DNA of 64,000 bases from Rhodanobacter sp. B05 (GTDB taxonomy: Bacteria > Pseudomonadota > Gammaproteobacteria > Xanthomonadales > Rhodanobacteraceae). Every line of letters begins with the position of its first letter. The stretch's first letter is position 1. Below, one piece after another: positions 1-64,000 of the stretch. The stretch lies in the NCBI RefSeq assembly GCF_002001085.1, contig NZ_MUNU01000019.1:186001-250000 (forward strand), read 5' to 3'. Under the pieces are notes generated by a model, which searched no databases, was not told the origin of the DNA, and saw nothing but the letters and a program-made list of their open reading frames with translations. A program made the position numbers and the translations under genes.

Positions 1-667
1 CTTCCAGCAGGATGTGCGCGGACCTCCGCAGCAATTGCCAGGCATTGCCGAGGATCAGCAGCGACACCAGCAGCGACAGCAGCGGATCCGCCCACAGCCA
101 GCCGAACCAGCGTATCGCCAGCGCGGCGAGCACCGCCGCCAGCGACCCCAGCAGGTCACCCAGCACATGCAGGCTGGCACCCGCCATGTTGACGTCGTCG
201 TGCGCATGACCGTGCAGCGTGCGCAGCACCAGCGCATTGACCAGCAGTCCGGCGAGCGCCACCACCAGCATGACGCCGGACAGGATCGGGCCCGGATGCA
301 GCAGGCGGGTGACTGCTTCGTAGATGATCCAGCCGACCAGCACGAACTGGCTCAATGCGTTGACGAAGCCGACCAGCACCTCCATCCGCCCGTAGCCGTA
401 GCTGCGCCGCGCATCGGCCGGCCGGGCCGCCATCGCCGCGCCGACCACCGCCAGCAACAGGGCCAGCGCATCGACCATCATGTGCCCGGCATCGGCCAGC
501 AACGCCAGCGAGCCTGACCAGACACCACCACCAGCCTCGGCCAGCATGACCAGGACGGTCAGCACGAAGGCCAGCAGCAACTTGCGGCGACGACTCACCG
601 GGTCGCCACCACGCGCGTGGTCGTGCGCATGATCGTGATGGGGTTGGTGGTCGTGTGACGAACTCAT
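1..667 (-). CDS. Cation diffusion facilitator (zinc/cadmium/cobalt exporter), 3' end cut by window edge
   Basis: The 222 visible residues give an inner-membrane CDF antiporter of the ZitB/CzcD type, which normally exports Zn(II) from the cytoplasm. The start is the ATG at 665-667. A His/Asp-rich N-terminus (HDHQPHHDHAHDHA) precedes the membrane segments. The two metal-site motifs are visible: ADAGHMMVDAL in TM2 and HVLGDLLGS in TM5. The C-terminal cytoplasmic domain lies beyond base 1. It follows the merC-like gene by 88 bp on the same strand, so both may share the Zur-controlled promoter at 1231-1245. The family is clear; the metal is inferred. Confidence 0.93.
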   Translation of the reverse strand, partial: MSSSHDHQPHHDHAHDHARGGDPVSRRRKLLLAFVLTVLVMLAEAGGGVWSGSLALLADAGHMMVDALALLLAVVGAAMAARPADARRSYGYGRMEVLVGFVNALSQFVLVGWIIYEAVTRLLHPGPILSGVMLVVALAGLLVNALVLRTLHGHAHDDVNMAGASLHVLGDLLGSLAAVLAALAIRWFGWLWADPLLSLLVSLLILGNAWQLLRRSAHILLE

Positions 668-755
668 GCGCGCATGCTAGGAACGGGTGCTGCCGTTACA
701 CAATCACCATGACCTCCGCGGGCACGCCACATTGCCGGCGCCGGGCGAGCCGCGC

Positions 756-1181
756 TCAGTGGGCGCACTGCGGCCCATGCACGTGAGCTGCGCCTGCCCG
801 GCGGTCGCGGTGCAGGTTGACAAAGTGGGCACTGGCCAACAGCAGGCCGCCGCAGGTCACCAGCACGCTGTGCAGGATGATCGAATAGTTTTCGGCGAAG
901 GTGACGCCGAGCAGCAGCAAGGCGAGCCCGGGGATCGCCAGCAACAGCGGCAGCGGCTGCTGGTGGCGCCGGAAACCTCGGATCAGCGCGACCAGGGCCA
1001 GCGCGCAGGCGAACATCACGAAGCCGCGCTCGAAGCGGTGGTCAGCCAGAAACTCCAGCCCCACCAACGGTAGTGCCGCCAGCACGAACGGCAGCAAGGC
1101 GCAGTGGATCGCGCACAGGAACGACGCGGTCGCACCGATGCGGTCAGCCATTTGCCATCTGCGGGATTGCTGGGATTCCAT
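756..1181 (-). CDS. MerC-like small membrane protein
   Basis: This 141-residue protein has four predicted hydrophobic segments and looks like the MerC domain family. The first helix carries the family-type Cys pair (FLCAIHCALL), and the C-terminus ends in HVHGPQCAH, a possible metal-binding tail. MerC proteins move Hg(II) inward in mer operons, but no other mer genes are nearby, and the upstream Zur palindrome points instead to zinc. An alternative start at 1151 (MADRIGATAS) would remove a short basic lead. Family assignment is good; substrate is inference. Confidence 0.8.
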   Translation of the reverse strand: MESQQSRRWQMADRIGATASFLCAIHCALLPFVLAALPLVGLEFLADHRFERGFVMFACALALVALIRGFRRHQQPLPLLLAIPGLALLLLGVTFAENYSIILHSVLVTCGGLLLASAHFVNLHRDRRAGAAHVHGPQCAH

Positions 1182-1230
1182 CTACCTGCCTGGCCTCGCC
1201 GGAATGGCGATCCTGATGCCTGGGCAATCA

Positions 1231-1245
1231 TGTTACATTATAACA
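1231..1245 (-). promoter_or_regulatory. Zur-type operator over the merC-like promoter
   Basis: TGTTACATTATAACA is an almost perfect palindrome that resembles the gammaproteobacterial Zur box core. Read on the minus strand it contains TATAAT, so a bound repressor would cover the -10 element of the merC-like gene 50 bp downstream. It lies just past the end of zur itself. The site is seen directly; binding by Zur is inferred. Confidence 0.7.
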
Positions 1246-1277
1246 GTCACTGCCGCCATGACCCGGACCGGCCGGGG

Positions 1278-1775
1278 TCAGCCCTTGCGACAGTTCCTGC
1301 AGGTGCCATGGACTTCCAGCGTCTGCGCCTGCGGACGAAAGCCCAGCGCGCGCGCCTGCGCCTCGATCAGCTCGGCCACCCGCTCGTCGCAGACTTCCTG
1401 TGCGCTGGCGCAGGTGTCGCAGATCAGGAAGGGCACCTGGTGCGCCTCGGCCGGGTGATGGCAGGAGACGAAGGCGTTGATCGACTCCAGCTTGTGGATG
1501 AAGCCGTTTTCCAGCAGGAAATCGAGCGCCCGGTACACCGTGGGCGGCGCCGCATTGCCATGCTGCTCGCGCAACTGGTCGAGCAGGTCGTAGGCCTTGA
1601 CCGGCTTGCCGGCCGCTGCGACAAGCTGCAGCACTTCCCGGCGCAGCGGCGTCAGGCGCAGGCCGCGCTCCTTGCTGGCATGCTCGACCGCGCGCACGAA
1701 ACCCTTCGCATCATGATGATGGTGCGAATGGTGCGCGTGCTGGTTGTCGGTGCCGTCGTGGCTCAATGCTTTCAC
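1278..1775 (-). CDS. zur: Zinc uptake regulator, Fur family
   Basis: The 165-residue Fur-family repressor has a winged helix around residues 40-95 (LTPLRREVLQL, TVYRALDFL). Its C-terminal dimerisation domain has structural zinc cysteines in CDTCASA and CRNCRKG. The N-terminus carries an unusual His-rich stretch (HAHHSHHHH) that could sense or buffer metal. The start is a GTG at 1773-1775. Zur binds DNA when loaded with zinc and shuts off zinc acquisition. The adjacent metal genes and the palindrome favour Zur over Fur. The gene ends about 30 bp before the operator of the next gene. Confidence 0.9.
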   Translation of the reverse strand: MKALSHDGTDNQHAHHSHHHHDAKGFVRAVEHASKERGLRLTPLRREVLQLVAAAGKPVKAYDLLDQLREQHGNAAPPTVYRALDFLLENGFIHKLESINAFVSCHHPAEAHQVPFLICDTCASAQEVCDERVAELIEAQARALGFRPQAQTLEVHGTCRNCRKG

Positions 1776-1809
1776 CTCGCAGTCGATGATACATCCGCCG
1801 CGCCAGCCT

Positions 1810-2088
1810 TCAGCCCGGCAAGGGCGGTGGCTTCACGGGCGGTTTGCGGCGGGGCTTGCACAGGATCACGACCCATCCGATCGGTCCCAGCACCCAGGCC
1901 CACAAGGCGCCTTCGGCCACCCGGCCACGCCACCAGCCGAGCAGCAGGCCGACGGCGACAAACAGCAGGCTCCACCAGAACATGGCTGCCCACGGCACCA
2001 TATTCAACAGGTTGAAAAAAACGTGCCAGAACGCGCCCGGGGCATCGAGATCGACGCCACGGGTCGCCCTGCCCAGCAGATCATCCAT
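1810..2088 (-). CDS. Small two-helix membrane protein, unknown function
   Basis: The 92-residue product has two strongly hydrophobic stretches (roughly residues 22-52 and 62-76) and a short basic, proline-rich tail (KPRRKPPVKPPPLPG). No family is recognised. It lies between gltX and zur on the same strand, with 35 bp on either side. Coding is supported by the clean membrane profile and fit between neighbours. Confidence 0.65.
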   Translation of the reverse strand: MDDLLGRATRGVDLDAPGAFWHVFFNLLNMVPWAAMFWWSLLFVAVGLLLGWWRGRVAEGALWAWVLGPIGWVVILCKPRRKPPVKPPPLPG

Positions 2089-2123
2089 GGCGTGAGTGGT
2101 GCGTCATCGCCATGGCCTGCAGG

Positions 2124-3524
2124 TCAGCCCTGCGCCAGCACCAGGGCCGCGTCGATGCGCCGGAGCGCTTCGTCGCGGCCGGCCAGGTAGATCGTGTCCT
2201 CGATCGACGGCGAGACCTGGGTACCGGTCATCGCCACGCGCAGCGGCTGCGCGATCTTGCCCATGCCCAGTTCCAGTTGCGCCGCCACTTGCTCGATGAC
2301 CTGGTGGATCGGCGCCGGACGCCACTCGCATTCGGCCAGCAGCGATTTCGCCGCCGCCAGCACGCTTGGCGCACTGGCGTTCTTCAGGTGCTTGGCGACC
2401 GCCTTGTCGTCCCACTCGAGGATCGGGCCATACCAGATCTTTGCGCGCTCGGCCATTTCCTTCAGCGTATGCACGCGCTCGCGCAACGCCACGATCACGT
2501 CGACCGGCGCCGGACCATTCGCTGCATCAATGCCTGCGCGCTGCAGGTGCCATTCGAATTCGGCGGCCAGCGACTGCGCATCGTCGGTCTTCAGGTAATG
2601 CTGGTTGAGCCAGGCCAGCTTCTCGGTGTCGAAGCGCGAGGCGGCCTTGTTGCCGTCGGCAATATCGAACAGCGCGATCATCTCCGCGCGCGAAAAGATC
2701 TCCTGATCGCCATGCGACCAGCCCAGCCGTACCAGGTAGTTGAGGATCGCGTGCGGCAGGAAGCCGTCGGCCCGGTATTCCATCACGCTGACCGCGCTGG
2801 TGCGCTTGGACAGCTTCTTGCCTTCCCTGTCCAGGATCATCGGCAGGTGCGCGAATTCCGGCACCTTCGCGCCCAGCGCGTGGTAGATGTTGATCTGGCG
2901 TGGCGTGTTGTTGACATGGTCGTCACCACGGATCACCTCGGTGATGCCCATGTCGATGTCGTCGACCACCACCGCGAAGTTGTAGGTCGGCCAGCCGTCG
3001 GAACGGAAAATCACCAGGTCGTCCAGCTCGCTGTTGGCGATCTCGATGCGGCCCTTGACCTTGTCCTCGAACACCACCGAGCCTTCGGTCGGATTGCGGA
3101 AGCGGATCACCCGGTTGGGATCCTCGCGACGGGGCTCTTTCCGGTCGCGGTAATAACCGTTGTAGCGCGGCTTCTCGCCCGCCGCCATGGCCGCCTCGCG
3201 CATCGCCTCGATTTCAGCCTTGCTCTCGTAGGCGTAGTACGCCTTGCCGGCGGCAACCAGCTCATCGGCGACCTGCCTGTATCGCTCCAGCCGCCGCGTC
3301 TGGTAGAACGGGCCTTCGTCGGCGTCGAGGTCGAGCCAGTGCATCGCATCCAGGATCGCCTGCACCGCTTCATCGGTGGATCGCTCCCGATCGGTATCCT
3401 CGATGCGCAGGATGAACGCGCCGCCGCGGCGGCGCGACTCCAGCCAGCAGTACAGTGCGGTGCGCGCGCCGCCGATGTGCAGGAATCCGGTGGGACTGGG
3501 GGCGAAGCGGGTGCGTACGGTCAT
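2124..3524 (-). CDS. gltX: Glutamyl-tRNA synthetase
   Basis: This class I synthetase charges tRNA-Glu in the cytoplasm. At 466 residues it matches the bacterial family length. The HIGH-type motif is at residues 17-20 (HIGG after APSPTGFL) and the KMSKS-type motif at 237-241 (KLSKR). The Cys cluster of the E. coli zinc knuckle is absent; the region around residues 96-102 reads YYAYESK. This places it among zinc-free GluRS forms. The gene starts 31 bp from the divergent outer-membrane gene. Confidence 0.98.
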
Positions 3525-3555
3525 GGGGGGTTTTCAGGAAATGCGGGGTTGAAGG

Positions 3556-4377
3556 ATGGATTTTAGCCGATACCGGGACGACGGCCCGAAATGGCGCCGG
3601 CGTAACTCATGCGCCAGCCGGCTCGTGCCGTTAGCCCTGCTCGCGCTCGGCTGGACCGCCGTGGCGCCAGCGTGGGCGGACAACCCCGGCTATGACCGCC
3701 CCGGGCTCGGTTTCAATCCGGCCACGCTGGACGCGGGCGAGCTCACGCTCGAACAAGGCCTGCCGAGCTGGAGCGAGGATCGACAGGACGGTATCCGCAA
3801 CGCCCAGTACAGCGCCGACAGCTTGCTGCGGCTGGGCCTGGGCCATGCGCTGGAACTGCAGTTCGGCGATTCGTTCTACAACCATCTGCAACTGAGCGGC
3901 CCCGGCATCCACCAGGACAGCAACGGCCGTGGCGACAGCAGCGTGGCACTCAAGCTCGCCCTGCCCTCATCGAGCACGTCTTTCAGCTGGGGCCTGCTGG
4001 GCAGCGTGGAGTTCACCGACGGCGCCCGCGATTTTCGCAATGACCAGCGCCAGTATCTGCTCGGCATGGCGCTGAGCGAGCAGTTGAACCCGAGCGACAG
4101 CATCGGCGCGTATCTGGAAGATGTACGGGCCGGCGGCGCGGACAGCTACACGGTGGCGATCAACCGCAGCCATGCGTTGACGCCGACGCTGACGATCTAT
4201 GGCGAAGCCGTGTGGCAACGTCCGGCCGACTCCCGCGCCGGCACCCTGGCCGGTGCAGGACTGGCCTGGCAGGTCAGTCGCCGCGTGCAACTGGATGCCG
4301 GCTTTCGCCGGCGCGTGAGCGGCCCGTTGGCGACCTGGTGGGCAGGCCTGGGCGCCTCGATGTTCTTCGGGCACTGA
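3556..4377 (+). CDS. Outer-membrane beta-barrel-type protein (transporter-like)
   Basis: The 273-residue protein has an N-terminal signal peptide with a basic front, a Leu/Ala core and probable cleavage after PAWA (about residue 41). Alternating hydrophobic strands end in GLGASMFFGH, with a near-terminal aromatic residue as in barrel proteins. It resembles the PF13557 MetA-pathway/transporter group, but the assignment is tentative. It is the only plus-strand gene in this stretch and diverges from gltX. The long N-terminus suggests the true start could be further in. Confidence 0.7.
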   Translation: MDFSRYRDDGPKWRRRNSCASRLVPLALLALGWTAVAPAWADNPGYDRPGLGFNPATLDAGELTLEQGLPSWSEDRQDGIRNAQYSADSLLRLGLGHALELQFGDSFYNHLQLSGPGIHQDSNGRGDSSVALKLALPSSSTSFSWGLLGSVEFTDGARDFRNDQRQYLLGMALSEQLNPSDSIGAYLEDVRAGGADSYTVAINRSHALTPTLTIYGEAVWQRPADSRAGTLAGAGLAWQVSRRVQLDAGFRRRVSGPLATWWAGLGASMFFGH

Positions 4378-4396
4378 CCCGGTACCAACTCCCGCG

Positions 4397-4831
4397 TCAT
4401 TTCACATGGATCGTGATCCGCTTCGACACCAGCGGCGGATCGAACGGAACGTGGTGGGCATCGCCCAGTTCCAGTTGCAGGGTGTGAGTACCGGGCGTAA
4501 GCGTGATCGTGGTTTCGGTCTGGCCACCGCCGAAGTGGATGTGTTGCGCATCGTTCGGGATCGGCTGGCCCGCCACAGGCAATTGCTGCACGTCTACCAG
4601 CAGGTGATGGTGGCCAGTGCCATCCTTGCTGACGCCAGCCGGCGCCACGCCCATGCCCTTGAGGCCAAAGCGCACGGTGACGTGCCGGCTGACGGTGGCC
4701 CCATCGGTGGGCGAAATGATGTAGACCTCGGTACCCGCCGGCGCGGGGGTGACCGGCAGGCCGGGCGCGTCGGCAGCGATCGCCGTGGCGGTCAGGCCAG
4801 CCAACGCAAGAGCGAGAAGCAGGCGTTTCAT
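4397..4831 (-). CDS. DUF4399 periplasmic protein
   Basis: The 144-residue protein has a clear signal peptide (MKRLLLALALAGLTATAIAA). The mature part is a single beta-sandwich-like domain with DUF4399 hallmarks: ISPTDGATV, GTGHHHLLVD, HFGGGQTE and PGTHTLQLELGDA. The His-rich GHHHLLVD loop suggests metal or ligand binding, but no function is established. It converges with the outer-membrane gene, their stops being about 20 bp apart. Confidence 0.85.
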   Translation of the reverse strand: MKRLLLALALAGLTATAIAADAPGLPVTPAPAGTEVYIISPTDGATVSRHVTVRFGLKGMGVAPAGVSKDGTGHHHLLVDVQQLPVAGQPIPNDAQHIHFGGGQTETTITLTPGTHTLQLELGDAHHVPFDPPLVSKRITIHVK

Positions 4832-4948
4832 CGTCAGTCTCCAGCAGGAACAGGAGCAGCCAGTGTAATAGCCGTGGCAGCCTCCGTCGGACTGGGCAAA
4901 AAATCATCAATACGTGGCAAGTGCCCGCCAGCAGGCAGGGAATCGTCG

Positions 4949-5145
4949 TTGTCCACAGGCTTGTACAGAAGGCACCCACAATCGTTGTGGAAAACTGCCC
5001 CGCCGAGTGCGTGCAGATGCCTCGACACGCATCTGCCTGCCGTGCGCAATTCCTGACCAGCGCGTAGCAAGTGCTTGATCGACAAGTACGGCAGCGTGCT
5101 TGTCCACAGGCTTTGCCGCAGCACGTCCACAGCGGCTGTGGAAAA
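4949..5145. promoter_or_regulatory. Cluster of DnaA-box-like words in a 380-bp gene-free spacer
   Basis: The spacer 4832-5210 has no gene. It holds two related half-units, each starting TTGTCCACAGGCTT (4949, 5100) and followed by TGTGGAAAAC (4986, 5137). All four 9-mers (TTGTCCACA twice, TTTTCCACA twice on the minus strand) differ by one base from the DnaA box TTATCCACA. An 8-bp inverted repeat GCAGATGC/GCATCTGC lies between (5013-5036). A role in DnaA titration or local control is inference; no dnaA or dnaN is near. Confidence 0.45.
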
Positions 5146-5162
5146 CCCCGCTGCGGATACGA

Positions 5163-5186
5163 CGATGCCGCCCGAAGGCGGCATCG
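5163..5186 (-). terminator. Hairpin downstream of accD
   Basis: A perfect 10-bp stem (CGATGCCGCC / GGCGGCATCG) closes on a CGAA tetraloop 25 bp past the accD stop codon. No U-tract follows on either strand, so it may act as an RNA 3'-end stabiliser as much as an intrinsic terminator. Confidence 0.55.
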
Positions 5187-5210
5187 CTGGAGGCAAACGA
5201 CGGCCCGGAC

Positions 5211-6080
<870 letters not shown>

Positions 6081-6162
6081 ATCAATCGAACTCCATCCGG
6101 GCACAAGAGCCCTTGTATTCGACAACCTCGCAGGATGCCAACCCGCACGGCACCATACGTTC

Positions 6163-6183
6163 CCCTCTCCCTCCGGGAGAGGG
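6163..6183. repeat. Short GC hairpin repeat between trpA and accD
   Basis: CCCTCTCCC-TCC-GGGAGAGGG is a perfect 9-bp stem with a 3-nt loop. It is followed by GCAAAGGGTGAGGG, a composition common in intergenic repeats of this group. It lies in the 162-bp trpA-accD spacer and may weaken read-through from trpA into accD. Confidence 0.55.
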
Positions 6184-6242
6184 CAAAGGGTGAGGGTTCA
6201 CGCAGCCAAGGGCTATCAACCAACAACCGTACATCATTCAAG

Positions 6243-7043
6243 TCAGGACGCATCCAGCGCAGCACGGATCGGTTGCAGGAAGTCCCGCGCACGACCTTCG
6301 ATATCCGCCGCGTCCATGGCACCCGACAAGCTTTCGACCAGCGCACTGCCGATCACCACCGCATCGGCAAACTTGCCGATCGCCACGGCACTGGCCGCGT
6401 CGCGGATGCCGAAGCCGACCGCCACCGGTGCACTGGCGCGGGCACGAATGTCGGCAACCCGCGCGGCGATGTCGCTGGTGCTCAGCTGCGCCGCCCCGGT
6501 GATGCCGGCGAACGACACATAATACAGGAAGCCCTCGGCCGAACCGCACAGCTGCGCCATACGCACGGGTGCGGTGGTCGGCGCAGCGAGCAGGATCTGC
6601 TGCAGGCCCGCGTCGCGCAACGGCTGCAGCACGGCCGATTCCTCCAGTGGACAATCGACCAGCAGCACGCCGTCCACGCCTGCCGCCACGGCCTCCTGCG
6701 CGAAGCGCGCATAACCGTGGATCTCGACCGGATTCAGATAGCCCATCAGCACGATCGGGGTATCCGCATCACGTCGGCGGAATTCGCCGACCCAACCCAG
6801 CACTTCGTTCAGGCCGACGCCCTTCGCGATCGCCCGTTCGCTGGCGTGCTGGATCACCGGGCCATCGGCCATCGGATCGGAGAACGGCACGCCCAGTTCG
6901 ATCAGGTCGGCACCGGCAGCGACCAGCGTGTGCATCAGCGCCACCATGTGCTGCGGCGACGGATCGCCGGCGGCGACGAACGGGATCAGGCCGGTGCGGC
7001 CGGCGGCCTTGAGTTGGGCGAAGCGGGTATCGATTCGGGTCAT
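6243..7043 (-). CDS. trpA: Tryptophan synthase alpha subunit
   Basis: TrpA cleaves indole-3-glycerol phosphate to indole, which is channelled to TrpB. The 266-residue TIM barrel shows the catalytic Glu49 (LIELGVPF) and Asp60 (PMADGP). The start MTRIDTRFAQL is chosen because the upstream in-frame extension lies inside a low-complexity hairpin repeat. It is separated from trpB by a 136-bp spacer, whereas trpB and trpA usually touch or overlap. Confidence 0.97.
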   Translation of the reverse strand: MTRIDTRFAQLKAAGRTGLIPFVAAGDPSPQHMVALMHTLVAAGADLIELGVPFSDPMADGPVIQHASERAIAKGVGLNEVLGWVGEFRRRDADTPIVLMGYLNPVEIHGYARFAQEAVAAGVDGVLLVDCPLEESAVLQPLRDAGLQQILLAAPTTAPVRMAQLCGSAEGFLYYVSFAGITGAAQLSTSDIAARVADIRARASAPVAVGFGIRDAASAVAIGKFADAVVIGSALVESLSGAMDAADIEGRARDFLQPIRAALDAS

Positions 7044-7060
7044 GGGATCAGGAGTAGACG

Positions 7061-7176
7061 AATGAGGAGTGAGTGAAGAGGAGTGAGGAGTGAGAGAAAG
7101 CAACGGCGAGTTCGGGCGATGCCGGAGTGGAAGCCCTTCTCTCACTTCTCACTCCTCTTGCCTCACTCCTCGCTTT
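7061..7176. repeat. Long hairpin of GAGTGAGGA-type repeats between trpB and trpA
   Basis: The left arm (about 7061-7100) repeats GAGTGAGGAGTGAG-like units. The right arm (about 7137-7176) is its inverted copy with roughly nine in ten bases matching over about 38 bp, around a loop of some 36 nt. It would fold into a strong stem in the trpBA transcript. It looks like a repeat that entered the operon rather than a coding remnant. Confidence 0.7.
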
Positions 7177-7179
7177 CCG

Positions 7180-8403
7180 CTACACCTCCACTCCTTCGCG
7201 CGCCGCGATCGTATGCACGTCCTTGTCGCCACGACCGGACAGGTTGCACAACACGATGCCGTCCTTCGGCAGCTCGCGCGCCAGCTTCATCGCCTGCGCC
7301 ACCGCGTGGCTGGACTCCAGCGCCGCGAGGATGCCTTCCGTGCGCGCCAGCAGATGGAACGCTTCCAGCGCCTCGTCATCGGTGATGCCGACGTACTCGG
7401 CACGGCCGGCATCTTTCAGGAACGCATGCTCGGGGCCGACACCGGGATAGTCCAGGCCTGCCGACACCGAATGGGTCTCGGTGATCTGGCCATTGTCGTC
7501 ACACAGCACATAGGTGCGATTGCCGTGCAGCACGCCCGGCCGCCCGGCCGCGAGCGACGCAGCATGGTGTCCGGTGGCCAGACCCAGGCCCGCCGCCTCG
7601 GCACCAACCATGCGTACCTCCGCATCGTTGAGGAAGGCATGAAACAGACCGATCGCGTTCGAGCCGCCGCCGACGCAGGCAGTCAGCACGTCCGGCAGGC
7701 GGCCATACTGTTCCAGCATCTGCGCGCGCGCCTCGCGGCCCACGATCGCGTTGAAGTCGCGCACCATCTTCGGGTACGGATGCGGTCCGGCCACGGTGCC
7801 GATGATGTAGAAGGTGTCCGCGACATTGGTGACCCAGTCGCGCATCGCCTCGTTCAGGGCGTCCTTCAGGGTCTTCGAGCCGGAAGTCACCGGCACTACT
7901 TCCGCGCCCAGCAGCTTCATCCGGTACACGTTGATCTTCTGCCGCTCGATGTCCACCGCGCCCATGTAGACCACGCAGCGCATGCCGAAGCGCGCGGCCA
8001 CGGTGGCCGTGGCCACGCCATGCTGGCCAGCGCCGGTCTCGGCAATCACGCGCTGCTTGCCCATGTGCCGCGCCACCAGCGCCTGGCCGATGGTGTTGTT
8101 GATCTTGTGCGCACCGGTGTGGTTCAAGTCCTCGCGCTTGAGCAGGATACGGGCGCCGCCGACGTGCCGGGACAGCTGTTCGGCGTGATAGATCGGGCTG
8201 GGCCGGCCGACATAGTGCTGCAGGTCGCGATCCAGCTCGGCAAGGAAGCCGGGATCTGCGCTCAGGCGCTCGTAGGCTTCGCGCAGTTCGGCCAGCGGTG
8301 CCATCAGGGTCTCGGCGACATAACTGCCGCCGTAGGCGCCGAAGCGGCCTTGCGCATCAGGCCAGGCCTGGAAATCCATTGTCTGGAGCGGTGGAGTGGG
8401 CAT
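7180..8403 (-). CDS. trpB: Tryptophan synthase beta subunit
   Basis: TrpB is the PLP enzyme that joins indole and serine to make tryptophan. At 407 residues it has family length. The PLP lysine is at residue 100 in [10 protein letters not shown] and the phosphate-binding glycine loop is [10 protein letters not shown]. It starts 102 bp from the divergent LysR-type gene, an arrangement like trpI-trpBA of Pseudomonas, so activation by that regulator is plausible. Confidence 0.98.
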
Positions 8404-8488
8404 GTCGAATCATCGAAAGACAGGGTGAAGATGTCACAGGTTAACGCGTATCAATGCGATGAAAAAGCGAAATATTTGCCTTGACACT

Positions 8489-8501
8489 TGAGTTAAACTC
8501 A
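8489..8501. promoter_or_regulatory. LysR-type T-N11-A palindrome
   Basis: TGAGT-TAA-ACTCA is an interrupted palindrome of exactly the T-N11-A form typical of LysR regulators. It sits in the trpB/lysR intergenic region immediately before the regulator's ATG. A consensus TTGACA (8481-8486) lies next to it. Binding by the adjacent regulator is inferred. Confidence 0.5.
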
Positions 8502-8505
8502 CAGC

Positions 8506-9399
8506 ATGTCTGCTCGCGAACTGCTCCCTCTGAATGCCCTGCGCGCGTTTGAAGCCACGGCGCGACTGGGCAGCATGAGTCTTGCGGCACAGGAACTGCG
8601 CGTGACCCACGGCGCGGTCAGCCGCCAGGTGCGCGCGCTGGAGGAAGCGCTGGGCCAACCGCTGTTCGTACGCCGGGGACGCGGCGTCGCCCTCACCGCC
8701 AGCGGGCAGACCTTGCGCGAAAGCTGCACGGGCGCCTTCGAGCAATTGCGGCAGACCTGGAGCCACCTGCAGCAGTCCCATGCCCGTTCGGCCTTCGTGC
8801 TCGGCTGTTCCGGCAGCGTGCTGGCGCGCTGGGTCATCCCCCGACTGGAGCGCTTGCGCCGCGACCTGCCGGCGCTGACCCTGCACCTGTCCGCGCTGGA
8901 CGAACCCGCCAGCGAAGGAATGGATGGAGTGGACGCCCTCCTGCTGCTGGCCGCGCCACCCTGGCCAGGCGGCTGGCAAGCGCACGAACTGGCGCCGGAA
9001 TGCATCGGCCCGGTGTTGAGTCCGCGTTACCCCGGCGCCGAACGCCTGCGCGAACTGCCCGCCGAGGCGCTGTGTGACGAGCCGCTGCTGCACACCGCCT
9101 CACGGCCGCAGGCGTGGCCGGACTGGGCGCGCGCGATGGGCGTGCCGCCGGACTCCCTGCAGCAGACGCAGGCGCTGCCGCACCTGTACTTCCTGCTGGA
9201 AGCGGCCGCCGCCGGGCTGGGCGTGGCGATCGCCCCGCAACCACTGGTGGCCGACGACCTCGCCGCGGGCCGGCTGATCGCGCCCTGGGGTTTTCGGCCG
9301 ACACCGGCACGCTGGGCCCTGTGTGCGCCGAAACAGGCCAGCGACCCGCGCCTGACCGCGCTGGCAAACTGGCTGCGGCAGGAACTGGCGGAAACGTGA
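8506..9399 (+). CDS. LysR-type regulator next to trpBA (TrpI/GcvA-like)
   Basis: The 297-residue regulator has an N-terminal winged helix ([30 protein letters not shown]) typical of the GcvA/TrpI branch. A substrate-binding domain follows from about residue 90. Its divergence from trpBA suggests it activates trpBA in response to an indole intermediate, as TrpI does. A palindromic T-N11-A site lies directly upstream. The function is by position and family, not proven. Confidence 0.88.
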
Positions 9400-9410
9400 C
9401 CGGCTGGTCC

Positions 9411-9503
9411 AGGAGCGTGGGCCGTAGAAACTTTCGAGGCGAAAAAGTGGCTGCGTGAGGACAGATTTTTGCCGCCCGGAAGATTTCTGCGGCCCACGCT
9501 CCT
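9411..9503. repeat. 93-bp imperfect palindrome of the GTAGGAGC-type repeat
   Basis: The ends are AGGAGCGTGGGCCG and its exact inverse. Arms of about 34 bp match with few exceptions around a central AAAAAGTGGCTGCG-type loop. It fills the space between the convergent lysR and cupin genes and probably terminates both. Its right end supplies the TAG stop codon of the cupin gene (9502-9504). Confidence 0.75.
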
Positions 9504-10536
9504 AAAGGTGCAGGCGCGCACCCTTCTTCAACTCCTCGGCCGTCTCGGCCGTGAGCGGGCCGAGCACGCCGCGGCGATCCTCGGGGATATGCGCCACTGC
9601 CTCCTCGTTGCCGAACACGTAGTAGTCCAGCAGATTCCGCCAGTTGGCCCGCTCGGCAGGCGGCAGCACGCGAAAGGCGAGCAGGCAGTGGAACAACGCG
9701 GCGCGTGCGTGGCCGGTGTTGTAGCCGTCGACCTCGACCGGACTCCACCAGTAGTTCACCAGTGCGTTGAGCACTTCCAGCGACTCGACGTTGTGCCACC
9801 ACAAGGGCGGCATGTAGATCGCGTCGCCCGGATGCAGCTCGGCCACCTGCGCGGCAGCCAGCGCAAGTTTCAGGCGCGGATAGCGCGGGTCGTCCGGTCG
9901 GTCCAGCCGCGCCATGCTGATTGCCGCGCCGGTGGGCGCGTAGTCCAGCGGGCCGATATAGAGGTTGGGCAACTGCTCGGGTGGGAACAGCGTGAAACGG
10001 CGCGCGCCGCATACCACGCAAGCGATGTTGTGCTGCGAATCGAAGTGCGTGGGCGTGGTGACCTTGTTGCCCATCCACAGGCGTGGCTCCACGCGCGGGT
10101 CGAGAAAAGGCAACGCATGCCCGGCCAGGAATCCGGGCATGCAATCGCGGATCGGCACGCTCTGGATCACCAGCCCCGGTGCATTGTCACGCCGGCTGTA
10201 GCTCGCCAGGCGCCGCAAGCCAAGGGTCAGCGACACCTTGAAGTGCTGGTAGTTGAACCCGCTCAGGTCGGGTGCATAGCCGATGATGCCGTCGCCTTCC
10301 GGCGCGATCAGCAAGGTGGTCACGTCGGCGCCGTTGTCCAGCTCCGCCAGTCGCTGCGCGAAAGCGGTATCCGACTGCCGCGCCAGCTTCACCACCGGCC
10401 ACTCGCGCACCAGGCCACGGATCACCAGCGGGCGGCCACCGGCCACCACCGCGTCGAGATCGAACGGATGGTCATCGTCGACGCGACATTCCTCGATCGC
10501 GGCAGGTGCGGGAATCGTGCCGGAAAGTTCGCCCAT
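9502..10536 (-). CDS. Cupin-like JmjC-domain Fe(II)/2-oxoglutarate oxygenase
   Basis: The 344-residue protein belongs to the cupin_8/JmjC group of hydroxylases. The metal triad is visible as THFDSQHN (HxD) and a distal His in PPLWWHNVES. The substrate, peptide or small molecule, is unknown. The ATG at 10536 lies 2 bp past the trpF stop, so it is translationally linked to trpF and truA. Its stop codon falls inside the palindromic repeat 9411-9503, so the original C-terminus may have been altered. Confidence 0.88.
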   Translation of the reverse strand: MGELSGTIPAPAAIEECRVDDDHPFDLDAVVAGGRPLVIRGLVREWPVVKLARQSDTAFAQRLAELDNGADVTTLLIAPEGDGIIGYAPDLSGFNYQHFKVSLTLGLRRLASYSRRDNAPGLVIQSVPIRDCMPGFLAGHALPFLDPRVEPRLWMGNKVTTPTHFDSQHNIACVVCGARRFTLFPPEQLPNLYIGPLDYAPTGAAISMARLDRPDDPRYPRLKLALAAAQVAELHPGDAIYMPPLWWHNVESLEVLNALVNYWWSPVEVDGYNTGHARAALFHCLLAFRVLPPAERANWRNLLDYYVFGNEEAVAHIPEDRRGVLGPLTAETAEELKKGARLHL

Positions 10537-10538
10537 GA

Positions 10539-11168
10539 CTACCCCTCCCTCGTGTCTGCGGCGCGCACCGCCGCCATGAAGTCGGCCAGCAGGGTCGCAT
10601 CCTTGATGCCTGGCGCCGACTCCACCCCGCTGGCCACGTCCACGGCCCATGGCCGCGCCAGGCGGATCGCCTGCACGACGTTGTCTGCGCGCAGGCCGCC
10701 GGCCAGGATCACGGGCTGACCCAGACCGCCCGGTATCCGTGTCCAGTCGAAGCGCTTGCCGCTGCCGCCGGCCTCGCCAGATCCGTGCCCGTCCAGCAAC
10801 AGCGCCGACGCACCGGGATAGTCGCGCAGCCGCGGCAACGACGAATCGCCGTCGCCCATCGCGACGGCCTTGAGGTAGGGACGTCCGAAGCGGGCGCAGT
10901 CGGCATCGCTTTCCGAACCATGGAACTGCAGCAGGTCCGGGTTCACCGTCGCGATGACTTCCTCGACCCGTGCCGGCGTGTCGTCCATGAACAGGGCCAC
11001 CGTGGTAACGAAGGGCGGCAGCGCACGACGGATCGCCAGAGCCTGGACCATGCTCACCTGCCGCCGACTGCGCGCGGTGAACACCATGCCGATCGCGTCC
11101 ACCCCCAGCCGCGCCGCCAGCAAGGCGTCCTCGACCCGGGTCATGCCGCAACACTTGATGCGCGTCAT
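10539..11168 (-). CDS. trpF: Phosphoribosylanthranilate isomerase
   Basis: TrpF converts phosphoribosylanthranilate to CdRP in tryptophan synthesis. The 209-residue TIM barrel starts [11 protein letters not shown], containing the catalytic Cys, and shows [23 protein letters not shown] and the phosphate loop [11 protein letters not shown]. It overlaps truA by 4 bp (ATGA) and is tightly followed by the cupin gene. Confidence 0.97.
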
Positions 11169-11947
11169 GCGGAAAGCTCCCGCATGCTGACCTCTTCCGG
11201 CAACGCCCAGTGCCGCTCGTAGCGAGGCCCGACAAAGGTCAGGCCGGAAGCCGGCGCGGTGGGGCCGGCTACCTGCCGATCACGCCCGGCCAGCAGTTGC
11301 GCCATCCATTCGACCGGCTGCTCGCCGCGACCGATCAGCAGCAACGAACCGACGATGTTGCGCACCATGTGGTGCAGGAAGGCGTTGGCTTCGATCTCGA
11401 CCAGCACGTGCTCGTCCGCGCGTCGCACGCCTGCCACCAGGACCGAACGGCGTGGATGTGCGGCCTGGCAGGACAAGGCCCGGAACGCGCTGAAATCGTG
11501 CTCGCCCAACAGCGCCTGCACGGCGGCGTGCATGCGGTCGGCGTCCAGCGGCAGGCGCTCCCAGGTGACATGACGCGCATCCAGCGCCGCACGCACAGGC
11601 CGGTTGAGAATGTGATAGCGATAACGCCGACTGCGTGCCGCATAGCGGGCGTGGAAACTGTCCAGCACCGGCTGTGCCCACAGCACCGCCACGCTTGCCG
11701 GCAGGTTGGAGCAGGCACCGAGCACCCAGCCACGCATCCCGCGACATGCTTCGGTATCGAAATGCACCACCTGACAACGCCCGTGCACGCCGGCATCGGT
11801 ACGCCCGGCACAGCTGATCTCCACCGGATGTGCGGCGACCTTCGACAGCGCCAGCTCGACCGCCGCCTGCACGCTCGGCCCCTCGGTCAGCCGTTGCCAG
11901 CCGGAAAAATCGGTGCCGTCGTATTCGATGCCGAGAGCGATGCGCAT
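11165..11947 (-). CDS. truA: tRNA pseudouridine(38-40) synthase
   Basis: TruA makes pseudouridine at positions 38-40 of tRNA anticodon arms. The 260-residue protein starts [18 protein letters not shown] and has the catalytic Asp in [11 protein letters not shown], plus the later FRALSCQA and [11 protein letters not shown] motifs. A longer frame upstream runs through the fimV terminator hairpin and is not used. It is linked to trpF by a 4-bp overlap, the classic truA-trpF order. Confidence 0.98.
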
Positions 11948-11995
11948 GAGCCGTATGAAAATCGTTGTAGCGACACCGAAGATTAGCAGGGCCGC

Positions 11996-12032
11996 AACGA
12001 AGTCGGGCCGGCAAGGCCGGCCCGACTTCGTT
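11996..12032. terminator. 17-bp perfect hairpin between fimV and truA
   Basis: AACGAAGTCGGGCCGGC pairs perfectly with its complement around a 3-nt loop, 20 bp after the fimV stop and upstream of truA. It is an obvious strong RNA stem, likely the fimV terminator. No U-run follows on the minus strand. Confidence 0.8.
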
Positions 12033-12051
12033 GTCAACCGGGTGTGCTATA

Positions 12052-14418
12052 TCAGCTCAGGCCGTCAAGCAGGCGTCGGGCGGTATCACGCTGCATCTGG
12101 CTGCCTTCCTTGAGCACTTCGCCCAGCATCGCGCGGGCACCATCGGCATCGCCCATGTCCAGGTAGGCCCGCGCCAGATCGAGCTTGGTGTCGACCGGGT
12201 CGTCGCTGAAGTCGACGGGTTCGTGCCCCAGGCCCATCCCGTGCGGCGCGGCGGTATCCGGCTCGGCCCAAACGGCGGATTCGGCGTGCGGCTTGACCAC
12301 GGTGATGTCATCCGGCGCAGGCGCAGGCGCAGGCGGCCTGGGCGGCTCGGCGGCCGCCGGATGAGTCAGGTCGAAGTTGAAGTTGTACTCGCTGACCTTT
12401 TTCGGCCCTGCCGGCAACGATGGCGGGAGCGGCGACACGACGGTGGCGTCGTCGTCATGGTCCTTGTAATCGTCGATGTCGAAACCCTGACCCGACGTCG
12501 CGTGCCCGGATGCCGTCGCCTCTTCATGGTGATCGAACAACGGGTGCTCGGGGGCCAGATCCTCGCCCATGTGCAGCACGTCCTGCCACTCGTCCTGGGC
12601 CGGATCGGTGATGTGTGCGTGCATCGCCTCGGCGGCGGCCTCGAAGCGCTCGACGTCGCGCCGCGAGTAATACAGCGTGACCAGTTCCAGGTGCAGGTAA
12701 ATATCGTCCGGATGTTCGGCGAGCTGATCGAGCAACTGCTCCTGATCGGTATCGTCGTCGAGCAGGTGGTCGTCGCCCGAGGCGGGTGCAACAAAGCGGT
12801 CGGCCAGCGAGGAGGCGGACTTCGACGCCGCAGCCGCCACCGGCTTGCGGCGACGGCCCAGCATGGCCAGCAGGATCAGCAGCACGATGGCGGCCGCGCC
12901 CGCAGCCCATGCCCAGGTCTGCATGTACCAGGGTTCTTCAGGAGCAGGCGCAGGTTTGCCTGCGGATTTGGTCACCGGTTTGGCGGTGGCAGGCGCGGCC
13001 ACCGACGCCGCTGGCGCGGTAACCGCCGCCGGTGCTGCCGACGTGCTGGCAGCGGCGGTCGATGCCGAGGTGGCGGTCGCCGCTGAAGTGCCCGATGCGG
13101 CAACGGACGCCGACCCGGCCATCATGGAGGACGCTGCGGCAGCCGTTGGCACGTTCGCGTTGGCGCTGGTGCCTCCGGTCGCCATGGCCGGCTCCGGCGC
13201 AGCCGCAGCCGACGGCTCCGTGTTCGGCGTCGTCGCGACGCTGGCTGCCGTTGCCGACGCTTTTCCGGCGGCAGCGGCAGCCTTGCGCGCCGCCGCAAGT
13301 TTGGCCTGCAGTTCGGCGATCTCACTGTCCTTCAGTGACAGCAGATGCTCGTTCTTGCCGTTGATGTCGGTCAGGTCCTTCAACCGGGTCTTCAGGTCGC
13401 TGCTTTGCTGTTGCAGGCTGGCCACACTCTCCTTGGCGCGAAGGAGATCCTCGCGCAGGGCAGCCGACGACTTGTCACCCTTGCCGGTTCCCTGGCTGCC
13501 GGTGTCACCACCGACTTTCGGCGGAACCAGGGCAAGTCGATCCTCGTTGCCTGCGGGCGTGGTGCCGGCTGAACCGGACGCGGTGGCGCGCGTCCCGGCG
13601 TCGGCCACGACCGACGGCTTGCCCGGCGCACCGGCACGCCAATCGCTGTTCTGCCGGCGCACTTCCGCAGCGGCCGCCGCCAAGGTCAGGGCCTGCGCCT
13701 CGGCCGAGGTTGGCACGCGCAGCACCGCGCCACTCTTGAGCGCGTTGATGTTGTTGCGATAGAACGCATCGGGATTGGCCTTCTGCAAGGCCAGCAGCAT
13801 CTGCTGCACATCGACACCCGATGGCGCCAGGTTACGGGCGATCGCGGAAAGCGTCTGGCCGCTTTGAACCGGGCCATAGCGACCGTTGCTGACACCCGTC
13901 GGGGCCGGTGCAGGTGCCGGTGGCGCCGTCACGTGCCGTGGCGCGGCAGCCGGCACAACCTTCGCCGGTCTGGCAGGCGCCGGTTCCGCCGGGGTGGCCG
14001 TCGCCATCGCGGCCGGTGCGGACGCGCCGGGCGGATCCAGCAGGATGGCGTATTCACGCACGCTCTTGCCGGCATGGCCGTTCACTTCGATCAGCAGATC
14101 GAGGTAGGGGTTGTCCACCGGCACGCTGCTGGTGATGCGGATCACCGGGTTGGCGCCGGCTGCGCCGGATACGCTGAAGTGCAGCGGGATGCTGGTGCGG
14201 CCACCGACAATGCCGGCGCGGGCAAATTGCTCGCTTGAGGCCAGCGTTACCGTAAGGCCCTGCAATTCCGCCGGATTTGCCGGATGCAGCGGAATTTCCG
14301 CCAACAGTGGCTGCCCCAAGGCTGACTTGACCTGGACCTGGCCAAGATCCAGCGCCAGGAGCTGACTGCTGCCCAGCGCCAGTGCCACCAGCATCGACAA
14401 TTTCAACGAACGATTCAT
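12052..14418 (-). CDS. fimV: FimV/HubP-type polar hub and type IV pilus assembly protein
   Basis: The 788-residue protein has a signal peptide (residues 1-22) and the FimV N-terminal domain (LDLGQVQVKSALGQPLLAEI). A periplasmic LysM domain lies at about 181-236. A coiled coil follows at about 325-395, then an Ala/Thr-rich stretch, a single TM helix near 500-520 and an acidic cytoplasmic part. The last 48 residues form the FimV C-terminal TPR-like motif (KLDLARAYLDMGDADGARAML). Such proteins bind peptidoglycan and organise the cell pole for twitching or chemotaxis. Gene order with asd and truA is typical. The start is set at the signal peptide, 19 codons inside a longer frame. Confidence 0.96.
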   Translation of the reverse strand: MNRSLKLSMLVALALGSSQLLALDLGQVQVKSALGQPLLAEIPLHPANPAELQGLTVTLASSEQFARAGIVGGRTSIPLHFSVSGAAGANPVIRITSSVPVDNPYLDLLIEVNGHAGKSVREYAILLDPPGASAPAAMATATPAEPAPARPAKVVPAAAPRHVTAPPAPAPAPTGVSNGRYGPVQSGQTLSAIARNLAPSGVDVQQMLLALQKANPDAFYRNNINALKSGAVLRVPTSAEAQALTLAAAAAEVRRQNSDWRAGAPGKPSVVADAGTRATASGSAGTTPAGNEDRLALVPPKVGGDTGSQGTGKGDKSSAALREDLLRAKESVASLQQQSSDLKTRLKDLTDINGKNEHLLSLKDSEIAELQAKLAAARKAAAAAGKASATAASVATTPNTEPSAAAAPEPAMATGGTSANANVPTAAAASSMMAGSASVAASGTSAATATSASTAAASTSAAPAAVTAPAASVAAPATAKPVTKSAGKPAPAPEEPWYMQTWAWAAGAAAIVLLILLAMLGRRRKPVAAAASKSASSLADRFVAPASGDDHLLDDDTDQEQLLDQLAEHPDDIYLHLELVTLYYSRRDVERFEAAAEAMHAHITDPAQDEWQDVLHMGEDLAPEHPLFDHHEEATASGHATSGQGFDIDDYKDHDDDATVVSPLPPSLPAGPKKVSEYNFNFDLTHPAAAEPPRPPAPAPAPDDITVVKPHAESAVWAEPDTAAPHGMGLGHEPVDFSDDPVDTKLDLARAYLDMGDADGARAMLGEVLKEGSQMQRDTARRLLDGLS

Positions 14419-14589
14419 GCGTGCTCCCCCGAACGATCCTTGGCGCAACTTCTTGTTTAAAGGTGCCCCCACCATGGCGGCGGCTGCGTCAGCGTGCCGC
14501 CACTTTAGTTACATGCGGACCAATCAACAATAGCTGCGGCGAATACTTGCAGTACATTGCTGCGGTGCGTTCTTGCCTGGGCAGCGCCC

Positions 14590-14883
14590 TCATCGCTGCC
14601 CTGCCGGGTGGCCGGCCTGCAGCTCCAGCAGCTTCCGGCGCAGCTCGGCTATCTCCTTGTCCTGCTGCTGCAGGCGTTCGCCGGCCTGCCTGCTGTCCGA
14701 TTCCTGCCTGGCGACTTCCCGCTCCAGCCGTTTCACTTCGCCCTGGTTCCGCTTGAGCCGCTGCTGGATCTTCGGCAACGGTGCCTTCGTGGCGGGCGCC
14801 GGGGCGGTCGGGGGAGTCGCCAGAACCGGGGCAGCAAGAGCAAGAGCCAGGCCCATGACGGTGATGAGCTGCAATCGACCCAT
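14590..14883 (-). CDS. Small secreted coiled-coil protein, unknown function
   Basis: The 97-residue product has a signal peptide (MGRLQLITVMGLALALAAPVLA) followed by a Pro/Ala linker and a charged heptad-rich helix from about residue 40 to the end (QQRLKRNQGEVKRLEREVA). It begins 2 bp after the asd stop and is probably co-transcribed. No known family is recognised. A gene-free 171-bp gap separates it from fimV. Confidence 0.75.
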   Translation of the reverse strand: MGRLQLITVMGLALALAAPVLATPPTAPAPATKAPLPKIQQRLKRNQGEVKRLEREVARQESDSRQAGERLQQQDKEIAELRRKLLELQAGHPAGQR

Positions 14884-14885
14884 GG

Positions 14886-15917
<1,032 letters not shown>

Positions 15918-15954
15918 CGGATGGCTTGCCCTGAAGGAAGGAGGATCGTGCCGC

Positions 15955-16944
15955 TCACAGCACGTTCGGGTTGAGGATATTGGGCGGACGCCCGGCATGC
16001 GGACCATGCCCGAACATCGCCAGCACATTGTCCACCGCCACCGAAGTCATCGCGCGGCGGGTTTCGGTCGTGGCGCTGGCGATATGCGGGCTGAGCAGCA
16101 CGTTGTCCAGCGCGAGCAGCTCGGGATGCACCCTGGGCTCGCCCTCGAACACGTCCAGTGCCGCGCCGGCCAGGCGTCGCTCGCGCACGGCGGCGGCGAG
16201 AGCGGCATCGTCGACGATGCCGCCCCGGGCGATATTGATCAGCATGGCGGTCGGCTTCATCAGCGCCAGTTCGGGTGCGCCGACGGCATGGCGCGTCTGT
16301 GCGGTCAGCGGCAACGCGAGCACCAGGAAGTCGGACTCACGCAGCAATTGCTGCTTGTCGACATGGCGGGCGTTGCAGGCGCGCTCGTCCGCCGCGGGCA
16401 GCGGCGAGCGATTGTGGTAGATCACCGGCATGCCAAAACCCACGGCGCGTCGCGCGATCGCCTGGCCGATGCGCCCCATGCCGAGAATGCCAAGCGTGCG
16501 ACCGCGCACGTCGGCTCCCAGCCAGGCCTTGAACTCGGTAGCGTGCCACTGCCCCGCTCGCAGCCAACGCTCGGCAGCCGTCATGCGGCGTGCGGCGCCG
16601 AGCAGCAGCGCCCAGGCGTAGTCGGCCACGCTCTCGTTGAGCACGTCGGCTGTGTTGGAAACGGCAATGCCGGCGGCGCTCATCGCGTCCAGGTCGATAT
16701 TGTCGTAACCCACCGCGAGATTGGCGACGATCCGCAAGCGTTCGGCGCCGCCGACCTCGGCCGCGCCGATGCGATCCTTGAGGCCGACGATCACGGCGTC
16801 CTGCCCGGCCACGCGCGCAACCAGCTCGGACGAGCTGAACTTGCGCTCTTCCGCCTCCACGCTCACCTCGAAATGGGGTTCCAGCCGGGCAATGACGCCC
16901 GGAAAGGTGGGACGGGAAACCCAGACGCGTGGCTTGTCGGTCAT
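15955..16944 (-). CDS. D-2-hydroxyacid dehydrogenase (glyoxylate/hydroxypyruvate or 2-ketogluconate reductase type)
   Basis: This 329-residue NAD(P)-dependent reductase is of the GhrB/GyaR type. The Rossmann loop is GILGMGRIGQAIARR. Catalytic residues are visible as Arg in NIARGGIVDD, Glu in DVFEGEPRVHPE and His in LLSPHIASAT. It probably reduces glyoxylate, hydroxypyruvate or 2-ketogluconate; the exact substrate cannot be told. It lies between aroC and asd on the same strand with short gaps. Confidence 0.92.
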   Translation of the reverse strand: MTDKPRVWVSRPTFPGVIARLEPHFEVSVEAEERKFSSSELVARVAGQDAVIVGLKDRIGAAEVGGAERLRIVANLAVGYDNIDLDAMSAAGIAVSNTADVLNESVADYAWALLLGAARRMTAAERWLRAGQWHATEFKAWLGADVRGRTLGILGMGRIGQAIARRAVGFGMPVIYHNRSPLPAADERACNARHVDKQQLLRESDFLVLALPLTAQTRHAVGAPELALMKPTAMLINIARGGIVDDAALAAAVRERRLAGAALDVFEGEPRVHPELLALDNVLLSPHIASATTETRRAMTSVAVDNVLAMFGHGPHAGRPPNILNPNVL

Positions 16945-16974
16945 CGAACTGGTTCCGGTTGCAGCATTGGAGTG

Positions 16975-18063
16975 TCAGGTGATGCGCGGCGCAACCGGCC
17001 CCACATCGCCGCACTGCGCCCGATGGCGCAACGCGTGATCCATCAGCACCAGCGCCATCATCGCCTCGGCGATCGGCGTGGCACGGATGCCGACGCAGGG
17101 ATCGTGCCGTCCCTTGGTAACCACGTCCACCGGCTCGCCGGCCAGGTTCACGCTATGGCCGGGAATCAGGATGCTCGACGTGGGCTTCAGCACGATCGAC
17201 GCGGTGACCGGCTGACCGCTGCTGATGCCGCCGAGGATACCGCCCGCATGATTGGACGTAAAGCCGTCCAAATGCATCTCGTCGCGATGCTCGCTTCCGC
17301 GCTGGGCGACCGCCGCGAAGCCATCGCCGATTTCCACCCCTTTCACCGCGTTGATCGACATCAGTGCGCTGGCCAGGTCGCCATCGAGCTTGCCGTAGAT
17401 AGGCTCGCCCCAGCCCGGCGGCACGCCGTCGGCCACCACGTTGACGCGCGCGCCGACCGAATCGCCGGACTTGCGCAACGCATTGATGTAATTCTCCAGC
17501 GCCGGCACCTGGGCCACATCGGGCCAGAAGAACGGGTTCTGCTCCACTGCCTCCCAGTCGAACGCATCCGGCGTGATCTCGCCGATCTGCGCCAGCCAGC
17601 CGCGCACGCGCACGCCGTGGCGTTCGGCCAGCCACTTCTTGGCGATCACCGCCGCCGCCACGCGCATGGTGGTCTCGCGTGCCGAGGAACGCCCGCCGCC
17701 GCGCGGATCGCGGATGCCGTACTTCTGCCAGTAGGTGTAGTCGGCGTGGCCGGGCCGGAAGCTTTGCGCTATATCGCCGTAATCCTTGCTGCGCTGATCG
17801 GTGTTGCGGATCAGCAACGCGATCGGCGTGCCGGTGGTCTTGCCCTCGTACACGCCGGAAAGGATTTCCACCTCGTCCGCCTCGTGCCGCTGCGAGGTGT
17901 AGCGGCTGCGGCCGGTGGCGCGCCGTTCCAGGTCCTGGCGGAACTCCTCCGCGGCGATCGTCAGCCCGGGCGGGCAGCCGTCGACCACACAGCCGATCGC
18001 CGGCCCGTGACTCTCGCCGAAGGTGGTGACGGTAAGCAGTTTGCCGAACGAGTTGCTGGACAC
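16975..18063 (-). CDS. aroC: Chorismate synthase
   Basis: AroC uses reduced FMN to convert EPSP to chorismate, the last common step to aromatic amino acids, folate and quinones. The 362-residue sequence shows [18 protein letters not shown] at the N-terminus, then [24 protein letters not shown] and the C-terminal motif [17 protein letters not shown]. Length and motifs are standard. It is followed by the dehydrogenase gene 30 bp on. Confidence 0.98.
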
Positions 18064-18097
18064 GGGGTTTGGACGTCCACGGGATAACCGGCACAGC

Positions 18098-18652
18098 TTA
18101 ACCGTGATGAGGTCCGCTTGCCTGCTGCGCGCGCCACTCGTGATCCAGCATGGCGAAAATCACGTCATCGGCCCATTCGCCCTTGAACCACAGGCTTTCG
18201 CGGTGATGGGCTTCCTGGCGCAGGCCGAGCGCACGCAGCATGGCCATGCTGGCCAGGTTGCGCGGATCGACCGAGGCATGGACGCGGTGCCGGCCAAGCT
18301 CACCGAACACGCAGGCCAGCAGCGCGCGCACCGCCTCGCTGGAATAGCCGTGGCCCTGATACGCGGGTGCGATGCTGGCTCCGAACTCGACCGAGTCCCG
18401 CGGATCTTCGGGCAGGCACACGCCCAGGTCGCCGATCAGCACGCCGGCTTCGCGCAACCGGATCGCGCGCTGGAACCAGCCGTGCGATGGCGACAGCGGT
18501 TGCGCCGCGATGAATTCACTGGCCGCGGCGAGGTCGGCCGGGCACCAGCCCTGATAGATCGCCACCGAAGGGTCGGCGCGGCAAGCAAACAGCTCTTGCG
18601 CATCCTCCGGTCGCAGCGCGTCGATGTGCAGGCGTGCCGTGACCAGTTCCAT
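18098..18652 (-). CDS. GNAT acetyltransferase, RimJ/RimL-like
   Basis: The 184-residue protein shows the RimJ/L-type GNAT fold: N-terminal [17 protein letters not shown], the acetyl-CoA loop in [18 protein letters not shown], and [16 protein letters not shown] near the end. It would acetylate a protein N-terminus or small amine; the target is unknown. It starts 4 bp after the prmB stop codon, suggesting co-expression. Confidence 0.88.
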
Positions 18653-18655
18653 CGT

Positions 18656-19582
18656 TCAGCCCGCGCGGCGCGCGGCAGCCGCCGCCTTGATGACTGCAGC
18701 GTGCTCGACCAGGTCGCGCCGCTCCAGCGCAAACACGCCCATCTGACCGACCTTGAACTCGATCCAGATGAATGGCACTTCCGGCAGCAGTGCGGCCAGC
18801 GCGTGCTCACTCTCTCCCACCTCGACGATCAGCAGGCCGTCCTCGCTGAGATGATCGGCCGCCTCGTCGAGCATGCGCAGGCACAGGTCCAGTCCGTCCG
18901 CGCCCGAGGTGAGGCCCAGCTTCGGTTCGTGCGCGTACTCGCCAGGCAACGCGGCGTACTCGTCTTCGGTGACGTACGGCGGGTTGGAGACGATCAGGTC
19001 GTAGTGGCGCCCCTTCACCCCGGCGAACAAATCGGAGCGGATCGCCTCGACCCGGCCCTCGACGTGCTGGAACACGATGTTCTCGCGCGCCAGCGACAGC
19101 GTCTCGTCGCTGATGTCGACGATGTCGACCTGCCAGTCCGGGTTGTACTCGGCCATCGCGATACCGATACAGCCCGAACCGGTGCACAGATCCAGCGCGC
19201 GCTCGATGTGGCGCTCGTCCAGCCACGGCGCGAAGCCCGACTCGACCAGCTCGGCGATCGGTGATCGCGGCACCAGGGCGCGGCGGTCGCTCTTGAACTT
19301 CAGCCCGGCGAACCAGGTCTCGCCGACCAGGTAGGCCACCGGCAGGCGCTCGGTCACGCGGCGCTCGATCAACGCCAGCACGTTCTCGCGCTCGGCTGCA
19401 GTGAGCTTGCCGGCGCCGTAGGCCGGAGGGATGTCCGGCGGCAGGTGCAGGCTGGCGAGGATCAGGTGCGTGGCCTCATCAATCGGGTTGTCGTGACTGT
19501 GTCCGAAGGTCAGTCCGGCCGCGGAGAAGCGGCTGGCACCGTAGCGGATGAAGTCGATGATCGTGGCGAGTTCGGAAGTCAC
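18656..19582 (-). CDS. prmB: 50S ribosomal protein L3 N5-glutamine methyltransferase
   Basis: PrmB methylates a Gln in ribosomal protein L3. The 308-residue sequence has the PrmB N-terminal helical domain (TIIDFIRYGASRFSAAGLTFGH), the SAM loop DLCTGSGCIGIAMAE and the catalytic NPPY in IVSNPPYVTEDEY. A GTG start at 19582 gives the E. coli length. An ATG at 19618 lies within a TATAAT-like -10 element and is less likely. It diverges from psd. Confidence 0.9.
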   Translation of the reverse strand: MTSELATIIDFIRYGASRFSAAGLTFGHSHDNPIDEATHLILASLHLPPDIPPAYGAGKLTAAERENVLALIERRVTERLPVAYLVGETWFAGLKFKSDRRALVPRSPIAELVESGFAPWLDERHIERALDLCTGSGCIGIAMAEYNPDWQVDIVDISDETLSLARENIVFQHVEGRVEAIRSDLFAGVKGRHYDLIVSNPPYVTEDEYAALPGEYAHEPKLGLTSGADGLDLCLRMLDEAADHLSEDGLLIVEVGESEHALAALLPEVPFIWIEFKVGQMGVFALERRDLVEHAAVIKAAAAARRAG

Positions 19583-19658
19583 GGCAATCCCGGTCGGACA
19601 GGGCAGAAGGCCGGCCATTATAGGGCCAGCAGGCTGACCGACCCCGTATACTGGACGG

Positions 19659-20519
19659 ATGACTTTCAACGTATTCCTGCAATACATCCTGCCGCACCGC
19701 TTCCTTTCGCGCATCGTCTACTGGGCCACGCGCTGGACCTTCGCGCCGTGGAAGAACTGGCTGATCGGCACCATCGTGCGCAACTACGACGTCAACATGA
19801 CCGAGGCGGCGCAGCCCGACGCGCTGGCCTACCAGCACTTCAACGCGTTCTTCACGCGCAAGTTGCGGCCCGATGCACGCCAGGCCGATGCCGATCCGAT
19901 CGCCCTGCTCTCACCCGCTGACGGCCGCGTCAGCCAGTCCGGCGCGATCGTCGACGGCCGCATCTTCCAGGCCAAGGGCCAGGACTACAGCACCGCCGAG
20001 CTGCTCGGTGGCGACGAGGCCGCCGCCGCGCCGTATCGCAACGGCCGCTTCATCACCGTCTACCTGTCCCCACGCGACTATCACCGCGTGCACATGCCGT
20101 TGAAAGGCACGTTGCGCGAGACAGTGCATGTACCAGGTCGCATCTTCAGCGTGGCGCCGTTCGCGGTGGCAGCGATCCCGCGGCTGTTCGCCCGCAACGA
20201 GCGGCTGGTCTGCCATTTCGACGGCGAACACGGCCCATTCGTGGTGGTGATGGTCGGCGCCATCCTGGTCTCGTCGGTGGCCACCGTGTGGGACGGTTTG
20301 GTGATCCCGCCGTATGCCTCGTCGATCCGGCGCAAGTCCTTCGCCGGCCAGCACATCACGCTGGAACGCTTCGCCGAGATGGCGCGCTTCAACATGGGTT
20401 CCACGGTGATCGTGCTGCTGCCCGCGGGCGGTGCGACCCTGGACGCGCTGCAACCGCAGCAGGCGGTCCGGGTCGGCCAGCGAATCGGCCTCGGGCGCAG
20501 CAGCGACCCCGAAAGCTGA
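19659..20519 (+). CDS. psd: Phosphatidylserine decarboxylase proenzyme
   Basis: Psd makes phosphatidylethanolamine from phosphatidylserine at the inner membrane and self-cleaves to form a pyruvoyl group. The 286-residue protein has [22 protein letters not shown] and the C-terminal cleavage motif GST in [14 protein letters not shown]. The N-terminal membrane-anchoring helix is [20 protein letters not shown]. It is a single gene on the plus strand. Confidence 0.97.
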
Positions 20520-20629
20520 CGCCACGTGTCATTTTGTGACGTTCTAGGCGCTAATTCCGGGGTGCTTTGCTAAGATCGGGGAGAGCGATGCGGCAACCGG
20601 TGCCGCGCAATCCAGTGTCGAGGGGAACC

Positions 20630-21067
20630 ATGCAGATACTCACTCCATTGTTCGTGGCAATGCGCGCGCGCCAGCTTGGCCGGCAGTTCCGCGACATTGA
20701 ACGCAGCATCCGGGCCCTACCCAAGCGCAACCGTGACCGGCTGGGCATGCTCACCTTGCGCGAGATCGGGCAGGCCTCGCGCTGCGACTTCCCGCATCTG
20801 TACGGCACCACCCCCGAATCGCGCTACCTGCCCTGGGGTCAGGGTACCGATATCGGCTACGAGCGCGCCCGCTCGAACAATGCCGAGGTAGCGTTGCGCG
20901 GCATCTCCCTGTGGCTGGCGGTCGCCTATCACGAGACCAAGACCACGACCCAGCCCGCCCTGCAGCTGCAGCACCGGCAACTGCTGCAATTGCTGCGTGA
21001 ACTGAAGGAAATCCAGAGCGGCAAGAGCAGCGTGGATGACTGGATGCAGGAAAGCGCCGTCGCCTGA
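20630..21067 (+). CDS. Hypothetical cytoplasmic protein
   Basis: The 145-residue protein has no recognised domain. It is basic at the start (MRARQLGRQFRDIERSIRAL) and helical near the end (LQHRQLLQLLRELKEIQSG), without a signal peptide or membrane segment. The start is set by a good ribosome-binding site AGGGGAACC directly before the ATG. A TAAGAT -10-like element lies about 60 bp upstream (20571). It sits alone between psd and the convergent mltD-like gene. Confidence 0.7.
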   Translation: MQILTPLFVAMRARQLGRQFRDIERSIRALPKRNRDRLGMLTLREIGQASRCDFPHLYGTTPESRYLPWGQGTDIGYERARSNNAEVALRGISLWLAVAYHETKTTTQPALQLQHRQLLQLLRELKEIQSGKSSVDDWMQESAVA

Positions 21068-21102
21068 TCGCTCCCCTGCAAGCAGCAACCGGCGGCTCAC
21101 GC

Positions 21103-22593
21103 TCAGCGGCAGACCGGCACTTTCAGCTGCTGGCCTACCCGAATGCCATGATGCTTGAGCCCGTTCATCTCGGAAATTTCCTGCACGCTTGAACAATGCA
21201 GCTTGCGCACGATGCTGATCAAGGTGTCGCCATGGCGCACGCGATAGCTTTTCGTCGACGGCACCGGGGGAGCGACCGGCTTCGGGTCGGGCACCACCGG
21301 CACCGTCGCGTTATGCAGATCGGCGGCGAGAATCGGCCACGGGCCATCGACACAACGTGAGGCGTAGGCGCGCTCCAGCTGCCTCGGCACCTGCAACAGG
21401 GTTCCGGTCGGCTGGCTTACATCGGGATCGAGCCGGGGATTCAGGTTGCGCAGCGTACGGAACCAGCCGTCGCTCATGCCATCGGCCGAACCCAGGCATA
21501 CGGTGAGCTCGTCCAGCGAGGCGGCCCGCTTCAAGGTGATCGTGCCCGGAACCCCATCGACTTCCGGAAAACGCAGGTTGTAGCTGTCCGGATGCAGGAA
21601 CAGCCAGGCCGCCGCCAATACGGCAGGCACGTAGTCGCGCGTCTCGGGCGACATCTGGTTGTAGACACGCGGGTCATAGAAGCTCACCGAAGTGTCATCC
21701 CCCACCGCGCGCCGCATCCGGCCCTCGCCACCGTTGTAGGCGCCGATGACGAGCTCCAGGTTGTTGTTGAAGATGCGCAGTTGCTCGTTGAGATACTCGG
21801 CGTTCGCCCGTGCCGAGGCCGCCGGATCGAAACGCGTGTCGAAACCATTGTCCACGCCCAGCCCGAACCGCATGCCGGTGGAGTACATGAACTGCAGCGG
21901 GCCGGCGGCGCCGGAACGCGACACCGCGTGCACCTTGCCGCCCGACTCCTGCGCCAGGATGCCGAACAGCAGGGCTTCGGGAAGATCGGCCTTTTCGTAC
22001 GCCGGCCACATCTCGTGGCGCAGATAGCGGTAGTTGACCCAGGCATCCATCAACTGCGGGCGACGCTGGGTCAACCACATCTCCAGCGCGGCCTTGACCG
22101 GCCCGTTCATCGCGATCAGTTGCGACAGCTTCTGCCCATGCAACAGGGTCACGCTGCGCTGCGCCTGCGGCAGGCTGGCCGCGCCGGCATGACCGGCAGC
22201 AAGCGAGGCCTGCGACGAGTCGACATCGCCCGCCAGGTCCTGGTCTCCGCCGAAATCGCCGTCCTTCAGTCGCAGCAGCCGGTCGAACACCGAAAAGAAT
22301 CGCTGCGGATCGCAGCCCGGTGTACTGCCGCACTGGGCCGAAGCCTGCTTCAGGCGGTCGAGCGACTGGCGCAGGGTCAGCTGCGAGGCTTCGAGATCGC
22401 CTTCGCGCGACTGCTGCAGCGCCGTCTCGTAGCCCGTGCTGGCCTGATCGAGCTGGCTGTAGAGCGCATTGACCTGGGCCGATGGCTTGCCACCTCCGGT
22501 ACTGGCGCAGGCGCCGAGCAGGCCGAGCGACACGGCAAGTGTGGCCAGACGCATGGAACGAAACACGGAACACGACAACATCAGCAACTTCAC
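21103..22593 (-). CDS. mltD: Membrane-bound lytic murein transglycosylase D-like lipoprotein
   Basis: The 496-residue protein starts with a lipoprotein signal (LGLLGACAS) and has an N-terminal helical region. An SLT-type catalytic domain follows at about residues 190-330, with the catalytic Glu in GILAQESGGKVHAVSRSGA and the AYNGGEGRMRRA motif. One LysM repeat closes the protein (SYRVRHGDTLISIVRKLH). It cleaves peptidoglycan at the outer membrane. The start is a GTG; an in-frame ATG at 22554 would leave a very short signal and cannot be excluded. Confidence 0.9.
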   Translation of the reverse strand: MKLLMLSCSVFRSMRLATLAVSLGLLGACASTGGGKPSAQVNALYSQLDQASTGYETALQQSREGDLEASQLTLRQSLDRLKQASAQCGSTPGCDPQRFFSVFDRLLRLKDGDFGGDQDLAGDVDSSQASLAAGHAGAASLPQAQRSVTLLHGQKLSQLIAMNGPVKAALEMWLTQRRPQLMDAWVNYRYLRHEMWPAYEKADLPEALLFGILAQESGGKVHAVSRSGAAGPLQFMYSTGMRFGLGVDNGFDTRFDPAASARANAEYLNEQLRIFNNNLELVIGAYNGGEGRMRRAVGDDTSVSFYDPRVYNQMSPETRDYVPAVLAAAWLFLHPDSYNLRFPEVDGVPGTITLKRAASLDELTVCLGSADGMSDGWFRTLRNLNPRLDPDVSQPTGTLLQVPRQLERAYASRCVDGPWPILAADLHNATVPVVPDPKPVAPPVPSTKSYRVRHGDTLISIVRKLHCSSVQEISEMNGLKHHGIRVGQQLKVPVCR

Positions 22594-22703
22594 CCGCGGA
22601 AAACGTCCACCATAGCTGGCACAGCGCCCCGACTCAACGCAGCGCCACGCGACAACATCATCGTGTTGGCTACAATCGCTTGACCACCAACGGACGGAAC
22701 GCC

Positions 22704-24209
22704 ATGACTGACATCCTGATCGGCCGCAACGACAGCGCCAGCGTCAGCCTCGACCCGCATTACGGCAATCGCCACGGCATGATCGCCGGCGCCACCGGCA
22801 CCGGAAAATCCGTCTCGCTGATGGTGCTGGCCGAAGGTTTCTCGCGGTTGGGCGTGCCGTGCTTCCTGGCCGATGCCAAGGGAGATCTGGCCGGCCTGTC
22901 GATGGCGGCTGCCGAGGCGGGCGACAAACTCAAGGCACGGCTGGACAAGATCAAGCTCACCGACTGGAAGCCGCAGGCCAATCCGGTGGTGTTCTGGGAC
23001 ATCTACGGCAAACTCGGCCACCCGGTGCGCGCCACCATCAGCGAGATGGGCCCGACCCTGCTCGGTCGCGTGCTGGAATTGAACGACACCCAGGAAGGCG
23101 TGCTGGAAGTGATCTTCAAGGCCGCCGACGACCAAGGCTGGCTGCTGCTGGATCTGGCCGACCTGCGCGCGTTGCTTACCTACGCATCGGAAAACGCCAA
23201 GGACATCTCGACCCACTACGGCCTGATCAGCACCACCAGCATCGCGGCTATCCAGCGTGCGGTCCTGAAACTTGAAAGCGACGGTGCCGACCAGTTCTTC
23301 GGCGAACCGGCGCTGGAGCTGACCGACCTGATGCGCCAGGACATGAGTGGCCGCGGCATCATCAACGTGCTCGCCGCCGATCAACTGATCCTGAAGCCGC
23401 GGTTGTATTCCACCTTCCTGCTGTGGCTGCTGTCTGAACTGTTCGAACAATTGCCCGAGGTGGGCGATCTCGATCAGCCGAAGATGGTGTTTTTCTTCGA
23501 CGAGGCGCACCTGCTGTTCGACGATGCGACGCCGGCGTTGCAGCAGCGCGTCGAGCAGGTCGTGCGGCTGATCCGTTCCAAGGGCGTCGGCGTGTATTTC
23601 TGTTCGCAGAATCCCGACGACGTGCCGGGTGTGATCCTTGGCCAGCTCGGCAACCGCATCCAGCACGCACTGCGCGCGTTCACCCCGCGCGATCAGAAGG
23701 CGGTCAAGGCGGCGGCGGAAACCTTCGTCGCCAATCCGAAACTCGATGTCATCGAGGCGATCACCAGACTGGCGGTAGGCGAGGCGCTGGCCTCCACCTT
23801 GGCCAACGGCGGTGTACCCACGCCGGTCGAACAGATACTGGTGACCACGCCGTGCTGCCGCATCGGCGCGATCACCGACGCCGAGCGCTCCACCATCCGC
23901 CAGCGCTCGCCCGTCGGCGCGAAGTACGACACGACCGTCAACCGCGAATCCGCCGCCGAGATGCTGGCCAAACGTGCCGAGGACAAAACCGCCGATGCCG
24001 CCACCGTCGCCGCCGGTGCGACCAAGGATGCATCCGGACAAGCAGGATCGGGCTGGGGCGGTGCCGTGCATGACGCGATCTTCGGCACCAAACGTCGCCA
24101 GGGCATGATCGAGACGATGAGCAAGCAGATGGTGCGCACGGCCGGCAGCCAGCTCGGCCGGCAAATCCTGCGCGGCGTGCTCGGGGGTATTTTCGGCGGC
24201 AAGCGCTGA
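22704..24209 (+). CDS. yjgR: HerA/DUF853-type P-loop ATPase (YjgR family)
   Basis: The 501-residue protein matches the E. coli YjgR length. It has Walker A GATGTGKS near residue 30 and Walker B MVFFFDEAHLLF in the second third. A sensor-like YFCSQNPDDVPG and a Gly-rich basic C-terminus (GVLGGIFGGKR) follow. The family is related to HerA/FtsK translocases, but its job is not established. The ATG at 22704 is taken because the upstream frame lacks homology. The next gene starts 12 bp downstream. Confidence 0.9.
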   Translation: MTDILIGRNDSASVSLDPHYGNRHGMIAGATGTGKSVSLMVLAEGFSRLGVPCFLADAKGDLAGLSMAAAEAGDKLKARLDKIKLTDWKPQANPVVFWDIYGKLGHPVRATISEMGPTLLGRVLELNDTQEGVLEVIFKAADDQGWLLLDLADLRALLTYASENAKDISTHYGLISTTSIAAIQRAVLKLESDGADQFFGEPALELTDLMRQDMSGRGIINVLAADQLILKPRLYSTFLLWLLSELFEQLPEVGDLDQPKMVFFFDEAHLLFDDATPALQQRVEQVVRLIRSKGVGVYFCSQNPDDVPGVILGQLGNRIQHALRAFTPRDQKAVKAAAETFVANPKLDVIEAITRLAVGEALASTLANGGVPTPVEQILVTTPCCRIGAITDAERSTIRQRSPVGAKYDTTVNRESAAEMLAKRAEDKTADAATVAAGATKDASGQAGSGWGGAVHDAIFGTKRRQGMIETMSKQMVRTAGSQLGRQILRGVLGGIFGGKR

Positions 24210-24221
24210 AGCATCCTGCTC

Positions 24222-25466
24222 ATGTCGAAAGTCGAACTGATCGACCTGCGCCAGCCGCTTTCCTGGCATGTGCTGGATGCCTTGCGTTACCCGCTGCGTG
24301 CCAGCGCCCTGCCCGGCCTCGTCATCTTCACCCTGGCGCACTACCTGGCCTTGCTGCCGGCCGCCGGCTGGTTGCTGGAGCTGGTGATCTGGGCCGCCAC
24401 CTACCTGTATGCACTGGAATGCCTGCGCCACAGCGCCGACGGCTTTGCGCAGCCGCCGGAGTTCGCCGAACCGGGCCATGGCGGCTGGGCGCTGGTGGCG
24501 ATCCTGCTGTGGTCGACCCTGCTGACCCTGGCGGTGAAGCTGAATTTCGGCGGCAGCACCTGGCTGGTCAGCGCGTTGACAGCCATCACGCTGCCCGCCA
24601 TCGCGATGTCGCTGGCGCTGGACGGCGGCGTTTCGCACGCGCTGAATCCGCTGACCTGGCTGCAGATCATGGCGCGCTTCGGTTCACCCTACCTGCTGCT
24701 GATCGGCGTGCAACTGTTGATCGCGTTGCTGCTCGGCTCGGCTCAGCTGGGTCTGGAGCACGTGCTGCCTCGGTTACTGTCGCTGCCGCTGTTCTATTTC
24801 GTGGCGATCTACGCCACCCTTTTCAACTTCCGCCTGATGGGCGTGCTGATCCACCAGCGCCACGAACAATTCGGCCTGCAACCGAAGGCCCGCCAACTCG
24901 CCACGCAGAACCACCAGGACGACGACCAGCGCTTGCTGGACGACGCCAATGAGCTGGGGCAGCAGCAACCGCAAGCGGCACTCGAACTGCTGGTACCGCG
25001 CCTGCGCGATCGCGCCGCGCCGGCGTCGCTGCACCTGGCCTACCGCCAGTTGCTGAAACAGCAGGGCTTGCGTGATGCACTGCTTGTGCATGGGCAGATC
25101 TGGATGGCCGCCCTGATCGCCCAGGGCGAACCGCGACGGGCGCTTGGCGTCCTGCAGGAATGCCTCGGCCTGGATGCGGATTTCACTCCGGACGATCCGC
25201 GTACCTGTGGCGAACTGGCCGACCTGGCCGCCCGCCTGGGCATCAGCCGAATCGCCCTGAAGCTCTGCCGCGGCTACCTGCAACACTGGCCCCGGGACAC
25301 GCAGACACCCCACTACGGGCTGCTTGCCTCGCGCCTGCTTGCCGAACATGCCGACCAGCATGCGGAAGCGAGGCAACTGCTCGACCAACTCGCTGCCGCG
25401 TGGCCCGAACATCCCCTGCGCGCCGAGATCGAACAGCAGCGACAACGCCTGGCCGGCTTCGCATGA
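24222..25466 (+). CDS. Integral membrane protein with TPR-like cytoplasmic tail
   Basis: The 414-residue protein has about six hydrophobic segments in residues 25-210, followed by a soluble helical part from about 220 that reads like degenerate TPR or SEL1-type repeats ([36 protein letters not shown]-like). The function is unknown. It lies between yjgR and greB, and its TGA overlaps the greB ATG (ATGA), so all three genes are probably co-transcribed. Confidence 0.75.
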
Positions 25467-25963
25467 GTCGCTGGCGCCCACCGTCGCCGGGTTCGACCGC
25501 GATCATCACCCGCGAAGGCTTCGAGCGGCTCAAGACCGAGCTGGACCATCTGTGGCACACCGTGCGCCCGGAGGTGGTCAAGGCGATCACTGCTGCTGCG
25601 GCCGAGGGCGACCGTTCGGAGAACGCCGAATACATCTATCGCAAGAAGCAACTGGCCGAGATCGATCGTCGCGTGCGCTACCTGAGCAAGCGGATACCCT
25701 CGCTGAAGGTGGCCGAGGGTACGCCCGGCGACCGCGCACAGGTGTTCTTCGGCGCCACCATCGAACTCGAGAATGTCGACACCGGTGAAGCGCTGCTCTA
25801 CCGCATCGTCGGGCCCGACGAGACCGACGCGAAACAGGGCTGGATCAGCATCGACTCGCCGATCGCGCGAGCCGTGCTGAAAAAGCGCATGGACGACGAA
25901 TTCGTCGCCGAACTGCCGGCCGGACCGGCGCGGTTTGCCGTGATCGCCGTGGACTATCGCTGA
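25463..25963 (+). CDS. greB: Transcription elongation factor GreB
   Basis: GreB enters the secondary channel of backtracked RNA polymerase and stimulates RNA cleavage. The 166-residue protein has the N-terminal coiled coil with the acidic tip ([20 protein letters not shown]) and the C-terminal FKBP-like domain ([19 protein letters not shown]). The GreB-type [15 protein letters not shown] distinguishes it from GreA. The start overlaps the preceding stop. The 3' end overlaps the convergent phnD-like gene by 10 bp. Confidence 0.95.
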
Positions 25964-26958
25964 TTCAACATCTGGGTGGCGCGTTGATAGTCGCGCTCGA
26001 TCTGATCCAGCCGCGCCTGCCGCGCCTGCGAGCTGACCCACTGGCTGTGCTCGGCCTGCGCGCGCAGCAAGGCGTGTTGCATGTCGACGAACGGCTGCAG
26101 TACCTGACTGGTTTCCGGAGCGAAGCCACCCAGGTCGGGAATGCGCGCAAGCTGGTCGCGTTCGCGCTCACCAACGGCGCCCGGTGTGCTGCCGTACGCC
26201 AGCAGGAACGCCGTCAGGCGTGCCCGCAACGCGGCGGGGATGCCTTCGCGCAATACCAGCACACCGGAAGGGATCAGACCGGAGCGCCAGATCACCTTGA
26301 GCTGGGCCGCCTCGCGCGGGAAGTTGCGCCGGAACAGGTCCATGTCGGGGTTGTTGCTGCTGGCCACGTCCACTTCGTGGTTGACCACGGCAAGCAGGTT
26401 GCCCTGGTGGTCGCCGACCTCCACACGTGCAAAGAACGTGTCGGAATTGAGTCCGCGTGGCGCGAAGACATAGGCTTCCGGCGCGGTGTAACCGCTCACC
26501 GACAGATGCTCGCTGCGCGCATAGCTCCAGCGCCCGGGTGCCGCCAGCAGGCCGGCCAGCGTGCGGATCGGGCTGTCCGCCCGCACCACCAGCATCGCCA
26601 CGTTGCCGCGCGCGCCATCGCTGCGCACGAACTGCGCGAACACCTGCATGTGCTGGCGCGTCACCGCCTCGACCGCCAGCTTGCCGGACAGGAAGGCGAT
26701 GTCCACGCGCTGTGCGCCGATGGCGTCGGAAAGGCTCGCGTAACTGCCCACCGACACCGTCGTCACCGGATGCCCCAGTTGCTTGTGCAGGTCATCCAGC
26801 AGCGGTCGCCACTGTTCCAGGGATTCGGCCGCACTGCCGATGGGCAGAATGCCGAAACGGATCGGTGCTGCCGCATCGGCCTGACTGTCCGCCGCGCGCA
26901 CCGTGCCTGCGACACAGGCCAGTGCGCCCAGCAACAGGCACGGCATCACGATGCGCAT
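25954..26958 (-). CDS. PhnD-like periplasmic phosphate/phosphonate-type binding protein
   Basis: The 334-residue protein has a signal peptide ([24 protein letters not shown]) and the PhnD/SsuA/transferrin-type fold: [32 protein letters not shown] and a middle [14 protein letters not shown]. No permease or ATPase genes accompany it, so it may serve an orphan sensor or distant transporter. The tail after about residue 290 is a charged helix. Start placed at the signal peptide, 33 codons inside a longer frame. The ends of this gene and greB overlap. Confidence 0.82.
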
Positions 26959-27152
26959 GGAAGCGCGCCAACCAAACCACGACGCCCACTCGTGTCTTGC
27001 GATATTCAACACGCCTGCCCCTGACTTGCCCGCTGCGCTCTGTATAGTCGCGATCACCGATCAGGGCAAGTTGCACCCGTGCAGCTGCTCTCACATGTCG
27101 AATCGCCGTGTCTGCAATACTGTCCATCCGGATGCCGTGGAGGGCGACACTG

Positions 27153-27788
27153 TTGGAAGAACTCGATGCACTCACACCCCTGGTCGCGCGCAGGAGTTCA
27201 CCCGCCGCGGTACAGGGCTCACGCCTGACGTTCTTCCGACAGTGGCTGCGTCACCCCCTGCGCATGTCCTCGATCACGCCCTCCGGCCGCCAGTTGGCCC
27301 GCATGATGGCGGCAGCCGTTTCCCCGGACGCGCAAGGGGTGATCGAACTGGGCGCCGGCACCGGCGTGATTACCCAGGCACTGATCAACCACGGGATCAG
27401 GCCCGAGCGGTTGCTGGTGGTCGAGATGAACGACGTGCTGCATGAATTGCTGCGTCAGGCGTTTCCCCGCGCGAACGTGGTTTGTGGCGATGCGCGGACC
27501 CTGCGGAAACTGACCACCGAGGGCGGCACGTTCGGCACTCGCCCGGTCGACGCCGTGGTCAGCAGCCTGGGCTTGCTGGCCATGCCCGCATCCGTACAGC
27601 ATGACATTCTGGCCGCCGCGTTCGAGGTATTGCGCCCGCGTGGTGGCGTCTTCGTCCAGTATACGTATGGACCCTCCAGGCCGGTGGCGGCGGAAGTCTG
27701 CGCCACACTCGGCCTGCGCGCACGGCGCCACGGCTGGGCATGGCGCAACCTGCCGCCTGCGCGTGTGTACGTCTACTCTCGCGATTGA
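27153..27788 (+). CDS. Class I SAM methyltransferase, phospholipid N-methyltransferase (PmtA)-like
   Basis: The product resembles PmtA/KsgA-like methyltransferases: SSITPSGRQLARMM, the SAM loop VIELGAGTGVITQALI, VVEMNDVLHELL and VVCGDART. PmtA makes monomethyl- to phosphatidylcholine from phosphatidylethanolamine, but rRNA or other targets are possible. Ribosome-binding GGAGGG at 27139-27144 favours a TTG start at 27153 (211 residues). A GTG at 27108 or ATG at 27132 would give a longer N-terminus without a visible binding site. Confidence 0.78.
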   Translation: MEELDALTPLVARRSSPAAVQGSRLTFFRQWLRHPLRMSSITPSGRQLARMMAAAVSPDAQGVIELGAGTGVITQALINHGIRPERLLVVEMNDVLHELLRQAFPRANVVCGDARTLRKLTTEGGTFGTRPVDAVVSSLGLLAMPASVQHDILAAAFEVLRPRGGVFVQYTYGPSRPVAAEVCATLGLRARRHGWAWRNLPPARVYVYSRD

Positions 27789-27846
27789 GCCGACGCGGCG
27801 CGCTGCAGTTCGCGGGCATGGCGGGCGTGGACAGCCCGGACCCCGC

Positions 27847-28653
27847 TCATATCACGCCGGGCGCAGGATATCTCCGGCCCGCGCGCCTGGCCTGATAGCA
27901 CGCCGTGTTCCGGTGAAAGGCCTCCACGGCGTTGTCGTCTCGCCATCCCGGCAACCCGGACAGCGGCAGGGGACGCAGTTCGAGCGGATCGTTGAGCAGG
28001 TTGCCGCTGGCGATCGCTCCGGCACAGTGGGCGCCGATGCTGGACGCGTCCGCATCGGCTGACTGGAACACCAGCGCCTTGCCGACCAGCAGCCGGGTCG
28101 GGTCCAGGGCCAGTTCGAGCAAGGCGTGTCCGAACAGTTGCAGCTGGATCGTGCCATCCAGCCACGCTTGTCGCTGGCGCCAGAACAGGCCATGCCAGTC
28201 ATGCGCATCCCACAACGCCAGCACGGCAGGATCCCGCAGCCACACGATCACGCCGGCTTCGTCGAAGTGGGTCAGTGCGTATTGCGCACGGGAGCGGATT
28301 TTCGGGCCCATGCGCGCGATCTCGGCAATCTGGCGCCGGTTCAATGCCTGCTTGAGCGCTGGATGGCGCAGCCAGATCAGGGCGTTCAGCAGATCGTGCC
28401 AGTTGCCCTCGCGCGTCGCGATGTCTCCCCGCTCGGCAATGCGCTGTTCGTAATGCCGGCCATCCGCCAACAGCGACGGCGTCTGCGCCACGAAGCGATA
28501 CGAAGCCTCTCCGGACCAGCCGTCGTTGAGCTGGTCCATCGATGGCCAGCTGTCGCCTTCGAGCCACGCCGCGTGGTCGCCCCACGCCATCAGTGGCATG
28601 CGCTGGAAGACCCTCCGGTCGATCTCGCCGCGTGCCGGTGCGACGTAGCGCAT
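27847..28653 (-). CDS. DUF3025 family protein
   Basis: The 268-residue protein matches the DUF3025 family: FVAQTPSLLADGRHYEQRI, TREGNWHDLLNALIW and HFDEAGVIVWLRDP. The function is unknown. The family has no membrane segments or signal and is usually a single chromosomal gene in Proteobacteria. It starts 7 bp after the rimO stop and probably shares its transcript. Confidence 0.85.
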   Translation of the reverse strand: MRYVAPARGEIDRRVFQRMPLMAWGDHAAWLEGDSWPSMDQLNDGWSGEASYRFVAQTPSLLADGRHYEQRIAERGDIATREGNWHDLLNALIWLRHPALKQALNRRQIAEIARMGPKIRSRAQYALTHFDEAGVIVWLRDPAVLALWDAHDWHGLFWRQRQAWLDGTIQLQLFGHALLELALDPTRLLVGKALVFQSADADASSIGAHCAGAIASGNLLNDPLELRPLPLSGLPGWRDDNAVEAFHRNTACYQARRAGRRYPAPGVI

Positions 28654-28660
28654 GGCAGGC

Positions 28661-29998
28661 TCAGATCACCGCCAGCGTCGGATGGGCCAGACGCGCCTGC
28701 AAATCATGCTCGCCCGCGCCTTCGACCACCACCTCGACGAACTGGCCGGGATTCAGCTTCTGGCCGTCGGCGATCAGCACGGTGCCGTCGATTTCCGGCG
28801 CGTCCGCCGCGGAGCGGGCGACCGCCCCATTCGCACCTGCTTCGTCGACCAGCACCTGGATGGTGCGGCCGATCTTGCCCTGCAGCCTGGCCGCGGAGAT
28901 TTCCGCCTGCACCGCCATGAACTGTTCGAGGCGGTCCTCCTTCAATTCCTCGGACACCGGATCGGGCAGCTCGTTGGCCTTCGCCCCATCGACCGGCGAG
29001 TAGGCGAACGCGCCGACGCGGTCGAGCTTCGCCTCGCGCAGGAAATCGAGCAGTTCCTCGAACTCGGCATCGGTCTCGCCGGGAAAGCCGACGATGAACG
29101 TGCTGCGGATGGTCAGATCCGGCACTACCTTGCGCCAGGCGTTGATGCGCTCCAGCGTCTTGTCGATATTGCCGGGGCGCTTCATCAGCTTGAGGATGCG
29201 CGGGCTCGCATGCTGGAACGGGATGTCCAGGTACGGCAGCAATTTGCCGGCAGCCATCAACGGCATCAGCTCGTCCACGTGCGGGTACGGGTAGACGTAA
29301 TGCAGTCGCGTCCACACGCCAAGCTCGGACAGTCCCTCGCACAGCTCGGTCATGCGCGTGCGATACGCCTTGTCGCGCCAGCTGCGCTCGACGTACTTCA
29401 GGTCGACGCCATAGGCGCTGGTGTCCTGCGAGATCACCAGCAGTTCCTTCACACCGCCCTTGACCAGCCGTTCGGCCTCCCGCAATACCTCGTCGACCGG
29501 ACGCGACACCAGGTTGCCGCGCATCGACGGGATGATGCAGAAGCTGCAGCGGTGATTGCAGCCTTCGGAAATCTTCAGGTAGGCATAGTGCTTCGGCGTG
29601 AGTTTCACACCGGTGTCCGGCACGATGTCGATGAACTTGTTGCGCTTCGGCGGCAGCGCAGCATGCACGGCACTCATCACGCTGGCGTAGTCCTGCGGAC
29701 CGCTGATCGACAACACGTCCGGGTAGGCCTCGCGGATCAGTCCGTCGCGCTTGCCCAGGCAGCCGGTGACGATCACCTTGCCGTTCTCGTTGAGCGCGGT
29801 GCCGATCGCGTCCAGCGACTCCTGCACCGCCGCGTCGATGAAGCCGCAAGTGTTCACCACCACCGCGTCGGCGGCGCCATAGCTGGGCACGATCTCGTAG
29901 CCCTCGACCTTGAGCTGGGTGAGGATGCGCTCGGAATCGACCAGCGCCTTGGGGCAGCCAAGGCTGACAAAGCCGATCTTGTGGGCGGTCTGGGACAT
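28661..29998 (-). CDS. rimO: Ribosomal protein S12 methylthiotransferase
   Basis: RimO is a radical-SAM enzyme that methylthiolates Asp89 of ribosomal protein S12. The 445-residue protein has the N-terminal MTTase domain with [14 protein letters not shown] and VVNTCGFI, and the radical-SAM triad in [20 protein letters not shown]-terminal TRAM domain starts around residue 375. The start [14 protein letters not shown] is standard. It diverges from the dienelactone hydrolase gene with 109 bp between. Confidence 0.97.
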
Positions 29999-30107
29999 GG
30001 TGGGGGCAGCCGTGAATATTGCGTGGAAACAGCCGATTATACGGGAGCGCCGCACCCCTGCCGCTGCGGCTAACATCAGGATGTCGAAGCAAACCTCAGG
30101 AACGACC

Positions 30108-30776
30108 ATGGGCCAGCACATCAACCTCCCCACCGGCGGCACCCAATGCATCGGCGCCTACCTGGCCAAACCCGACGGCAAGCCCAGGGGCGGCCTGGTG
30201 GTGATCCAGGAGATCTTCGGCGTCACCGCTCACATGCGCAGCGTGGTCGATCGCTTTGCCGAGCATGGTTACACCGCGATCGCGCCAGCCTTCTTCGACC
30301 ACCTGGAAACCGGCGTGGAGTTGAGCACCGACCAGGTCGGCGCCAATCAGGGCAAGCGGCTGGTGACGGAGCTGGGGCTTGATCGCGCACTCGAGGACGT
30401 GGCCAGCGCGGCCGAAGCCATCGCGTCGGCCGGCAGGATCGGGACGGTCGGCTATTGCTGGGGCGGCACGGTCGCCCTGCTCGCGGCCCTGCGGCTGGGT
30501 CTGCCTTCGGTGAGCTATTACGGCGCACGCAACCTGGCCTTCCTGCATGAAGTGCCCAAGGCACCGATGATGTTCCATTTCGGCGAGAAGGACCAGCACA
30601 TCACGCCGGACATGGTGGAAAAGCACCGCGTCGCGTTTCCGCAAATGGACGTCCATACCTATCCGGCCGATCACGCTTTCAACCGCGACGGCAGCGCGCC
30701 CTACCACGAGCCCAGCGCGAAACTCGCGCTGCAACGGACGCTGGCCTTCTTCGACAAGTACCTCGCCAGCGCATGA
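30108..30776 (+). CDS. Dienelactone hydrolase family protein
   Basis: The 222-residue alpha/beta hydrolase has the nucleophilic Cys in [13 protein letters not shown], and the Asp and His in [10 protein letters not shown] and [11 protein letters not shown]. The dienelactone fold acts on carboxymethylenebutenolide and other small esters. The start MGQHINLP is chosen by the AGGAACGACC ribosome-binding site. The gene overlaps the HIT gene by 4 bp and heads an eight-gene plus-strand run. Confidence 0.92.
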
Positions 30777-31195
30777 ATGGAGGCGCATTCGCACTCGACC
30801 CCCGGCTGGCCGCGGACACGTGCCTGGTCGCCTCGCTGCCGTTGTGCGATGTGCAACTGATGAACGATGCACGTTACGCCTGGCTGGTGCTGGTACCGCG
30901 TCGCGGCAGCCTCGTCGAAATCGCCGACCTGAGTGACGACGACCAGGCGCTGCTGTGGCGCGAAGTGAACCTTGCCGCACGCGTGCTGCGTGCCGTCGCG
31001 CCCTGCGACAAGCTCAACCTGGGCGTATTGGGCAACATCGTGCGGCAGTTGCACGTGCACGTCGTCGCGCGCTGCCAGGGTGATGCCGCCTGGCCTGGAC
31101 CGGTCTGGGGTCACGGGCAGGCGCAGCCCTACGCCGAGGATGCGCTGCACGAACGGCTGGCGGCAGTGCGCCACGCGCTGGAAGCGTCGGGTTAG
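30773..31195 (+). CDS. HIT-family nucleotide hydrolase
   Basis: The 140-residue HIT domain has the motif GNIVRQLHVHVVARCQGD. The first His of the classical triad is Gln, while the remaining two are kept, a form common in bacterial HIT proteins of the COG0537 type. It likely hydrolyses a dinucleotide or AMP-linked substrate. It overlaps the upstream gene by 4 bp and stops 1 bp before the pxpB start, so it may be coupled to the pyroglutamate genes although no link in function is known. Confidence 0.9.
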   Translation: MNGGAFALDPRLAADTCLVASLPLCDVQLMNDARYAWLVLVPRRGSLVEIADLSDDDQALLWREVNLAARVLRAVAPCDKLNLGVLGNIVRQLHVHVVARCQGDAAWPGPVWGHGQAQPYAEDALHERLAAVRHALEASG

Positions 31196-31196
31196 C

Positions 31197-31907
31197 GTGG
31201 AGACCGCCTCGATCCAGTTCGAACCGTTCGCCGAGGACGCACTGCTGCTGCGTTTCGACCATCGCATCGACGCGGCGATCAACGCGCGCGTGCATGCCGC
31301 CGTGGCCACCTTGCAGCGCGACCTGCCGCGACTGGAATGCGTGCCGGCCTATGCCAGCGTGCTGCTGCGCTTCGACCCACTGGCCTGGCGGGACGCCAAC
31401 ACCGCCGACCCGCACCAGGTGCTGGAATGTGCGGTACGCGCCGCACTTAGCGCGGGCGAAAGCTCGCCCCGGGCGCCGCACGAACGGGAGATTCCGGTGT
31501 GCTATGGCGGCGCCCACGGGCCGGACCTGGTCGACGTGGCACAACACCTCGACCTGACGATCGACGAGGTGACCGCCCGTCATGTCGCCGCCGATTATCG
31601 CGTGGCGATGCTCGGATTCGCGCCCGGCTTTCCCTATTTGCTGGGACTCGATCCGACGCTGGCGATGCCACGCCGTCGTGATCCACGCCAGCGCGTACCT
31701 GCCGGCAGCGTGGCGATCGGCGGCGCGCAGACCGGCATCTATCCGGAGCAGTTGCCCGGCGGCTGGCAACTGATCGGACGCACGCCGCTGCGCCTGTTCG
31801 ATGTTGCCGCCACGCCGCCCTCGCTGCTCGGCGCAGGCGACCGCGTGCGCTTCCGCGCCATCGGCGAGGACGAGTTCCGGCACCTCGAAGCGGAACAACG
31901 CGCATGA
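31197..31907 (+). CDS. pxpB: 5-oxoprolinase subunit PxpB (KipI-like)
   Basis: PxpB, with PxpC and PxpA, hydrolyses 5-oxoproline to glutamate using ATP. The 236-residue carboxyltransferase-like protein has REIPVCYGG, GFAPGFPYLLGLD, IGGAQTGIYPEQLPGGW and IGRTPLRLF. The GTG start at 31197 directly follows the HIT stop. It overlaps pxpC by 4 bp (ATGA). Confidence 0.95.
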   Translation: METASIQFEPFAEDALLLRFDHRIDAAINARVHAAVATLQRDLPRLECVPAYASVLLRFDPLAWRDANTADPHQVLECAVRAALSAGESSPRAPHEREIPVCYGGAHGPDLVDVAQHLDLTIDEVTARHVAADYRVAMLGFAPGFPYLLGLDPTLAMPRRRDPRQRVPAGSVAIGGAQTGIYPEQLPGGWQLIGRTPLRLFDVAATPPSLLGAGDRVRFRAIGEDEFRHLEAEQRA

Positions 31908-32902
31908 GCGTGAGCGTGCTCAAGCCGGGCCTGCTCAGCACGCTTCAGGACGCTGGCCGCCCTGGCCATGCCGCGATCGGTGTCGGTCGCGCTGGCGCCA
32001 TGGATGTGCCGGCCTGGCGGCTGGCCAATGCCCTGGTCGGCAATCACGGCGACGAGGCCGCGCTCGAATGCACCCTGCTTGGCCCGACCCTGCGTTTCGA
32101 ACGCGCCGTGTGGATTGCATTGACCGGCGCGCCGATCCAGGCGCAGGTTGGCGACGTCGCGCTACCGCCGTGGACGGCCTGCCATCTGCCCGCCGGCAGC
32201 GTGCTGCAACTCGGCGGCATGGCCATCGGCTGCCGCAGCTATCTGGCCGTGCGTGGTGGCTTCGACGTGACACCGGTACTGGGCAGCCTCAGCAGCGACC
32301 TGCATGCGCGGCTCGGCCATGAAGCCGGCCGCGCCCTGCAAGTCGGCGACGTGCTGCCGATCGGGCATGCCGGCGCGGTGCGCGAGCCAGACCCCACCCA
32401 ATCCGTCCATGCCTCGCCCTGGGGGCTGGATCCGCAGCCATGGTTCGACTTCGCATCGGCGCCCATCACGCTGTTGCACGGCAGTCACTGGTCGCAGCTG
32501 GACGAGGCCTCGCAACAACGCCTGCATGACGCCCGCTTCAGCATCGGCCAGGACAGCAACCGCACCGCCAGCCGTCTGGACGGCCAGACCCTGCAACTGC
32601 GCGCGCCACTGGAACTGATCTCCGAAGCCGCCCTGCCCGGCACCATGCAGTTGCCGCCCTCCGGCCAGCCGATCGTGCTGATGGCCGAAGCGCCGGTCAC
32701 CGGCGGCTATCCGCGCATCGGCCAGATCGCCGCGGTCGACCTGCCGCGGCTGGCACAGCGCCGGCCCGGCGATGCCGTATGCTTTCGGCATGCCAGCCTG
32801 GAAGACGCGATCGTCCGACTGGCCGCACGCGAGCGGGCGCTCGGCGCACTGCTGAAACATGTGGCGCAACGACTGCAACAAGATGGATGCACCAACGCAT
32901 GA
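31904..32902 (+). CDS. pxpC: 5-oxoprolinase subunit PxpC
   Basis: The 332-residue carboxyltransferase-domain protein of the KipA/PxpC family shows KPGLLSTLQDAGRPGHAAIG, GRAGAMDVPAWRLAN and PVTGGYPRIGQIAAVDLPRLAQ. It forms the oxoprolinase complex with PxpB. Both junctions are 4-bp overlaps (with pxpB and pxpA), so the subunits are translationally coupled. Confidence 0.95.
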   Translation: MSVSVLKPGLLSTLQDAGRPGHAAIGVGRAGAMDVPAWRLANALVGNHGDEAALECTLLGPTLRFERAVWIALTGAPIQAQVGDVALPPWTACHLPAGSVLQLGGMAIGCRSYLAVRGGFDVTPVLGSLSSDLHARLGHEAGRALQVGDVLPIGHAGAVREPDPTQSVHASPWGLDPQPWFDFASAPITLLHGSHWSQLDEASQQRLHDARFSIGQDSNRTASRLDGQTLQLRAPLELISEAALPGTMQLPPSGQPIVLMAEAPVTGGYPRIGQIAAVDLPRLAQRRPGDAVCFRHASLEDAIVRLAARERALGALLKHVAQRLQQDGCTNA

Positions 32903-33663
32903 CACGCATCGACCTCAACTGCGACCTTGGCGAATCCTTCGGCGCGTGGCGCATGGGCGAGGATGCGACGCTGCTGGAACTGGTCAGCTCGGCCAACATC
33001 GCCTGTGGCTTCCATGCCGGCGATCCGCTGATCATGCAGCAGACGGTGCGCCTGGCCGCGGCACGCGGCGTGGCGATCGGCGCGCATGTCTCGCTGCCCG
33101 ATCTGCAGGGCTTCGGCCGGCGCGAGATGCGCGTCAGCGCGGACGAGGCCGGCGCCATGACGCTGTACCAACTCGGCGCCCTGCACGCCTTTGTCCGGGC
33201 TGCCGGCACGCGGCTGGCCCACGTCAAACCGCATGGCGCGCTGTACAACATGGCCGCGCGCGACCGTGCGCTGGCCGATGCGATCGCCCGTGCCGCGCAG
33301 GCGTTCGATCCGCAGCTGATCCTGTTCGGCCTCGCCGCCTCGGCATTGATCGACGCCGGCAAGGCGATCGGATTACCGGTGGCGGCGGAAGCGTTCGCCG
33401 ACCGTCGCTATTGCGCCGATGGCTCGCTGCAACCGCGTGGCGAGGCCGGTGCGGTGATCGATGACAACGACGACGCCCTGGAACAGGCGCTGGGCATCGC
33501 CCGCGACGGCGTGGTGGTGACGGTCGATGGCAGCCGGGTGAACCTGCGCGCCGACACGCTGTGCCTGCACGGTGACGGTGTGCATGCCGTGCAGTTGGCG
33601 CGCCAGTTGCGCGCCGCGCTCGAGCAGGCCGGCGTTCGCATCGCGGCCCCGGGCACCGCATGA
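32899..33663 (+). CDS. pxpA: 5-oxoprolinase subunit PxpA (LamB/YcsF)
   Basis: The 254-residue LamB/YcsF-family subunit is a TIM-barrel-like partner that binds the lactam. Motifs are IDLNCDLGESFGAW, ANIACGFHAGDP, VAIGAHVSLPD and HVKPHGALYN. The start ATG overlaps the pxpC stop. An upstream in-frame extension over pxpC is rejected because the family begins MTRIDLNCDLGE. Confidence 0.96.
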   Translation: MTRIDLNCDLGESFGAWRMGEDATLLELVSSANIACGFHAGDPLIMQQTVRLAAARGVAIGAHVSLPDLQGFGRREMRVSADEAGAMTLYQLGALHAFVRAAGTRLAHVKPHGALYNMAARDRALADAIARAAQAFDPQLILFGLAASALIDAGKAIGLPVAAEAFADRRYCADGSLQPRGEAGAVIDDNDDALEQALGIARDGVVVTVDGSRVNLRADTLCLHGDGVHAVQLARQLRAALEQAGVRIAAPGTA

Positions 33664-33694
33664 TTCTGCCCTCCACTGCCCGCACGAGGAACGC

Positions 33695-34390
33695 ATGAAC
33701 TACTGGCCCCTGCTTGGCGTCGCGGTGATCGTGATCGGCTTCGCGCTGCGTTTCAACGCGGTGCCGGTGGTGGTCACCGCCGCCCTGGTCAGCGGCTTGC
33801 TGGCCGGTCTGTCGGTGCCCGACCTGCTTGCCCTGCTCGGCAACAGTTTCGTGTCGGCGCGGATGTTGTTGCTGTTTGTGCTGACGCTGCCGGCGATCGG
33901 TCTGCTTGAACACGCCGGCCTGCGCGAACATGCGCAGCGCTGGATGGCACGCATGCAAAGCCTGACCCTGGCACGCTTGCTGATCGGCTACCTGCTGCTG
34001 CGCCAGTTGCTGGCCACGGTGGGCCTGACCGGCGTCGCCGGCCCCGCACAGACGGTGCGCCCCTTGCTGGCGCCGATGGGCGAGGCCGCGGCGGAAAAGA
34101 TTCTTCCAGGTTTCGATGAAGCCGACCGCGAGGAACTGCGTGCGGTTGCCGCCGCCACCGACAATATCGGACGCTTCTTCGGCGAAGACGTGTTCATTGC
34201 GTTGGGCGCGGTACTGCTGATCCAGGGCTTTTACAGCCAGCATGGCATCGAGCTGAGCCCGCTGGCAATCGCGCTGTGGGCGTTGCCCACGGCGATCGCC
34301 GCGTTCGCGATCCAGTCGGTGCGCATATGGTTGTACCAGCGTCGCCTGCAGCGTCGCGCCGCCGCCCCGCGCCATCGACAGGACGCCTGA
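33695..34390 (+). CDS. DUF969 membrane protein, candidate 5-oxoproline carrier part
   Basis: The 231-residue protein has about five hydrophobic segments (such as LLGVAVIVIGFALRF and MLLLFVLTLPAIGLL) and matches DUF969. A good ribosome-binding GAGGA precedes the ATG at 33695. DUF969 and DUF979 are nearly always adjacent and often neighbour pxp/pcp genes, so a two-component pyroglutamate permease is likely by context. No transport has been shown here. Confidence 0.88.
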   Translation: MNYWPLLGVAVIVIGFALRFNAVPVVVTAALVSGLLAGLSVPDLLALLGNSFVSARMLLLFVLTLPAIGLLEHAGLREHAQRWMARMQSLTLARLLIGYLLLRQLLATVGLTGVAGPAQTVRPLLAPMGEAAAEKILPGFDEADREELRAVAAATDNIGRFFGEDVFIALGAVLLIQGFYSQHGIELSPLAIALWALPTAIAAFAIQSVRIWLYQRRLQRRAAAPRHRQDA

Positions 34391-34392
34391 GC

Positions 34393-35361
34393 ATGTTGCG
34401 CATCGAACATGCGTACTGGCTGATCGCGGCGTTCCTGCTCTACAGCGGCTGGCGCAACCTGCGCGACGGGCATGGATGGCATGCCGCATTCTGGACTGTG
34501 CTCGGACTGCTGTTCGGTGCGGGCGACTTCATCCTGGCGCAATCGGCCGCAGGCCACGCGCTACCGGCACAGGTCGCCGGTGCTGGCGTGATCGCACTGG
34601 CCTTGCTGGCGCCACGGCTGAAACGCATGGCGCATCCGGAGAGCAGCAGCGCGGAACAGCGCCTGCAATCGGCGATCCGGCTGGGACACAAGCTGTTGGT
34701 GCCCGCCCTGCTGATTCCGCTGGTCACCCTGCTGGTTGCACTGTTTGGGGCGCACGTGGTGATCGGCGGGCAGGCGCTGTTCGCCGCGCCGCAGATGACG
34801 CTGACCGGACTTGCGCTGGCCTGCGTGGTGGCGCTGTTCGCGGCTTCGGTGATTGCACGCACGCCCATGCACGAAGGTGCGGCCGAGGGCCGGCGCCTGC
34901 TCGACGCGATCGGCTGGGCTGCCTTGCTGCCGCTGTTGCTGGCGGCGCTGGGCCAGGTATTCACCCGGAGCGGCGTGGGCGCTGCCATCGCGGCGATCGC
35001 CACCGATTTCCTGCCCACCGGCAATGCCACCGCGGCGCTGCTGACCTTCGCGCTGGGCATGGTGCTGTTCACCGTGATCATGGGCAATGCGTTCGCCGCC
35101 TTCCCGGTGATGATGGCCGGCATCGGCCTGCCGCTCTTGATCCACCAGCATGGCGCGCATCCGGCCATCCTCGGCTCGATGGGCATGCTGTGCGGCTACT
35201 GCGGCACCCTGCTCACGCCGATGGCCGCCGACTTCAACCTGGTGCCCGCGGCACTGCTGGAACTGCGCAATCCCTACGGGGTGATCAAGGCGCAAGCGTG
35301 GAGCGCGCTGTGGATCTTCATCAGCACCTTCGTGCTGATGTGGCTGCTGGTGTTCCGCTGA
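34393..35361 (+). CDS. DUF979 membrane protein, partner of the DUF969 protein
   Basis: The 322-residue protein has about nine hydrophobic segments and matches DUF979: LLYSGWRNLRDG, PTGNATAALLTFALGM and GSMGMLCGYCGTLLTPMAADF. It starts 2 bp after the DUF969 stop. Together the two look like the halves of a carrier. The Gly-rich helix-breaking loop around YCGTLLTPMA is reminiscent of ion-coupled symporters, which is inference. Confidence 0.88.
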   Translation: MLRIEHAYWLIAAFLLYSGWRNLRDGHGWHAAFWTVLGLLFGAGDFILAQSAAGHALPAQVAGAGVIALALLAPRLKRMAHPESSSAEQRLQSAIRLGHKLLVPALLIPLVTLLVALFGAHVVIGGQALFAAPQMTLTGLALACVVALFAASVIARTPMHEGAAEGRRLLDAIGWAALLPLLLAALGQVFTRSGVGAAIAAIATDFLPTGNATAALLTFALGMVLFTVIMGNAFAAFPVMMAGIGLPLLIHQHGAHPAILGSMGMLCGYCGTLLTPMAADFNLVPAALLELRNPYGVIKAQAWSALWIFISTFVLMWLLVFR

Positions 35362-35375
35362 ATCGAGGGATACCC

Positions 35376-36032
35376 ATGAACAAGACCCTGCCACGCATCC
35401 TGCTGACCGGCTTCGACCCGTTCGATGGCGAAACCGTCAACCCCTCGTGGGAAGCCGTGCGCGCCCTGCACGGGCGACGCACCGGCGGGCATCTGGTGGT
35501 GGCGCGCCAGCTGCCAACCGAGTTCGCCGCCTCGCTGCGACTGCTCACGGCTGCCATGCGTGAGCTGAAACCGGCAATCGTGCTGGGCGTAGGCCAGGCC
35601 GGCGGCCGGCCGCAGCTGTCGCTGGAACGGGTGGCGATCAACCTGCAGGACGCACGCATCCCGGACAATGCCGGTGCGCAGCCGATCGACGAGCCGGTGA
35701 TCGCCGGTGCCCCGGCCGCGTATTTCAGCACGCTGCCGCTCAAGTCCATGCTGGCGGCGCTGCACGATGCCGGCTTGCCGGCCGGGATATCGCACAGCGC
35801 CGGCACCTATGTCTGCAACCACATCGCCTACGCGATGCTGCACCTGGCGGCAGAAAAGCGCGGCGTGCGCGCCGGCTTCATCCACATTCCCTATTTGCCG
35901 GAGCAAGCCGCAGGGTTGCGCGGCGCGGCCAGCATGGCGCAGCCCGAGGTGGAGCGTGCCCTGATGATCGCGTTGCACACGGCAGCAACCACCCGCGTCG
36001 ACCGCAAACTCAGCGGCGGCAGCCTTGCCTGA
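35376..36032 (+). CDS. pcp: Pyroglutamyl-peptidase I
   Basis: Pcp removes N-terminal pyroglutamate from peptides, which feeds the adjacent oxoprolinase. The 218-residue cysteine peptidase (family C15) shows LTGFDPFDGETVNPSWEAV, the catalytic Glu in LERVAINLQD, Cys in AGTYVCNHIAY and His in FIHIPYLPEQ. It starts 14 bp after DUF979 and ends the run with a hairpin terminator. Confidence 0.96.
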   Translation: MNKTLPRILLTGFDPFDGETVNPSWEAVRALHGRRTGGHLVVARQLPTEFAASLRLLTAAMRELKPAIVLGVGQAGGRPQLSLERVAINLQDARIPDNAGAQPIDEPVIAGAPAAYFSTLPLKSMLAALHDAGLPAGISHSAGTYVCNHIAYAMLHLAAEKRGVRAGFIHIPYLPEQAAGLRGAASMAQPEVERALMIALHTAATTRVDRKLSGGSLA

Positions 36033-36059
36033 AGCGGTCCGGAAACCTGTCCCGCCATG

Positions 36060-36095
36060 TGCACAGGCCGGCGACCGGGGTCGCGGGCCTGTGCA
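36060..36095. terminator. Hairpin ending the pyroglutamate operon
   Basis: TGCACAGGCC pairs with GGCCTGTGCA. An inner GCGAC/GTCGC stem closes on a CGGG loop, with one G-G mismatch. It lies between the convergent pcp and lipoprotein genes, so it can act for both strands. A poly-U tract is lacking. Confidence 0.75.
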
Positions 36096-36127
36096 ATGGA
36101 CGCGGATTCATTGCAGCGCGGGCAGGA

Positions 36128-36616
36128 TCAGCCGCCGAGCCCGTTGCCCTGGGTGTGATCCTGCGGCGGAGGCGCCTCGACCGGTGCGTGCTGATGATAA
36201 TCCTCCAGCTTGCGCGCCTTGGTATTGACCGGGCTGATCTCGGTCAGGCGGCCCTTGTGGTCGAAGAAATAGGCCTTGAACCCGTAGTCGATCGACATGC
36301 GCGCCATGTATTGCAGGTGCTTCTTGCCTACCTTCGCATCGTCGCTGTCGATCAGCAGCACCTTCTTGGGCAGACGTCCCTGGTCGCGCAGGTAGGAGAA
36401 ATGACTGCCCGCATCGGTGGCCGAAAGCACCGCGCCGTCGATCAGGAACTGGCCGTCCTTGTAGGACTCCATGGTCAGGTCGAACTGACCCTTCATCGAC
36501 GTCGCTAGATTCTGCTCCTGCTTGACCTCGCCGCGATGGCAACCGGCCAGCAACAGGACACTGCCCAGCATGATCGCGGCCGTGATGCGGGCAAGCAGGG
36601 TGGACGTTCGGCTCAT
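36128..36616 (-). CDS. Small lipoprotein, unknown function
   Basis: The 162-residue protein has a lipoprotein signal with the box LLLAGC near residues 22-26. The mature part (MKGQFDLTMESYKDGQFLIDG onwards) shows no recognised family. The C-terminus is Pro/Gly/His-rich. It is transcribed alone and converges with pcp. Confidence 0.75.
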   Translation of the reverse strand: MSRTSTLLARITAAIMLGSVLLLAGCHRGEVKQEQNLATSMKGQFDLTMESYKDGQFLIDGAVLSATDAGSHFSYLRDQGRLPKKVLLIDSDDAKVGKKHLQYMARMSIDYGFKAYFFDHKGRLTEISPVNTKARKLEDYHQHAPVEAPPPQDHTQGNGLGG

Positions 36617-36713
36617 GCGGATCTCCTGGAAGGGCGTTTGTCGCAGGGGATGAAGTCTAGCAGCCTGTCGGCTTCCGGTTCGCGGGTTCGCGGCGCCGTT
36701 CAGGCAGGCGTTC

Positions 36714-37280
36714 TCAAGTGCGCGGCAGGGTCACGCCCTGCTGGCCCTGGTACTTGCCGCCGCGGTCCTTGTAGCTGGTCTCGCATTCCTCGTCGGATTC
36801 GAGGAACAGCATCTGCGCCACGCCTTCGTTGGCGTAGATTTTTGCGGGCAGCGGCGTGGTGTTGGAGAACTCCAGCGTCACGTGGCCTTCCCACTCCGGC
36901 TCCAGCGGCGTCACGTTGACGATGATGCCGCAACGCGCATATGTGCTCTTGCCCAGGCAGATCGTCAGCACCTTGCGCGGGATGCGGAAGTATTCGACCG
37001 TGCGCGCCAGTGCGAACGAATTCGGCGGGATGATGCACACGTCCGCCTCGACATCGACGAAGCTCGACGGATCGAACGACTTCGGATCCACGATGGTGGA
37101 ATTGATATTGGTGAAGATCTTGAACTCACGTGCGCAACGCACGTCGTAGCCGTAGCTGGAGGTGCCGTAGGAGATCAGCTTGTTGCCGTCGCGCAGCTTG
37201 ATCTGGCCTGGCTCGAACGGCTCGATCATGCCCTGGCTCTCGGCCATGCGGCGGATCCACTTGTCGGGTTTGATGCTCAC
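36714..37280 (-). CDS. dcd: dCTP deaminase
   Basis: Dcd deaminates dCTP to dUTP, the precursor of dTTP. The 188-residue sequence starts at a GTG ([20 protein letters not shown]), exactly the Pseudomonas-type length. Motifs are [52 protein letters not shown] and [12 protein letters not shown]. An in-frame upstream ATG adds 18 residues without homology and is not used. Confidence 0.97.
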
Positions 37281-37384
37281 GCTGACTCCGGTCGGTAACG
37301 ATGCCACCCGATTCGGTCGGGCGTAAAACGACAAAAATACATGGTCGGGACACCCCCGCGCCAGCCACCCGCGCCGCCGTCCCC

Positions 37385-37512
37385 GTAGGAGCCCGCTCGC
37401 GGGCGATGCTCTTTTTTCGGGATTCGGGATTCGGGATTCGGGATTCGGGATTCGGGATTCGGGATTCGGGATTCGGGATTCGCAAGAGCATCGCCCGCCA
37501 GCGGGCTCCTAC
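37385..37512. repeat. GTAGGAGC inverted repeat flanking nine GGGATTC heptamers
   Basis: Left arm GTAGGAGCCCGCTCGCGGGC... (37385-37413) and right arm (37484-37512) are 29-nt inverted copies with one mismatch. Between them lie nine perfect tandem copies of GGGATTC (37419-37481). The right arm supplies the TAG stop of the FMN reductase gene. The arms belong to the same family as 9411-9503 and 47982-48010. Whether the heptamers are a slippage expansion in the loop is inference. Confidence 0.8.
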
Positions 37513-38060
37513 GACGGGCCGAAGGGGATCTCGGTGAGGAGGACATCCAGCGCTGTACGCAATTCCGTGCAGCGTTCCGCACTGGCCAGCACCTGGGCCG
37601 CCGTGCAGCCGGCCCCCGGCAGCGCCACCGGCACCGGCTGCGACGTCAGCAACTGCGCGGACATGGTGGTCAGGATTTCCGCCAGTGCCTCCTGCGCATG
37701 GTACGAACCACGCGCCGCGGTGTTCAGTAGCAGGATTGGCTTGCCCGGAAATTCCAGGCTGCCCACCAGCCAGTCGAGCAGATTCTTGAATGCGCCGGGC
37801 ACGCCGTGGGCGTATTCGGGGCAGGCGATCAGCAAGGCATCCGCGCGACCGACCACTTCACGCAGCGCCTGCACCGATGCGGGCACGGCATCGGCTTCAT
37901 CATCCGGATTGAACAGCGGCAAGCTGCCGAGGCCGTCGTACAACACCAGCTTCAGCGTCGCCGGTGCCAGCTGTTGCGCGGCCTGCAACGCGGCGGTATT
38001 CGACGACAGCCGGCGCAGGCTGCCGCACAGGCAGAGCACGCGCCGTGCCGGCGCCGTCAT
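37509..38060 (-). CDS. NADPH-dependent FMN reductase family protein
   Basis: The 183-residue flavodoxin-like protein has the FMN loop LCLCGSLRRLSSNTAAL, LIACPEYAHGVPGAFKNLLDWL and LLNTAARGSYHAQEAL. The family (SsuE/ArsH/azoreductase type) passes electrons from NADPH to flavin or quinones. It starts inside the end of apbC (4-bp overlap). Its stop codon is part of the GTAGGAGC repeat, so the last residues (GPS) may not be the ancestral end. Confidence 0.9.
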   Translation of the reverse strand: MTAPARRVLCLCGSLRRLSSNTAALQAAQQLAPATLKLVLYDGLGSLPLFNPDDEADAVPASVQALREVVGRADALLIACPEYAHGVPGAFKNLLDWLVGSLEFPGKPILLLNTAARGSYHAQEALAEILTTMSAQLLTSQPVPVALPGAGCTAAQVLASAERCTELRTALDVLLTEIPFGPS

Positions 38061-39151
38061 GCCGCGGGCACGCCCTGCACCACGATCTTGCCCAGCCCCA
38101 GCGACTTGTTGCGCGGCTGCCGCGACAGCCGACCGGCCGCGTTGCGGGCGATCTCGCGATAGCGGGCGGCAAGGTCGGATTCCGGCATCGCCACCACGGT
38201 GGGGTTGCCGCCATCGGCCTGCTCGCGGATGCGGATGTCCAGCGGCAGCGAACCGAGATAAGCCACATCGTACTGCTCCGCCATGCGCGCGCCGCCGCCT
38301 TCGCCGAAGATGTGTTCCTCCTGGCCGCAGTTCGAGCAGATGTGGGTGGCCATGTTCTCCACCACGCCGAGCACCGGCACCTCGACCTTCTCGAACATCT
38401 TCAGCGCCTTGCGCGCGTCCAGCAGGGCGATGTCCTGCGGCGTGGTGACGATCACCGCACCGGCCACCGGCACCTTCTGCGACAGCGTGAGCTGGATGTC
38501 GCCGGTGCCCGGCGGCAGGTCGACGATCAAATAATCGAGCTGCTCCCAACGCGTGTCGGTAAGCAGTTGCATCATCGCCTGGGTGACCATCGGGCCACGC
38601 CAGATCATCGGCGTGTCGGCCTCGACCAGGAAACCGATCGACATCACCGGCATGCCATGGGCCTGCATCGGGATGATGCTCTTGCCGTCCGGCGAGCTCG
38701 GCTTGCCGCTGACGCCGAGCATGGTCGGCTGGCTGGGGCCGTAGATGTCCGCGTCCAGCACGCCGACCTTCGCGCCTTCGGCCTGCAGCGCCAGCGCCAG
38801 GTTCGCCGCCACCGTGGACTTGCCCACGCCGCCCTTGCCGGAGGCCACCACGATGATGTTCTTGACGTTCGGCAGCGGGCCCAGCGTGCCCTGCACCTTG
38901 TGCACGTGGATGCGGCTGGTGATCGACACGGCCGCCGACGCGATCGCCGGATCGGCTTCCAGTGCCTGACGCACGCGTGCGGTGAGATCGTCGATCGCAC
39001 TGGCGGCCGGATAGCCCAGTTGCAGGTCCACCGACACCTTGGCGCCGTCCACGCCGATCGCGCGCACCGCCTCGGCCAAGGTCGCGCCGGTATGGGAGTC
39101 GGTCAGCCCGCCAAGGATCTGGCGGACCAGGGCTTCGTTCGCCTGTGTCAT
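38057..39151 (-). CDS. apbC: Iron-sulfur cluster carrier protein (Mrp/ApbC)
   Basis: The 364-residue P-loop ATPase loads Fe-S clusters on target proteins. It has an N-terminal DUF59 domain, the deviant Walker A GKGGVGKSTVAANLA, ADIYGPSQPTMLG, DLPPGTGDIQLTL and the cluster-binding CSNCG motif. It sits before the FMN reductase gene with a 4-bp overlap. Expected gammaproteobacterial form. Confidence 0.95.
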   Translation of the reverse strand: MTQANEALVRQILGGLTDSHTGATLAEAVRAIGVDGAKVSVDLQLGYPAASAIDDLTARVRQALEADPAIASAAVSITSRIHVHKVQGTLGPLPNVKNIIVVASGKGGVGKSTVAANLALALQAEGAKVGVLDADIYGPSQPTMLGVSGKPSSPDGKSIIPMQAHGMPVMSIGFLVEADTPMIWRGPMVTQAMMQLLTDTRWEQLDYLIVDLPPGTGDIQLTLSQKVPVAGAVIVTTPQDIALLDARKALKMFEKVEVPVLGVVENMATHICSNCGQEEHIFGEGGGARMAEQYDVAYLGSLPLDIRIREQADGGNPTVVAMPESDLAARYREIARNAAGRLSRQPRNKSLGLGKIVVQGVPAA

Positions 39152-39329
39152 GTCGGTTCGGATGGTCGAGAGAGGCCCATTATGCCAGCCGTGCCGGCCT
39201 CACCGGCTGATGCAGATCAGCGCAGCACCTGCAGCTGAACGGTCGCCGCGCAATGGCGCAATGCAGCTTGACGACCCCGCCGATCCTCGCCAGTCTCGAT
39301 TCCATACGCTTTCGTACGGGAGGAGCACC

Positions 39330-39794
39330 ATGAAGCCAGTGTTTCGTTTTGCCATCGTCACCACTCTGCTGTTCGCCGCCGGCGCCGCACTCGCGGCCAA
39401 CGACACCCCGGTCGGCACCTGGAAGACCATCGACGACGAGAGCGGCCAGGCCAAGTCGATCGTGCAGATCACCGACAACAACGGCGAGCTGCAGGCGCAC
39501 ATCGTGAAACTGCTCAACCGCAGCCCGGAAGACATCGCCCGCGATGGCGCGGTGGCGGTGTGCAAGAAGTGCGATGGCGAGCGCAAGGACAAGCCGGTCG
39601 AAGGCATGAACATCATGTGGAGCGTGCACAAGGACGACGCTGTCTGGGACGGCGGCCATATCCTCGACCCCAAGAGCGGCAAGGTCTACAAGGTCAAGCT
39701 CTCGATGCTCGATGGCGGCCAGAAGCTCAATGTGCGCGGCTACATCGGCTTTTCCTGGGTCGGTCGCACCCAGGTGTGGGAACGGCAGGAATAA
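39330..39794 (+). CDS. DUF2147 periplasmic protein
   Basis: The 154-residue protein has a signal peptide (MKPVFRFAIVTTLLFAAGAALAA). The DUF2147 domain follows with TPVGTWKTIDDESGQAKS, CKKCDGERKDKPVEGMNI, ILDPKSGKVYKVKL and YIGFSWVGRTQVWERQ. The function is unknown, though the family is common in envelope proteins. Ribosome-binding AGGAG lies directly before the ATG. Confidence 0.9.
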   Translation: MKPVFRFAIVTTLLFAAGAALAANDTPVGTWKTIDDESGQAKSIVQITDNNGELQAHIVKLLNRSPEDIARDGAVAVCKKCDGERKDKPVEGMNIMWSVHKDDAVWDGGHILDPKSGKVYKVKLSMLDGGQKLNVRGYIGFSWVGRTQVWERQE

Positions 39795-39881
39795 GCGCCT
39801 CAACTGCTTCATGCGCGCCGTTGCATCAAGCCTCATGCCAGCGATCCTGGCCTGAGGCTTTTCATTTGGGCGAAACCAGGC

Positions 39882-40679
39882 TCACCTCATGCGGGCCGCA
39901 TCTGCCCGATGCACCACCAGGCCATGTGCACTGAATGTGGCACGCAGCGCGCGACCCACATCGTGTTCGACCACCAGATGCTGGACTTCGTCGATGGCCG
40001 CCACTCGATGCGTCGCCACGGTACCGAGTTTGTCGCTGGTGGCTACGATGACTACCTCACTGCTGGCCTCGACCATCGCCCGCTTCAGCAGTGCTTCCTC
40101 ACTATCGAAACCCCACAGCCCACCGATCGCATCTATCGCACAGGCGCCGGGAAAAGACAGGTCCGCGCGCAGCCGCTGAATCTCCTTCACAGCCTGCGCA
40201 CCAATGGCAGCACCAATCCGCGTATCGATACGGCCACCGATGAGCAGGATTTCGAAGCCTTCGCGTTCGAGCAGGAGCTGCGCGATATCCGGTGCATTGG
40301 TCACAACGGTCAACCCCAAATCCTGCGGCAGCACGGCGGCGATCGCCGCGTTGGTCGACCCGGCATCGATCAGCAGCACCTGACCCTGCCGCACCAGCGT
40401 TACCGCCTTGCGTGCCAGTGCCAGCTTGCGGCCGGCGTGTTCCTGTCGCCGCTGCTTGAGCGGCGCAACAGTGGCGGTCATGGGCAAGGCACCGCCGTAG
40501 ACGCGTTTGCACAGGCCCAGTGCAGCCAGTTCGCGCAGATCGCGTCTGACCGAATCCTCGGACACCGCGAATTCCGTCGCCAACTCCAGCGCCACGACGC
40601 GACCGCGCTGGCGCAACCGTTCCAGTATCCATTGCTGGCGTTCCTGCGGCAGCATCTCGCCGGGACTCTGCTTAGCCAT
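39882..40679 (-). CDS. DeoR-family repressor
   Basis: The 265-residue regulator has the N-terminal DeoR helix-turn-helix (PQERQQWILERLRQRGRVVAL, SEDSVRRDLRELAALGL) and the C-terminal sugar-phosphate-sensing domain (LIDAGSTNAAIAAVL). It overlaps the HAD gene by 8 bp and is the last gene of the MFS - HAD - DeoR unit, which it likely controls. An effector sugar phosphate is inferred. The start MAKQSPGEM is chosen over an upstream frame in the HAD gene. Confidence 0.9.
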   Translation of the reverse strand: MAKQSPGEMLPQERQQWILERLRQRGRVVALELATEFAVSEDSVRRDLRELAALGLCKRVYGGALPMTATVAPLKQRRQEHAGRKLALARKAVTLVRQGQVLLIDAGSTNAAIAAVLPQDLGLTVVTNAPDIAQLLLEREGFEILLIGGRIDTRIGAAIGAQAVKEIQRLRADLSFPGACAIDAIGGLWGFDSEEALLKRAMVEASSEVVIVATSDKLGTVATHRVAAIDEVQHLVVEHDVGRALRATFSAHGLVVHRADAARMR

Positions 40680-41397
40680 GCTGGCGCGCCTCCGGCGCTG
40701 CGGCGTCGAGCAAGCCCAGCGCGACAAGTTCTGTGCGCAGCGCCACTGGGTCACGGAACCGCAGCGCATACATGCCGAGCTTCGCCGCCGCATCCACGTT
40801 GCGCGTGGCATCGTCGATAAACACGGCTCGTTCCGGATGAATCCCGTAACGGTGCAGCAACAGGTGAAAGATCGCCGGATCGGGCTTGATCAGCCGCTCC
40901 TGCCCGGACACCACGATGCCCTCGAATGCCCGCAGGAACGGATAGCGTTCGAACGCCAGCGGAAAGGTCTCCTGCGACCAGTTGGTCAATGCGTACAGGC
41001 GTACGCCACGCGCGCGCAGTTCGTCGACAATCGCCACGCTGTCGTGCACCGGGCCTCGCAGCATTTCATCCCAGCGCATGCGGTAGGCCGCGATCAGCGC
41101 CGCGTGTTCGGGGAACTCCGCACTGCGCAGCCGGATCGCCTCGTCCCAGGGCCGCCCGGCATCCTGCTGTTCGTTCCACTGCGAATCACACACTTCGCTC
41201 AGGAACCGCTCCATCGCCGGTTCGTCATCAAACAGCTGGCGATACAGATGGCGCGGGTTCCAGTCGATCAGGACGCCGCCGATATCGAAGATCACCGTAT
41301 CCAATTCAGAATGATCCAACGCAGGACGATCCAATTCAGGGTGATCCGGTGCAGCAGGCCGGGTTCCACGCTCGCTCATTTCGCCATCCTCAGTCAT
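40672..41397 (-). CDS. HAD-superfamily phosphatase (YihX-like)
   Basis: The 241-residue HAD IA hydrolase has the nucleophile motif VIFDIGGVLIDWNP, motif II Thr/Ser in LYALTNWSQETF, Lys in RLIKPDPAIFHLL and the acidic pair in VFIDDATRNVDAA. YihX-type enzymes act on sugar phosphates. The first 32 residues are a proline/aspartate tandem (PDHPELDRPALDHSELD) encoded by a small DNA repeat, perhaps not functional. It lies between MFS and DeoR genes. Confidence 0.9.
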   Translation of the reverse strand: MTEDGEMSERGTRPAAPDHPELDRPALDHSELDTVIFDIGGVLIDWNPRHLYRQLFDDEPAMERFLSEVCDSQWNEQQDAGRPWDEAIRLRSAEFPEHAALIAAYRMRWDEMLRGPVHDSVAIVDELRARGVRLYALTNWSQETFPLAFERYPFLRAFEGIVVSGQERLIKPDPAIFHLLLHRYGIHPERAVFIDDATRNVDAAAKLGMYALRFRDPVALRTELVALGLLDAAAPEARQHG

Positions 41398-41418
41398 GAA
41401 GTTCTTTCAACGCCGCAC

Positions 41419-42582
41419 TCAACGCCGCACGATGGGTGCCGCGCCGGCGACCAGCAACAGCATGCCGGCGACCACGCCCAAAGCCATTGGCAGGTTACTG
41501 GCATGGGCCACGAAGCCGATCAATGCCGGGCCGCTGAGCAGGCCGGCATAGCCCAGCGTGGTCACCGTAGCAATCGAAATCGCGGGCGCGCTGCCCGGCA
41601 AGCGGCCAGCTGCACTGAACATCACCGGCACGATGTTCGACGCGCCCAGGCCGATCAATACGAAGCCGAGCAACGAAGCCGGCGACCACGGCGCCATGGC
41701 TGCCAGCAGGAACCCTGCCGCCGCCAGGCTGGCACCGACGCGTACCGTCCATACCGGCCCCAGCCGCGCGATCACCCAGTCGCCGGCAAGGCGGCCAGCC
41801 GCCATGGCTACCGAAAAGCACGCATAGCCGATGCCGGCGGATGCCGCGGAGAAGCCGCGGAAGTCACGCAGCAGCACGGCGCTCCAGTCGAGCATCGAAC
41901 CCTCGGCCAGGAAACTGACGAAGCACAGCACACCAAGCAGCAGCACCAGGCCACGGGGCGGACGGAACCTGATTGGCTGTTTGGCCCCATCGTCGACATG
42001 AGAAAGCAGGTTGCCGCGCTGACTGAGCACGATCAACGCCAACAGCAGCGCGATCGCCACGGCGTCGATCGACAGGGGCAAACCCAACGCCAGCAACGCG
42101 CTCATGAGCGCGGCGCCCACCAGGCCACCGATACTGAAAAGCCCGTGGAAGCCCGACATCAACGCGCGACCGTCGCGCCGTTCCACTTCAACCGCATGCG
42201 CGTTCATCGCCACATCCACCGCGCCAAGCATCGCGCCGAAGTACAGCAGCGTGGCGGCAAGCGTCAGCACATTCGGCACGATCGCGAGCACGGGAATCGC
42301 CAGGCACAACAGCAGCCCGGCCACGCTGATCACCCTGCAGTTGCCATAGCGATGCGCCAGCACGCCGACCAGCGGCATCGACAGCATCGATCCACCACCA
42401 AAAGCCAGCAGCACCAGACCAAGACTCGCGTCGTCCAGTCCCAGCCGTGCCTTGACCTCCGGCACCATCGGCGCCCAACTGGCCATACCGACGCCGGACA
42501 CCAGGAAGATCCAGCGGGTGGCGCGGGTGGCCATGACCAGCTCTTGCCTTCCCGCCGGTACGGACCCACTCAGCACATTCAT
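41419..42582 (-). CDS. Major facilitator superfamily transporter
   Basis: The 387-residue protein has 12 hydrophobic segments (for example VLVLLAFGGGSMLSM-type and LGVLCFVSFLAEGSMLDW) and resembles the FucP/YbjJ-type sugar permease branch. The start MNVLSGSVPAGRQELV at 42582 follows an AT-rich promoter at 42601-42650. It is the first gene of the DeoR-HAD unit, and the organisation suggests uptake of a sugar or polyol. The substrate is unknown. Confidence 0.88.
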   Translation of the reverse strand: MNVLSGSVPAGRQELVMATRATRWIFLVSGVGMASWAPMVPEVKARLGLDDASLGLVLLAFGGGSMLSMPLVGVLAHRYGNCRVISVAGLLLCLAIPVLAIVPNVLTLAATLLYFGAMLGAVDVAMNAHAVEVERRDGRALMSGFHGLFSIGGLVGAALMSALLALGLPLSIDAVAIALLLALIVLSQRGNLLSHVDDGAKQPIRFRPPRGLVLLLGVLCFVSFLAEGSMLDWSAVLLRDFRGFSAASAGIGYACFSVAMAAGRLAGDWVIARLGPVWTVRVGASLAAAGFLLAAMAPWSPASLLGFVLIGLGASNIVPVMFSAAGRLPGSAPAISIATVTTLGYAGLLSGPALIGFVAHASNLPMALGVVAGMLLLVAGAAPIVRR

Positions 42583-42600
42583 TGTTCCGGACCAGATTTC

Positions 42601-42640
42601 AAAACGTGCACAAGTGTATATAAACAAGATAAAACGTGCA
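42601..42640 (-). promoter_or_regulatory. Promoter with two operator-like direct repeats
   Basis: TGCACGTTTT (minus strand) occurs twice, at 42631-42640 and 42601-42610, exactly 30 bp apart, about three helical turns. Between them lies an AT-rich stretch with TTGCAC and, 17 bp on, TACACT, which can serve as -35 and -10 of the MFS gene. This is a likely pair of repressor sites, probably for the DeoR protein. Confidence 0.6.
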
Positions 42641-42787
42641 ATGTAGAAGGCATCGCTTTCGAAGGTCGGCATTGCGCCTCGACACCGGCACAGCCGCCTC
42701 ACATCCGCCGGGACCGACGCCTCGGCATACGGTCGCCTGCATGCACGCATGCCATAATCAGCAGTCATTCCGGAGTGCCTGTCCACC

Positions 42788-44896
42788 ATGAGTCGCCGCC
42801 TGCTCGTCACCCACGCCCTGCCCTATGCCAATGGTCCGCTGCACCTGGGCCACATGCTGGGCTACATCCAGGCCGACATCTGGGTGCGCGCGCAGCGGAT
42901 GATGGGCAACGAGGTGCATTTCGTGGCGGCGGACGACGCGCACGGCACGCCGATCATGCTGGCCGCCGAGAAGGCTGGCATGACGCCGGAAGCGTTCATC
43001 GCGGACATCCGCGCCAGGCATGAGGCCGACTTCGCGGACTTCCATTTCAGCTTCGACCACTACCACACCACCCATTCGGACGAGAACCGCGAGCTGGCCT
43101 CGCTGATCTATACCCGACTGCGCGATGGCGGGTATATCGCCAAGCGCACCATCAAGCAGCTGTTCGATCCGGAAAAGCAGATGTTCCTGCCGGACCGCTA
43201 CATCAAGGGGACGTGCCCGGTGTGCAAGACGCCGGACCAGTACGGTGACAATTGCGAGAACTGCGGCGCCACCTACGCGCCCACTGACCTGATCGACCCG
43301 TACTCGGTGATGTCCGGCGCCACGCCGGTGCTGCGCGATTCCGAACACTACTTCTTCGAGCTGTCGAAGTTCGAGCCGCTGCTGCGCGACTGGTTCGCGG
43401 GCAAGTTCACTCATGGCAAGCCGGTGGCGAACAGCGGCGTGGCGGCCAAGCTGCGCGAATGGCTGGACGGCGGCCTGAAGGACTGGGACATCTCGCGCGA
43501 TGCGCCTTACTTCGGTTTTCCGATTCCCGACGCGCCCGGCAAGTTCTTCTATGTCTGGCTGGACGCGCCAGTCGGTTACCTGGCCAGCTTCAAGGCGCTA
43601 TGCGACCAGCCCGGCTCGACGCTGAAGTTCGACGACTTCCTTGGCGCCGACAGCATCGCCGAGATGCATCACTTCATCGGCAAGGACATCATCAATTTCC
43701 ACGGCCTGTTCTGGCCGGCGATGCTGCACGGCGCCGGCATGCGCACGCCGACCGCACTGCACGTCAACGGCTACCTCACGGTGAACGGCGCCAAGATGTC
43801 GAAGTCGCGTGGCACCTTCATCCAGGCGCGCACCTATCTCGACGCCGGCATCGATCCCGAGTTCCTGCGCTACTACTTCACCACCATGCTGAGCGATGCG
43901 CCGGTGGACGTGGACCTCGACCTCAAGGCATTCGAGGAACGCATCAACTCGCACCTGATCGGCAAGTGGGTGAACATCGCCAGCCGCACCGCCGGCTTCG
44001 TGCAGAAGTTTTTCGACGGCAAGCTGGCTGATCGCTTCGAGGCCGAGGAAGGCGCGTTGTGGCAGACCCTGCTGTCGCACTACGACGGCGTCGACCAGTT
44101 GTACGAGGCGGGCGAGTTCGCCGAAGTCACCCGTCGCTTCGTCAGCATCGCCGACCTGGTCAACGGCTATATCGCGGCTAAGGCGCCGTGGGTGATCGCC
44201 AAGGACGAAAATCGCCGTGGCGAGCTGCAGCAGGTCTGCACGCTGGCCCTGCACGGGTTTCGCCTGTTGTCGGGCCTGCTCAAGCCGGTGCTGCCGACCA
44301 CCGTGGCCGCCGCCGAACAGTTTCTCGCCGCACCGATCGCCAGCTTCGATGACGCCCGCCGCGAACTCCACGGCCACACCGTCCATGCCTTCGAACCGCT
44401 GCTGGCCCGCATCGACCCCAAGCGCATCGAGGCGATGGTCGAAGCCTCGAAGGAATCACTCGGCGCCCCCGCCGATGCTCCCGTTGCCGACAAGAAGAAA
44501 AAGTCCATGAACGACAGCGCCAAGCCTGCCACTCCGAATCCCGACTCCCCAGTCTCGACTCCCGCCACCATCGGCATCGATGACTTCGCCAGGCTCGACC
44601 TGCGCATCGGCAAGGTCATCGCCTGCGAATTCGTCGAAGGCTCCGACAAGCTGCTGCGCTTCGAGCTGGACGCCGGTCCGCTGGGCAAGCGCCAGATCTT
44701 CTCCGGCATCCGCGCCGCCTACGGCGAACCGGACAAGCTGCTCGGTCGCAACGTGGTGTTCATCGCCAACCTCGCTCCCCGCAAGATGCGCTTCGGCCTG
44801 TCCGAAGGCATGATCTTGTCAGCCGGGGACGGCGGCAGCGATTTGTTCCTGCTCGACGCCGATCAAGGTGCGACACCAGGGGCCACGGTTCGGTAA
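42788..44896 (+). CDS. metG: Methionyl-tRNA synthetase
   Basis: MetG charges tRNA-Met for both initiation and elongation. The 702-residue dimeric form has ALPYANGPLHLGHMLGY (HIGH), the zinc knuckle CPVCKTPDQYGDNCENCG, KMSKS at GAKMSKSRGTF, and a C-terminal tRNA-binding OB domain (IDDFARLDLRIGKVIACEF). A low-complexity linker (roughly residues 565-595) joins the last domain. Full length and motifs are standard. Confidence 0.98.
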   Translation: MSRRLLVTHALPYANGPLHLGHMLGYIQADIWVRAQRMMGNEVHFVAADDAHGTPIMLAAEKAGMTPEAFIADIRARHEADFADFHFSFDHYHTTHSDENRELASLIYTRLRDGGYIAKRTIKQLFDPEKQMFLPDRYIKGTCPVCKTPDQYGDNCENCGATYAPTDLIDPYSVMSGATPVLRDSEHYFFELSKFEPLLRDWFAGKFTHGKPVANSGVAAKLREWLDGGLKDWDISRDAPYFGFPIPDAPGKFFYVWLDAPVGYLASFKALCDQPGSTLKFDDFLGADSIAEMHHFIGKDIINFHGLFWPAMLHGAGMRTPTALHVNGYLTVNGAKMSKSRGTFIQARTYLDAGIDPEFLRYYFTTMLSDAPVDVDLDLKAFEERINSHLIGKWVNIASRTAGFVQKFFDGKLADRFEAEEGALWQTLLSHYDGVDQLYEAGEFAEVTRRFVSIADLVNGYIAAKAPWVIAKDENRRGELQQVCTLALHGFRLLSGLLKPVLPTTVAAAEQFLAAPIASFDDARRELHGHTVHAFEPLLARIDPKRIEAMVEASKESLGAPADAPVADKKKKSMNDSAKPATPNPDSPVSTPATIGIDDFARLDLRIGKVIACEFVEGSDKLLRFELDAGPLGKRQIFSGIRAAYGEPDKLLGRNVVFIANLAPRKMRFGLSEGMILSAGDGGSDLFLLDADQGATPGATVR

Positions 44897-44939
44897 TCAG
44901 CAGCGATGGCCGCTTGGCATTGAATGACCCGCGCCCGGG

Positions 44940-45854
44940 TCAGGCCTTCGGCGTTTTCTCTTTCGCAGGTGGCGACGACGTCATTGGCGGGAACTGCAGC
45001 CATACCTGCGTGGGCTCCCCGGACTGGCCTTGAGCCTTGCGGAGCAGACTCGTACCCTCGACAGGCATGGCCTTTTCCGCCAGCTCATGCGGACCGCAGC
45101 CATCGGATTGGCAATTCCATGCCGAGCCGCCATGCAAATCGAGGTTCACTAGGTAAGGGGCATCCGCCAGCAAGCGCTCTGTCACCGTGGCGTCCTTGCC
45201 GCGTGCGGGACCTGTAAAAGCACTGTGCGCATTACCCATGAATGCAATAACCAGATGATCCGCCGCTCCTTGCTGGACTTCGCCATGGATGATCTGTGCC
45301 ATCGCAGTACTGCGATAGGCATCGTCACCGCCAGCCTGCTTGATCGCAGCATCGCCCGGATAGTCAGTGACCGTGGTGAACACGTCCACATCGCGGCCTT
45401 GTTCGCGCAGCTTCCGCACACTTTCGATAAGCCGCACGATGGCTTTACTCATGCGCCCCTGCCCTACCGCCCAGAAACCATCATGCAAGAGGGCGGCACG
45501 ATCGGCCACCGTGCCATGTGAAGCCATGTAAGTCTGAATGGGCTTCTTCTCGAACGTTTCCATTTCCAAGCCAAGCCTGACCGGCCGCTGTGCGGAGGCA
45601 TCGCTCACCAGTTGCGCCACGAAATCGGGAATCTCGTTGCTGCCGTGGTAGTCGCCGACGATCAGCAATCGCCGATTGGCCGCATCGCAGACAATCGCCC
45701 GGGCCGCCTGCGCCAACGAAGCCACCTTGTCGAAACGGCTCGCCGTGCAGGACATTGAGGCCTTCGGCGGCGAAGCAATCGCCACGGCCCCCACCAGCGA
45801 CAAGCCGAAGATCATCGTGACCTTCGGCGCAACCGCCACAGACAATTTCGACAT
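44940..45854 (-). CDS. Secreted ChaN/Tiki-superfamily-like protein
   Basis: The 304-residue protein has a signal peptide or anchor (VAPKVTMIFGLSLVGAVAIASP). Its core shows the GxxH-type motif LLIVGDYHGSNEIPDFVAQL, LGLEMETFEKKPIQTYM and LVIAFMGNAHSAF, like the haem-binding-uptake/TraB-Tiki superfamily. No catalytic function is proven in bacteria. The start MSKLSVAVAPKV is chosen. It converges with metG, with 43 bp between. Confidence 0.72.
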   Translation of the reverse strand: MSKLSVAVAPKVTMIFGLSLVGAVAIASPPKASMSCTASRFDKVASLAQAARAIVCDAANRRLLIVGDYHGSNEIPDFVAQLVSDASAQRPVRLGLEMETFEKKPIQTYMASHGTVADRAALLHDGFWAVGQGRMSKAIVRLIESVRKLREQGRDVDVFTTVTDYPGDAAIKQAGGDDAYRSTAMAQIIHGEVQQGAADHLVIAFMGNAHSAFTGPARGKDATVTERLLADAPYLVNLDLHGGSAWNCQSDGCGPHELAEKAMPVEGTSLLRKAQGQSGEPTQVWLQFPPMTSSPPAKEKTPKA

Positions 45855-45908
45855 CCTTTGTTCTCCGTCTGCCGAGCCTGTTTGCCGACATGGCAAAAGC
45901 CGGAACGA

Positions 45909-46520
45909 TCAGCCCAGTTCCGCGGCGCTGGCAATGATCCTGCCGACGAGGCCGTAAGCCTTGGCATCCTCGGCCGACATCCAGTAATCGCGCTCGGTGT
46001 CCTTGGCGATGCGCTCGTAGGTCTGCCCGGTTTCCCGCGCGAAGATCTCGTTGAGGCGCTTGCGCATGCGGATGATCTCGCGCGCATGGATCTCGATCTC
46101 GCTGGCCGAGCCACCGGCGCCGCCCGAGGGCTGGTGCAGCAGGAAGCGCGTGTTGGGCAGGCTGAAGCGGTTTTCGCGCTTGACCGCGGCATAGATCAGG
46201 GCGCCGGCACTGGCCACCCAGCCGGTACCGACGATCTTCACTTCCGGCTTCACGAACTTGATCATGTCGTAGATGGTGTCGCCGGACTCGACGTGGCCAC
46301 CCTGGCTGTTGATGAAGATGGTGATCGGGTCGTCGCTTTCGTACTGCAGCGCCAGCATGCGCGCGGTGACGCGCTCGGCCAGCTTCTGGTCGATGCCGCC
46401 GTAGATGAGGATGGTGCGCGCCTTGAACAGGCGCTCCTCGATCTGCTGCGGACGCTTTTCCGGCGGCACCGGCTTGGCGTCATCGTCGAGTGTGGCGATA
46501 GTGCAGTCGTTGATGGGCAT
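45909..46520 (-). CDS. clpP: ClpP-family serine protease paralogue
   Basis: The 203-residue protein has the ClpP fold and complete triad: Ser in [13 protein letters not shown], His in [17 protein letters not shown], and Asp in [15 protein letters not shown]. It has a divergent N-terminus ([20 protein letters not shown]) in place of the usual loop. It lies alone, without clpX or tig, so it is probably a second ClpP rather than the housekeeping one. It may work with another ClpP or unfoldase. Confidence 0.9.
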
Positions 46521-46647
46521 GCATGCTTTCCTTGTTGATCGTGCCGGATCGCCGATATCGGCCGTGCCATCCGGTCCCGTGTGACATCACGTAATGGCGA
46601 ACCGCGCCAGTTCAAGCCGTCGATGCCGGACCGGATTGCGCCACAAT

Positions 46648-47274
46648 ATGGCACATATGGCCACCGAACCTTCCACGCTGGCGGCGCAGATCGATGCGCT
46701 GCTGCCGCAGACGCAATGCGAACAGTGCGGTTATCACGGCTGCCGCCCATACGCCGCGGCGATCGCCGATGGCGAAGCGCCGATCAACCAGTGCCCGCCC
46801 GGCGGCGCGGCAGGCATCGAGAAGCTGGCCAAGCTGCTGCAACGACCGGTATTGCCGCTGAACCCCGCACACGGCACGGAGAAGCCACGCACACTGGCAC
46901 GCATCGTCGAGGCGGACTGCATCGGCTGCACCAAGTGCATCCAGGCCTGCCCGGTCGATGCGATCGTCGGTGCCTCGAAGCTGATGCATACCGTGCTTGC
47001 CGACGACTGCACCGGCTGCGAGTTGTGCGTGCCGGCCTGTCCGGTCGACTGCATCGAACTGATACCGATGCCTGCCGCACAGATCGACGACGCTCATACC
47101 GATGCCGCGCGCGCGCATTTCCAGCGTCGCGAAGCCCGCCTGGCGCGTGAACACGCCGCGCGCGAAGCCGAGCTGGCTGCACGCAAGGCCTCCGTCGACA
47201 GCGGCGCGCAGCGCAACCCGGTACTGGAGGCACTGGCCCGCGCTAGGGCGAAACAACAGGCACCGAAATCATGA
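46648..47274 (+). CDS. rsxB: RnfB-like ferredoxin without membrane anchor
   Basis: The 208-residue protein has the RnfB-type Fe-S domain ([23 protein letters not shown]) followed by two 4Fe-4S ferredoxin motifs ([16 protein letters not shown] and [16 protein letters not shown]). A charged helical tail closes it. Unlike full RnfB it lacks the N-terminal membrane helix, and no other rnf/rsx genes are adjacent. It overlaps nth by 4 bp, a known pairing in Xanthomonadales. It may supply electrons to Nth or another Fe-S enzyme (inference). Another start is possible at 46657. Confidence 0.88.
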
Positions 47275-47909
47275 AACGCGCCGACGTGATCGAGCTGTTC
47301 ACGCGGCTGCGCGAACTCGACCCGCACCCCACCACCGAACTTCTGTACACCAGCCCGTTCGAACTGCTGGTGGCGGTGGTGCTGTCGGCGCAAGCTACCG
47401 ATGTGGGCGTGAACAAGGCCACCCGCAAGCTCTATCCCGTGGCGAACACGCCGCAGGCGATCCTCGACCTGGGCGAGGATGGCCTGAAGCGCTACATCAG
47501 CACGATCGGCCTGTTCAACGCCAAGGCGAAGAACGTGATCGCGCTGTGCGGACAGCTGCTGGATCGTCACGGCGGCGAAGTGCCGCGCAGCCGCGAGGCA
47601 CTGGAGGCGCTGCCCGGCGTGGGCCGCAAGACCGCCAACGTGGTGCTCAATACCGCTTTCGGCGAACCGACCATCGCGGTGGACACGCATATCTTCCGCG
47701 TCGCCAACCGCACCGGGCTGGCGCCGGGCAAGGATGTGCGCACGGTGGAGGACAAGCTGCTCAAGGTGATCCCGGCGGAGTTCCGCCAGGACGCCCATCA
47801 CTGGCTGATCCTGCATGGGCGTTATGTGTGCAAGGCGCGCAAGCCGGATTGTCCGCATTGCGTGATCCGCGATTTGTGCCGGTACATGGACAAGACGCCG
47901 ACCGAGTGA
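47271..47909 (+). CDS. nth: Endonuclease III (DNA glycosylase/AP lyase)
   Basis: Nth removes oxidised pyrimidines from DNA. The 212-residue enzyme has the helix-hairpin-helix with catalytic Lys ([14 protein letters not shown]), the catalytic Asp in [11 protein letters not shown] and the C-terminal 4Fe-4S loop [17 protein letters not shown]. Start overlaps the rnfB-like gene by 4 bp. Length and motifs are standard. Confidence 0.97.
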
Positions 47910-47981
47910 TGGGCCTGCGCGACGCTGCGTGGCTTGCGTTTGCGAAGCGGCAACCCCGGAACCTCTTCGATGCCACCTCCT

Positions 47982-48047
47982 GTAGGAGCGCACCTGTGCG
48001 CGATGCTCTTGGCTTGCAGCAAAAAAAGGCAATCGCACACAGGGTGC
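47982..48047. repeat. GTAGGAGC-type repeat with inverted partner
   Basis: GTAGGAGCGCACCTGTGCGC... (47982-48010) is a 29-nt unit of the same family as the arms at 37385 and 37484, ending GATGCTCTT. A degenerate inverted copy (AATCGCACACAGGGTGCG, 48031-48048) follows after about 20 nt. This resembles a REP pair (BIME). It opens the 747-bp gene-free stretch 47910-48656. Confidence 0.7.
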
Positions 48048-48117
48048 GTTGTAATCCAAGCTGTGGTTGTCTGATGACGCATAAATCAAGGGCTTTCGTG
48101 CGCCCTCGGCGCGCGAG

Positions 48118-48355
48118 TTACTTATCTCTTGCGTGGCCAAGAGATAAGTAATCAACAGAGAAGGCCACCCCGCTTGGCGCTTACCGCCCATCCATGGGCG
48201 GCAAGTCCGTGAGCCGGGGCCTGGCTTTTCGACAGCACGTCCCTGTGCTGGCGAAAAGGAGTCGACCTCCTGTCGACTCCCGCTGCGCGGCCTGTCGACC
48301 CCGACTCACCGCCGCACAGGGGCCCCGGGTAGAGCAGCGGGCCATCCTGGCCCGC
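48118..48355. repeat. Array of consecutive hairpins in gene-free DNA
   Basis: Five clear stems follow each other: TTACTTATCTCTT with its inverse (48118-48151, 13 bp); CCGCCCAT (48184-48201, 8 bp); CTTTTCGACAGCAC (48225-48258, 13 of 14 bp); GGAGTCGAC (48258-48280, 9 bp); GCGGGCCA (48337-48355, 8 bp). No coding signal is visible. It resembles a dispersed structural repeat known in Xanthomonadales genomes by its TTACTT...AAGTAA stem, although the copy number cannot be seen here. Confidence 0.65.
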
Positions 48356-48523
48356 ACTCGGTACGCCACCGCTGCGCGGCGGCGAAAGCGGAAGGGCCAG
48401 GAGTGACAGATCCAGCTTCGAGCGGGGTTTCCCAGAGCAACCGATGTCTCAGTTCGGCCAACTCCTGCCGTTCGACCTCTTCAACTGCATGACGCAAAGC
48501 TGACGTTCAAAACATGCCGCGAC

Positions 48524-48548
48524 GGGGTCAAATTCACTCTCCGACCCC
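48524..48548. repeat. GGGGTC...GACCCC short palindrome, REP-like
   Basis: GGGGTC and GACCCC (6 bp) flank AAATTCACTCTCC. This form is common around REP-associated transposase relics, but no transposase is present. The remaining bases of 48356-48656 show no further structure or coding. Confidence 0.35.
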
Positions 48549-48656
48549 AGGCCATGAAGTGAGCCTAACGCCGTTCCCGCCATTCGTCGCAAGTGCCAGC
48601 GCCGATACCGCGCAAACTGTCCTTTTTCATCGCCGATGTCCACTCTGAAGCGACCC

Positions 48657-49646
48657 TCAAGGCTTGCGCGAGGCGGCATACGCTGCGGCCGCGATCATGT
48701 CCCTCAACGACAGATGTGAGGCTTCCTGCTGCATCGGCGCGGCGGCGGTGTTGGCGCGCCCGCCGAGCCGAAACAGGATCAGCTCGCGAATGATGTAGGT
48801 CGGCGAGCGACTCGCGAGCGGCGGGATGTTGCCAACGCCGCGCAGGTCGGAACCGTGGCAGGATTCGCAAGGCAGCGCCTCGCCGGCACCCTTCGAGGCG
48901 ATCACCGCACCGCGCGCGATGCTGCCGGGCGGCACGTAAGCAACAAAACCAAACCGCGTGTCACGCAACTCGGTGCGTGCGATGTCGGTGGACGTCTCGA
49001 TGATGCGATTACCGATCGGCTCGCGCGCGTTGCCGGTGTCGGCGACCAGGATAAAGTGCACCATGTGCGTCTTCGGCACGGTCGCGGTTTCGATCACCTG
49101 CGTCCATGGTTTGTAGTGCAGACTGGAAAAGTATCCCGCGGCCTGCTTAAGGTCCGCATCCGTGACATGGGTCGCCTCGGCCGGCATGAAGCGCGCCATT
49201 TCCGGTCCTCCGCTGACGCGCTTGCCGCTGCGAAACGCCTTCACTTGTTCGATGATGTACGCGGCCGGCAGTCCCGCCAGTGGTGCGTTCTCCGGCCTGC
49301 CTTGTCCTGTCGGCAGATGGCAGAACGCGCAGGCCCACGCCGGCTTGCGTCCCCGCGCGACAATGCGCGGCATCGGCGGATGATCCTGCGGAAACCAGTC
49401 CGGCGCGCCGAACATGTGGTCATAGTCGGCGAGCGTGTACGTGCGCGCACTGCCTGGCACGTGCAGCGGCTTGTGCATGTCCGGCATCGGCGCATGCGCA
49501 GCGGGTGGTGGATTGAGCGGAAACGCCCATTCCATCGCGGCACGCAATTCGGCGTCGGGCGGCGTCGGTGCACTTTGTGCGAACACGAACGTCGACAGCC
49601 CCGTGGCCAGGGCCGCCAGCAGCATGGGTAACTTGGACGTGAGCAT
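48657..49646 (-). CDS. Periplasmic dihaem cytochrome c
   Basis: The 329-residue protein has a signal peptide (MLTSKLPMLLAALATGLSTFVFA) and two haem c sites, CAFCH at about residue 100 and CESCH at about 268. It looks like a tandem cytochrome c4-like protein, probably an electron carrier to an oxidase. The start is the ATG at 49646, 5 bp after the end of the decayed gene 49652-49925, suggesting a former operon. A longer upstream frame belongs to that relic. Confidence 0.88.
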   Translation of the reverse strand: MLTSKLPMLLAALATGLSTFVFAQSAPTPPDAELRAAMEWAFPLNPPPAAHAPMPDMHKPLHVPGSARTYTLADYDHMFGAPDWFPQDHPPMPRIVARGRKPAWACAFCHLPTGQGRPENAPLAGLPAAYIIEQVKAFRSGKRVSGGPEMARFMPAEATHVTDADLKQAAGYFSSLHYKPWTQVIETATVPKTHMVHFILVADTGNAREPIGNRIIETSTDIARTELRDTRFGFVAYVPPGSIARGAVIASKGAGEALPCESCHGSDLRGVGNIPPLASRSPTYIIRELILFRLGGRANTAAAPMQQEASHLSLRDMIAAAAYAASRKP

Positions 49647-49651
49647 GCGAT

Positions 49652-49925
49652 TTACTCCGCCGTGTGTTTCGAACCGGGAGCCAGCTTCGTCGAATGTAGC
49701 AGGAACACCTGCCAGCCTTGCGCGTGCCGGTGCAACACCGCGCTTTCCAGATAGCGCTAATGTTTGATTGCCTGTCCGTTGCGGATTTCGGAAATCAGTC
49801 CTGCTGCAGATCCGACATCTGTCCAGAATCAGGTAGTTGTGCGTGCACAGATTGCGATAGCGGGCTACGTCATGAGCGGCCGACGCAGCGTAATACGCGA
49901 CGATAATCTGGTTGGCTGTGGCCAC
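49652..49925 (-). pseudogene. Decayed NTF2-like/DUF4440 (SnoaL-type) gene
   Basis: Three minus-strand frames together carry parts of one small alpha+beta domain. Frame one has ANQIIVAYYAASAAHDVA and YRNLCTHNYLILD at the 5' end. A second frame has MSDLQQD. A third has LISEIRNGQAIKH, an in-frame TAG, then YLESAVLHRHAQGWQVFLLH and STKLAPG up to the stop at 49652-49654. The pattern fits a DUF4440/SnoaL-type protein broken by frameshifts and a nonsense codon. The bases to 50190 show no gene. Homology is by eye. Confidence 0.5.
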
Positions 49926-50190
49926 GTCGTTCGGACTCGCTGCAACGATTCCGCCCTGCGAATGCAGCGCGGCGACGCTGGGCAGCCAATGTCGTCCTAC
50001 TGATGTGACATTGCGTGCTCAACGGTTCGCCCCCCAGCGCAGCCGCAAACTGGCCTGCCCGAAACCGGCCGTTCGTCACCGTCTCCTTGGGGTCGTGAGC
50101 TGCCTGCCACCAAAAGCCAAACATCACTAACCGTCGGCAGCACGGTGATCGACCTAGACTGGTAACGCTGATCACGCCTCCAGTGCGCGC

Positions 50191-51072
50191 TTACAGCGTG
50201 AACCCACTGGTGAAGCAACGTGATTCGCCCGACAACGGGTCGACGAACGCCAACTGTTGCGCCAGCAATTTCAGTGGTCGCCGATAATCATCCGGAGCTG
50301 TATCCGCCAGCACGGGATAGCAGCGGTCATGCAGGATAGCCGCCCCCAGTGCCGCCATGTGCACGCGCAACTGGTGCTTGCGTCCGGTCACGGGCTGCAG
50401 CGCGTAGCGCCAGTACGTAGCGCCACGTTCGATAACGTCGATGCAGGTTTCGCTATTGGGCTCACCCGCGCTCTCGCACATGCGGAAGAACGGCTCGCCG
50501 CGAACGATGCGCGAGCGTCGCCATAACGGGAACGCCAGCCCGGGCAACGGCGCCGCCAACGCCTCGTATCGCTTCTCAATCCGGCGCTCGCGGAACAGCG
50601 CCTGGTAGGCCGCGCGACTGGCCGGGTTGGCCGAAAACAGCACCAGCCCTGCCGTGGCCCGATCGATCCGGTGCAATGGCACCAGTTGCGGGTTGTCCAG
50701 ACGCCGGATCAGGCACCGCAACAAGGTCTGCTCGACAAAGCCGCCGGCCGGCGTCACCGGCAGGAAGTGTGGCTTGTCGGCCACCACCAGATGCTCGTCG
50801 ACGTGCAACACGGTTTCGGTGAACGGTATCTCCGTCTCGTCCTCGACTTCGCGGTAGTAGTGGATGCGCATCCCTTCGCGATAGCGGGAGTCGGCGACGA
50901 TCGCCACTCCCAGTCCATCCAGCACCCGGCCGCGCGCAATCCGGTCCAGCCATTGCTCGCGACCGATCGCGGGAAAGCGCGCGCACAGCGCCTCCAGCAC
51001 GCTTGTCCACGCGCCCGCCGGTAGATGCACCGTGCTGGCCTGGCTGTCGCGACGAAAGGGATAATCGGACAT
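50191..51072 (-). CDS. RluA-family RNA pseudouridine synthase
   Basis: The 293-residue protein has the RluA catalytic motif with Asp in LVPLHRIDRATAGLVLFS, the N-terminal strand VVADKPHFLPVTPAGG and RKHQLRVHMAALGAAILHDRCYP. An S4-like N-terminal region (residues 20-70) is weak. The exact rRNA or tRNA target is unknown. It diverges from the yaeQ gene. Confidence 0.9.
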   Translation of the reverse strand: MSDYPFRRDSQASTVHLPAGAWTSVLEALCARFPAIGREQWLDRIARGRVLDGLGVAIVADSRYREGMRIHYYREVEDETEIPFTETVLHVDEHLVVADKPHFLPVTPAGGFVEQTLLRCLIRRLDNPQLVPLHRIDRATAGLVLFSANPASRAAYQALFRERRIEKRYEALAAPLPGLAFPLWRRSRIVRGEPFFRMCESAGEPNSETCIDVIERGATYWRYALQPVTGRKHQLRVHMAALGAAILHDRCYPVLADTAPDDYRRPLKLLAQQLAFVDPLSGESRCFTSGFTL

Positions 51073-51179
51073 GATCGCCGCAGTCTAGCGGCGGCATGCT
51101 CGCGCAGCGTCATGCCCGGGCCGAACCCGTGGCAACGCGAGCGCGTACAATGGGCGGCTGTTGTCCCACGGCACCGCGC

Positions 51180-51737
51180 ATGGCACTGAACTCCACCATC
51201 TACAAGGTCGAACTGCAGGTCAGCGACATGGATCGGCACTACTACGCCACCCATGCGTTGACCCTGGCGCGGCATCCCTCGGAAACCGAGGAGCGGCTGA
51301 TGATCCGGCTGCTGGCGTTCGCCCTGTACGCGGACGACCGGCTGGAGTTCGGCAAGGGCATCAGCGACGAGGACGAGCCGGCGCTGTGGCGCAAGGCGTA
51401 TACCGACGAGATCGAGTTGTGGATCGAAGTCGGCCAGCCCGACGAGACACGCATCCGCAAGGCCTGCGGTCGCTCGCGCCAGGTCGTGGTGATCAATTAC
51501 GGCGGCAACGCCGCAGGGATCTGGTGGAACAAGGTCGGTGCGGCGCTGAACCGCAACAGGAACCTCACCGTGCTCGACATTCCCGCCGGCACCGTGGCCG
51601 AACTGGTCGAGTTGCTGCAGCGTGGCATGCGCCTGCAGTGCCTGATCCAGGATGGCCAGTTGCAAGTGATGAACGATGCCGATGCGGTCGCCGTCGATCC
51701 GCTGCGGCGCATGGCACCCGCCGAAACGATCAGCTGA
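51180..51737 (+). CDS. yaeQ: YaeQ family protein
   Basis: The 185-residue protein matches YaeQ: MALNSTIYKVELQVSDMDRH, HPSETEERLMIRLLAFAL and WNKVGAALNRNRNL. YaeQ has a PD-(D/E)XK-like fold and was linked to suppression of rfaH loss, but its activity is not clear. The start at the ATG 51180 removes an out-of-family lead. The next gene follows 6 bp on. Confidence 0.92.
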   Translation: MALNSTIYKVELQVSDMDRHYYATHALTLARHPSETEERLMIRLLAFALYADDRLEFGKGISDEDEPALWRKAYTDEIELWIEVGQPDETRIRKACGRSRQVVVINYGGNAAGIWWNKVGAALNRNRNLTVLDIPAGTVAELVELLQRGMRLQCLIQDGQLQVMNDADAVAVDPLRRMAPAETIS

Positions 51738-51743
51738 ACGGGC

Positions 51744-52349
51744 ATGCCGGCGACCGCGCATGACACCTCGCTGCGCCGCGTCGTGGGCATCGTGGCACTG
51801 CTCAATCTGGGCTATTTCGGCGTCGAATTCGCGGTGGCGCTGGCGATTGGTTCGGTCTCGCTGTTCGCCGACAGTGTCGATTTCCTGGAAGACGCCTCGG
51901 TCAACCTGCTGATCCTGCTCGCGCTCGGCTGGAGCCTGAAAGCTCGAGCGCGCGTGGGCATGGGGTTGGCCGGCATCCTGCTGGTGCCCGCGCTCGCCAC
52001 GCTATGGGCGCTGTGGAGCAAGTTTCAGCTTCCCGCGCCGCCGGCACCGCTGCCGCTGACCGTTACCGGCTTCGGCGCGATGCTCGTCAACTTCGGCTGC
52101 GCGATGCTGCTGATGCGCTACCGCCATCACGGCGGCAGCCTGACCCGGGCTGCATTTCTGTCGGCACGCAACGACGTATTCGCGAACATCGCCATCGTGA
52201 TCGCCGGCGCAGCCACCGCGATGACGCATGCGGTCTGGCCCGACATGGTCGTCGGCGCGGGCATCATGCTGATGAACGCAGATGCGGCGCGCGAAGTCTG
52301 GCAGGCGGCGCGCAGCGAGCATCAGGGCGCAATCGATCTGCATGCCTGA
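51744..52349 (+). CDS. Truncated CDF-like cation transporter
   Basis: The 201-residue protein has the CDF membrane half with six hydrophobic segments. Metal-site motifs are [13 protein letters not shown] (in TM2) and [13 protein letters not shown] (in TM5). The cytoplasmic C-terminal dimerisation domain is absent. This size is seen in a minor CDF-like branch, so it need not be broken. Substrate unknown. It starts 6 bp after yaeQ. Confidence 0.8.
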
Positions 52350-52423
52350 GCCGGGTCGATCGGGACGCCGCGTCCCGTTTGCCGGATAATCGCCGCTTCG
52401 TCCACGTTGCCACGGAGTCACCC

Positions 52424-52858
52424 ATGCGCTGGTTGCTGTCCCTGCTCGCCGTTTTCGGTCTCGCCGCCTGCACCGCCGCTCCGCCGGCACATGCTGCCGG
52501 CCATGTCGACAAGCTCACCACCATCGACACCACGGTCGGCACCGGCGCCGAAGCCAAGCCCGGCATGAAGGTCACCGTGCACTACACCGGCTGGCTGTAT
52601 GACGACAGCGCCAGGAACAAACACGGCAGCAAGTTCGACAGCTCGCGCGATCATGGCGAACCGTTCTCGTTCGTGCTCGGCGCAGGCAACGTGATCGAGG
52701 GCTGGGACCTGGGTGTGGCCGGCATGCGCGTGGGCGGCAAGCGCACCCTGCTGATCCCGGCTGCGCTCGGCTATGGCGCGAACGGCGCCGGTGACGACAT
52801 TCCGCCGAACGCCTCGCTGGTATTCGACGTGGAACTGCTGGACATCAACACACCTTGA
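52424..52858 (+). CDS. FKBP-type peptidyl-prolyl isomerase, lipoprotein or periplasmic
   Basis: The 144-residue protein has a signal with a possible lipobox (VFGLAAC) and one FKBP domain: [51 protein letters not shown] and [12 protein letters not shown]. It assists folding in the periplasm. Start at the ATG 52424 with signal. The MITE-like element begins 3 bp after its stop. Confidence 0.93.
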
Positions 52859-52861
52859 GCC

Positions 52862-53157
52862 CTAGGGATGCCCTGATCTATTCAACGCAGGCGTCACCGG
52901 TCATGTCTGTCTGCAGCTGGGTGGCGTGCCGGCGAAGGCAGGCTGGCCGCCTGTCGAGACGGTGCACCGCACAGATGTGGGCAGACATGACCGGCCCGAA
53001 CCGATTGAAAACAAGGATGAAGGGTGATGTCCAGAAGGCCCGCAGGCGGCAGCGCGCGGCTTGCCAAGGCGGCCAGCCTTGCCTGCGCCACGCACTGCCG
53101 CCTGCGAACCTTCTGGACATCATGCCGCCTGTGCTGAATAGATCAGGGCATCCCTAG
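52862..53157. mobile_element. MITE-like palindromic element with perfect 23-bp terminal repeats
   Basis: The first 23 bases (52862-52884, CTAGGGATGCCCTGATC...) are the exact inverse of the last 23 (53135-53157). Inside lie hairpin 1 (CCGGTCATGTCTG at 52897-52909 with its inverse at 52982-52994) and hairpin 2 (GATGTCCAGAAGG at 53026 with its inverse at 53109; GCAGGCGGCAG at 53042 with its inverse at 53095). The loops of the two hairpins are also inversely related (GGCTGGCCGCC). No coding frame of note. Outer CTAG or TA on both sides would be the target duplication. Confidence 0.85.
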
Positions 53158-53349
53158 ACCGTTTTCCCGCTGGCGCCAACCGCACCACTCGACGCTTCCG
53201 AAGTGATCCGTGACCGCCCGGTCAGCCGCGGAAGTTCGCTATACTTTTCGCGGTGTCAGGGGGAGTCGGTGGCATGCAGCAGGTTTTTCCGTTACCCAGA
53301 CCGTACCGGGCCGGGCCGCCAGCCCTGGTGACCAGGTAGCGACGTTTTC

Positions 53350-55158
53350 GTGAACGCCCGCCGCTCGTTCTTGGCCGAACTCAATCGCCGCAACGTGCCG
53401 CGCGCCGGCGCCTTGTATGCGGCTGGCACGTGGGCACTCGCCCAGGGAATCGCACAGTTGGGGCCGGCGTTCGGCGCACCGGACTGGGTGACACGCTGGT
53501 TCGTGATTGCCTGTGTCATCGGCTTCCCGTTCTGGCTGGCGTTTGCATGGTTCTACGAATTCACGCCCCAAGGCCTGAGGCGCGAAAGCGAGATCGCGCC
53601 CGCTGATCCGATCGCGCACTCGACCGCACGCAAGCTGGATTTCTGGATCATCGGCATTCTCGGCGTGGCGGTCGTGCTGCTGCTGACCAATCAACTGGTC
53701 GGGCGCAAAGATGTGAACCCGGGCGCGACGGCCGCCCGGGTCGATGCGTCGAGCACGGCAAGCATTCCCGAAAAATCCATCGCCGTGCTGCCTCTGGTCA
53801 ACGACAGCGGCGACAAGGACCAGCAGTATTTTTCCGACGGCCTGTCGGAGGACTTCATCAACGCGCTGTCGCAGTTCGAGGGCTTGAAGGTCATCGGACG
53901 CAACTCCGCATTCCAGTTCCGCAACAGCACGGACGATGCAAAAGCCATCGGCGCCAAGCTCGGCGTGACGCACCTGCTGGAAGGCAGCGTGCGCCGGGAA
54001 GGCGACGAGGTGCGCATCAGTGCGGAGCTGATCAACACTCGCGACGGCAGCACCTTGTGGTCGCAGCATTACGACCGGCCATACAAGAACCTGTTCGCGC
54101 TGCAGGACGAGATCACCCACGCCATTGCCAGCGCCTTGCAGGCGAAGCTGCTTGAGAGCAGCGGCGCCGTGGCGCAGAGTGATCGACCGCCCAGTGGAAA
54201 CCTCGCCGCATACTCGGCATTTCTGCAGGCAAAGTCTGGCGAAGGTGGCACCCAGGCCGCCATTGCCGATCTCCAGCGCGCCATACGACTCGATCCAGGT
54301 TACGCAGCTGCCTACGCGTTCCAGTCGAAACTGTGGACGGCTCTCTACAACAGCGGGTTGAACGGGGCCGATGCCACACAGGCCATTGCCAATGCCCGTG
54401 CTGCCGCGGATTCCGCACTGGCGCTCGACCCGGACCTCGCCGATGCACATCTCGCACATGCCTCCCTGCTCGTTTCCGCCGATTTCAACTGGGCCGGCGC
54501 CGAGGCCGAGGCGCGGCGTGCCGTTCAACTCGCGCCCGCCGATTCCGGCGCGGTCAACTCACTGGCGCGGATGCTCGCCGCGCAGGGCCACCCACATGAA
54601 GCGATTGGACTGTTGCGGCGCTCGCTGTCGCTCGATCCGCGCAACACCGGTGCGTGGCGCTTGCTGCGCTGGCAGCTGTTGATCCTCGGACGACTGGACG
54701 AGGCCGAGCAGGCTACCCGGGTGGCCAATTCATTGCTGCCGCCGGGTGCCAAAGACACCTATGTGCAACTGGCATCCATCGCGGTGTTGCGCGGCAATTT
54801 CCAGGCGGCACTGGACTTCGCGCTCCGCGAACGCGGGCCATCCTGGCGGCGCTTCGGGCTGGCATTGGCTCGACAGATCGGCCCCGATCACGCTGCCGCG
54901 GATTCGGCGCTGCAGACGCTCATCGCGCATGACGCCGGCACGGCGGCGTTCCAGATCGCCGAGGTGTATGCGTTGCGCAAGGATCCGGACAATGTCTTCA
55001 AGTGGCTGGATCGCGCCTGGGATACTCGCGATTCGGGCATCACGACCCTGCTCTACGATCCATTCATTCAACGCTACAAGAGCGACCCGCGTTTCGCCGT
55101 GTTCTGCCGCAAGGTCGGGTTGCCGGTGCCGGTGCCGGTGCCGGGGCGTGGCGGGTGA
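53350..55158 (+). CDS. Membrane-anchored FlgO/TPR-domain protein
   Basis: The 602-residue protein starts with the helical anchor common to membrane TPR proteins and cyclase-like regulators (SFLAELNRRNVPRAGALYAA, then two TM segments), and a third TM near residues 98-117. A FlgO/TolB-like domain follows (IAVLPLVNDSGDKDQQYFSD), then about six TPR-like repeats to the C-terminus. No cyclase domain. The tail PVPVPVPGRGG comes from GGTGCC repeats. GTG start at 53350; a TATACT -10-like element lies at about 53242. Function unknown. Confidence 0.8.
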   Translation: MNARRSFLAELNRRNVPRAGALYAAGTWALAQGIAQLGPAFGAPDWVTRWFVIACVIGFPFWLAFAWFYEFTPQGLRRESEIAPADPIAHSTARKLDFWIIGILGVAVVLLLTNQLVGRKDVNPGATAARVDASSTASIPEKSIAVLPLVNDSGDKDQQYFSDGLSEDFINALSQFEGLKVIGRNSAFQFRNSTDDAKAIGAKLGVTHLLEGSVRREGDEVRISAELINTRDGSTLWSQHYDRPYKNLFALQDEITHAIASALQAKLLESSGAVAQSDRPPSGNLAAYSAFLQAKSGEGGTQAAIADLQRAIRLDPGYAAAYAFQSKLWTALYNSGLNGADATQAIANARAAADSALALDPDLADAHLAHASLLVSADFNWAGAEAEARRAVQLAPADSGAVNSLARMLAAQGHPHEAIGLLRRSLSLDPRNTGAWRLLRWQLLILGRLDEAEQATRVANSLLPPGAKDTYVQLASIAVLRGNFQAALDFALRERGPSWRRFGLALARQIGPDHAAADSALQTLIAHDAGTAAFQIAEVYALRKDPDNVFKWLDRAWDTRDSGITTLLYDPFIQRYKSDPRFAVFCRKVGLPVPVPVPGRGG

Positions 55159-55170
55159 AAGCGCCAGCGG

Positions 55171-56028
55171 TCAATCCGCCAGCGCCGCCTCGTCCCGCCC
55201 CTGCTGGCGAATCATCGCCTCCTCGCGTGCGTCGATGATCGACTGCATCACGCTGTCGACATCGGCGATGCGTTCGTCGAACTCGAACTGGCCGGTGAGC
55301 TCGGTGTCCGGGTGCAGCTCGCCCAGTTCATATAGCGACCACATCTCCTCGCCGTAGTGCGTATCCAGCAGTTCCGGCGCGAAGCGCGACAGGCTGATGC
55401 TGATATTGCCCACGTCACGCCGCAGCATCGTGCGCGCGTTGTTGTTGCCCGACGCACTGACTGCCTGCGGCAGATCGATGATCACCGGGCCGTCCGGCCC
55501 GACCAGCACGTTGTATTCGGACAGGTCGCCGTGGATCAGTCCCACGCACAGCATGCGGGCGACCTGCTGCATCAGGAACCGGTGGTAGCGGCGCGCCTCG
55601 TCGGCCGACAGCTCGACCTCGCCCAGCCGCGGCGCCGAATGGCCGTCCGCATCGGTGACCAGCTCCATCACCAGCACGCCGCTGAAATAGCCATACGGTT
55701 TGGGTACGCGCACGCCGGCGGCGGTCAGCTGGTACAGCGCGTCGACCTCGGCATTCTTCCAGGCGGCCTCGGCCTCCTTGCGACCGAACCTGGTGGCCTT
55801 GCCCATCGCCCGCGCCTGCCGGCTGCCGCGCACCTTGCGGCCTTCCTGGTATTGCACGCGCGCCTGGAAGCTGCGCTGGGCCATGTCCTTGTAGACCTTG
55901 GCGCAGCGCACCTCATCGCCCGAGCGCACGACGTAGACGGAGGCTTCCTTGCCGCTCTTCAGCGGTCGCAGCACCTGGTCGATCACGCCTTCGTCGATCA
56001 GGTCCTGCAGGCCCTTGGGGGTTTTCAT
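55171..56028 (-). CDS. RIO1-type serine/threonine protein kinase
   Basis: The 285-residue protein has the RIO kinase core: P-loop-like LKSGKEASVYVVRSGDEVRCAK, the catalytic loop LIHGDLSEYNVLV and the metal-binding IIDLPQAVSASGNN. Bacterial RIO kinases are widespread but substrates are unknown. The ATG at 56028 follows a strong CTCCCCCGCGC lead. It converges with the TPR gene, their stops 13 bp apart. Confidence 0.92.
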   Translation of the reverse strand: MKTPKGLQDLIDEGVIDQVLRPLKSGKEASVYVVRSGDEVRCAKVYKDMAQRSFQARVQYQEGRKVRGSRQARAMGKATRFGRKEAEAAWKNAEVDALYQLTAAGVRVPKPYGYFSGVLVMELVTDADGHSAPRLGEVELSADEARRYHRFLMQQVARMLCVGLIHGDLSEYNVLVGPDGPVIIDLPQAVSASGNNNARTMLRRDVGNISISLSRFAPELLDTHYGEEMWSLYELGELHPDTELTGQFEFDERIADVDSVMQSIIDAREEAMIRQQGRDEAALAD

Positions 56029-56103
56029 GCGCGGGGGAGCTTCAACAGTTCGTGGAATAACCCCCATTATGGCCGATTGGCGGCCTTATCCGGGCGTTTC
56101 CGA

Positions 56104-57117
56104 TCAGCCCACCGTCAGCAGCCGATCCCGCGCCGCCGCGGCCATCTCGAACGAATGCCGTCGCGCCGCGTGGTCGAACACGTTGGCGGTGATCATCAGC
56201 TCGTCCGGCCGATGCCGCTCGATGAAGGCGGCGACACCGTCCTTCACCGTGTCGGCATCGCCGACCACGGCGCAGGCCAGCGCGCGCTCCACCATCAGCT
56301 TTTCCGGCGGCGTCCAGTAGCTCTCGATATCGTCGATCGGCGGCGGGATCAGGCCCGGGCGGCCGCGGCGCAGGTTGATGAAGCTCTGCTGCTGGGTGGT
56401 GAACAGGCGCCGCGCCTCCGTATCGCTGTCGGCGGCAACCACGTTGATGCCGAGCATCGCGTAGGGCTGCTGCAGCCGCGCCGACGGCCTGAAATCCCGT
56501 CGATACAGCGCCAGTGCCTCGTCCATCGCATCCGGCGCGAAGTGCGAGGCGAACGCGAACGGCAGGCCGAGCTGTGCCGACAGCTGGGCGCTGAACAGGC
56601 TGGAGCCGAGCAGCCACACCGGCACCTCGATGCCGGCACCCGGCACCGCACGCACCGGCTGGCCCGGTTGCGCCGGCTCGAAATAGCCCAGCAGTTCCAG
56701 CACGTCATGCGGGAACGCGTCGGCGCTGTCGAAATAGCGGCGCAACGCTTTTGCCGTGGGCTGGTCGGTGCCCGGCGCGCGACCCAGGCCGAGGTCGATC
56801 CGCCCCGGATACAGCGAGGCCAGCGTGCCGAACGCCTCGGCCACCTGCAGCGGCGCGTGATTCGGCAACATGATGCCGCCGGCGCCGACGCGGATCGTCG
56901 AGGTGCCGCCGGCCACGTGCCCGATCAGCACGGCGGTGGCGGCGCTGGCGATGCCCGGCATGTTGTGGTGCTCGGCCAGCCAGTAGCGCCGGTAGCCGAG
57001 CCGCTCGCCCAGCTGCGCCAGGTCCAGCGTGTTGCGGAACGCCTGGCTGGCGTCGCTGCCTTCGGTGACCGGGGCCAGGTCGAGGATGGAAAACGGAATC
57101 ATCGCGCGATCTCTCAT
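56104..57117 (-). CDS. LLM-class flavin-dependent oxidoreductase
   Basis: The 337-residue luciferase-like monooxygenase resembles YhbW/MsnO8 types: [51 protein letters not shown] and [16 protein letters not shown]. It would use FMNH2 and oxygen on an unknown substrate. An ATG at 57102 (MIPFSIL) is the alternative start. It diverges from the RsuA-like gene by 86 bp. Confidence 0.9.
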
Positions 57118-57203
57118 GGCGGCAAGCCCTCGATCTGGGGGCGAATGCGACGATTGCCAGCTGAAGCCCGGCGCCAACGCCTACAATGCCTCGACTTCAT
57201 TCC

Positions 57204-57926
57204 ATGGCATCCCTGATGACCGAAGCAGTCCGCCTGGCCAAACGCGTTGTTGCGCTGACCGGCTGCTCGCGCCGCGAAGCCGAGCAATACATCGAGGGTG
57301 GCTGGGTACGGGTCGACGGGGTGGTGGTGGAAGAGCCGCAGTTCATGATCGAGGCGCAAGCCGTCGAACTCACCCCGGGCGCCACGCCGACACCCGCCGA
57401 ACCGGCCACCCTGGTGCTGCACAAGCCGGCCGGTTGCGACCCGGAAGACGCTCGCAACCTCGTCACGCCAGCTACCCGCTGGTCTGCAGACCCTTCCGCG
57501 GTGCGGCCGCTGAAGCGCCATCTGCAACGACTGGGCGCACCGCTGCCGCTGGCGGCCGATGCCAGCGGGTTGCTGATCTTCACCCAGGACTGGCGCGTCA
57601 CGCGCAAGCTCAGTGAGGACATCGACCGCATCGAACAGGAATTCGTGGTCGAAGTGCGGGGGGAGCTGATACCGAACGGCCTGGCCCTGCTCAACCATGG
57701 CCTGCAGTTCAATCACTACGCGATGCCGCCGATCAAGGTCAGCTGGCAGAGCGATAACCGCCTGCGCTTCGCGTTCAAGCGATTGCAGCCGGCGCAGATC
57801 CGGCCCATGTGCGAGGCGGTCGGCCTCACCGTGCTGGCGATGAAGTGCCTGCGCGTGGGCCGCATCCCGCTGGCGAAATTGCCCGCTGGCGAATGGCGTT
57901 ACCTGGCGCCGAGCGAGCGCATCTGA
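57204..57926 (+). CDS. RluF/RsuA-like protein lacking the catalytic aspartate
   Basis: The 240-residue protein has an N-terminal S4 RNA-binding domain (LAKRVVALTGCSRREAEQYI, GGWVRVDGVVVEE) and a pseudouridine-synthase-like domain (LVLHKPAGCDPED). Where the family has GRLDxDxxGL, here it reads LPLAADASGLL, so the Asp is Ala at about residue 117. The later NRQIRRM motif is changed to PAQIRPM. It is probably not an active synthase but an RNA-binding relative. A TACAAT -10-like sequence lies at about 57182; an ATG at 57216 is another possible start. Confidence 0.85.
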   Translation: MASLMTEAVRLAKRVVALTGCSRREAEQYIEGGWVRVDGVVVEEPQFMIEAQAVELTPGATPTPAEPATLVLHKPAGCDPEDARNLVTPATRWSADPSAVRPLKRHLQRLGAPLPLAADASGLLIFTQDWRVTRKLSEDIDRIEQEFVVEVRGELIPNGLALLNHGLQFNHYAMPPIKVSWQSDNRLRFAFKRLQPAQIRPMCEAVGLTVLAMKCLRVGRIPLAKLPAGEWRYLAPSERI

Positions 57927-58010
57927 GCCGACCTCACCAGCACCGGCGAAAACGCATAGACTTGCCGGGTACCACATGTCCATCCAACCGATCGCACCGA
58001 GGAGAAAAGC

Positions 58011-58112
58011 ATGAGCAAGGGCATGGATTCGAAGAAAAGCGAAAAGAAGAAACCGGCCAAGACGATGAAGGAGAAGCGGGCCGCCAAGCAGGAAAAGAAG
58101 AAGACCAAGTAA
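58011..58112 (+). CDS. Lysine-rich 33-residue peptide
   Basis: The short frame encodes MSKGMDSKKSEKKKPAKTMK and ends KKKTK, about 45 percent lysine. A strong ribosome-binding site GAGGAGA lies directly before the ATG. The surrounding stretch 57927-58180 has no other gene. Similar small basic proteins occur in proteobacteria, sometimes nucleic-acid binding, but no family is assigned. Confidence 0.7.
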   Translation: MSKGMDSKKSEKKKPAKTMKEKRAAKQEKKKTK

Positions 58113-58180
58113 GGCTGCAAGCCGTCACGCAGCGCACCTCGAAATGGCACGGTGTCGATGCGGCAATCTTCAGTCAGCAA

Positions 58181-58585
58181 TTACCACCACGCCGGCGGAT
58201 CGATCGCCGGCAGCTGCTCGCAATCGGCGCCGGCGGATTTGCTGTCCTGCCCGACACACAGCATGAAATTCCCGGGCAGCCCGGCAAGCTGCCTGCTCGC
58301 GCCGGTGGCCACGGCGAACTGTCGTACGGCATCCGGCGCGCATGTCGAAGCGGTCGCCGCGCGCGCTCGTGGCGTGGCGCAATCGTGCTTCAGCAAGCGG
58401 TAATGGCAACTCCCGCTTGCACTGCGGACGCAAGTGACGTCGACGACGTCCGCAATGATCCGGGCCTTGCTGTAGAGCACGTCGATGCCATTGACGGTCG
58501 AACGGCTGACGATGGTATGGCTGCCGGCGCCGTCGAGGCCGAAAAGCGCCAGCACGAAGTAGATCAAGGCGATGAGGTAGTGCAT
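58181..58585 (-). CDS. Secreted Cys-rich hypothetical protein
   Basis: The 134-residue product has an N-terminal hydrophobic segment (MHYLIALIYFVLALFGL) and seven or so cysteines spread over the rest (CVRSASGSC, HDCATP, STCAP, FMLCVG, ADCEQ), fitting an exported disulfide protein. No known family. It lies 38 bp after the LytTR gene on the same strand. Confidence 0.6.
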   Translation of the reverse strand: MHYLIALIYFVLALFGLDGAGSHTIVSRSTVNGIDVLYSKARIIADVVDVTCVRSASGSCHYRLLKHDCATPRARAATASTCAPDAVRQFAVATGASRQLAGLPGNFMLCVGQDSKSAGADCEQLPAIDPPAWW

Positions 58586-58622
58586 GGTTCACCTTCCTGT
58601 CGTCCAGACTGGGGCATGACGG

Positions 58623-59393
58623 TTACATGTTGCGAAACAGCGTCATGAACGGTTGGCTCACGCTCAGGGTTTCCGGCCGATCGCGCAGACGCACGATGCC
58701 CTTGCCGGTGTCGTCGCGCGTGACCCCCGCGATCGCCTTCATGTTGACGACCGTGCTGCGATGGATCTGCTTGAACACGGTGGGGTCGAGCACTTCGAGC
58801 AGTTCGCGGATCGGCGTGCGCAACAGCGCCTCGCCTTCGGCGGTGACCACCGTGGTGTATTTGTTGTCCGCGCGGAAATAGGCGACGTCATCGAGCAGCA
58901 CGAGCCGGGTCTCGCGGCCGGTGCTGGCGGTGACCCAGCTCAGTGGCGGCTCCCGGCGCGACGACCACGATTTCGTGCCGAGTTGCCTGACCAGCTCTGC
59001 CAGCCCCGCGGCGCCGTCCTGCCCCGCGGCGATGCGGGCCTGCACCCGTTGCACGGTCGCCGCGAGCCGGTCATCCGCAATGGGTTTGAGCAGGTAGTCG
59101 ATCGCACCGCGCTCGAACGCATCGACGGCGTACTGGTCGTAGGCCGTGACGAAGACCACCTGGGTGGCAGGACAGGCCTCGGCTGCCGCGGTGGCGACTT
59201 CCAGGCCGGTCAGGCCGGGCATGCGGATGTCGAGAAAGGCCACCTCCGGTCGATGCTCGACGATCGCCTCCAGCGCACTGGCGCCGTCCTCGCACTCGGC
59301 GACGATGTCCAGTTGCGGCCAGGCCTTGCCCAGCGCGGCCAGCAGGGACTGCCGCAGCAGCGCTTCGTCTTCGGCAATCACACCCTTAGCCAT
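58623..59393 (-). CDS. LytTR-family response regulator
   Basis: The 256-residue protein has a receiver domain with phospho-acceptor Asp in VAFLDIRMPGLTG, acidic pocket EDE, Thr in FVTAYDQYAV and Lys in YLLKPI. A C-terminal LytTR DNA-binding domain follows (VAYFRADNKYTTVVTAEGEAL, QIHRSTVVNM). It overlaps the histidine kinase gene by 8 bp and works with it. Confidence 0.94.
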   Translation of the reverse strand: MAKGVIAEDEALLRQSLLAALGKAWPQLDIVAECEDGASALEAIVEHRPEVAFLDIRMPGLTGLEVATAAAEACPATQVVFVTAYDQYAVDAFERGAIDYLLKPIADDRLAATVQRVQARIAAGQDGAAGLAELVRQLGTKSWSSRREPPLSWVTASTGRETRLVLLDDVAYFRADNKYTTVVTAEGEALLRTPIRELLEVLDPTVFKQIHRSTVVNMKAIAGVTRDDTGKGIVRLRDRPETLSVSQPFMTLFRNM

Positions 59394-60633
59394 GGGACGG
59401 CTCCTCGCTGTAATGGTCCGGCACGGTGATGGTGGCGGCGACGCCCTGCGGGAAATTCGCGGCGATCACCAGGCTCGCCTGCCCCGCATAGATCAGTTTC
59501 AGACGCTCGCGGGCGTTCTTCAGGCCGATGCCGGTGCCGCTGGCCTGCGCGTCGAAGCCCTTGCCGTCGTCCGCCACGGTCACCGCCACCCGCCCATCCT
59601 GGCGGCGCGCGAAGATCCACACCGTGCCGTCGCCTGGTCGCGGCTCCAGGCCGTGCTTGATCGCGTTCTCCACCAGGGTCTGCAGCAGCATCGGCGGCAA
59701 CGGCGTGGCGAGCAGTTCGTCGAGTACGTCGATCTGCAGATTGAGGCGTGCGCCCATGCGGATCTTGAGGATTTGCAGATAGGCGCGCGATCGCTCCAGC
59801 TCATCGCCAAGCGTCGACAGTGCGCGGTCGGTACGCGGCAGCGAGTGCCGAAGGTACTGGATCAGGTGGCCGAGCATCGCATCGGCGCCGGCCGGATCGC
59901 TGCGCACCAGCACCTGCGCGCTGGCCAGCGTGTTGTACAGGAAGTGCGGCTCCACCTGCGCCTGCAGCAGGCTCAGCCTGGCGATCGCCAGTTCCTTTTC
60001 CGTCGCTGTCTGCGCCGCTGCCGCCTGCTCGCCACGGCGGCGCGAGGCCACGCCCTGGGTGACGGCGCGGGCGATCGCCTGGATATTCTCCAGATTGACG
60101 CCGTCGTCGACCTGCAGCCAGTCGCTCCACGGCGCACTCTGCGGTTCGCAGACCAGGTTGAAACTGCTGCTGCCGTCGCCGCGGCTGACGGTTGCCAGGA
60201 TGCGGTTGCGCTGGCTGACGATCCAGCGCATCGGGTTGTAGCGACCCAGCTGCGCGAGATCGTAGGGATCGGCGTAACTCGCGGTGGCGCGTATCTGCAG
60301 GTGGTTGCGCGCACTGTCGACGCGGTCGACGCCGGGCAGTTCGCGGATCGCGGCGTCGAGCAGGTCGAATGCCTCCTCGGCCTCGAACGGCACCTCGATC
60401 TGCCGTCGCTGCCGACTGGCCAGCGCCGCGGAACTCAATTTGCCGGCGATCATCCGCACCCGCACCAGGTGCGAGTGTGCGCGGATCACGACGAAGATGA
60501 TCGCCACCAGCCCGAGCAACTGCACCAGCCTGCCCAGCGGTGACCAGATCCAGTCGACCAGCAGGAAGGCCACCAGCACCAGCAGGTACCAGGCGATGAC
60601 GAGGCGGGCATGGAACAGCAGGCTTCTGAACAC
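59386..60633 (-). CDS. LytS/YehU-type sensor histidine kinase
   Basis: The 415-residue protein has two TM segments near the start (ARLVIAWYLLVLVAFLLVDW, LVQLLGLVAIIFVVI). A HisKA_7TM/His_kinase domain follows with the phospho-His in QAQVEPHFLYNTLASAQ, N-box NAIKHGLEP and DDGKGFDA with TGIGLKNARERL. It phosphorylates the LytTR regulator downstream. The start is uncertain: a GTG at 60633 or the ATG at 60699. Confidence 0.92.
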   Translation of the reverse strand: MFRSLLFHARLVIAWYLLVLVAFLLVDWIWSPLGRLVQLLGLVAIIFVVIRAHSHLVRVRMIAGKLSSAALASRQRRQIEVPFEAEEAFDLLDAAIRELPGVDRVDSARNHLQIRATASYADPYDLAQLGRYNPMRWIVSQRNRILATVSRGDGSSSFNLVCEPQSAPWSDWLQVDDGVNLENIQAIARAVTQGVASRRRGEQAAAAQTATEKELAIARLSLLQAQVEPHFLYNTLASAQVLVRSDPAGADAMLGHLIQYLRHSLPRTDRALSTLGDELERSRAYLQILKIRMGARLNLQIDVLDELLATPLPPMLLQTLVENAIKHGLEPRPGDGTVWIFARRQDGRVAVTVADDGKGFDAQASGTGIGLKNARERLKLIYAGQASLVIAANFPQGVAATITVPDHYSEEPSHG

Positions 60634-60791
60634 GGCGACGGTTCCGTTGGTTTGGGATCGCGATGGAGAATAGTGGTCGCGGCACGGGAAATCCCCCACC
60701 TCCCGACGAAACCCCGCTGCCGCCGATGGAAGGTCGCCCTAACAGCGCGAAGCCAGCCGCCGCACTCGTTGCACGCAAGAGAGCGAGGGCA

Positions 60792-61274
60792 TCAAGGCAG
60801 ATCCAGCTGCATCGGCTGGACGACCAGGCCGGTGTCTTTTGCCTTCAGCGGGCCGCTCGGCACGAAACCAAAGCGACGATATACCGGCACCGCCATCGCC
60901 GACGCGTTCAACGTGAAGTGGCGGGTACCCGCGCGCCGCTGCGCATCACGCAACGTGCGCTGCCATAGCTGCCGCGCGATGCCGCAGCCGTGCCAGCGCG
61001 TGCTCACGAAGAACTGGAACAGGTGGGAGTCGTCGCGCATCGCCGCCACGCCGATCACGCGCCCGTCGTCCAGGCAGGCCAGATGAAAGCGCTGTCCGTC
61101 GGTCATCTTGCGGCGAATCGCCCAGGCCCGCATGCCGGCCAGCAAGGGGGCCGCCGCAGTGGCCGGCTGCCCTGGCAGGATCCAGCGCCGGGTCACCCTT
61201 CGTGCCAGTTCGCCGATGGCGCGCGCATCCTGCGGCTGGCCCAGGCGAAAGCGGATGCGCGACGACCGCCTCAT
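60792..61274 (-). CDS. GNAT acetyltransferase
   Basis: The 160-residue GNAT protein has the acetyl-CoA loop region STRWHGCGIARQLWQRTL and a C-terminal VYRRFGFVPSGP. Substrate unknown. The start overlaps the DDAH-like gene by 4 bp, so both are made from one mRNA. The C-terminus lacks the usual basic tail. Confidence 0.85.
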   Translation of the reverse strand: MRRSSRIRFRLGQPQDARAIGELARRVTRRWILPGQPATAAAPLLAGMRAWAIRRKMTDGQRFHLACLDDGRVIGVAAMRDDSHLFQFFVSTRWHGCGIARQLWQRTLRDAQRRAGTRHFTLNASAMAVPVYRRFGFVPSGPLKAKDTGLVVQPMQLDLP

Positions 61275-62041
61275 GGATCCGAACGAAACACCAGGCTGCA
61301 GCAGGTCACCGCGCCCTCGGCCTTCTGCAGTTCGGAGACATCGACGACGATCACCTTGAAACCGGCATCGAGCAGCCGTTGCCGCGTGCGCGGGAAGCTG
61401 GCCGGCATGACCAGCGCGTCACCGATGCGCAGCACGTTGGCCGCATGTTCCTCGCCCGGATCGACCTCGATGATGCGGAAGTCCCCAAAGCGCTCGCGAT
61501 CCACCCAGGCCGGCTGCAGCAGCACGCTGTCATCGGACAGCGCGGTGACTGCCGACTTCAGGTGCAGGCAGTGGCGCATGGCCACGCCCTGCACCGCGTA
61601 ACCATGTGCGGCCAGCAGCTTGCGCAATTGCGCGATGCCGTCCGGGTTGCTGCGTGCGGACTGGCCGACGTAGAGCGTGCGATCGATGCGCAGCACATCC
61701 CCGCCATCCAGCGTGGCGGGCGCCTCGATCGCCTCAAGCGGCCGGTAATGGCGCAACAGATCGGCGACGCTGGCCACCTCGGGACGTCGTGACGGAGCGC
61801 CCGGCCGGGTCAGCACCGCCATTTCGTCCAGCACGACCGCCACATCCTCGACAAACACCGAGTCGGGCAGCTCGGCTTCCTCCGCCAGCACGATCACGCG
61901 GCAGCCGGCGGATTCAAGCGCACGCAGGTAGTCGCGGTGCTGCGTGCGGGCAAGCGCGATATCGATGCCCGTGCGCGCGATGTGCGACAACTCGCAGCGA
62001 TCGAGGGATGGACTGACGGCGCGGGTGATGGCGTTCCACAT
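61271..62041 (-). CDS. DDAH/arginine-deiminase-type hydrolase
   Basis: The 256-residue guanidino-group hydrolase shows an acidic motif (SVFVEDVAVVLDEMAVLTRP), GGDVLRIDRTLYVG, the catalytic His in CLHLKSAVTAL and the catalytic Cys near the end (GAVTCCSLVF). It probably acts on dimethylarginine or a related guanidino compound. It overlaps the GNAT gene and is preceded, 29 bp upstream, by the Oxidored-like gene. Start at MWNAITRAVSPSLDRC. Confidence 0.9.
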   Translation of the reverse strand: MWNAITRAVSPSLDRCELSHIARTGIDIALARTQHRDYLRALESAGCRVIVLAEEAELPDSVFVEDVAVVLDEMAVLTRPGAPSRRPEVASVADLLRHYRPLEAIEAPATLDGGDVLRIDRTLYVGQSARSNPDGIAQLRKLLAAHGYAVQGVAMRHCLHLKSAVTALSDDSVLLQPAWVDRERFGDFRIIEVDPGEEHAANVLRIGDALVMPASFPRTRQRLLDAGFKVIVVDVSELQKAEGAVTCCSLVFRSDP

Positions 62042-62070
62042 GGACGATTCCTGGTCGCTTCGCGACGTGC

Positions 62071-62262
62071 TCACGATTCGGGGTGGCGGGCGCGCCAGGC
62101 TTGCAGCGCGCGTTGATAGCGTTCGATCGCTTCCTCATGAAGGTCGTAGACACAACGCACGCAGCCCTCGCCGCAGCATTCGGCCGCGTCCGGTTCGGCG
62201 GGGCGGCGCGGCGCGGGATCGGCCGGATCATCGTCCGGCGGCGCGGGAACGCTGGGTTTCAC
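62071..62262 (-). CDS. Oxidored-like (PF09791) small Cys-rich protein
   Basis: The 63-residue protein has the Oxidored-like N-terminal motif CCGEGCVRCVYDLHEEAIERY with three or four conserved cysteines, and a Pro/Asp-rich lead. The family occurs next to oxidoreductases or alone. It may bind metal or an Fe-S cluster. It is the first gene of the GNAT-DDAH unit. Confidence 0.8.
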   Translation of the reverse strand: MKPSVPAPPDDDPADPAPRRPAEPDAAECCGEGCVRCVYDLHEEAIERYQRALQAWRARHPES

Positions 62263-62386
62263 GAGATGCTGTCCGGCGTGGCTTCATGGAGGCGACCGCC
62301 CGACCTCCTCCATGCCTGATGGTGCCGTCGGCGCCTGCAAAGCTCAAGGCTGCCGCATGCCGCGGCACGCTTCGCGAAGAGCATCC

Positions 62387-63160
62387 CTAGTTCGCGGGCT
62401 TCCGGAAGCGGTAGATGAACTGGTCGGTGTGGCCGCGTATCGACTTGTCGAATACCTTGACCGTGTGCGGATCGGCCGGATTGCGCAGCGCGTTGCTCTC
62501 GCCATCGAACACGAAGCCGGCGGCCTCCACTTCGCGTTTCACCGCGGCGGGATCGATCCGGTGCAAGGTGTTGGTGTCGGCAATGCCGGAACCGGCGGGG
62601 GCCACATGATCGATCACCACGAACAGGCCGCCCGGCTTCAGCGCATCGTAGACCTGCTTGTCGAACCGGGCCATGTCGACTGGGCCCATGAACGGATCGT
62701 GGTAATCGTGGTAGTTCTGCGAGGTGAACACCAGATCTACCGGCACCGGCACGCTCAACTGCGCCGCCGGCTGTTGCAACAGGCTGACATTGGCGTAGTG
62801 CGGCGTGGTCACCAGCTGCTGCCAACTGGCCAGGCTCTTCGTGGCGAATTTCGCCATCTCATCCGGCCAGACCGTGTAGACATGTCCGGTCGGCCCCACG
62901 ATGGCGCTGAACACGCGCGTCCAGTAGCCACTGCCGGGCGCCAGTTCCAGCACCTTCTGGCCGGGTTTGACCTGGGCGAACGTCATCACCAGGGCGACCT
63001 TGCGCCGCGCATCGTCGTGCCTGTCCGCCTCGCGGGCCGGGTCGTCGACCCCTTTTTGCACCGCAGCAGTGATCGCGCCACTGTGCAGGTTCGACACCTG
63101 GGCGGGCGCGGTGGCAGGAAGGGCGAGGGTCAGCAACAGGGCAAGCATGGTCGGGCGCAT
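62387..63160 (-). CDS. Secreted SAM-dependent methyltransferase
   Basis: The 257-residue protein has a signal peptide (MRPTMLALLLTLALPATAPAQ) and a class I methyltransferase core (VLELAPGSGYWTRVFSAIVG, FTSQNYHDYHDPFMG, LKPGGLFVVIDH). Methyltransferases with export signals are unusual because SAM is cytoplasmic. The start is taken at the signal peptide. Stop codon TAG sits in CTAGGGATGC, like the outer 10 bases of the MITE at 52862. Confidence 0.85.
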   Translation of the reverse strand: MRPTMLALLLTLALPATAPAQVSNLHSGAITAAVQKGVDDPAREADRHDDARRKVALVMTFAQVKPGQKVLELAPGSGYWTRVFSAIVGPTGHVYTVWPDEMAKFATKSLASWQQLVTTPHYANVSLLQQPAAQLSVPVPVDLVFTSQNYHDYHDPFMGPVDMARFDKQVYDALKPGGLFVVIDHVAPAGSGIADTNTLHRIDPAAVKREVEAAGFVFDGESNALRNPADPHTVKVFDKSIRGHTDQFIYRFRKPAN

Positions 63161-63215
63161 GGCGTACTCCAGTGGCGGGCATGTCTGCCAAGTCTGCTCC
63201 CATTTCGCGATGGCG

Positions 63216-63239
63216 GCCCTGTGCCGGTTGGCACAGGGC
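63216..63239 (-). terminator. Perfect hairpin in the 5' leader region
   Basis: GCCCTGTGCC pairs with GGCACAGGGC around a GGTT loop, 56 bp upstream of the methyltransferase start. It lies between two divergent genes. It may be a leader RNA structure or a regulatory palindrome rather than a terminator. Confidence 0.45.
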
Positions 63240-63393
63240 GTCGACATGGTCGATGCGGCATGCTCGGAAAGGTGGTCTGGTCAGCGATGCACCGGCCCGG
63301 GGAGGGGAGTTGAGAGGCTTGCACGCGACAGCGCCGGGACACACTGGTAAAACAGCACCTACACCCGCCCGGACATGCCCTCTGGAGCAACCG

Positions 63394-64000
63394 ATGTCAC
63401 GGTCTATGCGACTTGTCGTTCTCGGATCCGCGTTGCTGCTTGCGCAGCTGGGCATCCCCGCACATGCCCAATCCCCTGCCCAGTGGCAGTCCGAGCAGAT
63501 TGCGGCGTCGGACAAATCCGAGCGGATCATGCGGGAGGCCAACAAGCACAGGGGGCTGCTCGCCCAGTACCAGGTGATGCGTTACGCCTACGCAGCCGAC
63601 AAACAGCCCGCGTTCCGACTCATTTTCGGGCAATACCTCAGCTGGTATCAGACCTTCATCGGCGACTATCCGGATGCCGCTGCCAGCTTTTCCATCCGGC
63701 AGGCCCCGCTCAAGGACGATTATCCCTCGCCACTGACCGATCCCCGCTGGCATGCCCGCCCCGCGCTGGAAGCGATACCCGAACTGGCCAGCAAGTACCA
63801 ATTGGTCTATCTCAACGAGGCGCACAACATTCCGCTCACGCGCACCCTGACGGTGCAATTGCTCGGCAAACTTCGCCAGGAAGGTTTCGATTATTTCGCC
63901 GTCGAAACCATTTACCAGACCGACACCAAACTGCAGTCGCGCGGTTACCCCACCAGCAAGAGCGGGTTCTACACCGAGGAGCCCATCAGTGCGGAAATGG
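63394..64000 (+). CDS. Secreted Tiki/ChaN-like protein, 3' end cut by window edge
   Basis: The 202 visible residues start with a signal peptide (MSRSMRLVVLGSALLLAQLG, AHA cleavage). A charged helix (SDKSERIMREANKHRGLLAQ) follows, then a core strand YQLVYLNEAHNIPLTRTL and FDYFAVETIY. The NEAHN motif and the helix after it resemble the haem-binding-uptake/Tiki superfamily. A GGAG ribosome-binding site precedes the ATG. It lies beside the secreted methyltransferase, divergent. Function unknown. Confidence 0.7.
   Translation, partial: MSRSMRLVVLGSALLLAQLGIPAHAQSPAQWQSEQIAASDKSERIMREANKHRGLLAQYQVMRYAYAADKQPAFRLIFGQYLSWYQTFIGDYPDAAASFSIRQAPLKDDYPSPLTDPRWHARPALEAIPELASKYQLVYLNEAHNIPLTRTLTVQLLGKLRQEGFDYFAVETIYQTDTKLQSRGYPTSKSGFYTEEPISAEM

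Follow-up and report, generated by a model that had tools for sequence, protein, structure and literature searches.

The 296-bp element at positions 52862-53157 of the window (the whole 64,000-nucleotide stretch of Rhodanobacter sp. B05 DNA that was analysed) is probably a MITE that is moved in trans by an IS5-family transposase and that carries a conserved core of two hairpins, each of them selected on one strand. Its new aspect is the conserved, inverted and apparently strand-selected hairpin pair, which recurs phylum-wide with changing ends; otherwise, it is a MITE with IS5-type ends.

All coordinates of the element given in an earlier note on this DNA were reproduced; it has a 288-bp interior with a flanking CTAG duplication, a perfect 23-bp inverted repeat (52862-52884 and 53135-53157), and two hairpins whose tips are inversely related in the window copy (CTGGCCG and CGGCCAG). 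Over 35 bp, the end arms are 91% complementary. The outer CTAG is preferably taken as duplicated target, which leaves 19 perfect bp for the terminal repeat proper. The element is short, has no transposase gene and is bounded by terminal inverted repeats, as is typical of MITEs, and it begins 3 bp beyond the TGA (52856-52858) of an FKBP-type gene, as that note had placed it. The features are as follows:

52424-52858, + strand: FKBP-type gene, outside the element (PF00254, FKBP_C, E 6.2e-33)
52862-52865, no strand: left target duplication CTAG, in keeping with the YTAR duplications that flank related copies of IS and MITE
52866-52884, + strand: left terminal inverted repeat GGATGCCCTGATCTATTCA, with like ends on the IS5-family IS of congeners; an imperfect extension reaches 52896
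52894-52994, + as favoured folding strand (fold energies, wobble counts): hairpin A (HpA)
52995-53024, no strand: small central stem (P3, a 4-pair helix) and AT-rich spacer between the hairpins
53025-53122, - as favoured folding strand (models, covariation, energies): hairpin B (HpB), inverted homologue of HpA
53135-53153, - strand: right terminal inverted repeat, pairing with the left repeat
53154-53157, no strand: right target duplication CTAG, repeating the left CTAG

Folded as DNA, the element reaches -116.3 kcal/mol, while shuffled sequences have a mean of -60.7 (z -14.0; 0/200 shuffles as stable), in agreement with the cloverleaf-like fold suggested earlier. The description as two nested hairpins was right in the number of hairpins but not in their nesting; with an end stem followed by hairpin A, a small central stem and hairpin B, the fold is more aptly called a cloverleaf. 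P3 has double changes in 2 of its 4 pairs in the alignment and is weak in the window copy. Two further candidates were rejected by eye: a kissing loop between the hairpin tips, which are complementary in the window copy and not in L003 or L023, and a small ORF across HpB, the inner part of which is inverted in L033 with the fold intact.

A search with the end sequence, of the kind that the earlier note had proposed, gave matches in 27/45 genomes of the genus, own counted. Six full copies at 77-100% identity, the window copy among them, are present in the own genome, together with one internally deleted copy of ~117 bp that retains both ends (L007, G000:C13:359429-359545). At E <=0.001, the whole element matches 41/100 genomes (own counted), every one within the own family. 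In total, 75 distinct MITE copies were collected, seven of which were dropped because their end pair was unreadable. Among the remaining 68 copies, an exact 4-bp repeat flanks 20, and all 20 repeats are YTAR; the 48 copies without an exact duplication fit decayed copies, which is not proof of decay. In plasmid and phage searches, neither the window element nor the L190 element had a match, while the L304 element matched five plasmid records and no phage; the exact HpB pattern was absent from the viral contigs searched.

Orthologous sites that lack the element were identified for L032 (against L259, 79.8% over 762 bp), for L033 (against L226, 78.5% over 698 bp) and, less cleanly, for L006 (against L241, 72.9% over 818 bp). 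These are three of five junction-spanning matches; of the other two, one (L180 against L241) repeats the L006 locus, and in the other L175 matched nothing but itself. At the locus of L006, which lies in the own genome, another genus also carries an element (L180), and L241 is apparently empty. Two congeneric genomes share the insertion of L003 and L026; their flanks are similar, and the elements themselves have diverged. In the search for an empty site of the window copy, 44/45 genomes matched the query in some part; none of the 29 congeneric FKBP loci retrieved has an A-type end, but their far flank differs, so that the empty site is not base-precise. Thus, the check for empty sites that the earlier note had called for succeeded with other copies and only imprecisely with the window copy. 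The multiple copies, the YTAR duplications and the empty sites of other copies support a non-autonomous transposable element. That the element is young is supported only in part, its closest sister copy being 93% identical and the own assembly showing no intact helper IS at the thresholds used.

The end search also exposed a 1.1-1.2-kb (~1.19-kb) IS with the ends of the window element in four congeners (G026, G003, G012 and G033); two further genera also have an IS with these ends (L315, and L317 with a stop within the frame). The transposase of L099 belongs to the IS5 family (NCBIfam NF033581, E 5e-103). An exact 4-bp YTAR duplication flanks 12 of the 14 IS copies with both ends readable, a count that excludes nine further stretches showing one end only. 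The case that would have spoken against a mobile element, a single copy with no matching IS, is therefore not what we found: there are six full own copies and a same-ended IS in congeners. At the thresholds used, the own 19-contig assembly yielded no transposase sequence beyond a divergent one and a remnant of 46 residues, though an intact own IS could be concealed by repeats that collapsed at the ends of contigs.

The earlier note had left the target open between CTAG, fitting the IS5 group, and TA, fitting IS630-type transposition; the former stood and the latter did not. The window copy itself is neutral, since its palindromic CTAG cannot separate TA from CTAG; by contrast, IS copies flanked by the non-palindromic pairs CTAA/CTAA and TTAG/TTAG show that the repeat has 4 bp, and the partner IS is IS5 by profile. 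An IS630-type element with TA duplication is therefore scarcely credible. Given the matching ends, an IS5 transposase presumably moves the element in trans. The element interior (52897-53122) had no blastn match at E 1 or better among the 14 IS loci, although a diverged parent IS may lie behind it; hence, we describe the element as mobilised by, and not derived from, that IS.

Moreover, the cloverleaf core occurs between other ends. Within the own family it is also flanked by end types B (TTAAGGCAACGCTGATC..) and C (GAGCCTGTTCATGATC..), the sequence similarity of type C to the core lying mainly in the HpB tip; one short-form C-type element is present in the own genome (L154, G000:C11:433701-433788). 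A covariance model of HpB (R1) matched 97/197 family genomes at E 1e-4 and, being narrower, just 4/369 genomes of the class, own counted. A broader model (R3), trained partly on the three outside matches of R1, matched 52/369 class genomes (41/272 genera) and 28/398 phylum genomes at E 0.001, own counted in both and 12 of the phylum matches belonging to other classes; the E-values of these models are rough, as calibration was quick. The HpB matches that we inspected mostly lie within ~270-bp elements bearing other terminal repeats, and the named carriers include Rhodanobacter, Dyella, Azotobacter chroococcum and Halomonas sp.

A check made independently of the model asked for exact inverted repeats with arms of >=14 bp and a total span of 230-330 bp. 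After six short loci had been set aside, such repeats were present at 25/36 loci and at 0/144 shifted positions. L307 and L308 had entered this set through a blastn search, and L296 was its one member from the own family; the training loci L185 and L186 were both misses. The spans are 252-273 bp in 21 of the 25, and there are at least 10 clearly different end sequences. Two of these, GGAAACGCTGATC and GGAAACTCTG, resemble IS5-type ends. A parent IS was searched and not found for end types B and C, and none was noticed by eye for the TAGTACTC.. ends. In G294 and G309, one MITE end is matched 63 and 49 times (<=3 mismatches), with many close pairs; this end expansion is large, and an IS partner was not noticed. 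Among 28 loci scanned, no Rfam 15 family matched above its gathering score inside the elements; the above-threshold matches, RNase P in L043 and tmRNA in L211, lay outside them. We found no description of such an element family in the open-licence PMC literature, and it may be described elsewhere.

The core might instead be a REPIN-like unit with its own mobility that is merely nested in IS ends. The use of one hairpin as an inverted pair recalls head-to-head REP dimers, as treated in the available excerpt of PMC3733652, and 11/36 loci lack an inverted repeat of >=14 bp in the tested span; the repeats flanking the other 25, however, suggest that the ends do the moving, and we regard independent mobility as very improbable. 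With the trans-mobilised MITE as the preferred reading, a wider one is possible and we put it forward tentatively, as falling a little short of an even chance: the elements could be long-lived, phylum-wide cloverleaf satellites of ~270 bp, in which one RNA motif in two inverted copies is orientation-proof and the ends are exchanged freely to suit one CTAG-targeting transposase or another.

The stems of the core covary. Among 23 aligned interiors, 27 of the 69 consensus pairs have double changes, paired cells amount to 98.0% vs 90.0% in shuffled alignments, and double-change cells number 128 vs 35.5; none of 500 shuffles reached any of the five covariation measures. A wider set comprised 48 hairpins at 42 loci, with hardly any from the own family, and was aligned by fitting to the model; here, paired cells (88.9% vs 64.5%) and double-change cells (190 vs 52.5) again exceeded shuffled values, while pairs with a double change (14 vs 11.0; 9/500 shuffles) and pair types (39 vs 36.6; 108/500) were not clearly above them. 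HpA and HpB are inverted homologues: at E <=1, the HpB model finds HpA, inverted and ~104 bp off, at 14/42 loci, six of which remain at E <=0.001. In seven elements (L045, L049, L050, L157, L168, L174 and L179), HpA contains an extra module with the loop CATGGATG on a variable base-paired stem, which we take to resemble a CsrA/RsmA-binding hairpin.

Double changes in stems would also arise if the element were an ordinary IS5 MITE with palindromes kept by arm-to-arm templated repair or as cruciform DNA, i.e. with no selection on one strand, and the inversion of inner HpB in L033 is what a cruciform could produce. Arm correction and cruciforms treat the two strands alike, and against this stand the strand preferences of the hairpins. 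HpA (span 52893-52996) folds to -69.4 kcal/mol on the + strand and -52.7 on the - strand; the values for HpB are -76.2 and -91.1. In the family elements, 64 of the 75 having had strand energies computed, HpA folds better on + in 63/64 and HpB on - in 63/64. In the wider set, counting primary matches and dropping two short loci for HpA, HpA favours + in 35/40 and HpB - in 37/42, with shifted control windows at 76/162; all six second matches agree, and a recount minus training and own-family loci gave 33/38 for HpB and 32/36 for HpA.

Wobble pairs show the same polarity. On one strand of 57 of the 75 elements (a length filter and seven named exclusions removing the rest), G·U:A·C is 172:11 in HpA and 11:221 in HpB for pairs predicted on either strand, and 97:8 and 4:101 at covarying pairs alone, the sequences being related and the counts thus not independent. 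The polarity is less marked (39:26 overall; HpA 29:9, HpB 9:15) when the count is restricted to pairs that both strands are predicted to form. A strand-wide mutation bias would give HpA and HpB the same sign, and selection on RNA or single-stranded DNA predicts opposite polarity in the two arms, which neither cruciforms nor arm correction do. We therefore consider the ordinary palindromic MITE unlikely. Much of the polarity may be inherited. As judged from these sequence patterns, selection appears to act on each arm as a single strand, whether RNA or DNA, that is read from its own end towards the middle of the element.

The 68 insertions lie between tandem (36), divergent (22) and convergent (10) genes, and background gaps at the same loci between 110 tandem, 49 divergent and 41 convergent, with neighbours called within 600 bp by a home-made caller that misses some genes, the FKBP gene among them; one insertion was flagged as gene-interrupting. 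A terminator function, as the earlier note suggested, or more fully a domesticated bidirectional terminator or mRNA-end element, would suit strong, intergenic hairpins that lie mostly near called genes, one of which (L032) occupies precisely the gap from one stop codon to the following start codon. Yet of the marks of an intrinsic terminator, neither a T-run after the stems nor enrichment between convergent genes (10/68 vs 41/200 background gaps) was seen, and 0/29 congeneric FKBP loci have an A-type end. Accordingly, the terminator claim was not supported, and we regard this explanation as quite improbable.

For the preferred reading, a MITE mobilised in trans with a strand-selected core, we propose the following mechanism. 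A CTAG/YTAR-targeting IS5-family transposase would recognise the 19-bp ends and mobilise the MITE-type element in trans. The interior would be no recognisable IS remnant but a conserved core, one hairpin motif occurring twice, inverted around a central stem, and within Pseudomonadota this core would be carried between ends of many kinds. Selection would act on each hairpin in its folded single-stranded form, most likely as RNA, in the direction leading from its own end into the element, so that a transcript from either side would meet the favoured hairpin first, whatever the orientation of the insertion. As for the role, the hairpin might make read-through RNA compact and either protein-bound or protected, and insertion beside genes might then be tolerated; the gene context supports this idea only in part, since read-through from a neighbour is not expected at the 22/68 insertions between divergent genes.

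The genomes in which elements with different ends have this interior in common represent many families of Pseudomonadota and two or more of its classes. If the reading is true, the hairpin motif would be a novel functional RNA that mobile DNA carries along, and a structured RNA family would spread through genomes via borrowed transposases. Wobble polarity would likewise make it easy to test other palindromic repeats computationally for selection at the level of one strand. Elsewhere, the window holds two further inverted repeats: a REP-like inverted pair (GTAGGAGC..) around a run of TTCGGGA heptamers at 37384-37513, and a 35-bp inverted repeat of GAGTGAGGAGTGA type at 7064-7171, 91% complementary with arms 38 bp apart.

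Among known systems, the IS5 family (NF033581), as represented by the ~1.19-kb congeneric IS, shares terminal sequence and YTAR target with the element, whereas the element has no transposase gene and an interior unmatched to the 14 IS loci. In bcr1 of Bacillus cereus, structure is thought to matter; likened by description and not by sequence, bcr1 resembles the element as a MITE with structure but comes from another phylum. It is listed among MITEs in the available excerpt of PMC3733652. MITEs are usually regarded as deletion derivatives of one IS, according to the excerpt of PMC3189936, which also covers MITEPsy1 of Pseudomonas syringae, a non-autonomous element listed as 'IS5?' with a 4-nt CTAG or YTAA duplication and demonstrated transposition. 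MITEPsy1 is thus like the window element in being non-autonomous, in its IS5-type listing and in its CTAG-type 4-nt duplication; unlike it, MITEPsy1 has 100 nt and is derived by its authors from ISPsy2, and that excerpt describes no double-hairpin core (PMC3189936). Finally, REPs and REPINs resemble the element in their inverted hairpin pairs and mostly intergenic location, but as described in the excerpted text, REPs are 20-40 bp long and tagged by GTAG or CGTC, whereas the element is ~270-296 bp long with terminal inverted repeats and a target duplication (PMC3733652).
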